Positions 1 through 64,000 of a stretch of DNA of 64,000 nucleotides are shown here, one piece after another. The translations under genes and the position numbers were made by a program. The stretch comes from Neocallimastix lanati (nom. inval.) (Eukaryota; Neocallimastigomycota; Neocallimastigomycetes; Neocallimastigales; Neocallimastigaceae): contig JACVTC010000169.1 of NCBI GenBank assembly GCA_016946835.1, positions 216,001 to 280,000 of the forward strand, written 5' to 3'. How positions within the stretch are numbered: position 1 is the stretch's first letter; every line of letters begins with the position of its first letter. The notes below the pieces were generated by a model that saw only the letters and a list, made by a program, of their open reading frames with translations, ran no database searches and had not been told where the DNA came from.

Positions 1-45
1 ACTTAAATTTCACTAAATTATGGTATTTATGGTGGTACCGTAACA
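1..45 (-). repeat. Family B LTR-like element, 5' end (runs off window)
   Basis: Read on the minus strand this starts TGTTACGGTACCACC and matches the start of the copy at 6657 almost base for base up to the window edge, in inverted orientation. It is therefore the 5' end of another family B unit whose body lies left of the window. The flank on the inner side is TAAA (46-49); the other flank cannot be seen. Confidence 0.7.
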
Positions 46-1020
46 TAAAATGATAAATAACAAAATTATTAAATTAAAATAAATAATAAAGAACAAATTC
101 TTGTCTAACTTAACCCGAAAATTTATCCATTCTAAAAAAAAATTAAATCCATATTAAAGAAAATTTAATTTAAAAATAATTAAAATAAAATAATAATAAT
201 TTAATCATTAATAATTTTAATTAAAAATTAAAATAAATTAATAAATAATATTTTTCTAAAACTACAAATAAACAAAATAATAAACAAATTTAATAAATTA
301 TAAATAACAAATAAACAAACTTATAAACATCTCAAAATTAAAATTAAATAGTTAAATAATTTTTAAGTTACTTTTATTTAAAATAATGATTATTTTATTT
401 ATTTTATAACTCAACTTTTATAAACAAATTGTAATTAAAATAACATTTTAAAACTCATCTTTATTAACATTTTAATTGTAAATATTGTTTAATTTAATAA
501 TAAATTATTCTTTATTTCTCTTTTATTAATTTTATTATTTTTAATGTAAATAGTTTAAAATCAAAGAAAAATATAAAAACATGTAAATATTTCTTATAAA
601 TTATTCTTTATTATTAATTATTTAATAAATTATTATAAATATTTTATTAGTTTTAATAATCAAAAAGTATGATTATTAATTATTTAATAAATTATTATAT
701 ATATTTTATTAGTTATTAATAATCAATTTTATTATTAAAATTTAAAATAAATTAGTATAAATAATAAATATTTCATTTTATTATTTTATTAGTTTTAACA
801 ATTATTTTATTAATTTAAACAAAATTAATTATTAAATAAATAAAGATTAATATTAAAATAAAAATAAATTTTTTTAATAAAACATTTTTGTATTTAATAA
901 TAAAACATATTTATTTTTTTTTTATATTTCTTAAATCTATTTTATTCAGTATTTATCCTCTTATTCATTTCTACAAAATTTAATTTTTGTAGATTAAGAA
1001 TATAAGGTATAAATCAAAAA
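46..1020. other. A+T-rich DNA without recognisable gene
   Basis: Only short runs of A/T words are seen, with no coding stretch on either strand. A segment around 560-600 (GAAAAATATAAAAACATG and its neighbours) recurs in the same orientation near 7503-7535, so part of it is repeat-derived. Confidence 0.6.
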
Positions 1021-1557
1021 TGATACGTATCTTTTATATTTAAAGATGTATATAAATAATTTTATTTGTTTGGACGTTGTCAGAAGGGAATTATTAACAA
1101 AATAATATATTCTAATAAATATAATAATAACACGTAATGTATAAATATAAATATATAATTTAAATGTAAAGATTTGTCTTTATTTATTTATTCTTATTTC
1201 TTTATTTATTTTTATTACATTATTCTCAATGTTTATAAAAATATAAAAATACAAGTTATATATTTATTATTATCTTTCTCACTAACTATCTAATTATACA
1301 CTTAATAATTAATATTTAATACTCTATAAACTATTATATTTTCTACTAATAAACCTGTTATTTTGAAGTATCTTTATTATATATTTCCTATATTATAACA
1401 AAGAACTCCTCGTTTAATTATTAATGAATTATCAAAATATGTATCTAACTATTTAGTCTTATTTAATTATCTACCAATTATTATTAATTTTTAATTTATT
1501 ACTTTAACTAATTCCTAAAACTATTTCTAATAATGTTTTTAGTGTGGTATCGTATCA
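1021..1557 (-). repeat. Family B LTR-like element (solo), 537 bp
   Basis: On the minus strand it begins TGATACGATACCACACT and ends with CGTATCA, so the termini are TG...CA with a 7-bp inverted repeat. AAAA flanks both sides (1017-1020 and 1558-1561), a possible 4-bp target duplication, although poly-A flanks are weak evidence on their own. An internal block (1068-1115) is the reverse complement of a block at 7065-7112 in the copy at 6657, including the AATTCCCT core. No open frame is present, and a solo LTR is the best reading. Confidence 0.7.
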
Positions 1558-2344
1558 AAAATGGTACAGAATTGAAGATTATAAAAAAAAAATAATATAT
1601 TCTAATAATTAAAAATTTAATTTTTCACTAACAAAATAAATATTATTTTAACTATTCTAATATAAATAACCTAAATAAATATTTTAATAAAATTTATCTC
1701 TAAATTAAAACTAAATTACCAAAACAAACTAAATATTTAAACTAACCAAAATTATTTTTATCTTTAACTATAATAAAACACAAAAACAAAACTAATCAAT
1801 TTAACTAGAGAACAATTTAATTTTATATAATTATTTATTTAATTATTTATTAATACTAATACTAAATATTTACTATTTCATTCTCGAAAAATTAAAAGAA
1901 AAATATAAAAATAAAGTTGAAAGAAGAGGAAGAACTAAAGTATTGTTTTACTTTGTTCTTTTTATATCATTAAAACATTTATTTGATTGGAGTAAAAATA
2001 AAAATAAAAATATAAAATATAATAAAAATATAATAACAAAAATATAATAATTTTATAATAATAAAATATAATAAAACATAATTTTAATATAATATTTAAT
2101 ATAAGATAATAATAAAAATATAATAAAGTATAATAAAAATTTTATAATAAAAATATAAAATAATAATAAATATAATTTTAATTATTTATAATAAAATATC
2201 TAATTGTTTACTATTACAATATTAAATAAATACAATTAATACATTATTTTAAATAATTTAATTATTTATACATTATTTAATTTCCTTATTATATATTTTA
2301 ATACTTTAGTATTTATTCTTATTTATTTATTAATTAATCTTAAT
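1558..2344. other. A+T-rich DNA, no gene seen
   Basis: There is no coding signal. The stretch lies between a family B unit and the family A retrotransposon. It may include the left part of the family B unit that family A interrupted (its right end is at 5812-5856), but no left terminus could be identified. Confidence 0.5.
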
Positions 2345-2349
2345 AGTTT
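2345..2349. repeat. Target-site duplication AGTTT, left
   Basis: AGTTT directly precedes the 5' LTR and is repeated at 5807-5811 directly after the 3' LTR. It marks the exact ends of the insertion. Confidence 0.9.
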
Positions 2350-3009
2350 TGTTAAGATAATAACTGAATTTCAATTCAATTTCAATTTCGATAATTCAGT
2401 TATTTGAATTTCAATATTAATAAATAATAATAATATAATAATTATTATTAAATTAACTTTATTAAAATATTTAGGAATTAGTCTAGGCCAACTAATTACT
2501 AAATATTATTAACATATTGAATTTAATATATATTAAATAATGTAAACACGTGATTGTCATATTAAATTAATTTCTACATATTATATTTTAATTATAAATT
2601 ATAATATTTAGCAATATTTGATTCTTATATTTTATTTATATTAAATATTTATATTATTATCTAACTTTATATTATCAATATCAAACTTATATTAATATTA
2701 TTTACATATTCATATTAATAATTAATATTTTAATAATTAATTATTTTATATAAATACATGTTTAAATTCTTTTGATTAATCCTTTGTAGGATTATTGTAA
2801 TTTAAATTATAGTAATAATTATATAAAATAATAATGTAATAAAATATTATTAAGATTAAATAAAATTTGTATTTTAAATAAAAATTTAATTATAAAATTT
2901 ACTAATAACAATATGTTTTAAATAAGAGCAAAATTAAGTTATTAATTAATTACTATAATTTGGCATCTTGACCTAATCGTTAAGACCAAATTATCTTAAA
3001 ACTTTGACA
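2350..3009 (+). repeat. Family A 5' LTR
   Basis: 660 bp, TGTTAAG...TTGACA. It contains a TATA box (2747-2754), a small hairpin AATCCT-TTGT-AGGATT (2777-2792) and the inferred transcript start at about 2786. That would give U3 of about 436 bp and R plus U5 of about 224 bp. Apparently the same sequence as the 3' LTR at 5147. Confidence 0.92.
2747..2754 (+). promoter_or_regulatory. Probable TATA box of the family A LTR
   Basis: TATATAAA-type sequence in the LTR. It lies about 32-38 nt upstream of the segment at 2786-2798 whose complement is found at the LTR/interior junction, a spacing suited to a transcript starting at about 2786. The box is also present in the inverted solo copy at 7897-8554. 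Confidence 0.55.
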
Positions 3010-3019
3010 ATAATCCTAC
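3010..3019 (+). other. Putative self-primed primer-binding site
   Basis: The ten bases directly after the 5' LTR, ATAATCCTAC, are the exact reverse complement of GTAGGATTAT at 2786-2795. Counting the last three LTR bases, the pairing is 13 nt (3007-3019 with 2786-2798). A site for the 3' end of a tRNA would have to start with TGG (complement of CCA), and this does not. In the Tf1/sushi group the first ~11 nt of the mRNA pair with the primer site and are cleaved off to prime cDNA synthesis; position and complementarity fit that model. The mechanism is inferred. Confidence 0.65.
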
Positions 3020-3043
3020 CAACAATCTATCGATTACCTTAAG

Positions 3044-3877
3044 ATGCCTAAAGTTATAAAAATTACTTCAGATATATCATTTAAAAGAAATGATATATCT
3101 ATCCCAATAAAGGATAAAGAAGATATGATTCCCATTAGTGAATACAACAGGTTTATTGGTAAGGCTGAGAAAGAACTTCATGATCGATTGGATGAATTAA
3201 TAAGAATTCAAAGACTTATTCACGTCCTTAAATCAAAAGTAAAACAGTTGGAGGAAGAAAATTCTTTAGAAAGTAAAACTTGTCAGGACATTATAAATCA
3301 AATTAATTTATTGGAACAATTACGTAGAAGAAGTTCCTTATTCCTTGTCCAAGTTAATAGGTCCTTAAATTATATAGAACCAAAATCATGTACGAAACAA
3401 AAAGAAGGTATTAATGAAATGAAGAATAATGCTGATGATAAAATTCACGATATAAGCTTATACAAAAAAGCTGAAGTTAGCCATAACAAAAAAGAAAATA
3501 TTGAAAATCCATATCAGTGTGATAATCATCTAATCAATAACAATAATGATAATAACAATAACGATAATAACAATAACGATAATAACAATAACGATAATAA
3601 CAATAAAAGGATAACTAACATGAAAGCAAAAGTAGAAACTAAACTAACCTTGAGAAGAAAGCCTAAACGAAGAACCAAACCAAAACCTACATCCCACACT
3701 TCAAACAACAATGAAAAAATTCATAAAAGAGTATCAGTTACAGTAATTAACACCCCAGTTATACAAAAAGTTATTCAAAAGTTCAAAGAAACAAAGATAA
3801 AGGTAAATTCACATGAATCAGACTTCTCTCCTCCCTATCATGGGAATAAGAACTATATAACATATGAATTTCAATAA
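3044..3877 (+). CDS. Gag-like protein of family A element (277 aa)
   Basis: The only long frame inside the family A retrotransposon, starting 34 nt after the 5' LTR, where a gag gene is expected. Residues about 35-115 are charged with heptad-like leucine/isoleucine spacing and probably form a helical coiled coil, plausible for particle assembly. Residues 161-187 are an Asn/Asp repeat (NNNND units) encoded by a 15-bp minisatellite. Residues 190-215 are strongly basic (KLTLRRKPKRRTKPKP) and could bind RNA in place of a zinc knuckle, which is absent. No protease or polymerase motifs follow. I do not recognise the protein by sequence; the gag role is inferred from position and layout. Confidence 0.6.
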   Translation: MPKVIKITSDISFKRNDISIPIKDKEDMIPISEYNRFIGKAEKELHDRLDELIRIQRLIHVLKSKVKQLEEENSLESKTCQDIINQINLLEQLRRRSSLFLVQVNRSLNYIEPKSCTKQKEGINEMKNNADDKIHDISLYKKAEVSHNKKENIENPYQCDNHLINNNNDNNNNDNNNNDNNNNDNNNKRITNMKAKVETKLTLRRKPKRRTKPKPTSHTSNNNEKIHKRVSVTVINTPVIQKVIQKFKETKIKVNSHESDFSPPYHGNKNYITYEFQ

Positions 3878-4469
3878 ATAATAATTAATTTATTAATTAA
3901 ACTACTTATACTGCACTGTACTACTCTTATAATCCTCATGTCTCGCTTTTTATTAAAATATTTTTACAATTTAATCAAACATTATATCGTTTATTAAAGT
4001 CAATTTTTAATTTCTATATTAAAAGTTTAAGTAAATTTTATTCATTTTAAATACTGTATTACAAAAGTAATAATTACAAATTATTCAAAAAATAAACAAA
4101 ATTATATTTCTTAAAACAATCGTTAAAATTCCAAAAACGTTATATACTAATAAATATATACAATTTTATAATTTAAATTTTAACTATTAAAAATATATAT
4201 ATATATAAATTTCTATTACATAAAATCAATCAATTCTATATTTTAAACAAATAAATAAATATTCTCTTCGACTGAATTGCAATAATAATTTACTTTTAAA
4301 CATCAGTTATAAATTTATAAATAGCAAAATTACATTAATCTTATTAAATTTTAAATTTCTGAATTAATCATAGAAAAATAATAATATGAAAGAAGGAAGG
4401 AGGAGCATTCTAAATTGATTCAATATTTGAAATTTAATAGATTAATTAAAATTTGCTTAATATTATATT

Positions 4470-4485
4470 GAAAAGGACGCTTTTC
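4470..4485 (+). other. Hairpin 1 with AAGGACGCTT core
   Basis: GAAAAGGACGCTTTTC forms a 6-bp stem with a GACG tetraloop. It shares the core AAGGACGCTT with the hairpin 26 nt downstream. It lies in the 3' non-coding interior of the family A retrotransposon. Confidence 0.6.
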
Positions 4486-4511
4486 TCTATAATATTCTTT
4501 GATGATAAAAT

Positions 4512-4544
4512 GATAATTATGATAAGGACGCTTTCATAATTATC
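4512..4544 (+). other. Hairpin 2 with AAGGACGCTT core
   Basis: A perfect 11-bp stem (GATAATTATGA with TCATAATTATC) displays the loop TAAGGACGCTT, repeating the core of the first hairpin. Paired hairpins of this kind could serve in RNA packaging or dimerisation; that role is inferred. Confidence 0.6.
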
Positions 4545-5134
4545 AAGATTAATAATATTTTAAATTGAATATTATAATATATTCAATAAATTATATTGAT
4601 AAAATATATTCAATAATTAAATTGATAAAATTTTCAATTACAATTTCAGAATTTAGAAAATTAAAAATTAAAAATTTTAAAATTTCAAATTTCGACATTT
4701 AAAATTTCACATTACGAAATTTCAAAATTTAATAAAAATTAAATATTCAACTATTTAATAGTAATTTTATATTTTTATATATTTATTATTTACTATATTT
4801 TTAAAATTTTCAATAATTTCAAAGTTAATGGTAAAAATTGAAATGTTAATTTCAATTAAATTTCAAAATTTCAATTTCAAAATTTTACAAGGAAATATAT
4901 AATAATGTTGGTACCATCATATTTAAAAACATTGAATTTTATAATAAAATTTTAATTTTAACAAATTTTGACAAATTTCAAATTTCATGAAATTGTCACT
5001 TAAAAGGTCTTCTCCTAAAGATTCAAGTGACCTTTTAATTCCTAATTAACTTTAAAAAATTAAAAATTTTTTTTTAATAACTTAACAAAATTTTTTTTAA
5101 CAATGTTACACAAATCGTCTGGAATCCGATTTTT

Positions 5135-5146
5135 GTGGAAGGGCAT
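5135..5146 (+). other. Polypurine tract of family A element
   Basis: GTGGAAGGGCAT lies directly before the TG of the 3' LTR, with core GGAAGGG (5137-5143). This is the usual position of the plus-strand cDNA primer. The tract is short for a PPT and ends three bases before the LTR. Confidence 0.6.
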
Positions 5147-5806
5147 TGTTAAGATAATAACTGAATTTCAATTCAATTTCAATTTCGATAATTCAGTTAT
5201 TTGAATTTCAATATTAATAAATAATAATAATATAATAATTATTATTAAATTAACTTTATTAAAATATTTAGGAATTAGTCTAGGCCAACTAATTACTAAA
5301 TATTATTAACATATTGAATTTAATATATATTAAATAATGTAAACACGTGATTGTCATATTAAATTAATTTCTACATATTATATTTTAATTATAAATTATA
5401 ATATTTAGCAATATTTGATTCTTATATTTTATTTATATTAAATATTTATATTATTATCTAACTTTATATTATCAATATCAAACTTATATTAATATTATTT
5501 ACATATTCATATTAATAATTAATATTTTAATAATTAATTATTTTATATAAATACATGTTTAAATTCTTTTGATTAATCCTTTGTAGGATTATTGTAATTT
5601 AAATTATAGTAATAATTATATAAAATAATAATGTAATAAAATATTATTAAGATTAAATAAAATTTGTATTTTAAATAAAAATTTAATTATAAAATTTACT
5701 AATAACAATATGTTTTAAATAAGAGCAAAATTAAGTTATTAATTAATTACTATAATTTGGCATCTTGACCTAATCGTTAAGACCAAATTATCTTAAAACT
5801 TTGACA
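5147..5806 (+). repeat. Family A 3' LTR
   Basis: 660 bp, matching the 5' LTR throughout as far as I can read. It is followed by the duplicated AGTTT (5807-5811). Confidence 0.92.
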
Positions 5807-5811
5807 AGTTT

Positions 5812-5856
5812 ATTTAATTTTTTATTTATTTTTTATTTATTATTTGTATCGTAACA
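5812..5856 (-). repeat. Family B LTR-like terminus cut off by family A
   Basis: On the minus strand this reads TGTTACGATACAAATAATAA, a family B 5' terminus (compare TGTTACGGTACCACC at 45). Family A inserted 45 bp inside it. It ends 14 nt upstream of tRNA-Ser, the same spacing as the family B unit at 6657 has to tRNA-Trp. Confidence 0.6.
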
Positions 5857-5870
5857 AAAAACATGAAGTA

Positions 5871-5952
5871 GTCAGTTTGTCCGAGTGGTTAAGGAGTCAG
5901 ACTTGAAATCTGGTGGGCTCTGCCCGCGCAGGTTCAAACCCTGCAGCTGACG
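5871..5952 (+). tRNA. tRNA-Ser: tRNA-Ser (UGA anticodon)
   Basis: The 7-bp acceptor stem GTCAGTT/AGCTGAC closes with one G-U pair, and the discriminator is G. The anticodon stem CAGA/TCTG holds loop CTTGAAA, anticodon TGA, reading UCA. The long variable arm (TGGGCTCTGCCCG) is the class II hallmark of serine tRNA. A box TTGTCCGAGTGG and B box GGTTCAAACCC are both present. No intron. Only 9 nt separate it from the following tRNA-Cys, with no T-run between. Confidence 0.96.
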
Positions 5953-5961
5953 CTTCATTAA

Positions 5962-6033
5962 GGGGTGTTAGCTCAGCGGTAGAGCAATTGACTGCAGATC
6001 AATAGGTCTTCGGTTCAAATCCGGAACGCCCCT
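5962..6033 (+). tRNA. tRNA-Cys: tRNA-Cys (GCA anticodon)
   Basis: Acceptor stem GGGGTGT/ACGCCCC with one U-G pair and discriminator U, as expected for cysteine. Anticodon stem TTGA/TCAA holds loop CTGCAGA, anticodon GCA. A box TTAGCTCAGCGG and B box GGTTCAAATCC are intact. No intron. A Pol III terminator follows three bases after the 3' end. It could be transcribed together with tRNA-Ser. Confidence 0.96.
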
Positions 6034-6035
6034 TC

Positions 6036-6044
6036 TTTTTTTTT
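6036..6044 (+). terminator. Pol III terminator of tRNA-Ser/Cys
   Basis: Run of nine T shortly after tRNA-Cys. It is the first T-run of terminator length downstream of tRNA-Ser, so it probably ends both genes. Confidence 0.85.
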
Positions 6045-6055
6045 AATTATTAAAG

Positions 6056-6096
<41 letters not shown>

Positions 6097-6561
6097 CTTG
6101 TAATTTAATATAAATATTTTTTTTATTTTTGTATTACTATATTCTTGACCTTTATTCCTTTTATACAAAAGAAAATAAAAAAATATCTTATTTTTCTTTC
6201 GATTATCAATATATTTTTGAAATTTAATAATTGTATTAATGGCTTCTCATTTTTTTTTTTTTTTTTTCTTTGAGCAAGTATATCCCATGGCTTATGTGCT
6301 ATCTTCTTCAATAAAAATAATCAAATTTAAAAAAAAAAATAAGAATAAAAATAAAAATCCAACGCAATCCCATGGTATTATATATATATAAACATATAAT
6401 AAAAAAATTTTTTTATTAATTGGGGATAGATAGAGGGAGGATAGCCATAGCCATGGGTAAAAGTTAAAAAAAAAAAAAAACTTATCCTTGTCATTAAAAG
6501 CAAGGTGACCAGACGAAACAAAAGAGGCTTCTATAAAGAAAAACGAAAAAAATAAAACTTT
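6045..6561. other. Spacer between convergent tRNA genes
   Basis: An AT dinucleotide tract (6061-6088), A and T runs and CCATGG words (6286, 6370, 6451). No gene is seen; the minus-strand open frames here are homopolymer artefacts. Confidence 0.6.
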
Positions 6562-6568
6562 AAAAAAA
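6562..6568 (-). terminator. Pol III terminator of tRNA-Trp
   Basis: Seven A on the plus strand (T7 on the minus strand), starting two bases past the tRNA-Trp 3' end. Confidence 0.8.
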
Positions 6569-6570
6569 TA

Positions 6571-6642
6571 TGGAGAGTGAGTGATTCGAACACCCAACCT
6601 TCCGCTCTGGAGGCGGACGCGCTACCGTTGCGCCAACCCTCC
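6571..6642 (-). tRNA. tRNA-Trp: tRNA-Trp (CCA anticodon)
   Basis: On the minus strand, acceptor stem GGAGGGT/ACTCTCC with one G-U pair and discriminator A. Anticodon stem CCGC/GCGG holds loop CTCCAGA, anticodon CCA. A box TTGGCGCAACGG and a B box with GTTCGAATC are present. No intron. It faces the Ser/Cys pair. A family B unit starts 14 nt upstream of its 5' end. Confidence 0.95.
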
Positions 6643-6656
6643 TTATTTAAATTATT

Positions 6657-7162
6657 TGATACGGTACCACCATAAATACCATAATTTAGTGAAACTTAGG
6701 TTAGGAATTATTTGATAAAATCTTATTGGTTAATAATAATTTAGTAATATTATATATAGTTAGTAAATAATAATAGTTTAAGAAATGGTTCTTTTATTAA
6801 TATTAATTTAGTTTATTAATAATTTAACCTATAAACATGTTTATTAGTATAGTTTAGTGTAGTTTTATATTTAGTTTACATTAATAATATGAGAGATTTT
6901 AGTAATTAATTATATTTTATTGAATGATTTAATTATATTTTAACTAATTAACAACTATTTATATTGATGATGTATTTTTATTGATGAATGATAATAAATA
7001 AATAAAATAAATAAACTAAATATTAAAGTGTGAATATTATTATTGTGTGTATTATTCTATATAATATTAGAATATATTATTTTGTCAATTATTCCCTACT
7101 GTTATCGTCCAAATAAAATAAAATAAATATTGATATTGATGTTTAATAAAAATATCGTATCA
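6657..7162 (+). repeat. Family B LTR-like element (solo) next to tRNA-Trp, 506 bp
   Basis: Begins TGATACGGTACCACC and ends CGTATCA, flanked on both sides by TATT (6653-6656 and 7163-7166). It points away from tRNA-Trp and lies exactly 14 nt upstream of it. The TATTCCCT block near its 3' end recurs in the copies at 1021 and 7845. No coding capacity. The TG...CA ends and short duplication suggest a solo LTR; a TIR DNA transposon remnant is the alternative. Confidence 0.72.
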
Positions 7163-7844
7163 TATTTCATAAATAACCAAATTATAAATTAAGAAAAATC
7201 AATAAAATGGAATAATAACCCTCTTAATTAGTTATTGATAATTATAAAATAATATTTTAATAAAAATAAATTAAAAGATTTAAAATTATTAAATAAATAT
7301 TATTTTAATTTAAAGAACAATGTATTTTATATTAAATTATTCTTTTATTTTACTTTAACGATTTTAAATTAAATCTCAGTTTAAATTGATATTAATATTA
7401 ATTAAAAAGAAACTTATTAATAATAACAAAATTGTTTATTTTATCTTAAAAGTGTTTACTTAAAATAATTATATAGTTTTATTTTAAATAATTTAAACTT
7501 AAAAGAAAAATATAAAAACATGTAAATATTTCTTTAAAAATAAAAAATCAGAATTCAAGAATTAAAAATTTAAAATTTAAGTTTTAATAAATTATTTTCT
7601 TTTATTCTCATTTATTTTAAATACTTTTTATTAAGAATATAAATTTTCAAAATAATAAAAAGTACAATTTTATATTGATAAATAAAGTTTTATTATAAAA
7701 AAAAAACAAATATTCTTTTCTTATTTTAAACTGTAGTGTTTTAATTAACATTTTTGTGTTAATAACTACCCTTTTAATTGACAAATTATTATCACTTTTA
7801 GAAGTAAATTCTAAATTAAGATAATAATCAACATTTGTCATATT
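7163..7844. other. A+T-rich DNA, no gene
   Basis: No coding signal. A block at about 7503-7535 repeats the one near 564-600. Confidence 0.55.
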
Positions 7845-9048
7845 TGATACGAGATATTTAATAAGAATGTAAAGTGATATAATTATTATTTTAAATTGTT
7901 AAAGTTTTAAGATAATTTGGTCTTAACGATTAGGTCAAGATGCCAAATTATAGTAATTAATTAATAATTTAATTTTATTCTTATTTAAATCATATTATTA
8001 TTAGTAAATTTTATAATTAAGTTTTTGTATTTAAAATATAAATTTTATTTAATCTTAATAATATTTTATTACATTATTATTTTATATAGTTATTACTATA
8101 ATTTAAATTACAATAATCCTACAAAGGATTAATCAAAAGATTTAAACATGTATTTATATAAAATAATTAATTATTAAAATATTAATATTAATATGAATAT
8201 GTAATAGTATTAATATAAGTTTGATATTGATAATATAAACTAGGATAATAATATAAATATTTAATATAAATAAAAATAAGAATTAAATATTGCTAAATAT
8301 TATAATTTATAATTAAAATATAATATGTAGAAATTAATTTAATATGACAATCACGTGTTTACATTATTTAATATATATTAAATTCAATATGTTAATAATA
8401 TTTAGTAATTAGTTGGCCTAGACTAATTCCTAAATATTTTAATAAAGTTAATTTAATAATAATTATTATATTATTATTTTTTATTAATATTGAAATTCAA
8501 ATAACTGAATTATCGAAATTGAAATTGAATTGAAATTCAGTTATTATCTTAACATAAATATTATTGTAAATAATTTTATTATTAATATTTTCTAAATAAG
8601 TTAAAATTAATATTTAATAAGATATAATATTATAAAATTATTTTATTATTTTATTATTAATATAAGTTTATTATAAAAAATATATATAATATAATTAATT
8701 ATATAATAAGTACAAATTTTAAATAATAATAATATAGAGAATAATAAGATAAAAATTAGTTAGGAAGTTTTAATTATAAAAAAAATGTTGTGTTTTTATT
8801 TTTATTGAAATGTATTAATTGAGAATGAATAATAGTGAATAATTATTTTAATAAATAAATATAATAAAGTGAATAATTTTAATAAATAAACATAATAAAA
8901 TGAACATTATATTCTAAAATAATAATAATTTAAGTGTATTATATAAATATATAATAATTATTATACTATTTCATAAATACGATATTTCTTGATTAATTCC
9001 CTCTTGCTTTTCCCATATTTTATGATACTTTTTAAATTAATTGTATCA
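7845..9048 (+). repeat. Family B LTR-like element split by a family A solo LTR
   Basis: Starts TGATACGAGATATTT and ends TTGTATCA, with TATT on both sides (7841-7844 and 9049-9052). Subtracting the nested family A LTR (7897-8554) and its 5-bp duplication leaves 541 bp, close to the 506 and 537 bp of the other solo units. The TTAATTCCCTC block at about 8993 is the conserved 3' block of the family. Confidence 0.68.
7897..8554 (-). repeat. Family A solo LTR nested in family B
   Basis: 658 bp, the family A LTR in reverse: on the minus strand it starts TGTTAAGATAAT and ends with TTTAACA. A 5-bp duplication TAAAT flanks it (7892-7896 and 8555-8559). It differs from the full-length element's LTRs at scattered positions, so it is older. 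The TATA box and the GTAGGATTATTGT segment are retained. Confidence 0.9.
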
Positions 9049-9150
9049 TATTTGGTAAAGAACGAAAATATAATGGATTATTAATTAGAATTTCAACTTA
9101 CTTTAGAATCCATTATATTATTCTTTACTTAATATTACTTTACCATATTT
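9049..9150. repeat. Imperfect inverted repeat (stem-loop)
   Basis: The left arm around AAAGAACGAAAATATAATGG (9058-9077) pairs with the right arm around CCATTATATTATTCTTT (9109-9128), with further pairing outward (TGGTAAAG with CTTTACCA). The loop is about 30 nt. Function unknown; it may be the core of a small inverted-repeat element. Confidence 0.5.
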
Positions 9151-9152
9151 TT

Positions 9153-9896
9153 TATACTAAAATATTTTATAAATATAATTTTTTTTTTCTATATTTTTAT
9201 TAAAAGTTTCTAAAATATTATCAATAATTCTATATTTTTATTATTAATACCAATATCTATAATTTAACCTTAAATTTTATTATTTTATTAAAGTGTTTAT
9301 TATCAATATTAATATTTTATTTTTATTTTCAAATATATTATTATATTATTATTATATTGTATCAATATTAAAATTGTATTCTTTTTAGTATTTTATTTTA
9401 TTTTTAAATTGATTATTTTATATTTTTATTCCCCACAAATAAAATCAAATCTTAATTGATTAATAATAAATATTAAATATATTATAGTTTTTAAATTTAT
9501 TTTATATAAAATATAAGAATATTATATTAACATTCTTGATTAAAATAACTTTATTTTTCTAGAAAATCTTTTTAAATTTTGTTTGTTTCTTTTCGTATAT
9601 ATTAAATAATTTAGTTTTAGTATATGAAAAATAATATAAAATTATATAAACAAAATTTATTAAAATAAAAATACTTATGAATTAGTTAATTTAAATTAAT
9701 ATAAAATTTTAATTAATTAGTAATAGTAAATTATTTTTTTTTAAATATGATAATAAAATGTAGAAAGGCTTTACATATTTATTTTTTTCAAAAAGTATAA
9801 ATAAGTGAAGTTTTTCAATAATTAAAATGGAGACAGAAAAATATTAAAAATAAATAATTAATAAAATTTCTAATAAAACCCGAACCATAGCATTTT
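9153..9896. other. A+T-rich DNA, no gene
   Basis: No coding stretch, tRNA or long repeat recognised. Confidence 0.55.
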
Positions 9897-11045
9897 TGAT
9901 ACGGGGTGTCACTAAATACCTTGTATTTCCTATTAAATACTCTTAATAATAATAAAATAAAAACTATTATTAAATTTTATTATTAAATATTCTTTTATTA
10001 ATATCAAATATAATAAAAATTATTATTAAATATTCTTATAAAATTCTTTTATTAATATTAAATATAATAAAAATTATTATTAAATATTCTTATTAAAATC
10101 TTTTATTAATATCAAATATAATAAAAATTATTATTAAATATTCTTATATATTTCTTTTATTAATATTAAATATAATAAAAATTATTATTAAATATTCTTA
10201 TAAATTTCTTTTATTAATATTAAATATAATAAAAATTATTATTAAATATTCTTTTAAATTTCTTTTATTAATATTAAATATAATAAAAATTATCATTAAA
10301 TATTCTTATTAAAAATTATATAATATTTAAATTATTACTAATTCTTATTTTTATATTAAGTATAATAAAAACCTATTTCAATAAATATTTGATATAAAAT
10401 ACAGAATTATAAGTTTCTGTATAATATTTTCTAAAACCTTTGAAATAAACTAAAAATAAAACAAAAATCAGAAATAAATTAAATCTTTATTAAAATAAAA
10501 ATGAACTAAAATACAGAAGAATTTCAATAATAAAAATGATCTAAAATACAGAAAATATCAATTCTGTATAATTCTCTTTCTGAAAACAATATCAAGAAGA
10601 AGCTTCCGCCCGGAATGCCCTTCGTGATACAATCTCTAAATTAATTTTTATATTTTAATTTAATAAATATTATTTTTTTTAAAAAATAATTTAAAATATT
10701 AGTTAAAAATTAAAAATAAAATAGTTATAATAGTTTTTTTTATAAAGAATATATTAATGATAAATAAAATGTATTAAAAAAAATTAAAAATAAAATAGTT
10801 ATAATAGTTTTTTTTATAAAGAATATATTAATAATAAATAAAATGTATTAAAATAAAAGTATAAAAAGAAGAATAAATTTCTTTCTTTTTAATACTTGGA
10901 ACAAATAATTTTAATTTTAAATTTAAATAAAGAATATTTTAAAAATTAATTTTTTCTTGTTTCCAAATTTATTTTTATAGTTATGTGTTAATATTTATTT
11001 TTTTTTGTTTTGAATATCTTAGTGTTTCAACCCCAGCCCGTATCA
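9897..11045 (+). repeat. Family B-related element with 9-bp inverted ends, 1149 bp
   Basis: The left end TGATACGGGGTGTCAC and the right end CCCGTATCA form 9-bp inverted termini, flanked by TTTT on both sides (9893-9896 and 11046-11049). The first 24 bases resemble the family B start at 6657. It is twice the usual length and contains the minisatellite at 9975-10315 plus a small G+C-rich segment (10600-10626). It has no open frame. It may be a subfamily or a composite. Confidence 0.5.
9975..10315. repeat. Minisatellite, period about 60 bp
   Basis: About six tandem copies of a unit containing AATATAATAAAAATTATTA followed by TTAAATATTCTTATAAATTT-like sequence and TTTTATTAATATT. The copies differ by small indels. 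Confidence 0.75.
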
Positions 11046-11100
11046 TTTTGGATAAAGAATAGAATAATAATGATATTTTTAATTAAATTCTTAATAATTT

Positions 11101-11790
11101 TGTTAAGATAATAACTGAATTTCCATTTAATTCAATTTCAATTTCAATTTCAATTTCAATAATTCAGTTATTTGAATTCCAATATTAATGAATAATAATA
11201 TATAATAATTATTGTTAAATTAACTTTATTAAAATATTTAAGAAAAAGTCTTAGGCTAACTAATTGACTAAATATTATTAACCTACTGAAATTAATATTA
11301 TACATTAAATAATGTAAACACGTGATTGTCATATTAAATTAATTTCTATTAATTTATTATCAAAATCTTTACATATTATATTTTAATTATAAAATATAAT
11401 ATTTAGGTTATATTAGATTCTTATATTTTATTTATATTAAATATTTTTATTATTATCTTACTTTATATTATCAATATCAAATTATTACATATTCATATTA
11501 ATAATTAGTATTTTAATAATTAATTATTTTATGTAAATACATGTTTAAATCTTTTGATTAATCCTTTGCAGGATTATTGCAATTTAAATTATTGTAATAA
11601 TTATATAAAATAATAATGTAATGAAATATTATTAAGATTAAATAAAATTTATATTTTAAATAAAAAACTTAATTATAAAATTTACTAATAGCAATATGTT
11701 TTAAATAAGAGTAAATCTAAATTATTAATTAATTACTATAATTTAGCATCTTGACCTAACCTAAGACCAAATTATCTCAAAACTTTAACA
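11101..11790 (+). repeat. Family A solo LTR, diverged
   Basis: Starts TGTTAAGATAATAACTGAA and ends AACTTTAACA, following the family A LTR throughout with many substitutions and small insertions. The flanking pentamers (AATTT and TGGAA) do not match, so the target duplication is lost or the copy rearranged. The inferred transcript start reads GCAGGATTATTGC here. It is the oldest of the family A copies in the window. Confidence 0.82.
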
Positions 11791-12470
11791 TGGAAAATAA
11801 ATATTAATAATCATAAATGTAGTACAAAGTTGTACAAAAATTTAATGTATAAATTTTTAAATTTATATAGAAATTATAAATAATTTAATTAAAAAAAGAG
11901 AGGTTAAATAATTTAACTGAAAATAAAAATAATTTCGAAATTTAGTGAGATCATGTCTTTAATTTATTTCATAATTAAGTTAGTCGTTAGTATGTGAAAA
12001 TTTAATTAACTTTCAAATAAGAAAGTATAGATAGATTTTGAGATAGATTAAGAAATGAAAATAGTTTCTAATTTGGTATTGATGAATAATATTGAAATGA
12101 TGTTTTTTTTTTTAAATATTTCAATTATTTTTTTTTCACTGTGAATGACATCATTTTCATAATGATTTATGACGTTTGAATTATTTATATGAACTAACAT
12201 TATATTATCACATTCTTTTTTTTTTTATTAAATTGAAGATGAATTAATAAATTTTTTTTTTTTTTTTTGAATAGATTATTGTCAAAAAAAAAAAGAGAAT
12301 TGTAAAAAAAAAGTTCCATTGATATTTCTACCCATATTATCGATATCTCTTGTAAGTGAAGTCATTTAAAAGCCAAAAAAAAAAAAAAAAAAGCAAGTAA
12401 CAATATTTTAAATATCGTTTAATTCTACATTTTGGAGGGTAATTTTTTTTCAAAGTATTGATATACGATT

Positions 12471-12503
<33 letters not shown>

Positions 12504-12665
12504 CGGATTTAGAAATATGTTTCCTTCAAAAAAAATTTTTTTTTTTTCATGATCTTTACAAGTGGAAAAATTTCCGCAAAATTTTTTTTTGTGTTTGTTT
12601 GAACCTGATCCATTTGACAAAATCCATTCGTTTTAGCCGCAACATAAAATGTATTGTGTTTATTT

Positions 12666-12711
<46 letters not shown>

Positions 12712-12890
12712 GCTTCTTTATAATAAAACATCTAGAGGGAAGGAGTTAATTGGTTTCTGAAATTCATAATTCAACATCAAAAAAAAAAAAAAAAAAAATA
12801 ATCTAGAATGAAATTTGAATAATCTAACGATACCATGATGGAATGAATCATATTCATATTATTTTCTTTCTCAAGATAAATAACTAATTG

Positions 12891-12921
<31 letters not shown>

Positions 12922-13560
12922 TTTCTAATTGATTTTTATTATCAAAAATTATCATATCAATACGAGCATCATTTTTTTCATTAAAAAAAAAAAAAAAAGA
13001 ACGTCTTTTCTTAATAATAATAGATGTAATATATTTTTTTTAAAATAGATTATGAAAATTTATGTATTGATATCATTCATTTCTTTATGTATTGTATTAT
13101 CTGTATTTTTTTTATTTTCTGAATTATTCTTTTCATTGTTCTTGTTTTCTATTTTTTGAATTACCGTCATCATTGATAATATTGATAATACTGTTATTAT
13201 TGATAATATCCTTATTACTGATAAATATTTCCATTACTCTAAATATTTTTATTTAAAATTTCTATTTCAGTATTTTTCTAGGATGCTTTTAATTTTCAAT
13301 TTTATTTTTTGACTTTATTTTTTTTTTTTTAAATAATTTTTAATTTACCATGAATCTAACAAACGATATTTCGATACTAAGATTAATTTTTAAATATAAA
13401 AAATAAAATAAAATATCATCATGGTAATGGTAACTTTTTTTTTTTTTTTTTTTAGTATACTCTATATGATTAATTATAATTTTTTTTTTTTTTTATGATT
13501 TTCTTGGTCTTTAATTGGCTTTCTAAATAATAAATTATTTTAAAATAAGAGAATACATTA
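11791..13560. other. Homopolymer-rich DNA, no gene
   Basis: Long T and A runs (for example 12669-12710) alternate with short mixed stretches. The open frame at 12458-12667 is largely poly-Phe from a T run and is not credible. Confidence 0.6.
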
Positions 13561-13568
13561 AAAAAAAG

Positions 13569-13597
<29 letters not shown>

Positions 13598-13600
<3 letters not shown>

Positions 13601-14095
13601 TTTTTAATGAAATATTATTTTTTTTTTCAATAAAAAAATAAAAAAAATAAAAAAAATAAAAAAAATAAAAATAAAAAAAAAATAAAAAATAAAAAAAAAT
13701 AAAAAAAAATAAAAAAAATAAAAATAATTTTTTTTTTAATGAAATATTATTTTTTTTCAATAAAAAGAAAAAAAAATAAAAAAATAAAAAAATAAAAATA
13801 AAAAATAAAAAAAAATAAAAAAAAATAAAATAAAAATAAAATAAAAATAATTTTTTTTAATGAAATATTATTTTTTTTTCAATAAAAAGAAAAAAAAATA
13901 AAAAAATAAAAAAATAAAAATAAAAAATAAAAAAAAATAAAAAAAAATAAAATAAAAATAATTTTTTTTAATGAAATATTATTTTTTTTTCAATAAAAAG
14001 AAAAAAAAAAAATAAAAAATAAAAAAAAAATAGAAAAAATAAAAATATTTTTTTTTTAATGAAATATTGTTATTTTTTTTCAATAAAAAAAATAC
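13598..14095. repeat. Tandem repeat, period about 115-125 bp
   Basis: Four to five units, each with TTTTTAATGAAATATTATTT, then a T run, CAATAAAAA, and a block of AAAAATAAA words. The homopolymers vary in length between units. Confidence 0.75.
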
Positions 14096-14386
14096 TACTA
14101 CGATATAAAAATTAAAATGGTCAATTCCTATAATTTATATATATATGTTAATTATTCTTTTTTTTTTTTATTTTTTTTTTTTTTTATTTTTTTTATTATT
14201 TTTTTATTTTTTTATTTTTTTTTTTTTAAATTTGAAATAAATATAAATTGGTAACTTTTTTTTTTTCAAAAATCTAAAATAAAATCGATCATTAACATCA
14301 ATATCTCTTTTACTATGGTCAAAAACAATGAACTAATGTATTTTTAATATATATATATATATATATTTTAAAAAATATTTAACTAA

Positions 14387-14419
<33 letters not shown>

Positions 14420-14769
14420 CATTTAACGAGGTAAGGTTAAATAATTTTTTTTTTTTTTTTTTGAAGAATAGTAATAATAAGATAATGATTAGCTTTTTTT
14501 CATAATTAATCGATAGGACCTCCAATTTTTAAGAGAATGGGGAAAATATATAACACAAGATAATGATTTCTTCAGATAATCCATTCATATCCTTAACACT
14601 TAACAATTTGTTCTGTTTTCATAAAAAAAAATTTTTTTTTTTTAATTTATCATATAAATTCATGGAGGATTGCTTTCCTTTAGCATTAATTGTATCAATA
14701 AACTATATAAGTATTGAAGATAGATACTTTTAATATATTTAATTAATAAAGATTAAACAAGTTTGCTGC

Positions 14770-14824
<55 letters not shown>

Positions 14825-14980
14825 GATACTTTTGATCTTATTAAATAAATGCTTATCTAATCCTTATTCTTGTGAAGTTAAATTTTCATTTAATGTGTAA
14901 TCAGGTTCAAGAATATTTTTAATGATTTACTATTTTATAATATATTTAAATATATTTATTAGTTATTAGTTATTTCAGAC

Positions 14981-15019
<39 letters not shown>

Positions 15020-15171
15020 TATTATTTAAATTTATTTTATTATTATTATATATTAATATTATTATTATTATTAATGTTAAAAATTATTATTTATTTATCA
15101 TATATATCTATTTTTACCTTGAATAAAAGTATTAAAAACAAAAAAGTAATTAATAAAATTTCATTTGGTTT

Positions 15172-15212
<41 letters not shown>

Positions 15213-15627
15213 TATTCAAGATAGTCATTATAAAATATTTAATATTTTATATATATAAAAATAGAAAAAAAAAAAAAATATATATATATATATATATATC
15301 TTCCAACTATCACATGCCTATTGATAGAAATATTCCTATGGATGAGCAGTAGCAGCCGTATCTAAATTTATTTAATTATTCTTTTTGAATTTTCAGAGAG
15401 GAACCATCTTACATTTAAAATATTTTATCAAAATTTTTTTTTTTTTTTTTAAATTAATTATTTATTATTGATTATTAAAGCTGATAAGAATAACTTTTTT
15501 TATTTTTAATTTTTTAATCTTCTTTTTTTTTTTTTTTTTTTGTTTAAAATTTAATATAATAAATAATATTAATTATATTATATTATCATTATTATTATTT
15601 ATCATTTTCATAAATTTGACTTTCTCC

Positions 15628-15661
<34 letters not shown>

Positions 15662-16140
15662 TTTTTTTTTGTTTTGATTTTTCTTTCCTCCACGTTTGTT
15701 TTTCTTTTTTTTTTTTTTGTCTTTCTCCTCTTTTTTTTTCATTTCAGCTTTTCTTGCCGTCTATCCTCTTTTTCTTGCTTTTTCAACCCCTTAGAGGTCA
15801 AATTTTTACTTGATAATAATCATTATAATAATAATTATAATAATAATATTATATTATATTATAAATAAATCCTTTTTTTTTTTTTTATTATTTTTTTTTT
15901 AACTTTTTAATTTGTTATATGAAATTAAAAAAATAAAAAAAAAATAGAAACATTATTTAATAATTAAATCTAAATATTATTAAAATTAGTTATAGGTTTA
16001 ATTTCATTGCACTTTATTCTATATTATAAAGAATGAAATATATTTTTTTTTGATAATATCATGTAGTGTAACATTAAATTATTTCAATAATGTAAGGCTA
16101 TTATAGAAAAATGATTATAAATAGCATATAATAATATATT
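14096..16140. other. Homopolymer and microsatellite DNA, no supported gene
   Basis: Contains A and T runs of 20-50, AT repeats (15175-15210, 15279-15298) and a T/C-rich stretch (15619-15785). The open frames seen here (15074-15352, 15616-15868) are runs of Ile-Tyr or Phe encoded by these tracts. Confidence 0.6.
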
Positions 16141-16149
16141 CTTAAATAA

Positions 16150-16358
16150 ATAAATCTTTCTTAATGTAAAAACCAAAAAATAAATAAATAAACACTAAAT
16201 AAATAAAGGCATAATAAATTATAATGTACCATTTCTAATTTTAAATGTTATTTGTAACAGATTAGGAATCTCACTGACTCAATAACTTATTAACAATTGT
16301 AAAAATATCAAGATTCATTATATGAAATACTAAGCATTCATTAAATATCTTATAATTT

Positions 16359-16390
<32 letters not shown>

Positions 16391-18318
16391 TGGAATTACC
16401 TTGAATCATTCTATACCAGATAATCCCCAATAAAATAGTTGTGCTGAGAGGATTAATCCGACTTTAGATAACTGCACGAAAACGTTACTTAGTGCCTCTA
16501 AATTATTCTCCTATCTTGTAGGATGAAGCTATTAAATATTCATGTACACTGTACAATTTAAATCCACATCCATCAAGAAATGAATTTTAAAATATCTGGT
16601 TTTTAATACAAAAATTAATATATCTAATCTTAAAGTTTTCGGATGCAACATATTTTTTCTTATAGATACTAATAGGGAAAATTTTAAAAATAATAAAAAA
16701 AAAAAAAAAAAAAACCGGGTATTTTCTTTGGATATTCTTCCTACTCTCCTTGGTTATCATGTCCTCGACATGACTTCAAAATCAATAATTATCGTTCGTC
16801 GTTCGTAATGTATACTTTAATAAAAGTTCATTAGGCTCACATGGTATATCATTTTTTTTTTTTATCATTCCTCAAATTCTTCAGATGAACAAATTGAAAG
16901 GGAATATCACTTACAACATCAATTGAATCCATCTATTTATTCTAATGAATTTAAATAAATTAAAACAAATAGAATAAAAAAAAATTTACTATTCAAATTC
17001 CAATTGGTGATAAAATACTTCAGTTGTAAAAAATCTGGTTTATTACATAAGACTCTCCGTGGACTTAAACGAATTGGAAAAGTGTGGTTTTATGAAATCT
17101 TTGGTTTTTCTTAAGAAAATTGGGTAAATTCAATATAATACAAAAAAAAATGTATTATTTGGTAAATATAAAAATAATAAATTATTGCTTTTTTTACAAA
17201 CACTTTATGTTGATGATATATTAATAACAGGAGAGAATAAAGAATTTGCCAAAGTTGTTACCAAAATAAAGCAGAAATACAAAATTTCCAAATATAAAGC
17301 AGCAAAGCAAAATCATTAGAATTAATAAAATTAATACAATTAAGGATTACAAAAATAATCAAAAAAAAAAAAAAAAAGAAAAGAAAAAAAAATATATATA
17401 TAAAAATGACCACTAATTATAATATATATAATAACACAATAACTAGAATAACATGAATTAATACAAAAATTAGAAGATAAAGAAAACCCTGGAAAAATTA
17501 ACAAAACTAAGTTTTAAAAGATGGATTGGGATTCCGATTTATATGTATCAATAAAAACAAGACCAGATATAGCATTTGTATAAAAATCAAGCTGCAAAAT
17601 TTTCTGAGTATCCAATAAAAGGTTGATTTGATTTGAAGGCAGGTATTCAAATATTAAAATTAAAATAACTTAAAAGTACAAAGAACAATTCAAATTCATT
17701 ATAACTGTAAAAAAAATTTTCAAGAACTTATTGTGATGCATGCTTCACTGGTAATGAAATTAAAAGAAAATCCACTTCAAGGATATATCTTTGTATTTAA
17801 GAAATAGTTTAATATCATGGGAATCCACTACTCAGAAAAATATAACCTCATCAACCAATCGCAGAAGCCGAATACTCAAGTCTAAAAGAATGTACAAAAC
17901 AAGCTAGATGAATAAAAAGATTAGTAAATGAATTATTCAATAAAACTATTAGAATTAATATTAGAATAGATAATAAACCATGTAAGATTATAGCTGAAAA
18001 TGAAAAACAAAAAAGGAATGATTCAAAATATATAAACATAAAATACAAATATATTCAAGATGAAATTATAAAAAAATGAAATTAAATTAACACTCATTGG
18101 TTTTAACTCAATGATCAATGATAGCAGATCCACTAACCAAAAGTATTTCTAGACGCAAGCCTAAATAATACATTATTGATTTCATCATGGAAGTATAGAA
18201 AAATTATTTGTCTTGTCTTTTATAATGTAAAAACAAAAAAAAAAAAAAAATAAAAAAACACATAATAAAATATAAATTTCATTTCTGATTTTAAGTGTTA
18301 TATTTAATAAAAATAACA
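16150..18318 (+). pseudogene. Degenerate Ty1/copia retrotransposon
   Basis: Stops and frameshifts throughout, but copia pol is recognisable in order: the late integrase/linker region with LKVFGC and IFFGYS (about 16640-16740); reverse transcriptase with KTLRGLKR..KVWFYEI (about 17050-17085) and the catalytic box LYVDDILITG (17203-17232); then RNase H with CDACFTGNEIKRKSTS (about 17732-17780), PIAEAEYSSLKECTKQAR (about 17857-17910) and a HIDIRYH-like KYINIKYKYI block (about 18028). Flanking stretches ending at 16259 and 18318 are similar to each other over about 100 bp (both with AATGTAAAAAC and TGATTTTAAGTGTTAT-like words) and are probably LTR remnants. Gag and protease are missing. Not functional. 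Confidence 0.85.
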
Positions 18319-18324
18319 GTAAAA

Positions 18325-18358
<34 letters not shown>

Positions 18359-19027
18359 AAAATTTTATGATTATTTATTATAAAATAAATGAAAACTTTA
18401 AGCATAAAAAAAAAATATTTTTCCCATAAATCTATAATTTAATATTTATTTTTTTTTTTTTTTTAACTTTACATTTTAAAATTTATTTTTTATGATATAT
18501 AGATTTATATATAATTTAAATGAATATATAATTTAATATTAATACTTTTCTTTTTAACTTTCAAACTATTATTTAAAATTTTGTTAAAAAAGCATGAAAG
18601 AAATTAAACCTCTTTCAATATATAAAAATATATCTATTTTATTATTATATTTATATAATTATATGTACTTATATATATATATATTACTTTATAATAAAAA
18701 ACAAATTAATATATACTTTTTTTTATATTATAATAGGTAACTGTAAAAAAAATATCTTTAAATAATCGATTACTAATTGAAATATTTAAAATAAACATCA
18801 ACAAAAAAAAAAAAAAAATAAAAAATAAAAAAATAAAATTTATAATACTTCATTGCTATATACAAAAAGTCAATTTTTACCTTAACTTTATTACTATTAT
18901 AATATTAATAACTTTCTTATATTAATTATTTATAGTTTGCTTTGATATTAAATTACAAAATATTAATTTTTTTTAAAAAAAAAGAAAAAAAAAAAAAAAA
19001 TTGAAAATATTTCATAAAAATAAAATA

Positions 19028-19058
<31 letters not shown>

Positions 19059-19395
19059 TTATTACTATTTATCATAATATATAAAAATAATTATTATACA
19101 TATTATACATGGTTACTTTATTTCTTTAAAAAAAATTTTTTTATTGTACATTTTCTTTTTAATTTTATTTTTAATTTTTTTTTTTTTAAGCAATTTTTTT
19201 TGTTAAATTTTTTTTCCTCATTTATTTTATTAATAACTTTTTTTTTTTTTTATTTTATTTTTATTAAGTAAAAAAAAAAATTTTTAACAATTTTTATTTT
19301 TAATAAATAAAAAAAAAAAAGTTTTAACAATTTTTATTTATTTTATTTTTATTTTAATAAATAAATGAGTTTTTTTTTTTTTGTTATTTTCTTTT
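18319..19395. other. A+T-rich DNA downstream of the dockerin gene
   Basis: No gene. T and A runs (for example 19032-19057) dominate. The 3' untranslated region of the minus-strand gene must lie at its right end. Confidence 0.6.
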
Positions 19396-20034
19396 TTAAC
19401 AAGAATGCTTAATACCACACCAGTTTGAACCATCACTAGTAACACCCCAATCACCAGAATCATCAGTGTAAATGACATTACAGTGATTACAACAATCATA
19501 ACCTAAACTTAGAGACCAACATTTTTCATTTTGTTGTTGATTTTGATTTTGTTGATTATTGTTGCTTTGTTTTGGGGTACCTTCATCAAAGACACGAATG
19601 AAAACACCCATACCTCTCATTTCAAGAGTACCAGATAAATTAGCATCTTCTAAATATTCTAATGATTTACAGTCAGTAATAATTTTTGGTGTAGTGTTAG
19701 AGATACTACCTGAATTGTCAGCGATACCATTATTTTCAATAAATATTTTACATTTTTGTCCCCTAGCATCAGTACCATCCAACATATATCTGGCAGAAAG
19801 AGTTCTTCTTTGACCCTGTTCTTGAATTTGAGTATCTACACCACCAGTAAGTACCTTACCTTTAAAGTTGGCATGATTAATAGAACCTGTAAATTTAATC
19901 ATGGTAGCTTCTCTCTTACTTGATCTAACAGAATCCGCTCCATTGATATCAATGCTAATAGCTAAAACTTCTTTTTTTTCAGCTAAAACATAAGCAATTT
20001 GAATTAATAATAATAAAATAATAGTCCACTTCAT
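19396..20034 (-). CDS. Secreted dockerin protein with DUF3237-like core
   Basis: 212 aa, intronless. Residues 1-18 are a signal peptide (MKWTIILLLLIQIAYVLA). The core, about 40-150, contains GGVDTQ, LSARYML-DGTD, KCKIFIENNG, a TTPKIITDCKSLEYLED stretch and LSGTLEMRGMGVFIRV. This pattern reminds me of DUF3237, a small beta-barrel family of unknown activity; the match is from memory. An Asn/Gln-rich linker (157-169) leads to one C-terminal fungal dockerin (171-212) with C172, LGY, C181-C182, C185, YTDDSGDW, W205-C206 and C212. Fungal dockerins tether proteins to the extracellular cellulosome, so this is probably a cellulosome component, perhaps sugar-binding or acting on lignocellulose side groups. 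The start codon has A-rich context with A at -3. Codon use is far less A+T-biased than the flanks. No enzymatic residues can be named. Confidence 0.88.
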   Translation of the reverse strand: MKWTIILLLLIQIAYVLAEKKEVLAISIDINGADSVRSSKREATMIKFTGSINHANFKGKVLTGGVDTQIQEQGQRRTLSARYMLDGTDARGQKCKIFIENNGIADNSGSISNTTPKIITDCKSLEYLEDANLSGTLEMRGMGVFIRVFDEGTPKQSNNNQQNQNQQQNEKCWSLSLGYDCCNHCNVIYTDDSGDWGVTSDGSNWCGIKHSC

Positions 20035-20756
20035 TTTTTTTCTTTATTTTAATGTCTTTATATACAATTCAATTCTTTTATTTGTTAACTGGTAACAATA
20101 GGTAGTAATTTTTTATAATATAATATAATATCAAATTATATTTATATTTTTTTCAGTTTTTATTATTTTTTTACTTTTTTTTTTTTTTTTAATTTCTATA
20201 AAAAAAAAAAAAAAGGATACAAGTTCTAAGTTGAAAGAAAAAAAAAAAAAAAAAAACAGAGGAACATTTCAACTCATTTTATATTTGTTTTTTTTTATTT
20301 TAATCTTAATCAAATATTATTAAATAAAGTTTTAAAATTTTTTATCGTTTTCCAAGACTTTTTAATATTTGATAAAATAAAAATTAAAAGTTTAAATGAT
20401 ATTAATTATTTTATATTTTTCATTTTTTATATTTAATTTTTATATATTTAATTTTTTATTATATTTAATTATTATATATTTAATTATTATATATTTAATT
20501 TTTATATATTTAATTTTTTTATATTTAATTTTATTTTTTTTTGAAACAAATAATATGGTGATTTTATTATAACGAAAAAAAATTTTTTTTTTATTTAACA
20601 TAATTTTTATATATCAAATTTTATTATTTATAATAATAATTTATATAATTGTTTAAAAAAAATTTTATCATTATTCACTTTTTATACAACTCTTATTATT
20701 TATTTCTTCTATAATTATTATTATTGATATTTAAATAATTATTTTTATTTTTATTT
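20035..20756. other. A+T-rich upstream region of the dockerin gene
   Basis: Holds the promoter of the minus-strand dockerin gene, but no distinct element stands out. TATATTTAATT repeats occur at 20430-20530. Confidence 0.5.
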
Positions 20757-21900
20757 TTGGTTATTATTATCATTAATTATTCAATTATTTATTATTCAAT
20801 TATTTATTATTTATTAATAAATACTCTTTTTATTATTTATTATTCAATTATTTATTATTTATTATTTATTAATAAATACACTTTTTATTATTTATTATTT
20901 ATTATTTATTATTTATTATTTATTATTTATTATTTATTATTTATTATTTATTATTTATTATGTATTATTTATTATTTATTATTTATTATTTATTATTTAT
21001 TATTTATTATTTATTATTTATTATTTATTATTCAATTATTTATTATTTATTATTTATTAATTTTCTACTTTTGTTTATTATTCTAATAAATTTATTCCTA
21101 TTTTCCATTTTTATTTATTTCATTTTCTTTTTTTTTCCTATTTTTAACTCATTCTCTTACTATTCTCTTTCTATTCTATTTATTATTATTCTATTTATTA
21201 TTATTCTATTTATTATTATTCTATTTATTATTATTCTATTTATTATTATTCTATTTATTATTATTCTATTTATTATTATTCTATTCTATTTATTATTATT
21301 CTATTCTATTTATTATTATTAAATAAATAAATTTTTAACTTTGCGACGTATTTTAAATAGTAAATGTTTCATTTCTTTTTTATTTTATTTGTTTAATTCT
21401 TTTTTTTTTTTTATTTATTTATTTATTTATTACTACTCCTTATTTCTATTTTATTTCTATTTGATTATGACTATTTCTATCTATTTTATTATTTCTATTT
21501 GATTATGACTATTTTATTATTTCTATCTATTTTATTATTTCTATTTTATTATGACTATTTCTATCTATTTTATTTCTATTTTATTATGACTATTTTATTA
21601 TTTCTATCTATTTTATTATTTCTATTTTATTTCTATTTTATTTCTATTTCTGTCTACTTAATCTATATATCAATATATATTTAATTATTTAATATTTAAT
21701 ATTTAATATTATATATTTAATATTTAATATTTAATATTTAATATTTAATATTTATTATTTATTATTTATTATTTATTATTTAATATTTAATATTTAATAT
21801 TTATTATTTATTATTTATTATTTATTATTTATTATTTATTATTTATTATTTATTATTTATTATTTATTATTTATTATTTATTATTTATTATTTAATATTA
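20757..21900. repeat. Microsatellite/minisatellite block
   Basis: Successive arrays: (TTTATTA)n at about 20880-21060; a 15-bp unit TTATTATTCTATTTA at about 21170-21315; TCTATTTTATTATTTCTATT-like units at about 21440-21650; (ATTTAAT)n and (TTATTTA)n at about 21680-21895. The long open frames here simply translate the repeats. Two copies of the dispersed word TTAATAAATAC[TA]CTTTTTATT occur (20812, 20872). Confidence 0.85.
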
Positions 21901-21939
21901 AATATAAATTTGTCATTCACTTTAATGAATAATAAAAAT

Positions 21940-21976
<37 letters not shown>

Positions 21977-23004
21977 GATTATGTTGAATCATTTTTTTGG
22001 ATTTTAAGTCATTCATTAAAAAAAAAAAGTTTATTATTAACATTTTAATTTATTTTCAAATTAAAACATTTTTGTTATCCAAAATATCACAAACTTTATT
22101 TCTTTTAAAGTTCTTTTTTTAATTTAATTTCATATTAATTTAATTTAATTTTTAATTTAATTTCATATTTTTTTAATTTAATTTCATATTTTTTTAATTT
22201 AATTTTTAATTTAATTTCATATTTTTTTAATTTAATTTCCCAAAAAGCATTTTATTTCTTTTTTTTTTTTTTAAATATTTTTATTTAAAATTGACAATTT
22301 AAACTTTAATTATTAAATAATTAAATTTAATAATAATCACATGAACATAAAAATATATTATAAAAAATTACATAATAAAAATAAATTAACTTCTTAAAAA
22401 AAATAAAAATTTATGCTATAATATCAATTTATTCAAAATTATTATTTTATATACACATATAAATAAGTATTTGATAATAAAAAATTACTCATACTATTAT
22501 TATTTAATTTTTTAGTATTTTTAATATTTAATATATATTTCATATTATAGTATTATATTTTTATATGAAATAGTTTAACTAGTTTATATGAAATAGTTTA
22601 ACTAGTTAATAAAAATTTATTATAAAATAATTTAAAATGAGGTGTAATTTCATTCTAAATTTTTTTTTTTTTTTTTTTTTTTAAGCAATTCTTTTATTTG
22701 ATTAATATTTTTATTGTAGTATTAATAAATAGAATTAAAATTTTAAAGAAATAAATTGAACAACGAATTAAATAATTATTAAATCCATTAATTAATTATT
22801 TAATATAATATCTCCCAAAAACAAAAAAAAAAACAAATCATCAAATTTAAATTAATTTGATATCATAAAAAGATTTGCAATTTTATTATTTATAATAATA
22901 ATTTTATTTATTATTATTTTTTTATCTTTAATTAATACAATTTTTTCAATTTTAATTAATTAAATTTTCTTTATTTTATATTTTTTTTAATATAATTAAT
23001 ATAA
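21901..23004. other. A+T-rich DNA with a small minisatellite
   Basis: TTTAATTTAATTTCATATTT units at about 22120-22240; otherwise no feature. No gene. Confidence 0.55.
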
Positions 23005-23540
23005 AATACAAATATTCAAACCTTAATTAATATAAAATTAATTTTTATTATTCAAACATAAATTAATGTCATAAATCAAATTTAAATCTAATGATTTTAC
23101 AACAATTTCAATATGTGGCTTGATTTCTATATATTAATTATATATTTAATTAATAATAAATTTTATGGCATAAATCAATGCTTATAATTATATTCTTTTT
23201 ATTTTTATATTTATATTTATAGAGAAGAAAAATATTAATAATTAATTATTGTTTAGAGAAATATTTAATAATATTAATAATAATTAACCATAAAAACTCA
23301 TTCTATTTTAATCACAAGAACAACTTTTTAAATAGCTAATTATAACTATAATAACATATATATAAAAACATTTCTCTTAATTAAGAAAAGTGTTATTTTT
23401 TTTTTTATTTCCAGTGTGTTCCACCCTTGGTTTTAATCCCTCAGGGGACAGTAGAAATAGTGAAGTTTGTCAGAAACATTGAAGTAGTCAAGAGAAGGGT
23501 GAGATAATTTTAAATGTCAAATCAAAGGATAATTATTTTT
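23005..23540 (+). repeat. Family C dispersed repeat, copy 1
   Basis: Shares long stretches with 26410-26790 in the same order and orientation: TTATTATTCAAACATAAATTAATGTCATAAA, a TGTGGCTTGATTT word, TTTTAATCACAAGAACAACT, CATTTCTCT.AATTAAGAAAAGTG, and GATAATTATTTTTACTT. This copy carries an extra mixed-composition segment at about 23413-23500. No coding capacity; an old LTR or other non-autonomous element is likely. Confidence 0.65.
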
Positions 23541-23545
23541 ACTTA

Positions 23546-23721
23546 AATTCTTTTATTTATTTAATTTTTATTATTATGATGGAATAAAATTATAGATAAT
23601 CATTTTATTATTATTCATTATTATGATTATTATTATTCATTATGATTATTATTATTATTATGATTATGATTATGATTATTATTCCATCATACTAATAAAA
23701 ATTAAATAAATAAAGAATTTA
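23546..23721. repeat. Long inverted repeat, about 42-bp arms
   Basis: The left arm (23546-23588) and right arm (23677-23721) are near-perfect reverse complements ending in GATGGAATAA/TTATTCCATC. About 90 nt of ATT/ATG repeats separate them. It lies directly after family C copy 1. Confidence 0.75.
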
Positions 23722-25736
23722 AACAATGCCTTAATAGATGTATTAAATTAAATTAATCCCAAGGATAACTTTCTCGAACCAAAGAATCAAAGAAGGATTA
23801 CTTCCCAATTCAGTTCAATTCAATTCAATTCAATTCATTTCAAATCATTTCAATTATTGGAAGTCAAGAAAAAATAAAAAAAAAAATAAAATAAAATTTA
23901 AATTTTTGAATATAAAAAAATTATATATAATAAAGTTTTAAAATAAATTAAATTTTTTCATTAATATTATTATCATCACAAAAATTAATTAGGAAATGAA
24001 AGGATACAAACTTTAATTATTAGAAATATTTATTAAATGAAATAAAATGAAATAAAATGAAATAAAATTATTAATTATTTATTATTAATTATTAAGAAAT
24101 TATTAATTATTAGAAATTATTTAATTATTAGAAATTATTAATTATTAGAAATTATTAATTATTAAGAAATTATTAATTACTAATTAATGAAATAATTTTT
24201 ACATAGTAAAAAATAAAAAAAAAAAAAATTATATTAAAAATTACAATTAAAAAGAAAAAGAAAAAATAAAAAAAAAAAAAAAAAAAGAATTTAAAAGAGA
24301 AAGTTACAGAATGAATAAAAAAAAATAAAAGTATTATTAGAATAAAAATAAAAAATAAAAAAATAAAAATAAATACGCTGTTAATTATGAATTCATGATT
24401 ATTAATAGTCATTTCTAATAATAAATAATAAATAATTATTTAATTATTTTTTAATTTTCATTAATTAACTAAATATTTGAGTTCAACGTATTATTTTCAA
24501 TTTGAAAAATAACAATTGGATAGTTTTAGTTTTCATTTCAATAATAAATTACTTTAATAAGTAATTTAAATTATATTATTCATAATTTAAAAAAAAAAAA
24601 TAAGGATTTAGTTTAAAATTATAAAAAAAATTTAAATTTTTTTATTGTTTTTCTTTCTTATTATCTTTATTATGTTAATAATTATTATTCAATTTAAATA
24701 AAATTAATTGTATAATAATTTTATCCTCATTAGAAATTATATAAATTTAAATCAATATATAAATTTTGAATTTTAAATTTTTTTTATTTGATCATTAAAG
24801 CATATATCTTTAATTATTATGAAAATGAAAATAATAGTAATTATTATTAATATTTAAATTCATGATTTTAAAGTTAATAAAACAATGATTTAAATTTCTT
24901 TATAAAATATATATATATATTTTTTTTTTCGTATTTCTTTTTCTCAATTTTGATCAAAATTTTAAAAATTTGAATATTTAATATGAATATATATATATAT
25001 ATATTAAAAAAAAAAAAAAAAACCATTTCTAGTTTTTTATCAATAATTATAATAAATTAATCCTATTAAATATAACTAATTATAATATATTAAAATTTAA
25101 TTATTTTCTTTTTTTTTTTTTTTTTTTTTATTTTATTGATATTTTATCTATTCATTATTTACTTCAAAATTTATTTATTTATTTTGATAAGTACTTTTAT
25201 TTTAAAATAATTACTTCTAAATTTTATTTATATATTATGGTAAGTAGTTTTATTTTGAATAAATCAATTTAAAGTTGTTGTAATAATAAATATTTTCAAT
25301 TATATAAATAGTATATAAATTAATAAAAAATATGTTTATTTATGAATATTTTTTTATTTTAATTATAATTATTATTATGAGAAATACTTTTTATTTTTAT
25401 TTACAATTAAAAAAAAAAAAAAAAAAAAAAAAGATTATTTTTTATAATAATATGATTTAATATTCTATTATATATTTTATTATTTATAATTATATAATTT
25501 TAAAAATATATTTATATAATAAAAATAATAATTTTTTTTTTCTCTCTCTTTTTCTCTCTTCCTTATCGTTAGTACTAAATAAAACTTTATAATTAAAATT
25601 TGCCAATACCATAAGGAAAAAAAATTTTTTTTTTCTCTATAATATAGATTAGTATTACTATTAATCTTTTCCAAAAAAAAAAAAAAAAATCAAATTCATG
25701 AATAATATTATAATATATATATGATATAAAAGAATT
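23722..25736. other. A+T-rich DNA, no gene
   Basis: Contains (AATTC)n at 23811-23836, (AATGAAATAA)n around 24035-24070 and TTAGAAATTATTAATTA repeats (24060-24180), then homopolymers. The minus-strand frames at 24173-24412 and 25480-25674 are low-complexity artefacts. Confidence 0.55.
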
Positions 25737-25884
25737 GGGATTAGGGACATTTCGCCAATTTTTTGAATGCATGTGGCGTATTAAAAAAATATGGCATTTC
25801 GCCAAATTGAAAATTATTAAATAAATAAAAAAAATAAATATATATATATTTACAATACATCACTTGGCGAAATGCAACTCTCCC
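25737..25884. mobile_element. MITE-like element 1, 148 bp
   Basis: Terminal inverted repeats: GGGATTAGGGACATTTCGCC at the left, and at the right the reverse complement of GGGAGAGTTGCATTTCGCC. The mixed-composition ends stand out sharply from the surroundings. No coding sequence. I cannot confirm a target duplication. Confidence 0.6.
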
Positions 25885-25885
25885 A

Positions 25886-26404
25886 AGAGAATGTGATGCA
25901 TTTCGCAATATGGCTTATGAATATATTAAAATAAAGCCATACATTTTTAAGATATTCTATACAATTAAATATTAAATAATTAAATATATAATTAAATGAA
26001 TAAAAAAAAATGTAATAAGCACATTTAAATATATAATTGAATGATAAGGAATAATTGCAATAAATATATTTAAATATTTAAATATGTAATTAAAAAATAT
26101 ATATATATATATTTAAATATATAATAATAATAAAAAAAAAAAAAAAATAAATTTATTTATAAAAATAATAATATACATATTTTTTACTTTAAAAACACAT
26201 ATTAATTAGAATAAGCTATTAAATAAAAAATAAATATATAATAAATAGCTATATAAATATTTTTTAAACAATTTATTAAATATTATTAAATAATTATTTC
26301 AAAAGAAATAATAATATATTTTTACAATGGAATATAATTTATTTAATTATTAAAAAATATGCCACATACGAAAATACGCCACATAATGAAATGCACTATC
26401 CTCT
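25886..26404. mobile_element. MITE-like element 2, about 519 bp
   Basis: The left end AGAGAATGTGATGCATTTCG..ATATGGC and the right end (reverse complement AGAGGATAGTGCATTTCATTATGTGGC) are related terminal repeats sharing the TGCATTTC core with element 1, which it abuts. The interior is A/T words only. Confidence 0.58.
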
Positions 26405-26409
26405 ATATA

Positions 26410-26790
26410 AAAATAAAATATTCTAACCTTAAATAATTTTTATTATTCAAACATAAATTAATGTCATAAATAAAATTTAAATCTAATGATTCTATAATAT
26501 TCTTATAATGTGGCTTGATTTTTAAATATTAATTATACTTATAATTAATAATAAATTTTTTAACATAAATCAATGTTTTAATTATATATAATTATGAAAT
26601 ATATTTCCTTAAAAAAATAATTATTAATAAATACTTTATTTTAATCACAAGAACAACTATTTAAATAGTTAATGATAACTAAATAACATAAAGATAAAAC
26701 ATTTCTCTGAATTAAGAAAAGTGTGTGAGAAAGTTGTTAGATAGTTAAATGTATAATCAAGTATAATTATTTTTACTTGTATAAATAGAT
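26410..26790 (+). repeat. Family C dispersed repeat, copy 2
   Basis: Second copy of the repeat at 23005, diverged by substitutions and indels, with the same block order. It starts directly right of MITE-like element 2 and may extend to the mixed sequence CAACAATACTTCCTCG at about 26858. Confidence 0.65.
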
Positions 26791-26879
26791 GTAATCATAA
26801 TAATAAAATTATACAAATAAATAAATAATATCATAATTATATTTAGTTAATTAATCTCAACAATACTTCCTCGATTCAG

Positions 26880-29393
26880 GGTTATATATCATATATATAT
26901 ATATTTTATTTTTTTTTTAATTACATATTTTATTAAAATAATTTAAAGTCTTCATTTTGGGTAATAGACAATTAAATTGAAGAATTTATTTAAATATTTA
27001 TATTACGACCATTGATTCTATGTCAAATTGATATTTATAATTATTATTATTGTTGTTGGTGTTGGTATTGGTGTTATAGAATAATTATATATGAAGTCAA
27101 AAAGATAAAAATAAAAAAAAAATATCATATTATTAATAAATTAAAATAAATGACTGTATTATAATATAATATAATTTTTTAATGAAATAAACAATTAACT
27201 TTTAAAATATATAAAATTTTTTTTGAGACTTCTTTTTTGGAGCAGCTATTGCTAGCCCAATGAAAGCTTGAACTTCATTAGGGTACTGATTTTGCCTAAT
27301 GGTTCAATTTAATACTCCCTGGAGTGTATGTACAAAGAATAAATGGACCTATTATTCATGTCTTTTCCAAAGCTTCATGATTTTGAAAAATATTGGTATC
27401 TAATAATCGTTCTTGCTCCACAATGTTACTGACACCAGAATCAAATCATTGAATGATTACAATTCAAAATCATAAGCTTCTTATAAAGACTCTCAAAATC
27501 TAAAAATAGAGAATTCTTTTTTTTTTTTTTTTTTCTATTTAATCATAATCATTTATTAATATGAATATGTAACATTAAATCTTTCCTTTATGAATATAGA
27601 AATTTTTATAACTAATAATTATAATTTAAATAATATATATTAATATAATATATATATATATAACTATATGTATGTATGTATGTACATTTAATTATATGTA
27701 AAATGAAAATATTTTTTTTTTATAGAATAAATGTGTTGAATTAGGAAAGTAGTCATCCGTAATGTGGCTTTTATATTATTTTATTTTAACGCCATAAATT
27801 TTTTAATGTTTTTTTTTAATACAATTATATAAATAAATAAATAAATAAAATCAGGTTTAGAATTAAATATAAATGTTAATTATTTTCAAATATTAATTTC
27901 TAAAAAAAAAAATTTTTTTTTTAACCATTTTATAATAAAAAGATTAACTAAATTAATTATTTTATGTTTATATTTTAATTATTTATTATTCATCATTAAT
28001 AAATAAATTAATATTAAATATAAATAATAAATAATTATATAAAAAATAATTTTTTTTTTTAATATATAAAAATTAAAATATTTTCCTAAAAACAATTGAT
28101 AATTAATAAAATAAAAAAAAAAAAAATTTTAACCTTCTAATTTTAATGAATATTTTATTTATATATTTAGCTTAAAGATTTTATAAAACTTTTAATCTGT
28201 TTCCAATATGACACCTTGTAATATTTTATATGATTTCTTATTATAAAAAATGGTTATATTTAAGAAAATATATATATTTATATAATAACGAAGGAATAAT
28301 TAATTATATCAAATAATATTTTTTTTTTATATATATAAGAATTTTCTTTAATTTCTTATATCAAAAATGATTCCAAGCATATTCAGAAGAAAATAAGGAA
28401 TCATTATTAATATAAGTAACTTAGTGTTTTGAATAAAAGAATTCTTTTTTTTTTTTATACGAATAAATCACCATACTTTAGGAAATCTTCAATTAATTTA
28501 TTCCAACAAAAAAAAAAAAAAAAATTATTAAAAAATATTTTATAAATATAGTATACTCTACTATAATAGTATAAAAATCTAATTATGATAACTAAATAAT
28601 AGTATAATCAATAATTAATAAATAATAATAAAAAATAAATAATATATAGTTGAATAATAAATAATAAATACTTAAATATTTAAATAATTGAATAATAAAT
28701 AATAAATAATAAATATTTAAATAATTGAATAATAAATAATAAATAATAAATAATTAAATAATTAAATAATAAATAAAAAGAGTATTTATTAATTAATAAT
28801 AAATAATAAATAACAAATAATAAATAATAATAAATACATAGTATATGATATATAATTCTGTAAATTAAAAAATAAATATTTCATTGTTTAAAAAATTAAT
28901 TCTTTAAGAAAAAGTAAAAATATGGAATAAGGCATAACTTCAAAATGTTCTTTCTAATCTCCCAATCCTATCGCTTTCTGACCAGCTTTGCTGGAAAGAT
29001 TGCTACCTTTGTTTTAATTCTAGTTATTTGTGACCTCTCTTAAACTACTATAAACAAATATTATTAGTAAATTTCTATGCTTTTATAATAAAAAATATTT
29101 TAAAGTTAACTATAATAAACAATTATTGTTTGTATGAAATTATATATAATTGGTATAGAGTTATAATTTAATCATTCTGGACAATTTAAGAAGAAAGTAT
29201 TTCTTTTTAATTGATCAAAATAATTTTATTTCACATATGATCAGTTTGTTTTATATTATAGAAATTTATTAATAAATGTGTAAAAATATATAATGGAAGT
29301 AAAAATGATAATAAAATTAATTCAGAAAAAAAATAAAAAAATTTTTTTTATTGTTATGTGAAATCATCCATAATTAAATTAAATTAAATTAAA

Positions 29394-29430
<37 letters not shown>

Positions 29431-30504
29431 TAAAATTTTAATGATGTGGTGAAGCAAAAATTTTAATATATTGAAGGTTAAAAAAAAAATTATAAAAAAA
29501 AAAAATAAATAAATTATAAAAAATAAATAAATTATAAAAAAAAATAAATTATAAAAAAAATAATAAATAAATTATAAAAAATAATAAATTATAAAAAAAA
29601 ATAAATAAATTATAAAAAAAAAAATTTAATTATAAAAATAATAAATAAATTATAAAAAAAATAAAAAATAAAAAAAATAAATTATAAAAAAAATAATAAA
29701 TAAATTATAAAAAAAATAAATTATAAAAAAAATAAATAAATTATAATAAATATAATTTGTTTTTCATTATATTAATGGTTTAGTTAAAAATTAAATAAAT
29801 ATATAAATAAATAATTCTATAGATAAATAATTAAATAAATAAATGGATATAACGATTAATTATTAAATAATAATAAATTATAAATATAATTAATTTTTAT
29901 ACAATGGTTTAGTCAAATAATAAATAAATAGATAAATAAATATTTACATAGATAAAAAGATTAATAAATACATAATTGAATAAATAAATATATAAATAAA
30001 TAAATATATAAATTTTATATTAATAATTTATTTAATAATTAAATAAATTAATAACTAAATGGATAAATAAACTAATTAATAAATAAATATATAATATAAT
30101 ATAAATAAAAAATTTTTAAAAACTTTTTAAATTTATTATTAAAAATTTTAATATAAATGGGTTTGAAAAGTTTCATTCTTTTTTTTTTTTTTTTATTATA
30201 ATTTTTCACTAGTTTATAACCATTTATTCATCTAACTTTTTCTTTCAATTAGTTTTGAATAAATCAATAGCTTATATTTTCAAAAATATCTTCTTTATTT
30301 CTTTTTATTTTATTTCTTTTTTTTAAAAAAAAAAAAAAAAATTAATTTTAAAATTTTTTTATCATAAAAAAAAAAAAAAATTCTCCATTATAAAATAAAT
30401 ATTAAACTTAAATTAAATTTTATTTTATTTTATTTTATTTTATTTCTTCTTATAAATATTATTTAATTTTTTTTTTATTAAAACAAAAAAAAAAAAAATC
30501 AAAA
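26880..30504. other. A+T-rich intergenic DNA with two mixed-composition islands
   Basis: Two islands stand out. At 27220-27510 the minus strand reads SNIVEQERLLDTNIFQNHEA in one frame before stops, so it may be a decayed gene or element. At 28930-29040 a short mixed stretch has no recognisable product. The rest is microsatellite, including AATAATAAATA arrays (28640-28830) and an AAATTATAAAAAAATAAAT minisatellite (29480-29745). The promoter of the 30505 gene lies at the right end: A runs and TTTTATTTTATT, no clear TATA box. Confidence 0.5.
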
Positions 30505-32037
30505 ATGCTCGCTACTTTTTCTCAATCCTCCGTTGCCACTGCTAACGAATTATCTTATACTGAAAATGGTGCTATTGGTTATAAAACTTCTGGAAAAGAA
30601 TTACTTGATATGAATTTTGCAATTTCATCGATGAGAAATATGAGTGAAGAGGATATCAAAAGAAAATATTTAAGAGTTTTCAATGAAGATAAAATGTTGG
30701 CTGTGAAATGGTTATTTTATGCTAGAGATTGTAGAAGTGGGGTCGGGGAAAGAAGACTTTTCCGTGTCTGTTTAGAATTTTTATCTCAACAATCTATCGA
30801 CCTCACTCGTGCTCTCCTATCTCTTGTTCCTGAATATGGTCGTTGGGATGATTTATTCGGATTAATGAAAGGAAATTTACAAGAGGATGTCTTCAGGATT
30901 GTTAAAAATCAATTGGATGAAGATAAGAAGAATATGAAGGAAAATAAATCCATTTCACTTTGTGCTAAATGGATGCCTTCTGTAAATACTTCTTCGGAGC
31001 AGACAAAAGAATTAGCGAAAATTTTCATTAGCAAGCTCAAATGTTCTGAAAAGGAATACCGTCAAACCCTTTCTAAGTTACGTTCCTTCCTAAAAGTAAT
31101 TGAAGTGGCAATGAGCGCTAAAAAGTGGGATGAAATTAACTATGCTGCTGTTCCTTCCCGAGCTAATCTTATTTATAAGAAGGCTTTCCTTAGGAATGAT
31201 AGAGAAAGACGATTAGAATATCTTGAAAAGCTAAAGCAGGGAGAAACAAAAATTAATGCTGAGGTTCTTTTCCCTCATGATATTGTTCATCGCTATGGAA
31301 CGTATAATTCGAATGTGGATGATACCTTAGAAGAACTTTGGAAAGGACTACCAGATTATGTTCAAGGAAATGGAAATACCATCTGTGTGGTTGATACTTC
31401 TGGAAGTATGGAATCATCGGTCTCAAGAAGTTCAAGTGTTACCTGTAGGGATGTCGCCTATGCTTTAGGTGTTTACTTTTCTGAAAAAAGTTCTGGTAAA
31501 TTTAAAAATAAATTTATTACTTTTAGTTACTCTCCAATATTTGTAGATTTTAGCAGTGCTAAAACCTTAAAAGAAAAACTTGATATTATTAATAGGCACA
31601 GTATATATAGTAATACTAATATTGAAGCCGTCTTCAATTTAATATTAAGTCATGCTAAAAATAATAAATTAGGACAAGAAGATCTTCCAAATAATATTCT
31701 TATTTTATCCGATTGTGAATTTGATAGTATGGTGGATATTAATCGAGGTGAAAGACCAACTAACGCGTTCTTTGACAATATGAAGATTCGATTTAAAAAT
31801 AATGGTTATATCCTTCCAAGATTAATATTTTGGAATATCTGTGGAAGAAGTGGTACCATTCCAGTTCAAACGAATTCTCTTGGCGTTGCCCTAGTAAGTG
31901 GATTTAGTCCAGCCGTTACAAAAATGGTTCTCAGTAATAAAACCGATCCATTTGAATGTCTTTTAGAACAACTCAATGACAAGAGGTATCAACCAGTTGA
32001 GGATGCAATAAAAGAAATAATAGCAAAAGGGTCTTAA
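30505..32037 (+). CDS. vWA-domain protein, DUF2828 type (510 aa)
   Basis: Single intronless frame, start at an ATG with A at -3 after an A run. The N-terminal about 290 residues are helical (RKYLRVFNEDKMLAVKWLFYARDCRSGVGERRLFR; LVPEYGRWDDLF), typical of the DUF2828/TROVE-like fold. Residues 290-510 are a von Willebrand A domain with an intact metal-ion-dependent adhesion site: D297-T-S299-G-S301, T371 in SNTN, and D403 in ILSDCEFD. DUF2828 proteins occur in fungi, plants, bacteria and giant viruses; their function is not established, though the domain order resembles the RNA-binding Ro60/TROVE proteins. No signal peptide or membrane segment, so probably cytosolic. It stands alone between A+T-rich deserts. 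Lateral origin is possible but not shown. Confidence 0.88.
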   Translation: MLATFSQSSVATANELSYTENGAIGYKTSGKELLDMNFAISSMRNMSEEDIKRKYLRVFNEDKMLAVKWLFYARDCRSGVGERRLFRVCLEFLSQQSIDLTRALLSLVPEYGRWDDLFGLMKGNLQEDVFRIVKNQLDEDKKNMKENKSISLCAKWMPSVNTSSEQTKELAKIFISKLKCSEKEYRQTLSKLRSFLKVIEVAMSAKKWDEINYAAVPSRANLIYKKAFLRNDRERRLEYLEKLKQGETKINAEVLFPHDIVHRYGTYNSNVDDTLEELWKGLPDYVQGNGNTICVVDTSGSMESSVSRSSSVTCRDVAYALGVYFSEKSSGKFKNKFITFSYSPIFVDFSSAKTLKEKLDIINRHSIYSNTNIEAVFNLILSHAKNNKLGQEDLPNNILILSDCEFDSMVDINRGERPTNAFFDNMKIRFKNNGYILPRLIFWNICGRSGTIPVQTNSLGVALVSGFSPAVTKMVLSNKTDPFECLLEQLNDKRYQPVEDAIKEIIAKGS

Positions 32038-33109
32038 ATTGATAATGTATATATATATATATATAAAAGAGAATTATCATTTTCTTTGAAAATATATATA
32101 TATAAAAAAATAATCATTTTAAAACATAATAATGAAATAAATATATAAATAGTAATATTATTTATAATTATAAAGTTTAATTGAAAATGAGTACATATAT
32201 ATTGTATACGTATACCCAAAACTCATGTAATTAACATTATAGATTTGTTATGAAAAATGAATTAAAAGTAAAGTGAATCCTTAATATAAAATTAAAATAC
32301 AATTAATAAAAAAAAGATATTTAAAAATAATAATAATAATAATAATACGAAGTTAAATAAATAAATAAATAAAAAAAAAAGATATTAAAAAAGTAATAAT
32401 AATATGAAGATAAATAAATAAAAATATTAAAAAAATAATAATAATAATAATATGAAATTAAATAAATTCAAGAATAAAGTATGATTATTCATATAATATT
32501 AATAATATTTAATGTATTATACAATAATAATAATATATACATTTTTATTTTTATTTTTTTTTTTTTTTAAAAAAAAAATTTAATCATGTAAAAATTTAAA
32601 TATAAAATTAAAGAAATACAAGCAAATAAAAAAAAATTAAAAAAAAATCATTTTAAAATAATAATAATAATAATAAAAAGTACTAAAAATGTTTCTAATT
32701 GTTAATATTGCTATATATATGACTATTTAAATATAAATTTATTTCCTAATTATTATTATTTTAAATAAAAATAAAAAAAATGATTAACTAAAAATATTCA
32801 TGGAAATTTAAATAGAATATAAAAATGATATTTTATTATTTTTTTATACTTAAGGATATTAAATTTTACAAAGTCGTTGCGTTGTTATTGTATAAATAAA
32901 TATTTTATTATACAAAAATTTATTGTATATACTGTTTATAATTAAAATTAATATATATTATATAGTGGAGATTATTGCACAAATAAATAATAAATAGTTA
33001 AATAATTAAATAATTAGAAAATAAATAATAACTAAAAATAAAAAATAAATAAAAATAAATAATAAAAAATTAATTAATTAGATAATAAATAATTATCAAA
33101 GAAATATGT
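32038..33109. other. A+T-rich DNA, no gene
   Basis: 3' flank of the vWA gene with AT repeats (32050-32104), then AAT and AAATA words. No coding signal. Confidence 0.6.
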
Positions 33110-33441
33110 CTTTGAAAGAAATTTAATACTGAGTTTACATAGGTAGCCTTTTTGAATATTAAAAAAGGTCTATGATTCAGTACCTATTTTCAACATTTTA
33201 ACTAAATTGTTTCATCTTCAGTATTTGTAGTAAAAATTTTTAATTTCCTCTCTAATCTGTATTTATCTTCTAAAGCTCGTGCTCATTTTTCTTGATATAT
33301 TGTTTTAATTGCTACCAGTAAAAAGAATGTGACTTTACTATTTTGTCATGTCATTTAATGGACTGACAAGAACGAAATGTCATTTGGAATAAATAAAATA
33401 TACAACTATGGTAATTAAATCTCTTAACTTTGTTCAATCTC

Positions 33442-33472
<31 letters not shown>

Positions 33473-34230
33473 TTTGAAGATCCAACTTTCCATCTTGGTA
33501 TGTGCCCTATTCCTATGGTTTCATGTTATATTCACCTTGGAATTCCATTCACCACTACTACCTTAAGAAAGTAGTAGAGTTACAGTAAATTGTCTCAGAT
33601 GCTTGTCTATGTTGTGTTAAAAGTGATCAGTCATTTATCCATTAAATATTTGAATGAAATGCTTGCTTGCTTGAAATCATTAAATTTCAATCAATGACCT
33701 TTTTATTTTGTTTGGAAATAAAATTAGAAAATTGCTTTCATTTCCTTCCCACCCATCTATTTTCGATGGTGAAAAGCAAATTAATGAATCTATTTTTATG
33801 TTCCTTCTTTGTGGATCTTTAGCTTTAGAATAGCTATAATTCAATACTGGAGAACAAAGACATTAAAAAGAACTTCTTTTTAAAGAGTTCTACGCCTAAT
33901 GTTCCATATATAGTTAGCCTCGCAGATTTCTTTACCAGCACTAAATCAGTCGTTAACAGCTCTTTTGAGTTACTCTTTGATTGGTAGGGTAAAAAAAAGA
34001 ACCCTTCACAACCAAGAAAGTCAACTTCTAGCCTATAGAGTAAAAGAAGAACCTCTATTACTAGTTCTCCTATAGTACATCTTAACACAAATAATAATAA
34101 TTTTTCTTTACATAATGAACCTATGGTAATTGAATCTCCTGATAATATTTCTCTTGGTTCAAGGGAAAGTTTAGTATGGTCTCCACACCATCTTCTTTAC
34201 AGATGTTACTTCTCTGTTTTATTTTATAAA
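33110..34230 (+). pseudogene. LINE (non-LTR retrotransposon) relic, RT to C-terminus
   Basis: Begins with the reverse transcriptase motif A region (ILKKVYDSVPIFNILTKL, about 33155-33205; compare the same motif at 43060). Near 33500-33560 comes the post-RT block GMCPIPMVSCYIHLGIPF, equivalent to YLGVPF in LINEs. A further plus-strand stretch (about 33835-34180: FFLKSSTPNVPYIVSLADFF, then NEPMVIESPDNISLGS) reads as decayed coding sequence. Stops, frameshifts and T runs interrupt it; the YADD/FADD box is deleted. Confidence 0.65.
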
Positions 34231-34749
34231 ATAATTTTGGTAGAAATAATCTCTATTTCTATCCTAATACCACAATAACTTTAAAAATTTTTTTCTTTAT
34301 TATAAATGCATTAAGTAAAAATTATTTTTTATTAAATTTTAATTTTTAATAAAATTTTTTAATTTGATACCTTTTTTATATATTCTTTTTTATCTTAATA
34401 TATTTATTATGTATTTTTAGACTTGAATGTATGTACTATATTAATAGTTTTGAATAAATAATAGATAAAGCAATGGAGGTATATTCTAATCTAAAAAAGA
34501 AAAATAAAAAAAAATTAGTTAATAATAATAATAAATAAAAATAAATATTAAATATTAAATTTTAATAATAAATAATAAAAAGATGATTTATTAATATATA
34601 ATAAATAATATATTCATTATTATTAATAAATAACAATGAATAATAGCAATAATAAAAAGTTTAATATATTTTTAATTGTTTTTTTTTTTTTTTTTGGGCA
34701 ACATTTAAAAAAAAATAAATATAAATGGTATAATTTTTTTTTTTTTTTT

Positions 34750-35050
34750 TTTTTTATTTTACTTCCGGTGTGTACCCCCTTTAGCCCACCTCATAACATG
34801 GTAATATTGAGGTAATTACAACTCTTTCATGTGCATTTACATAGGAAGATATTGTCCCTCTTGGATAGCTTTACATGCATATTATTACTGAGAACTTTGA
34901 ATTTTCAAATACGCATTTTCTTGGAGTGCCTCTCCAATACCTAACTTCCCTTTGAAGTGAGTATAACCTAACCCAAAATATATGGACTAGCTCTCCCTGG
35001 TAATTGCTTTTTTTAGTAGAATATATCTACCTGGACAAATGATATGCACC
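34750..35050 (+). pseudogene. Short LINE 3' fragment
   Basis: FEFSNTHFLGVPLQYLTSL (about 34891-34945) matches the F.Y(L)GVP block found after the RT domain in the other LINE copies. Mixed composition between T runs. No open frame of note. Confidence 0.5.
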
Positions 35051-35109
35051 CATACACAATGAATTCCCTTATAAATATATTTAATGACTATACTTCTACA
35101 ATCCTCTTA

Positions 35110-35130
35110 ATAATAATAATAATAATAATA

Positions 35131-35225
<95 letters not shown>

Positions 35226-35336
35226 CAATAATAATAATAACAACAATAATAATTATAATAATTGATAAAAATAATTGATAATAATTAATCATAATAAATA
35301 ATAATAAATCATAACAAATAATAATAAATCATAATA

Positions 35337-35370
<34 letters not shown>

Positions 35371-35375
35371 GTTTA
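35110..35375. repeat. (AAT)n microsatellite
   Basis: Nearly pure AAT/ATA triplets with a few AAC units. Frames on both strands translate to poly-Asn or poly-Ile and are not genes. Confidence 0.95.
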
Positions 35376-35569
35376 ATAATTTTATTTTTAATTATTAATT
35401 ATTGAAGAATTAATTAAAATGAATTTATTAAAATTAATAAAAAATAAATTAAAACTTTTATATCCCAAAAAGAACAAAAATTTCTCAATAATATATTAAT
35501 TAAAATGTACCATGATTAATAAACAATCCTCCTCTAAAAAATATATGGAATAAATTAATACTCTTATTA

Positions 35570-35860
35570 TTATTTATTATACAATTATTTATTAATTAAT
35601 AAATACTCTTTTTATTCTTTTTATTAAACAATTATTTATTAATAAATACTCTTTTTATTATACAATTATTTATTATTAATTAATAAATACTCTTTTTATT
35701 CTTTTTATAATACAATTATTTATTAATAAATACTCTTTTTATTATTTATTATTTATTATTTATTAATAAATACTCTTTTTATTCTTTTTATTAAACAATT
35801 ATTTATTAATAAATACTCTTTTTATTCTTTTTATTAAACAATTATTTATTATAATTATTG
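35570..35860. repeat. Minisatellite with ATTAATAAATACTCTTTTTATT units
   Basis: About six units of 40-50 bp: CAATTATTTATTAATAAAT followed by ACTCTTTTTATTCTTTTTAT. The core word also occurs in the arrays at 20812, 28765 (inverted) and, as a close variant, 57640 (inverted). Confidence 0.8.
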
Positions 35861-38524
35861 TTGTTGTATATGAAAGTACTATTTCATTTATTAGTAAATA
35901 ATAAAATATTAAAGGATTTTATGGTAGTGACATGTATTTATTTTAACAATAATCATGACTAATGGTTCGTTCAGGTAAACCAGAGTAATATCTTTGAGCA
36001 CATATGAATCATTTCAACCTTAAAATCTTCATTTTAATTTTATAATTAATTTATGATTTGGTTCATTGTAACTCCTTTTGGGGAGACAGAAATAAATCAT
36101 TTTTTTTTTTTTTTCATTTCTTTATTTAATAATTTAAATTTATTTAATTTATTTTTGAAATATGAATAATTAATAATTTCATATTGTTAATATGAATTAA
36201 ACGACCTTTATTTAATTAATAATAGAATAAATAAATGTTGAAAAAGGTGAAAAATAAATATAAAGAAATAAGTATTGTTTAAATGATACTTTTTAAATTA
36301 TAAACTATTTTAAAATAATAAAAATTAAATTATTTTAGTTGAATATTATAAAAAGTATAATATTAATAATAAATGATTGATAATAATTATAACAATTATA
36401 ACATATAAAAATATATATAAAAATATAATTAAATAAATTTTTTTATATATTTACATAACTTTGTATAATAAATTTTATGTTGACATTAATTTTTTATGTC
36501 TTTGTATAGAATTTATGATATTACATAAATCTATTCTATATCACGTTACATTAAATCACACTTTAAATCCATGATAATTTAATCAAAATGATTAATTATA
36601 GATTTAAAAATTTATTTTCATTTTTGGGTCAAATAAAAAATACAATTTATGAATCATATAATTAAAATTGAAAAAATAGAAATATATATAATATGTATAA
36701 AAGAATATAAATTAAATATATATATAATATATGAAATATATATATTACATAAAATAAAATAAAATAAATAGATTTATATAAAATATGTATAAAAGAATAT
36801 AAAATAAATATATATAATATATTAATAGAATATAATTTATATATAAAAAGAATAACATTTAAATTATTTTCATTGGTATCACAAACTAATTAAATTTAAA
36901 TTAAAAATAATTTTTTAAATTAAATATGTCCGTTAAAAGTTTTTATTTATTATGATTTAATATAAAAAAGTTTTTTTTTTTTTAATTTTAGGTAAATAAA
37001 AGTTACACAACTCTCAATAATATATAGAATAAATTAATGAATAAGTATTATTAAACTATTATTAAAATATTATTAAAATAGGTGGATTGTTTAGTTAAAT
37101 AAATAAAGTTTATTTAATAAATAAATAGAATGAAATGTAAATAAATAAATATAAATAAATACATAGTAAATATAAATAAATACATAGTAAATATAAATAA
37201 ATATATTAATAAATATAAATAAATACATAGTAAATATAAATAAATACATAGTAAATATAAATAAATATATTAATAAATATAAATAAATATATTAATAAAT
37301 ATAAATAAATACATAGTAAATATAAATAAATAAATATAAATAAATAAATACATAGTAAATGTAAATAAATATAAGGGAATATTGGTTGGATATATAAAAT
37401 AAATTAATTTAATATAGCATAATATATTAACAATGATACAAAAATAAAAAAATTTTTTTTTAATTATCTTTGATTGATTCTGTTGACATTTTCAAGTACA
37501 ACCAAAATATGAAAGATTGTCTCCCTTCCTATCTTTTATTGTTGTTGTTTGATTCATTTATTTATTTATTTATTTATTTTCTAATATTTATTCACTAAAT
37601 TATTGTAGATTTATTTATATAAATATACATATTTATTTATATATATATATTTATTTATTTATATTTATTTATATTTATATTTATTTATTTATTTATATAT
37701 TTATATTTATATTTAATTAATTATTTATTATTTATTTATATTTATATTTTTATCTATTTATTTATATTTATTTATTTAAATAGTAATGTTTAAATAATAA
37801 ATTTCTTTTTTTTATTTTAAAAATTTTATTGCCTAATTCCATTTCCACTCTGATTGTTAATCAACTTCATTATTTATTTAAATTTAAATGTGTTCTTCAT
37901 TTATCTTTCCAAAAACCAAAAAGAGGAAAAAAAAAAAAAAAAAAAAAAAAAAAGAAAAAAAGAAAAGAAAAAAAAGAAAAAAAAAAAAGAAAAAAAAGAA
38001 AAAAAGAAAAAAGAAAATTTTTTTTATTTAAAATTTTGAAAATAGAAACATTCAAAAAAAAATTTTTTTTTTAAGAATTAATAAATTTTATTTTATGCAG
38101 AGAGTATATAAAGTGCCAAATTTCTTTTTTTTTTTTTTTTTTTTCTATTTAAAATACATATAAAAAAAATATTTTTTATTGATTAAAAATAAATTTTTTT
38201 TTTTACTTCTTATTTATTATATATATTATTTTATTTTAATATAAATAAAATTAAGAAAAAAAAAAAAGAAATATATTTATAATTAAATAATATAGATATA
38301 TTGTTGTAAACAAAAAAAAAAAAAAAAAAAAAAAAGTAAAAGTAAAAAGTACTTTTTATAATAAAGTATAAAAATTAAAACAATAAAATAACTGGATTAT
38401 TTGTTAAATAAACAATATTTCAATTGTTATAAAATTTAATTTTATTTATTAACAAAAACAAAAAGAAAATTTAATTAAATATTTTTTTTTATTTAATTTA
38501 TAAAGTTTATAAAAAGAATACAAA
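35861..38524. other. A+T-rich DNA upstream of the esterase gene
   Basis: A small mixed stretch lies at 35925-36090. A tandem repeat of AATACATAGTAAATATAAAT units spans about 37140-37375. An A/G run at 37920-38018 gives poly-Lys frames that are not genes. A T-rich stretch ends in TTTATAAAGTTTATAAAAAG (38497-38516), the likely core promoter of the 38525 gene. Confidence 0.55.
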
Positions 38525-39649
38525 ATGAGAGGAAAATTCACTATTTTGGCTTCTATGTTAGCCATTACTTTTTCATCTATTCAAAAAATTTATGCTGCTC
38601 CAGATCCAAATTTCCATATTTACTTAGGTTTCGGTCAATCTAATATGGAAGGAAATGCTGAAATTGAAAGTCAAGATAGAGTTGTTGATAGTCGTTTCCA
38701 AATGTTATCCACCGCTAACTGCAGTAACCGTAAGTTAGGTCAATGGTATGATGCTACTGCTCCATTAGCTCACTGTAATGGTGGTGTTAGTCCAGTCGAT
38801 AATTTCGGTCGTACCTTAATTAAAAAATTACCATCCAATATTAGAGTTGGTGTTGTCGTTGTTGCTGTTGGTGGTTGTGATATTCAACTTTTTGAAAAGG
38901 ATAGATACAAGTCTTATGTCATGCCAGATTGGATGGTCCCAACCGTCAATAACATGTACAATGGTAATCCATATGGACGTTTAGTTGACATGGCTAAAAT
39001 TGCTCAACAAAGTGGTGTCATCAAGGGTATACTTCTTCACCAAGGAGAAACTAATAATGGACAACAAGATTGGCCAAGACGTGTCAAGGCTATCTATGAA
39101 GGTCTTCTTAGTGAATTAAACTTAAAGGCTGAAGATGTTCCACTTATTGTTGGTGAAACTGTTCAAACTGAAGAAGGTGGTAATTGTGGTCTTATGAACT
39201 CTGTTATTGCTACTCTTCCAAGTGTTATTCCAACTAGTCATGTCGTTTCTTCTAAAGGTTTAAAACAAAGAGGTGATGGTTATCACTTTACTCACTCTGC
39301 CTACTATACTTTTGGTGAACGTTACGCTGAAGTTATGTATAATCTTCTTGACCTCAGTGAAAATAATGGTGGTGATGATAAATGTTGGTCCGAAGCTCTT
39401 GGATATAAATGTTGTAGTGAATGCAAGGCACCAGAATATACTGATAATGATGGTGATTGGGCTGTTGAAAACGGTGATTGGTGTGGTCTTCAAGAAATTT
39501 GTAAATCCCAAAGCAATATTACTGTCTGTAAGGGAGCTCAAGGTTATCCATGCTGTAAGAAAGAATGTACTTCCTACTACGAAGATAATGATGGTAAATG
39601 GAGTGTTGAAAATGATGATTGGTGTTTAATTGATCGTTCTATTTGTTAA
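38525..39649 (+). CDS. CE6-like acetyl xylan esterase with two dockerins
   Basis: 374 aa, intronless. Signal peptide 1-24 (…SSIQKIYAA). The catalytic domain, about 28-280, is of SGNH type: block GFGQSNMEGN with nucleophile S39, VVVVAVGGCDIQ, LLHQGETNNG, and RGDGYHFTH with D251 and H254 as the rest of the triad. This is the pattern of carbohydrate esterase family 6 (acetyl xylan esterases that remove acetyl groups from plant xylan), known from anaerobic fungi such as Orpinomyces. Two fungal dockerins follow: about 286-326 (C287-W288…YTDNDGDW…WCG) and 334-374 (C335…YYEDNDGKW…DDWC), so the enzyme should be exported and bound to the cellulosome. The second dockerin is the more diverged (CKGAQGYPCC). 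Probable TATA-like sequence at 38497-38516; A at -3 of the start. Confidence 0.92.
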   Translation: MRGKFTILASMLAITFSSIQKIYAAPDPNFHIYLGFGQSNMEGNAEIESQDRVVDSRFQMLSTANCSNRKLGQWYDATAPLAHCNGGVSPVDNFGRTLIKKLPSNIRVGVVVVAVGGCDIQLFEKDRYKSYVMPDWMVPTVNNMYNGNPYGRLVDMAKIAQQSGVIKGILLHQGETNNGQQDWPRRVKAIYEGLLSELNLKAEDVPLIVGETVQTEEGGNCGLMNSVIATLPSVIPTSHVVSSKGLKQRGDGYHFTHSAYYTFGERYAEVMYNLLDLSENNGGDDKCWSEALGYKCCSECKAPEYTDNDGDWAVENGDWCGLQEICKSQSNITVCKGAQGYPCCKKECTSYYEDNDGKWSVENDDWCLIDRSIC

Positions 39650-40200
39650 TTCTTTTTATAAAAAAAAAATTTTTTTTTTACGAACTATGATTAATAAATA
39701 AATAATTAAAAAAATACATAGATATGTATTTGTATATATATATACATATATAATTTTTTATAAAATTAAAAATAAAAAAAAAAAAAAATAAATCTTAATG
39801 TATTAGAGAATTCTTTGTAGAAGCCATCAATAAAAAATATATATATGTATAGAATTTGTAAATAAATATTACAAAAAAAAAAAAAATTATAAAAGAATTA
39901 TAAAATAATGTAGAATATAAAAAGAAAGAAAAGAAAAGAAAAGAAAAAAAAATGCAAAGAAAATAGAAAAAAAAGAAAAAAGAAAATAAAATAGATAATA
40001 AAATAAAAAGAAATTATAATGAAAATTATATATATATATAAAAAAAAAAAAAAGCAAAAAATCAAAAAGAATAAATAATAATAATAAAATTATTTAAGTA
40101 TTAATAATGAATTAATATAATATTATTATTAACGTGTATATAAACCTATGTGGAATACTTTTATATTTTTTTATACTTTTATATACAAACTTATTATCAT
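39650..40200. other. 3' flank of the esterase gene
   Basis: A/T words, A runs and AAAGAAAAG repeats. No gene; presumably contains the 3' UTR. Confidence 0.6.
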
Positions 40201-40201
40201 T

Positions 40202-40390
40202 TATTTAGTCTAAGACTATAATTTTGTTCTATAATTTCATTTTTATTTTTTGTTATTTAATTATTATAATTTATTTAGTCTATGAATTATAATTTTGTTC
40301 TATAATTTCATTTTTATTTTTTGTTATTTAATTATTTAGTCTATGAATTATAATTTTGTTCTATCATTTCATTTTTATTTTTGTTATTTA
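40202..40390. repeat. Tandem repeat, three units of about 60-65 bp
   Basis: Each unit contains ATTTAGTCTATGAATTATAA, TTTTGTTCTATAATTTCATT and TTTATTTTTTGTTATTTAAT. The third is slightly shortened. A perfect hairpin follows directly. Confidence 0.85.
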
Positions 40391-40396
40391 ATTATA

Positions 40397-40423
40397 AATA
40401 TCATGTAGTTTCTACATGATATT
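40397..40423. other. Perfect 12-bp hairpin
   Basis: AATATCATGTAG and CTACATGATATT with loop TTT. It immediately follows the tandem repeat. Confidence 0.8.
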
Positions 40424-40979
40424 ATCATTGTAATGAATCTATTGTATTTTTTACTTTAGCATTTATTTTGTATTTTTCTATAATATTATTTAAACTTATG
40501 TAACTATTGTAAAATGGAAATGTTGTTGATGGAAAAATGGAAATGTTTGAGATTGATTCAATGCTTGTATTTAAGACTTTATTTAACGAATTGGAATGTT
40601 TTTTTTTATAGTTTTTCACTACTTAGCTTTTTATTTACCTTTTTCATATTAGTTTATTTATGAATACGTTAGAGAAAATTATTTTTATCAATCCAAGCTT
40701 TTCTAATCGAATAGAATTTCAGAAACTCAAAAGATATCAGAAAAAACAAAAAAAAAAAAAAGAGTTTATTCATTACAACAAAATTTAAAAGTTGTTTATT
40801 TTACTTAATTATTTATCAGTTACTGCACAAAGATAAAAACTTCTTACTATTTTTATCATTTTAATTTTTCTATTTTAATTTTTTTTTTCTCTATTTTTTA
40901 TTTTATATTTATATTTCTTAGTTTTTAATATTTTAATTTATATTAGTTTCATTTTTTATTAATTTGTAATTTATAATTC

Positions 40980-43900
40980 ATTTATAGAAAAGGCTTATCA
41001 CCGGAGGTTCTCGCTGTTATGGTACATCTCTTGACAACATAAGGTTGATTTTTATCTGTGGTATACACTCATGGACCAATGCTAAAATGAAGGAATTTAT
41101 TCATTCGAGATTTAAAAAATTCAAGGATAATATTTTGTCACTAAAAAAATTTATTAAATTCAATGATAGTTTCTTCAGGATAAAAGTAGACATTTCAAAG
41201 TTCAACAACCAAAAAATTTGAAGAAGTATTTGAAAAAGCAATACCAGGAGTTAAAATTTCATATCGTAGATAGTCCAAATGGAATCATAAGATTTCTTTT
41301 CAGTATTTAAAACAAAATCGAATATCAAATAGCACATCCAATAATATGAACTCAGTAAGTCTCAATTCAACTAATTTAGTAAATGTTATAAATGGCAATC
41401 ATGAACTCAATGCTCCCAATATTCCTAATCTTAATTCTCAAAATCCAATTTTATATTCTAGCATAGGAAAGTTTTCTTTTTTTTTTTTTTTGTTTTAATA
41501 GGAATATCAATAGATGGAATTTTGTGAAAAGAAATAGTATTGTTGGACTTCAACACGATTTTTAAACCATTCTTCCTATGTTTTTTAGGAAACAGGTAAT
41601 GGTACCAATGATGCTTGAAATCCATATAAAGTAACACTTCCTAGTTCATGTACAAGAGGTAGATATATTTCATCAGATATTGATCATATATTAGTCAACT
41701 CAAGTATGCTGGATAAAATATCAAGTATTTATTTTGTTGATTATCCCTCTATATCTGATCAGAAACTTCTTCAAGTTTATTGTTAGAAAAACTACCATAG
41801 ATGAATCATTTTTGTTATCAAAAAATTTTGTTAGGTGGGATAGGTATAAATGTCTTGAACTTAAGAATGAAATATGTCATCATCCTAATAAATTAGAGAT
41901 TCTTAGTGAAGAACTAAGAAATGAAGAACATTCAGAAGATACTATAATTGAAAAGTTCATCAACACTACTAATTCTATTGCTAAGGATTGATCGATTACA
42001 TCTTCAACAGAAATCAGAAAAACGATGTTTAGAATGTCCCATAAAATTTATTGTCTTCAAAAAGTAAAAAAACATATAAAATATAAACAAATAAGGTGTT
42101 ATTGATCTGTATGTGGTTCCAATGAATTTGCTAAAATTGTTGACTCGTATAATAGACTATATGAATCTATTCATAAAAAATGTAAAGAATTTAGGAAAAA
42201 AAAGGAGGAATATTTATATTGGATTAAAGTTGGATGTTCGTTTAGCTCTTAGAAATGATAGTAGGAAAGCATAGAAATGGAAAATGGGTAAAAAAAAAAA
42301 AGAATACTAAAAAAATAAGTAATCAATCTTTCATGGTCTCTCATCCTTTTAAAAACAATAGCAATGAATTAGTATCTTCTACAGATGAAGAAGCTAAAAA
42401 GTTCGGCATTTTCATTATAAATATTCGAAGGTCCGAAGGTCGGATTCTTCGGGTGATTGTTGTTATAAAAAATTTCTGGAAAGATTCTAATGCTCTTAGA
42501 AATTTGGAAAGTCCAAAGTAACATGAATAGGAATTTAACCAAGAAATTAGCGATAAAGAAATTATCGAAGCAATCTCATCTAACACCTAACTTTAAAGAT
42601 TATGGTTCTGATGGTATTCCAATGGAATTCTTCGAAGCTTTGATTCCTTGGTTAAGATGATTCAGAAGAATCTAATGAAAATATTAGTAATATTTCATCT
42701 GGCCTTAAATGTCTCAAAAGCTTTAATCGATCGTATTTGGAATGGCGATTTTCCAAAATCATGGAATAACGAATAACTCATCGATAGTTTCTATTCATAA
42801 AAAAGGGAAAATCCATCAGATTGTAATAACTATCTTGGTGTCTCTCTTATCAATAATGAATTAAAAAAAAATTTTAGCAAAAATCATAGCTAATAGAATC
42901 TCTAAATATAGAATTGATAAAGGATTTATAAGACCTTTAACAATATGGATTTCGTAATCGAGAAGAATGTATAAGTCTTTACACTTCATTAAGAATTATA
43001 TGTCAGAGACAAAAAAAAAAAAATTTGAAAATAAAGATACTTGTCTTGCTTTTTTAGATTTTTAAAATGGGGTATGACTCTGTTCCCATATTTAAGGTAT
43101 TAATGAAAATTCATCTCTTAGGTATTAGAAGTAGGTACTCTCATTTTTATTGAAAATTTATATTTTTCTTTCAAGGACTTGTTTAAGTGTGGATGGACAA
43201 GTCTATGAAATCATTTTTTTGTATTAAGAAAGGTGTTCGTCAAAGTTCTCACCAATTTTATTTAACATGCTCATTAATGACATTTTTAATAGATGTGATA
43301 AATATGGAATCTCTATTGGTGATAAACGTTGTATTGTGTTGTGGAGGTCTTTTTTTTTTTTTTTTTTTTTTGCAGATGACATTGTGTTATGTTTTATGTT
43401 CTCCAACAAGACCTCATCTTATGAAGTTGTTAAAGTTTAGCCAGCCAGAAGATGGGCTAAAAATAATTGAAAAATCAATTTGGTATCAATACAATAAATG
43501 GGCCAGTTTCGTAGTATGAGGGGATGTTTCAAGATTTCTTAATAACAGTAACCTCTACCTTTTATCTTTCAAGTTATGAGTTATCTAAAACGAATTGTTA
43601 TACCTACTTAGGTGTTCCATTTTCAAATGATTTAAAATTGAAACCGATCATACAGAGAATGAATAATAAAAGTTGGAAAAGAACTTTATTCCATAAAAGG
43701 GTTTCTTAAGAAATCCTTATATTTTTATTCCTTATAAACGAATGTTATTTTTTGCTATAGTAATTGGAACAAGTTTTATATTACGCCCCTCTATCTTGGA
43801 TCAAACAAAGAAAGAAATGAAAAGTATACAGACACTAGTTAATTCAGGATTATCCTTGGATTAAAGGATTTTCTAATGGAAATAGCTTTATATCCCTTTA

Positions 43901-44094
43901 TTGTGTTTCTAAAGAACTTAAAATTCTTCCTCGTTTCGGCGAAATGTGCGATTGCTCAAGAATGGCGTTTTAAAAATTGGAAAAAACTTGAATTATATTA
44001 TTTCTATTTTACTTAGAGATATATTACGTTGTAGATGTCATGCAGGGGATAAAGAAAAATAAAATTTCAGCCTACAAATTAGATAAATTTCTAT

Positions 44095-44143
<49 letters not shown>

Positions 44144-44510
44144 CAATTGTAAACTTTTACTGAGGATAGAGATATGGCAGGAAAATCAATCAAGGCTAAG
44201 GCGAAAACTAAAACTTTTAAGAGAAATAAATTTGAGAAAACTAGAGACTACCTAAAGCTCAACTTTAAGTAGTCCTCAATTTAGCATTGGCTTCCGATGG
44301 GTACTTCCTGCCAGATGTGGATATAAATTTGATGCTCGTGTTGCTCAAAGCCTGCCAATATAATTTTCAGAACAAGTATCCTCGTTGCTATAGGGGAAAC
44401 AGTAATCCTCAATTGGAAACATTGGTTTTCTAAATTCATTTCTGTGAATTTTGAATGAAATATTTTAAAGATATTGAAATTCTTTATGAAAAATATTTTG
44501 TAATTACCAG
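40980..44510 (+). pseudogene. Near-full-length LINE, heavily broken
   Basis: Reads in order on the plus strand across many frameshifts. An ORF1-like block (about 41045-41215: IFICGIHSWTNAKMKEFIHS) comes first. The start of an AP-type endonuclease follows (NSIVGLQHDF, about 41535), and its end (RGRYISSDIDHILVNSS and YPSISDQKLLQVY, about 41650-41785). Reverse transcriptase follows with DYGSDGIPMEFFEAL (about 42598), QYGFRNREECISLYTSLRII (about 42940), DSVPIFKVLMKIHLLGI (about 43075) and the catalytic FADDIVLC (43369 on, after a T run). The post-RT block TYLGVPFSNDLKL is at about 43600. The SDH endonuclease residue reads SDQ. It is dead, but it is the best reference for the LINE relics elsewhere in the window. 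Confidence 0.85.
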
Positions 44511-44523
44511 GTATTGATGTCCG

Positions 44524-44754
44524 ATGTCAAATTGTAATGTAAACACTATTATCACAGATATAAATAATACAGAATCAAACACAAATTCTGATAGTAGTAA
44601 CGAAGTATATTATATTAATAATAATAACATCAATAGAAATAATATTGTTAATAATAGTAGTAGTTTTGATAGTGAAAATAGAAATATTGCTAATAGCGAT
44701 AGTGAAAATGATAGTATCATTACTAATAATATAGTGAATAGGTCAATTGGTTAA
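44524..44754 (+). other. Asn/Ser-rich open frame, doubtful gene
   Basis: 76 codons rich in Asn and Ser (NNNNINRNNIVNNSSS type). It starts just past the LINE relic and could be its degenerate tail or repeat-encoded. No signal peptide, no domain, no supporting promoter. I would not annotate it as a gene without transcript data. Confidence 0.25.
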
Positions 44755-46079
44755 CATCGTGTATATATAAGTAATTTTCTGAAAAATGAGTGTGTAAATA
44801 TATATATGTGACGTGGTACTGAATATATAGCTTTCTCTTCTTGGTGGAAGAGATTGCAGATATTTTTGATTTAAATTTTTTAAAATAGGAATGGGATGTT
44901 TTTGTTTAAGAACCAAATTATTTCTGGTTGATTATTCTAAAAAAGCAATTCTTGACTTGGCCATTACAGTAACTAAATATTAAAAAAAATATATATATAT
45001 TTAAATATAGAAGATAAAAAAAAATAATAATAATAATAATATAAAATATAGAAATAAAAAAATCATGTGTATATAATTATATAGGAGATAGTTAGAATTC
45101 TTTTTTTAAATTATATATATTATTAACCAAAATTATCTATAAAAAAAAAAAAAAAAAAAAAAAATATAGAAAAAAAAATCATGTATTCCAAGTTTTCAAA
45201 AAAAAAAAAAAAATTCCTTTTAACAAAATTGATTATATAAATATAAATTTTAAATGACTTCAATGCCAATGAACTCTTTCCTCATATTAAAGAAATGAAT
45301 AGGTAATGTAAAAAAAAGAGATTCAATTAATTCTTTAAAATTATTTTTTGATTTTTTTTTTTTTTTTTTTTAATTTTTAAATATTTTATTCTTTAGTAAT
45401 ATGAATTTTTTTTTTTTTAATTTTTAAATATTTTATTCTTTAGTAATATGAATTTTTTTTTTAATTTTTAAATATCTTTAGTAGTATGAATTTTTTTTTT
45501 TTTTGCAAAAATTCATCCTTTTTCTATTAAATATATTTAATTTTTTTTTTATTCATGTAAAGAATAAATGTGTCAAGCTAACATATTGCAGTGAAATCAA
45601 CTTTCTTATTTATTACATATTTTATTACTTCATTAGTTATCTTTTGAAAAGATTAAAGATTATAAACAAATATCATCATTCTTAGTGTATATTATATATA
45701 GCATCTATCCAATCTACTATCATATATAATATTATTTTATTATTTATTGATATGATAGTTAAAGAATTAAGAAATTTTTGCCTCAAAAAAATTATTTTTT
45801 TGTATTGACAATCGTTCCTTTATCTATTAAATATTTTATGTGTAAATATTTTTTTTAATGCTAATTATTATTAATTATTTATTTTTATATGATTATATAT
45901 ATATATATATATATTGTGATTAAAACGTTTTGTAATTTTTAAAAAATAATTCTAAAATTTTGAAAATTATAAAAATAATATACTATTAAATTTTTTATAA
46001 TAATAAGTATAAATAAAATAAATATAAAAAAAAAAATTAAAAAAAAAAAAAAAGAATGAAATAAAATTATATAATGAGT
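44755..46079. other. A+T-rich DNA with a tandem repeat
   Basis: No gene. Three copies of a 44-46 bp unit (TTAATTTTTAAATATTTTAT followed by TCTTTAGTAATATGAATTTT) lie at about 45370-45505, the third shortened. Confidence 0.6.
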
Positions 46080-47320
46080 ACGATCTATGGTTCGATTGTA
46101 CTTGAATATTTCTTAATCTTGCCAATGCCGTATCTTCATCCTCAATAGATTTCCAAACAATTTTAACTTTATTTCCTGTGTTAAAATTTGTATTTGAAAA
46201 TACATTTATATCTCTAAAATTATTGTTAAAGTTTTCTTATAAAGGAGTTATATAATTCATTATTTATTCTTCCAGTAGGCTGTGCCATCTCAAACGTGGA
46301 ACTCCTTACACCTACATTAAAAATATTAGCAGAATTCTCAATGTTACGTGTAGTACTAGAGTTAAAGATTCTTTTGCTTTTTCGTTTTTAAGAATATTTT
46401 CTCTGATACCTTTATATATGTCTTTGTAACAATTAGAATCTTTACATAAATATGAAGGTTCACAAGAAATATGTAAATATAGGTTATATATTTATATATA
46501 TATATATATCTTTTAGGAATCATATTTAATGGCACTGACCATGAAATCTCTAAAACATGATTTCTAAGGATCCAGAAAATTTTTCCTGTCAACGGTAATT
46601 TTTGGATTTATTGTCAGATAATAATCATAGTAATCATAATTTTCCATATGTTTAGAGACTTGAAAAGAATTCTTGGAATGCAAAAAAAAAAAAAAATAAA
46701 AAAAAAAAAAAAAATTATTCCTCGTGTTGTAAGCCCTAACAGAAGTAGAGAAAGCTCAGTTTTTATCAATGGCATTAACAAATAATTTCATGGGGTTCAC
46801 CTCTAGAATTCTTTTTTACTCTTACTTATATGATGTAATTTTCTGAGAGATTACTCAAAGCATGAACCATTTGGTTCATCGGATTCAAAATATATTAGAT
46901 TATTTATTAACAACAGAAGTTATACCTTCATTACATCAGGAAAATTGAAAGTATTGTACTAATTTAATGATATTGTTACTCATTTGGTAAGAAGTATAGG
47001 AAATGCCATTGTAGTCATATTTATAGTAAGTAATATATTAAGCCTAAAGCAAAGACATCATTATACTCAGCTATTAAAGTAGTAATACGATAATACGTTT
47101 CTCAATTTTCTTTGTTTCAATATCATATCTTTCTTTCTTTTTTTTTTTTTTTTTAAATTCACTAGTTTATACTGTCACTATGTTGTTGAGGTCAGAGTTT
47201 ATGGTACTACTGCTTCTTAATTGATATTCTAAGACCTTAAAAATTGTATGATAATAACGGTGTAGGAATTTCTTGCCAAGTACTTCAGAATCTTTCCAGA
47301 AGTCTTTAGAAAATATAACA
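46080..47320 (-). pseudogene. LINE relic, minus strand
   Basis: Minus-strand stretches read as decayed protein: EMAQPTGRINNELYNSFIRK (about 46295-46235) and WKSIEDEDTALARLRNIQVQ (about 46160-46105). The block at about 47300-47250 (KDFWKDSE-like) resembles KNFWKDSNALRNL at 42465 in the plus-strand LINE. The order suggests ORF1/linker sequence. Stops and A runs (46682-46714) interrupt it. Confidence 0.45.
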
Positions 47321-47336
47321 TGAAAAATTTAAGCAT

Positions 47337-47376
47337 TATTATTGTACATAAGCACAAAAGCTTATGTACAATAATA
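47337..47376. other. Perfect 17-bp hairpin
   Basis: TATTATTGTACATAAGC pairs perfectly with GCTTATGTACAATAATA across the loop ACAAAA. It lies between the LINE relic and the TRIM-like element. Confidence 0.85.
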
Positions 47377-47472
47377 TTTACATTACATAATATTTATAGA
47401 AATATAAATGTGGCTTAGATCACATGATATATTATATATAAATAGATAGATGTATTAATAATTCACATTAAC

Positions 47473-47473
47473 A

Positions 47474-47560
<87 letters not shown>

Positions 47561-47568
47561 GTTGTTGT
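47473..47568. repeat. (ATT)n microsatellite
   Basis: About 29 ATT units ending in four GTT units right at the start of the TRIM-like element. A shorter (ATT)n tract follows the element's other end (49442-49470), suggesting insertion into a microsatellite. Confidence 0.9.
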
Positions 47569-47815
47569 TGTTAGAATATGTGAAATAATGAAAAATAAAC
47601 TTTAAATGTATTTATAATGTATTGAAACATATTGTTATATATATTAATGTATAAGCCACATTGTAAAAGTATAAAAACATTTGAAATAATCAAACTCTTC
47701 GTAACTCTTTATCCTAAAACATATTAACAAAGTTGACATAATTATTAAACCTAAATTTCACGCCTCTTAACTGATTAAGAGTCTCATGGACTCTTAAAAG
47801 GATACCTTAAAGATT

Positions 47816-47860
<45 letters not shown>

Positions 47861-47883
47861 TCATACATAAAATGCGTCAACTG

Positions 47884-47927
<44 letters not shown>

Positions 47928-49441
47928 ATTGCCATGATAAAAGTTACTATCATATCAACTACTAGGAAAAGTAAATGGATTATGATAAAAGTTACCGATA
48001 TGTCAACTACTAGGAAAAGTAAATGGATCTTTAAAGAATATAAAGTCGGCTTGAAACTAATTCTAATGATATAACACAAAAGAAATTCTTATTTATAAAC
48101 CCAATTCTACCCTCCGAATATAAAAACACAGTTTTAAGTTTTAACATCCCAAGTAAAAATTTATTGCTCAACTAAAACAAAATAAGAAAAAAAAATAACG
48201 TTTAATATTAAAAAAAAATGCATAATTACACATATTAAACTCGTTTAGTAATGACAATATTATTAATGGGTGAGATTAAAGGTCATAGATCCCATACTAA
48301 ATAAATAAATAAATAAATAAATAACAACTAAGTTAATTTCCCCATTATATTAAGGGAGATATAATATTAATGAATGAAATGCAATTCCTAGCGTGAAATA
48401 GGTACATTCAAATAATAACACCATATTATAAAAAATCTAGTGGAGAAATAGATTTATATAATAACTTACTTATAATAATTAAATATAATTATGAGTCATA
48501 ATATACAATCAATGACATTTATTAATGTACAAAATATACGAATATTTTATTTATGAGAATATCCAAAATATTTAAAATACTATTGAAAATTAGTTAAAAC
48601 TAAAGTAACATCTGTAAAATGCGTTATGCAATAATATTTTAAAGAATTTTATTAAATCTAAAGCCTAAAAAGACTCTAAATAGACATTTAGGCATATATA
48701 AATTATTATACCTAAAGGACTCCAAATGGACACTTAGAAATTATTTAATAATATTTAAAATTAATATCTTCTGAATATTAAAAAAGCTAATTTTATTAAA
48801 CTAAACAAATAAATCAAGTTAAATAAATTAATATAATTTAAAATGACAGAAACCAAAGAAAGCTAGTCATAAATAATAAATGATTGTTGTAAAACCTAAA
48901 GCGTATTCAATCAAAATTAATTAAAACTTAGAATAATAAAATTACCTATTAATAATGGTTTATTCGTTCATCCATAAAACATCAAATATCAAATATAAAA
49001 TACAAGGTAAAATATAGTTAAAAAAATAAAATCAAGCAAATTTACAAAGTATATAAAATATAAAATATTCAATTAATAAAGAATATATATATTAAGAAAT
49101 ATTTCTTTTGATAAAAATAAAAATTCATATAATATATAAATTTAGTTATAATATAATTTACACATATTCACCTAGCAAACCAAATTATATTCATAGTGAA
49201 ATAGTTAATTAGGTTTGAGGGTTGAGGGGAAATGTTAGAATATGTGAAATAATGGTAAATAAACATCAAATGTATTTATAATTGTATTGAAACATATTGT
49301 TATATGCATATTAATATATAAGCCACATTGTAAAAGAATAAAAACCTGAACATGTAATTTGAATTTATCTACTCTTCGTAACTCTTTATCCTAAAACATA
49401 TTAACAAAGTTGATATAATTATTAAACCTAAATATTTAACA
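47569..49441 (+). mobile_element. TRIM-like non-autonomous LTR element, 1.9 kb
   Basis: Two direct repeats, 47569-47760 (192 bp) and 49233-49441 (209 bp), both begin TGTTAGAATATGTGAAATAA and share the blocks ATTGAAACATATTGTTATAT, ATAAGCCACATTGTAAAAG and CTCTTCGTAACTCTTTATCC. A strong polypurine tract (GGGTTGAGGGGAAA) stands directly before the second repeat. The 1.47-kb interior has no coding capacity, contains A/T runs and a 47-bp tandem duplication (47934-48028, with ACTACTAGGAAAAGTAAATG). Size and lack of genes fit a terminal-repeat retrotransposon in miniature. The target duplication is hidden by the flanking (ATT)n. Confidence 0.82.
49219..49232 (+). other. Polypurine tract of the TRIM-like element
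   Basis: GGGTTGAGGGGAAA immediately before the TG of the 3' LTR, the standard plus-strand primer position. It contrasts sharply with the A/T background. Confidence 0.75.
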
Positions 49442-49779
49442 ATTATTATTATTATTATTATTATTATTATAATTATAATTATAATTAGCTGACTATCGGT
49501 AGAAAAACACAAAAACAAAATAACACTTTTTAATATTGTTTTGAATTAGTAATTATTATTAATACTTCCTTTATTTAAGTTTAAGAAAGTGTTTAGATAA
49601 ATACATAAAATAAAGTAAATTATGAATAAATACATGTGACGTCATATGTTAAAATAAATTTATATATATATAAATATATTTATATTAAATTAAAGTGTAT
49701 ATTATTATATTATTATTAGATTATTATTATATATTAATCCAATGTCAAATAACCTTTTTTTTTTACGAATCATCTCAAT

Positions 49780-50105
49780 GCTAATTCTTGGTTTTTCAAT
49801 CTTTGCGCAAGCAACTCTAAAAAAAAAAAAAAAAAAAAAGGAATGGTGTTTTATTACATGAACTTAATATTATATTCATACCAATATGCCTCTGTCTCCA
49901 AGAAATCGGTTATAGTAAGTATATTTTCAAGGAAAGTTCTTTATCACCAGTATTTTCTGGTTACAATTTATTTTTTTTTTTTTTTTTAATTGTGAACAAC
50001 AGACTTCCTGATATGAGAGAGGTCTATTTACTGGTATTCAACCATCCTGTTCATATAATGAAGAACCATCATTTTATAATTATATATAATATAATATCTT
50101 AGTTA

Positions 50106-50141
<36 letters not shown>

Positions 50142-51620
50142 GAATCAAAAGTGCTCCAATTAGTAACATTTTTGCTTTCCTCAAGGCAGATGGCCTGATG
50201 GTCATTTAAAGGCTTCCTCTGAACTTGGTCATTGGTTGAGAAGAAGTCCTACTAATAATAAGATCTTCTAAGGTTTTTATTGTGGACCTCAATATGTCCT
50301 CCTGAAAAATTTTAGAAACACATTCCAAAATATTTTCTTGATTGGACTGTTGCTAAGCTATCTAGTAAATAATATTACATATGTCAAGGGTTCTAAGTCC
50401 TCAGACATTGATCACATAATCTATAATCTATACTAAAGCTATGATTCCTCATGCTCACTTATCATCTTCTTGTTCTTTTTTTTTTTTTTTGTTGTATATA
50501 TCTGATCATAAACATATTGTATTGTCTTGTAATATGGAACATTCAAATTATTTAATGAAACTTAAACAATCTTTCAAAATAGTCTAAGCATATTTGTAAT
50601 ACTCAGAATACAAATTATACTGTCTCATAATTATTTTTATGTTTTAGCAAGTAATCTTGAATCCAAATTTGATGAAACATCAGCTGGTGATGGGATGAAA
50701 GAATTTTATTAATACTTCAATCAGTGTTGTTAAAAAGAAATTAAAGCAGTTATTCCCTCCAAATTTAAAGGCCCTGCATTCCACTGCAAAGAGTATATAA
50801 AGAAGATTTCAATTGCTAAATATTTAGCATATGAAAATATTAAACCTTTCTCAGATTGCCCTTCGATGGATGTTTCTTTTAAATTAATTTAATCCAGTAT
50901 CATAAGGTTATGCAAGGGTTTGAAAAAGCTTAAAAGTACCTTACGTTTCAATCGTTATAAAGTAAAAAAAAAAAAAAAAAAAAAAACGTTACTAAGTAAA
51001 ATATTGTCAAAAAATTAGTAACGTTTTTTTTTTTTTTTTATATATATAAACAAAGACTCTATCATCGTGATTTGGCATGATCTCAAGAAAATCTCCAAAC
51101 CTGCATATTCAGCTTCTACTTTTCATATTCTTCTGGTTAAGTCTAAATCTGGTCAAGGAATCTATTTGATCCCAAATGATCAACTTAAATGTTGGGCTGA
51201 ACATGACAAGGACTTAGCGTCTATTATATTCTACTGGTCATAGTTTAAACCAAGACTATTGGGCAAAAGGTTTTCCCGCAATAATCCTCGTAATCTAAAT
51301 ACCTGGAAATATAAATGATTCCTATTTTTCTCTCTCTGATATAAGTCTGATATAAGGAATACAGTACTTTCTATGAAGGGTAACCAAGCTCCTTGGACCT
51401 GATGGTATATTTCTATTGAATTTTATAAAGCCTTCTTCTGTAATCATGATCTATAAAAGAAAGATTTCCTTCAGCCGGTAAATGCCTTGAGAATTATTTT
51501 TAAAAAAAAAATACGGGAAGGTTCTTTTCCTAATGGACGGAACTCTGCATCTACATCTATTGTTTCTATTCTAAAGAAAGGGGATCTTTCCCAATTGTAA
51601 TAATTACAGATGATGAGACT
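49780..51620 (+). pseudogene. LINE relic, endonuclease plus RT start
   Basis: Plus-strand fragments in order: endonuclease start (LHELNIIFIPICLCLQEIGY at about 49856, then KESSLSPVFSGYNL), endonuclease end (YISDHKHIVLSCN at about 50495-50533, with SDH intact), the linker, and the beginning of reverse transcriptase (SIEFYKAFF at about 51413, preceded by an APWT/D-like stretch, and IREGSFPNG…SIVSILKKGDLSQL at about 51510-51598). Multiple frameshifts, stops and T/A runs. It shows a different subfamily from the copy at 40980, as the sequence differs although the layout is the same. Confidence 0.75.
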
Positions 51621-52929
51621 ACAATGTGATGTCTCTCGCTCCTCCATAAGTCAAACGGAGATAATACCATTGAAGTTTTTTTTTTTTTTTTTATTTTCCA
51701 TTTTTTTTTTTTTTTAAAAAAAAACACCTTATCAACGCAATTCCACATTTTCTGGGGGAAAAGAGGAAGGAATGGTTCAATTTTTTAGAAAGTAGAAAAA
51801 AAAAAAAAAAAAAAAAAAAAACAATAAAGGAATGAAAAAGTTATTCTCTTTGGAAAAAAAAAAAAACCTTCAAATCAAATCCAGTGTAATCCTTTATTCG
51901 CTTGTGTTTTTCGTGTAATTCTTGTTTTTTGTTTTTTTGAATGTTTTGATCCAAATAGAGGTGCATGCTGCTGCGGAACCTTGCCCAATGACTATAGCAA
52001 AAAACAACATTGGTTTAGGAGGGATTGGAATAGTGAGGATTCTTATCTTTAAGAAATTTTTTTTTTTAATGGAATCAAATGCTTTTCTAACTTTATTATT
52101 CTTTTTTTTTTTGTATGATGGGATTTCAGTTAAAAAGTATTTAAAAAAAAAAAGTACTCTTAGGTAAGTACAACAATTCGGTTTAGGTTTAGGTAGCTCT
52201 TGTCTTGAAAGATAAAAGGTAAGGGTAAGGGGTAAGGTAATTAATATATAAAAGAAAAAAAAAAATTTTTTTTTTTTTATTTGAAACTTCCCCTCGTACT
52301 ACAAAACCTGCACATTTATTAGTATTAAATTACATTTCATTATTTCTCTTCCAACTTACTGGTTAAATTTTTAACAATTTCCTTTTTTTTGAGCCAAATT
52401 TGAGATCTTGTTGGGGCACATTAGCATAATGACATCTTCAGTCGAGATCGCCATACTTTATCCCATTTATTTAAAAACGTTAATAATGAACAAGTTCAAA
52501 AAAAAAAAAAAAAAATAAAAAAATAAAAATAAAAATTTGGGGGGGGAGAGAGAGAGAGAGAGGAACAACCAGATGACGATGACGAAAATGCTCCTTTCCT
52601 TAATACTACCTACCACTAAAAATGATTCCAATCATTGTCCCGACCACCCTTACTTACGCACCCAAAGCCATGAAAGATAAGTCTAGGATTTTCATTTTCA
52701 AATAAATTAAAATTTATATTAATATTAATATTAAAATTAAAATTAAAACTTCCCCTCCTCCCCCCCTCTGTGGTTACCGAAGTGATAAATGATAAATATT
52801 TTCATTAAGTTAATACATTAAAGTATGGGAAGTGAATCATCCTCCCTTTTTTTTTTTTTTTTTTTTTTTTGGACCTTAAAAAAAAAAAAAAAAAAGCATG
52901 GTACTTAATTTTTATTTTCAAAAAAAATT
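51621..52929. other. Mixed-composition DNA, no gene assigned
   Basis: Homopolymers alternate with more balanced stretches. An open frame at 51922-52167 (LIQIEVHAAAEPCPMTIAKN near its start) and a stretch reading IPIIVPTTLTYAPKAMKDKS (about 52630-52690) look like decayed coding sequence, but I recognise neither. There are a (GA)n run at 52547-52562 and a GGTAAGGGTAAGGGG run at 52218-52236. Confidence 0.45.
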
Positions 52930-53880
<951 letters not shown>

Positions 53881-53997
53881 TGATCATACATACATTCATT
53901 TTTTTTTTATATATACATTTTCATGGCTTGTCTACAAATCATTTTTCATTTTTTTTTTTAAGAGGTAACGAACCTCCAATTTTTAATCTAATATAAT

Positions 53998-54055
<58 letters not shown>

Positions 54056-54185
54056 ATATGCTACATTTTTTTTTTTTTGTAAATTGATTCACATTGTCTA
54101 TAATACAGGTCAACAAATTTTTAGCAAAATTCATTTGAACCACCTGTAGATTTATAACGCTTAAATTTGTTTATAACTTTTAAAT

Positions 54186-54199
<14 letters not shown>

Positions 54200-54219
<20 letters not shown>

Positions 54220-54375
54220 CCTTTTAAAGATAATAAATTTTACTGGGAATTCTAAATATCGCTTTTCTGATTTCTGCTGACCGTATAACTGATAGATTCT
54301 TAAACAATGGAATTAGTAGTGTTAATGAACTTTTCAACAATATTTCAATTTCCTTACTAAGAATATTAAATTTAT
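54200..54375 (+). pseudogene. LINE RT fragment
   Basis: LLGILNIAFLISADRITDRF (about 54240-54300) then LNNGISSVNE resembles the RT stretch around IIANRISKYRIDKG in the copy at 40980. Short and flanked by T runs. Confidence 0.4.
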
Positions 54376-54420
54376 TGTGATTATTTTTTTTTCTCGTTAT
54401 GTTCGAATGTGTTGCTGTTC

Positions 54421-54819
54421 ATAATGTTGCATTTTGGAATGTTACATTTTAAAGTGTGGCTTTTAAATTAAAATTGTTTTGTAATTTAACGCCCCACATT
54501 TTTATGTGTTACATTAAACTATATCTTTAAAATTGATTATTATTTTATTATTATTTTATCAAAAAATATCTAATATTAAAATGTATCTTTTCTTTAAAAT
54601 TGATTATTATTTTATTATTATTTTACCAAAAATATTTAATATTAAAATATTATCTTTAAAAATTAGATATTATTCAATACTATTCGATTATTATTTTATT
54701 AAAAATTAAAAATAGTATTATTCTTCATTTATCAAATCTAATTTAAGCTACCCTACATAAACTAATAATAAAATTACACTTCATTTCCTATAAAGCCACG
54801 TTACGAAATGCAACATCCC
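54421..54819. mobile_element. MITE-like element 3
   Basis: The left end ATAATGTTGCATTTTGGAAT … AAAGTGTGGCTTTTA and the right end (reverse complement GGGATGTTGCATTTCGTAAC … GTGGCTTTATA) are imperfect terminal inverted repeats sharing the TTGCATTT core and GTGGCTTT word with the MITE-like pair at 25.7-26.4 kb. No coding sequence. Confidence 0.55.
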
Positions 54820-54839
54820 CTTTTAGAACACTACTATCC

Positions 54840-55830
54840 ATCCCAATAGTTATATAAGGTTTGTGTATCTTAATAGTATTAATAATAACGAATAATAAGT
54901 TAAAACAAAAAGCAATCGTAATAGAACACCTCCTTTTTTCAACTTATACTAATTTATACTCCTAAATACTAATGATAATTAAAAAAAAAAAAAAAAAAAA
55001 AACTTATACTAAATAAATATTCACACAAATGATAATAAATTATTCCATAACACCATACCAAAAACACATAAAGTATTTAGAATTGAATTAGATAATTCTT
55101 ATCTTTATTTATTCATTAATTATTTTGCTTTTACAATATTATTATAATTACTATTTAATTTTCTTATTTACCTTAAGAGTAATACTTACCTTACTCATTA
55201 GCATCATGTTATATTGTTATTATTATATAAAATAATTAAATACATGATTGATTATTAAAGATTGACTAAAATAATTAAATAATTAATTTATTTAAATTAA
55301 AGGCATAATATAAATGTATTTTAATATCTAATAATATATATAGTTACATAACCACATTATTGCTAATTGTTTGAGATTACTTAATAGGTTCTTTTTTACA
55401 ATACCCCTCCTAAGATGCAAGCTGCTGTTGGTTGACGACGTTAGCAATGAATTGGTTATAACTATAACCTTGGTAATCCTTAAAGTAGGTCAATATAGTA
55501 GGGATTTTTAGTCTTCTTCTTACTCTATCGAAAAGACATCTATAATTATTTACATCTTACATCTTCTACAGTGTTCCATTCTAGTAGTTGTGTCGGACGG
55601 TAGCTCGTATCATCACAAAAATCGAGTTGTTCGAATCGGAGATAGTATTAGTCTCACGTGTTCTGTTACCCCTGGGCTCCAATTCAACTTCTTATAGGAT
55701 TTTCGTTCCTCTTTGTTGCGCTCGATTAATGGCGATCATCATATCTTTTTTCTCTCTTCAAGCTCTTCCTCGCAAAGCTAATTCTTCTTCTTGGTCACTC
55801 TCCTGGTAATCTTTAATCTTCTAGACCTCA
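54840..55830 (-). pseudogene. Retroelement 3' end with LTR, minus strand
   Basis: The minus strand from 55830 reads decayed coding sequence (YQESDQEEELALRGRA, then EVELEPRGNRTRETNTIS, then FDRVRRRLKIPTILTYFKDY and YSYNQFIANVVNQQQLAS) up to a polypurine tract CTTAGGAGGGG (55414-55404). It is followed by TGTAAAAAAGAACC at 55400, a probable LTR start. A coding stretch, then a PPT, then TG is the layout of an LTR retrotransposon 3' end. The left end of the LTR is not determined; 54840 is a guess. Family unassigned. Confidence 0.5.
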
Positions 55831-55970
55831 AGATCTCTTGCTTTATTTTATATCTTCAATATTAAATATTTAATATTTAAGATATTAATTAAAAATTCAT
55901 TTTTTTATTTAAAAAAGAATATTATAAATGCTCTGAAAGATTTCATTATTTAAAAAAAAAATATTATAAT

Positions 55971-56001
<31 letters not shown>

Positions 56002-56316
56002 TTGAAATCATTCAGCGAATTTATAATAATATTAATAATTTATTTTTTAAAAAAAATCTTTTTAAATCCAATTTTTGATTATGAATTAAAGTTTGAAGGA
56101 TTTAAAATTTAGTGAAATAAATATAATACTAATACTAATATTAATAATAATAATAATAATAAAATCTAAATATTATTTATTCAATTTACCTATTTATTTA
56201 CTTATTTATTATTTATTGGTTAGATTATTTTTTTCTTATTATTACATCTGCTATTAATATTATTATCATGATTTTTATTATTATTTTTATTGTTATTTTG
56301 TTTATTAAAGTACTAA

Positions 56317-56353
<37 letters not shown>

Positions 56354-56390
56354 TATTATTAGTATTATTATTGTTATTATAAATACAATC

Positions 56391-56431
<41 letters not shown>

Positions 56432-56440
56432 AATACAATC

Positions 56441-56502
<62 letters not shown>

Positions 56503-56511
56503 AATACAATC

Positions 56512-56597
<86 letters not shown>

Positions 56598-56880
56598 TAT
56601 TATTAATATTATTATTATTATTATTATTATTTTTTTATTAAATTATTATTATTATTAGGATAATATTGTTATGACTCTCAGTAATGATTGATTATTATTC
56701 AATAATTAAAAAAAAATTAAACTTTAATTTTTAAACTTTAATTATAATTAAAAGTCATTTATCCAAAAATAGTATAAACTTTATTTACTATTAAATTATT
56801 TTTTATATTTTTTTTAAATTTTTATTTTTTAATTTATTTTTTTTTTAAATTTTTTTTTCATTTACTTTTTTAAAAATTTT
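55831..56880. repeat. A+T-rich DNA with ATT minisatellite
   Basis: At 56310-56660, four (ATT)n tracts are separated by ATAAATACAATCTTTTT. No gene. Confidence 0.75.
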
Positions 56881-56919
56881 GATTGAATTTAATTCGTTCA
56901 TTCAAGCATACATTCTATA

Positions 56920-57175
56920 TATTTATTCATTTATTCATTTATTCATTCATTTATTCAGTTCATTACTTATTTACTTATTTATTATTTATTCATCCATCTA
57001 TTTTCTTATTTATTTTTTATTCATCCATCTATTTTATTATTTATTATTTATTCATCCATCTATTTTATTATTTATTATTTATTCATCCATCTATTTTATT
57101 ATTTATTATTTATTCATCCATCTATTTTATTATTTACTTATTTATTCATCCATCTATTTTCTTATTTATTATTAA
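56920..57175. repeat. Minisatellite TTATTCATCCATCTATTTTA, about 27-30 bp
   Basis: About six to seven units at 56985-57165, preceded by (ATTC)n words. Open frames on the plus strand only translate the array. Confidence 0.85.
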
Positions 57176-59257
57176 GACTTCAACCTTTTTTTAAAAAAAA
57201 AAATATAAATATATATAAATATTTAAAAAAATAAATTACATAAAAAATATCTAAAAAAAAAAATGTTTAGAATTTAAGATTAATATTCCATAATTATCAT
57301 AAAGAATAAAATGTAGAATAAATTAAAATTAATGTATAAAGTTATTATTATTTAATAAATAATACGTAACTCACTTTCAACAAAAAAATAATATATTATT
57401 GATATCTATAGAGTTATTTATTACAATTAACTCGAATTATAATAAAATTATTAATAATAATAATTATAATAATAATAATACATAAATATATATTTTTAAT
57501 TAATAGATTAATAGTTCTAAATAGTTAGAATAATTATATATATATATAATATATATAAATATATATAAATATATATAAATATATATAAATAAATATAAAT
57601 AAATATAAATAAATATAAATAAATAAATAATAAATAATAAAAAGTGTATTTATTAATAAATAATAAATAATAAATAATAAATAATAAATAATAAATAATA
57701 AATAATAAATAATTGAATAATAAATAATAAATAATAAATAATAAATAATAAATAATAAATAATAAATAATAAATAATAAATAATTAAATAATAAATAATA
57801 AATAATAAATAATTGAATAATAAATAATAAATAATAAATAATAAATAATAAATAATAAATAATAAATAATAAATAATAAATAATGCATAATAAATAATAA
57901 ATAAGTAAATAAATAAATAAATATATATATATATATTATATTTCTTTAAAGCATTAAAGATTAAAAGTATGAGATATTTATAATAAATAATTTATTCTCT
58001 ATGTAAATTCTATATATTTTATATATATTAAACGAATGATATGTATTTACACACATTATTTATTTTATATTTATTAAATTTTTATTATAAAATTCTAAAA
58101 AATAAAAAAAAAAATATTTAAAAATAAAAATTAAAAAAAAAAAAACATTTTTTTTTCCCTTAAATCTCTCAATTTAGTTGATAGGTGATACTTTATTCAA
58201 TAATGGACTAAAAAAAAAAAAAAAAGCAACATGGCATTGTTTTATTAAAAACAAAAAAACTTTTTTTATTTTATTTTATTTTATTATTTTTCTTTTTTTT
58301 TTAATAAATTATTAATATGACTATAATTAGTGGAATGTATCCATTGTTTAACCTAGATGATAAAAATTTTTTGGCCAAAGTTTCAAGGATTAAGAATAAA
58401 ATGAAATGCCTTCCTTATTTTTAATATTTACATTATCATTATTTAATCTAATATTTATTTATTTTATTTATTATTAAAATATATATATATATTTTTTTTA
58501 AATTATTATTATTAGTTTGTTGAATTTAATTTTAATGAATTTTATTAGATATCACATAATTTTTTATGGAATATCAGTAATATTTCATGGTCAAATTTTA
58601 ATTTAAAAAATTTACTTAATATTTCTTTATATAAGATATCAATAATTTTTTTTTTTTTTAATTAAAAAATAACAAATTATAATCACTTTTTAATAAAATT
58701 AGCCTTAATTCTTTCCTTTTTTTTTTTTTTATTAATTATTAATAATATAAAATTATCTTTTAAAAGTAATGACATAATAATTATATTAGAATTATTGAAG
58801 GAATGAATAATAAAAAATTAAGAATCTTTATATATATATATTTTATTTTTTAAATCTTTTTAAATTTTTTTTTTTTATTTCCAACTGTATTATATTAAGT
58901 TATTTAGAATTTTTTTTTTTTTTTTAATTTTTGCTTATTCTTAAAAAAATAGGAAACAAATAAAAATAAACATAGAAAAAAAGGTTTATTAAAAAAATAA
59001 AATAAAATAAAATAAAATAATATAAAAAAAAATAATATAAAAATAAAAACATATGATTTTTAATAATAATAAAAAAAAAAAAATTTTTTTTTTTTCAAAA
59101 AATAATTTTCTAATAAAACCATTTTAAAGTTAATTATAGCAAAAATAATAAAAAGAAAAAAAAAAAAAAAAAAAAAGAAACATTATAAATATATATATTA
59201 TTTCCTTTTTTTTCTTTTTTTTTTTTTCTTTATTTTAAATTATGACATCATATGAAG

Positions 59258-59293
<36 letters not shown>

Positions 59294-60059
59294 GGAAACA
59301 AAATAAAAATAAAAATAAAATTTTTTACTTTAATATTATTTGTTAAATTATAAAATGACCCATAATAAGTCATCAATACAAAATTTTAAAATATTAAAAA
59401 GTCATCCCTAAATTTTATTTGTCATCCTTTTTTTTTTTTTTATATTGTAATAGTTCATTCTTTTGTATTTTTTTTTTTATATTGTTATATTAATTTATAC
59501 ATTTCTATTGTTATATTTATATATATCTACCTATAGAGTGTTGTATGAATAATTTTTTATATTCCTATATTTATATACTCCTATATTTCTACATTTCTAT
59601 ATTTATATTTAGATATAATATTATGTGATAACTTTTAAATAAAGAATTCATTTCTATTGAAGGCATTTGGAATATCTAAATTGATGATATTTAATACATA
59701 AATAATACATAAATAGCGATATATAATTTTTTTATGGTCTATTTTTATATTGATTTTTTCTTACATTAAAAAAATTTTAATAATGACATAAATGAAAGAA
59801 AAAAAAAAGGAAAAAAATTTTATTTTCTTATATATTTCTATATATAATTGAATCTCTTTAGAAAAAAAAAAAAGAAATATGTCTACATAGTTTACTTTTT
59901 TCAATAATAAAAAAGAAAAAAAATAATAAAATAAAAGGAAGGGAAAGGGAAAATTATTTTTGATTTAAAAATTTTATTTTTATTAAAATTCATAATATTA
60001 TTATTTTTATTTTATATAAAATTTTATTCTATTATTATTCTATTCTTATTTTATTTTTA

Positions 60060-60152
<93 letters not shown>

Positions 60153-63100
60153 TTTGGGTTAATTTTTATTTTTTTATTTTCAAATGATTAAGAAAAATAA
60201 AGAAAAAGAGAAAAAAAAAACTTTTTTTACTTTTTTTTTTTTTTTTACTAAAAACTAAATTTGGAAAGATAATTAATAATGATTAAAAAAAAAAAAAAAA
60301 GTAAAAAAATGACCAAAATTTTTATGAAGCAAAATAAAATAAAAATTAATTTAAAAATTTAAAAAAATTTTTTATTTAATTCAATATATATAAAAAAAAG
60401 TTTAATTATTATTAAAATTTAAATAAATAATAAATAAATAAATACTAATAATAAATAATAAATAATAAATAATAATAAATAATAATTAATAAATAAATAA
60501 ATTAATAAATAAATAAATTAATAAATTAATAAATAAATAAATAAATAAATAAAATTTTTTTATTGTAATAAAATAAAATGTTTTTATTTTATTTATGTAA
60601 ATATTTATATTAAAAAAATTTTTATTTATTTATTCATTTATTTATTTATTAATTTTAATATATTTTAAAATTTTAATTTAAATTAAAATTTAATTAATAT
60701 TTAAAATTTAATTTAAAATAAAATTATATTTAATAAAGTTTTAAATTTAAATAATTATTTTTATCCATAAAAGTCAATCCACAATGAATCACAATAAGCC
60801 TAAAAATGTCATTAAATTATATCCTTTTTTATTTTTTTATTATTTTTTAAATATTTTAGTATTTTATTATTTTATTTATTATTATTAATATTATTATTAT
60901 TAATTTATTATTTTATTTATTATTTTATTTATTATTTTATTTATTATTATTATTATTATTTTATTTATTATTAATTTATTATTATTTTATTATTATTATT
61001 ATTATTCTATTCTATTTATTATTATTATTATAATTTTTTAAATATTTATTCATTACATAATGAAACCTTCATATTTGGTCATATTCATTCATGATTCATT
61101 AATATATATAAAAAATGTATAGATAAAATTAAATATAAATATATATAAATAAATAAAACTATTTTTTTATGTTTTATGTTTTTTTTTTCTTTAATTATCT
61201 CTTAATTATTTTAATATTTTAATAAAATAAAAATAAAAAAAATTATGATTTATATTTATATATATAAAAGCATAGGAATAGATAATAACAAAATAATTCT
61301 ATTTATTAATCATTTTTTTACTAGTTTTTTTTTATTATTATATATTAAAAATTATAATTATAATGATATATATGTATATATATAAAGCTATTAAAATTAT
61401 TTTTTGTAAATAGTATTTTAAATATAGTTTTATCTAAAAAATAAATTTATATAATAAAAATGTTCAAAAAAAATTTTTTTTTTTTAATTTCATTTTTTTA
61501 AAAGATGAAAAAAAAAGGAAAAAAAAAAAAAGAAATTAAAATGTTATTTTCTATTTTTAAATGTATTTAATTTTTTTTTTTTTTAATAATAATACAAAAA
61601 TAAAAAAAAAAAAAAAAAACATTATTATTTATAATTAATGAAAAGATAAAACATTTATATTAATAATTAATGATCATACTATCTACAATTATAGATAATA
61701 TCTTTTTTTTTTATATTTAAATATTTCCTTTATTATCTTTTATATTTAAATATTTATAATTAAATTTCCTTTTCTTAATATGTAAAATTAAACTTTAATA
61801 CTATCTCTATTTTAATTTTTTATATCTTTTATTAATTTTTATATCTTTTATTAATTTTTATATCTTTTATTAATTTTTATATCTTTTATTAATTTTTATA
61901 TCTTTTATTAATATTTATATCTTTTATTAATATTTAAAATTCATGTTTTATTTAAATAAATAGTTTAATAGGAACAATTTTCATTTTTAATTTATAAATA
62001 CTATTAAATATAGTTTATCTTCAAACTTTTTTATTACTATTTATAAAACAAAAATATGAATCATTTTGAGTTTAATTAATATAGAATAATAAGGCCATAT
62101 TGAAAATATCCGTTTTTTATTATTTATTTTATTTTTTAACTAATATTTTTTTAATTTATTTCATTGTATTTATTAATTATAATGTCATTATTTATTTATT
62201 CATCAATGAAAATGAAACCTCTACTGAAGAATGATCGACATGGAAATTTTTAAAGAATCTTATTTCCTATAAAATCCAAAAATCTTATGAAATAAAGTTT
62301 GAATCAAAACATCCTATTCTTTAAAAGGTATGCACTAATGAATGATTCATTTCCGTAAAATTAAAATTGAATTGAATAATCTTTCAATAATATCAGCCAC
62401 GTATTAGATAAAATTTAAATTAAAAGTTAAATTAAAAGTTAAATTAAAAATTAAATTAAAAATTAAATTAAACTTTAATTTTTTTTTTAAATATTTAAAT
62501 TTTTAAATTTTTAATATTTAATATTTAAGTTTAAAAAAAAAATTATTTTACATTGTTTTTTTTTTGTTTTATCATGCTATATATGGTTAAATATGGTGTT
62601 ATTTCTTATTTTTATATCTATATAAAATAGATCAAATATAAAAAAAAAAGTTATATAAATATATAAAAAAATATACTATAGAATACATATAACCTATATA
62701 ATATATAATATATATCATTTAATAAATGTATAATAAATTTATATAAAATAATCATTAAATATATATTATTATTATTATTATTAATATTATTATTATTTTT
62801 TAATAATAGATATAAGATTTTCTTCATTCATTAATTATTTAATAGATTTAGTTTTATTTTTTATTGTGTCACAATATTAGTAAACACGTTACATTTCAAT
62901 TAATAAATAAATAACAATATTAATCAACCCTAAACTCCTTAAAGTTAATAAATAAATAAATAACAATGCTAATAAATGAATGAATGAATAAATAATAAAT
63001 AAATAAATACCAGATAATATTAATTTTTTTTTTTTAAAAAAAAAAAGTTTAATTATTAGTATTTTTATATGTATTTGATTTTAATTTTACTATTAAGGGC

Positions 63101-63893
63101 AAGATATTATTTGGAGTACCCAAAATTTTATTTTTTTTCATTTCATAAATTAATTTAATAAATAATAATTAAATCATAAATAATGTAATTAATAATTAAA
63201 TAATGAAATTAATAATTAAATAATGAAATTAATAATTAAATAATGTAATTAATAATTAAATAATGAAATTAATATATACAATGAAATAATCATCATCATC
63301 ATCATCATAATGATAATAATAATAATAATAAATAATAATAATAAATAATAATAATAAATAATAATAATAAAAAATTTTATATAAATAGTTCACTATTTTC
63401 CTAAATAAATTATAATAATAAATAAATAAAATTAATAGTAATTTATTTTTTGTTGTTAAAAAATAAATAAATATTATTAATAGTAAAAGTTTTAATTTTT
63501 ATTGATTAAGAATTTAAAACTAAACATTTAAAAATAAAAAAAAAAAATTAAGAAAATAATTTATAAATTTATTTAAATATATATCAGGATATATATTGAA
63601 TAAATATAATAGTTTTTAAAGGAAAAAGAATAAAACTAAACAAATTTTATTTGAATATTACATAAGAAAAAAAAAGAGGTAAATATTATTAAAAATAAAA
63701 AAAATCAAAAGTAATAAATTGGTTTTAAAAATATATATATATGAATATAAAATATTATAAAAAAAAATAAATGCTTAATATAATTAATAAATATTTTTTA
63801 TTTTATTTAAAATAATAATTTAAAATTGAATGTATTATTATTATTTTAATATTATTAATAATTTAAACCTTAAAAGAAAATCAATATAAAAAA
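57176..63893. other. Long A+T-rich gene desert with arrays
   Basis: Contents: ATAAATAT and AATAATAA arrays (57540-57935), (ATT)n (60061-60151), ATTTATTATTTT words (60850-61030), a 19-bp unit TAATTTTTATATCTTTTAT (about 61815-61930), TTAATAATTAAATAATGAAA units (about 63170-63275) and (ATC)n/(AAT)n (63288-63370). Faint mixed stretches occur at 58150-58420 and 62205-62400; the latter reads NENETSTEE and WKFLKNLISYKIQKSYEIKF around a stop, possibly decayed coding. No gene, tRNA or clear transposon. Confidence 0.55.
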
Positions 63894-64000
63894 ATGAAAA
63901 TTTTAAATATTTTTGTTTTAGCTTGTCTTTACTTAGCTAATTTTGTATATTCAGACTTAGTTCCTGGTAACACCTTTGATTCTATGTTCTTTGGTGCCTG
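63894..64000 (+). CDS. Secreted protein, N-terminus only (window edge)
   Basis: ATG in A-rich context, then 35 codons open to the edge: MKILNIFVLACLYLANFVYS is a clear signal peptide with likely cleavage after S20, followed by DLVPGNTFDSMFFGA. The composition shifts abruptly from A/T words to balanced codons, as at the starts of the other three genes. Family not recognisable from 15 mature residues; a cellulosomal or other extracellular enzyme is plausible from the neighbours. Confidence 0.75.
   Translation, partial: MKILNIFVLACLYLANFVYSDLVPGNTFDSMFFGA

Follow-up and report, generated by a model that had tools for sequence, protein, structure and literature searches.

A recent non-autonomous LTR retrotransposon of Neocallimastix lanati that probably primes its own reverse transcription

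Introduction

In Tf1, Tf2, Tj1 and Tf1/sushi elements (Ty3/gypsy chromoviruses), the primer-binding site (PBS) lies directly past the long terminal repeat (LTR) and is complementary to the putative RNA 5' end, and a U5:leader duplex crosses the primer:PBS duplex. LARD and TR-GAG are non-autonomous LTR elements with two LTRs, a PBS and a polypurine tract (PPT) and without pol, an organisation shared by TRIM elements. The Tf1-type RNA fold is described as a 'pretzel' in the accessible part of PMC10085805, and self-priming outside gypsy is predicted for the TAR lineage of Ty1/copia (Houba, Osr-1) in the accessible part of PMC6317226.

Here we describe an element from a window of 64,000 nucleotides (the whole stretch of DNA that was analysed; contig JACVTC010000169.1, positions 216,001 to 280,000, forward strand) of the anaerobic fungus Neocallimastix lanati, which shares the PBS position, its complementarity and the predicted crossing duplexes with Tf1/sushi, and the two LTRs, PBS and PPT with TRIM, LARD and TR-GAG. 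It differs from Tf1/sushi in that no pol was found in its family, and from Tf1 in that one pretzel duplex is missing and the primer match to the LTR border is 10 nt rather than 11 (PMC7175516, available sections). TAR elements are autonomous plant copia elements, whereas this one has no RT by which a lineage could be assigned. TRIM elements are <1 kb with a tRNA-complementary PBS (PMC6934838, in the part available), in contrast to 3.5 kb and a conserved ORF matching no Gag here. Insertion upstream of Pol III genes is shared with Tj1, although at 65-68 nt from tRNA genes as opposed to 5-11 bp (PMC4600332, excerpted text).

Element structure and copies in the genome

The element (2350-5806) has LTRs identical at 660 of 660 nt and an AGTTT target duplication on both flanks, and was therefore considered a recent insertion. 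With LTRs and target duplication and without pol, it is a non-autonomous LTR retrotransposon. The following features were annotated:

2345..2349, + strand, target-site duplication AGTTT, 5' copy (3' copy at 5807-5811)
2350..3009, + strand, 5' LTR (TGTTAAG...TTTGACA), identical to the 3' LTR
2747..2756, + strand, TATA-like box TATATAAATA, putative promoter
2777..2794, + strand, LTR hairpin across the putative transcript start in the fold from 2762, occupying the primer in the longer RNA
2786..2795, + strand, putative self-primer (RNA nt 1-10 from the putative transcript start), complementarity continuing to 2798
2955..2994, + strand, U5 stem-loop; alternatively, 2962-2971 and 2974-2979 pair with the leader
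3010..3019, + strand, PBS ATAATCCTAC, complementarity beginning at 3007
3031..3048, + strand, leader and first codon, complementary to U5 2962-2979 by duplex computation
3044..3877, + strand, family A ORF, 277 aa, unknown family, predicted two-helix N-terminal hairpin and conserved tail NSHESDFSPP
4459..4545, + strand, pair of GACG-tetraloop stem-loops, 3' non-coding part, candidate packaging/dimer signal
5135..5146, + strand, putative PPT GTGGAAGGGCAT preceding the 3' LTR
5147..5806, + strand, 3' LTR, identical to the 5' LTR

CBM_10 domains, which serve as fungal dockerins, occur in neighbouring genes and, together with the A+T content, point to an anaerobic gut fungus as host. Two solo LTRs of the same lineage lie at 7897-8554 (-) and 11101-11790 (+), the latter with GCAGGATTATTGC at the primer site; a PBS matching it (CCTGC) was found at none of 34 places from a PBS search of the genome.

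Copies were sought in the 199 Mb assembly containing the window, which is very A+T-rich. The pattern CTTTRACAATAATCCTAC with one mismatch allowed gave 39 places (reversed control, 1), of which 33 were read and comprised 32 elements of three ORF families (ten A, thirteen B and nine C) and one fold-back copy at C5; the other six were read at the match only (C24:825296, C24:989683, C179, C230, C746:266814 and C753). The LTR and leader are common to the three families, and the proteins of B and C show 27 and 35% identity to A. For 30 of the 39 PBS places a PPT/U3 site was located on the same strand at 1933-2502 nt, an internal region too short for pol; neither pol, nor the chromodomain integrase and lineage RT of Tf1/sushi, was found in the parts of the copies read. 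A 77-nt LTR core was present in 343 genome copies with at most three mismatches, so these are probably mostly solo LTRs.

Complementarity between LTR and PBS

It had been noted that the 10 nt after the 5' LTR are the exact reverse complement of 2786-2795 and that the match extends to 13 nt. Both points were confirmed: 2786-2798 is GTAGGATTATTGT and 3007-3019 is ACAATAATCCTAC, and this is the sole complement of at least 8 nt between the LTR and 3005-3045. The PBS lacks the initial TGG found at or near the LTR end in tRNA-primed LTR elements. Its first base is the first base past the LTR, and the LTR segment that it complements lies at the expected RNA start, as in Tf1/sushi. The TATA-like box was likewise located, TATATAAATA beginning at 2747, 39 nt upstream of 2786, and the small hairpin described for the LTR segment was recovered, 2777-2783 pairing with 2788-2794 in the fold from 2762.

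Search for a tRNA primer

An alternative reading is that priming is by an unusual tRNA or by part of a tRNA (half-tRNA, as in copia and Ty5), the LTR match being incidental or regulatory. Half-tRNA priming is probably present in the host, because a copia-like element of the same genome (L197) has a PBS, GATTAAGAGTC, complementary to a tRNA-like anticodon arm with anticodon CTT. The same search applied to this PBS served as a positive control: its complement was found at 83 places (control, 0), and a single tRNA-like sequence with CTT at the anticodon position, which by reading we take to be tRNA-Lys(CUU), accounted for 73. For the element itself, GTAGGATTAT with the T-loop motif GTTCRA 8-38 nt further on occurred at four places (control, 8), none tRNA-like by reading and one of them the C5 fold-back copy; this search covered exact, unedited matches free of long introns. 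No complementarity of the PBS to an internal tRNA segment was found in the exact-match genome search, and the primer strand shared at most 5 nt with the few kinds of tRNA compared. A tRNA primer also leaves the 13-nt LTR match unexplained, and we regard this explanation as unlikely.

RNA folding

When folding was started from 2786, the ten primer:PBS pairs formed with probabilities of 0.98-1.0 and the 13th pair with 0.87. In the minimum-energy fold from 2762, the primer was instead sequestered in the LTR hairpin 2777-2794, and these models suggest that an exact transcript start licenses priming. The duplex between U5 2962-2979 and leader 3031-3048 reached -25.5 kcal/mol, compared to -10.3 +/- 2.3 in shuffles (0/1000), and was found at the same place in 27/27 sequences (-17.2 to -25.5), with G-C and G-U pairs replacing one another between families. 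It lies just 3' of the PBS and crosses primer:PBS; its probability in the nested ensemble was 0.0, because U5 prefers its own stem-loop. The third pretzel duplex (PBS-upstream) was not found, 394 of 1000 shuffles being equally good. Sequence or folding support was thus obtained for two of the three pretzel duplexes. A search of Rfam gave no match.

The complementarity could also reflect a genuine RNA fold with another function, for example in the leader during packaging, dimerisation or translation control, with something else as primer. Such a role would agree with the extensive structure of the leader and U5 and with the position of the start codon within the U5:leader duplex; no other primer candidates were found, however, and the complement begins precisely at the base from which minus-strand DNA has to start, so that we consider this very improbable.

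Conservation and chance

Pairing was counted in 29 of the 33 places read, corresponding to 27 distinct sequences of the three ORF families; L061 (primer site not found), L062 and L063 (LTR replaced or rearranged upstream) and L195 (fold-back) were omitted. Primer:PBS cells were paired in 349/351 cases. PBS changes were seen in four copies at three sites and all four turn into G-U pairs, while a primer pair is broken in L049, despite its intact ORF, and the 13th pair in L059. Diversity of the PBS 13-mer was 0.022, five to six times below the flanks, where it reached 0.137 immediately upstream and 0.121 immediately downstream. The primer had a diversity of 0.011, with equally low values in the adjoining R sequence (0.006-0.017 over 2799-2850), so a contrast with the flanks is confined to the PBS. 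Covariation of primer and PBS, which had been suggested as a check, did not appear: no compensatory double change was detected in the 29 copies, because these are close relatives and too alike. The pattern is one of conservation, not covariation.

Chance complementarity in A+T-rich sequence is the least probable explanation and can be largely set aside: a complement within the preceding 660 nt is shared by 29/8,740 window 10-mers with three G/C (5 of the 29 at 205-240 nt upstream) in a looser control that includes the element's own repeats, and conservation among copies is not independent since all derive from one LTR lineage, but among 20,000 LTRs shuffled by dinucleotide the 10-mer complement arose in 9, and in 0/20,000 did it fall within 10 nt of the true position, in line with the original assessment of the 13-nt match, and the PBS varies far less than its flanks.

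Encoded protein, GACG hairpins and insertion sites

The element had been termed gag-only, a description that was not supported, as the family A ORF has no Pfam match and no Gag, of the TR-GAG kind or other, was recognisable by structure or sequence. Pfam likewise gave no match for the C ORFs and one match at E 0.94 for B; for the Gags of the gypsy families G1 and G2 the matches were to zf-CCHC or Ty3_capsid and fell below the curated cut-offs. A model of the A ORF contained a helical hairpin at 31-110 with the remainder at low confidence (mean pLDDT 49), and no match to the PDB was obtained at E up to 0.001; the fold prediction is uninformative. The C-terminal SHESDFSPP does not vary among the ORFs of A, B and C, although its DNA shows synonymous changes, and the remainder diverges. 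A hydrophobic stretch precedes it in B and C.

Gammaretroviruses reportedly carry a pair of GACG hairpins (Konings 1992). The pair at 4459-4545 (fold z -4.97) similarly consists of two neighbouring stem-loops with GACG tetraloops and is retained in families A, B and C; the double motif was present at 30 genome places (control, 0), and in 26 cases it lay downstream of a PBS place. In gammaretroviruses these hairpins are linked to packaging and dimerisation, according to the available part of PMC516450. They lie in the 5' leader there and in the 3' non-coding part here, where such a function is a candidate one, and the likeness is probably convergent.

Among 68 partly overlapping loci, six insertions of either orientation had LTR ends 65-68 nt upstream of a tRNA 5' end (window 5806-5871, L012, L028, L036, L037 and L050). 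Separately, tRNA-like GACTCTTAATC...GGTTCGA matches alternate in strand about every 5.5 kb over whole contigs (C188, C251, C353 and others), resembling an inverted array.

Search for an autonomous partner

An autonomous relative with a classable RT, suggested as a check, was not found via the PBS, the PPT, the GACG pair, RVT_1 and RVT_2 (among the 150 of 5028 and 150 of 2891 candidates listed, respectively) or seven sampled gypsy 5' ends. Candidate sites in these seven were TGGTGGAGATATCGGGG (L070, L223, L224 and L226), TGGTGGAGAATCC (L071 and L225) and AGGTGGAGAATCC (L222), the LTR ends being mapped with both LTRs for L070 and L071 only. All are of TGG or GG type, and hence no self-primed partner is known.

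The sampled copia 5' end was that of L197 (C101:1033000-1036500), where a copia-like ORF and a 5' end with the half-tRNA-type PBS are followed, by reading, by the 3' end and LTR of the family described here; it looks like a rearranged copy. No relatives were found in viral contigs; a 14-nt scan was too short to be informative. In three of 20 sampled tRNA flanks (L203, L211 and L212), G1 or G2 gypsy LTR ends lay 14-15 nt upstream of tRNA genes, and this distance disfavours G1 and G2 as partner. A solo LTR of the G2 family was also noted, by reading, at about 7165-7842.

Discussion

The best explanation is probably that a recent non-autonomous LTR retrotransposon uses its RNA to prime its own reverse transcription as Tf1 does. 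We favour it because the complementarity is non-random, is positioned precisely on the LTR/PBS border and persists across three ORF families, because a tRNA origin was not found despite a working positive control, and because two of the three pretzel duplexes can form. The original proposal of Tf1-like self-priming is partly supported: compensatory change, the third duplex and an autonomous relative were not found. Membership of Tf1/sushi cannot be claimed as no RT is encoded, and the priming lineage is not classable by RT, although the element likely works like Tf1 self-priming.

Under self-priming, transcription would begin at or adjoining G2786, and RNA nt 1-10, GTAGGATTAT, complementary to PBS 3010-3019, would fold back on it, where the U5:leader helix just 3' may lock a Tf1-like pseudoknot. 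An enzyme provided in trans would cleave with its RNase H after about nucleotide 10, minus-strand DNA would begin opposite the last LTR base, and GUAGGAUUAU would be expected as the RNA tail on minus-strand strong-stop DNA. Folding further suggests that in RNA begun upstream the LTR hairpin would sequester the primer, which would restrict priming to correctly started RNA. Plus-strand synthesis would copy the primer back into the PBS, and primer and PBS would therefore stay matched.

The fold-back copy L195 (C5:559300-560400) is a junction across the primer:PBS complementarity: at the PBS, its LTR end is joined to the primer site and U3 in inverted orientation, followed by the inverted U3 start, the PPT and 3' sequence. 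Its LTR also has a longer perfect palindrome at the primer site. Annealing of plus-strand DNA, by its PBS end, to the R start rather than to its proper target would yield such a copy; rearrangement via the 13-nt microhomology could give the same appearance.

Self-priming is tied to autonomous lineages in the literature examined, namely Tf1/sushi in gypsy (PMC10085805) and TAR in copia (PMC6317226), as represented in the sections available, and no report of self-priming in an anaerobic fungus was returned by a literature search of partial coverage. With 38 PBS-bearing elements in one genome, a family lacking pol would separate self-priming RNA from any RT gene, and would allow a test of whether the mechanism is set by the RNA alone and of which RTs accept such RNA. 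Tentatively, this fungal family, with only cis-acting parts and one small helical protein, may self-prime with the enzymes of tRNA-primed autonomous elements. If so, self-priming would be a portable RNA-encoded device and not a property of one RT lineage, combined here with the GACG hairpin pair as packaging signal and fixed-distance insertion from tRNA genes.
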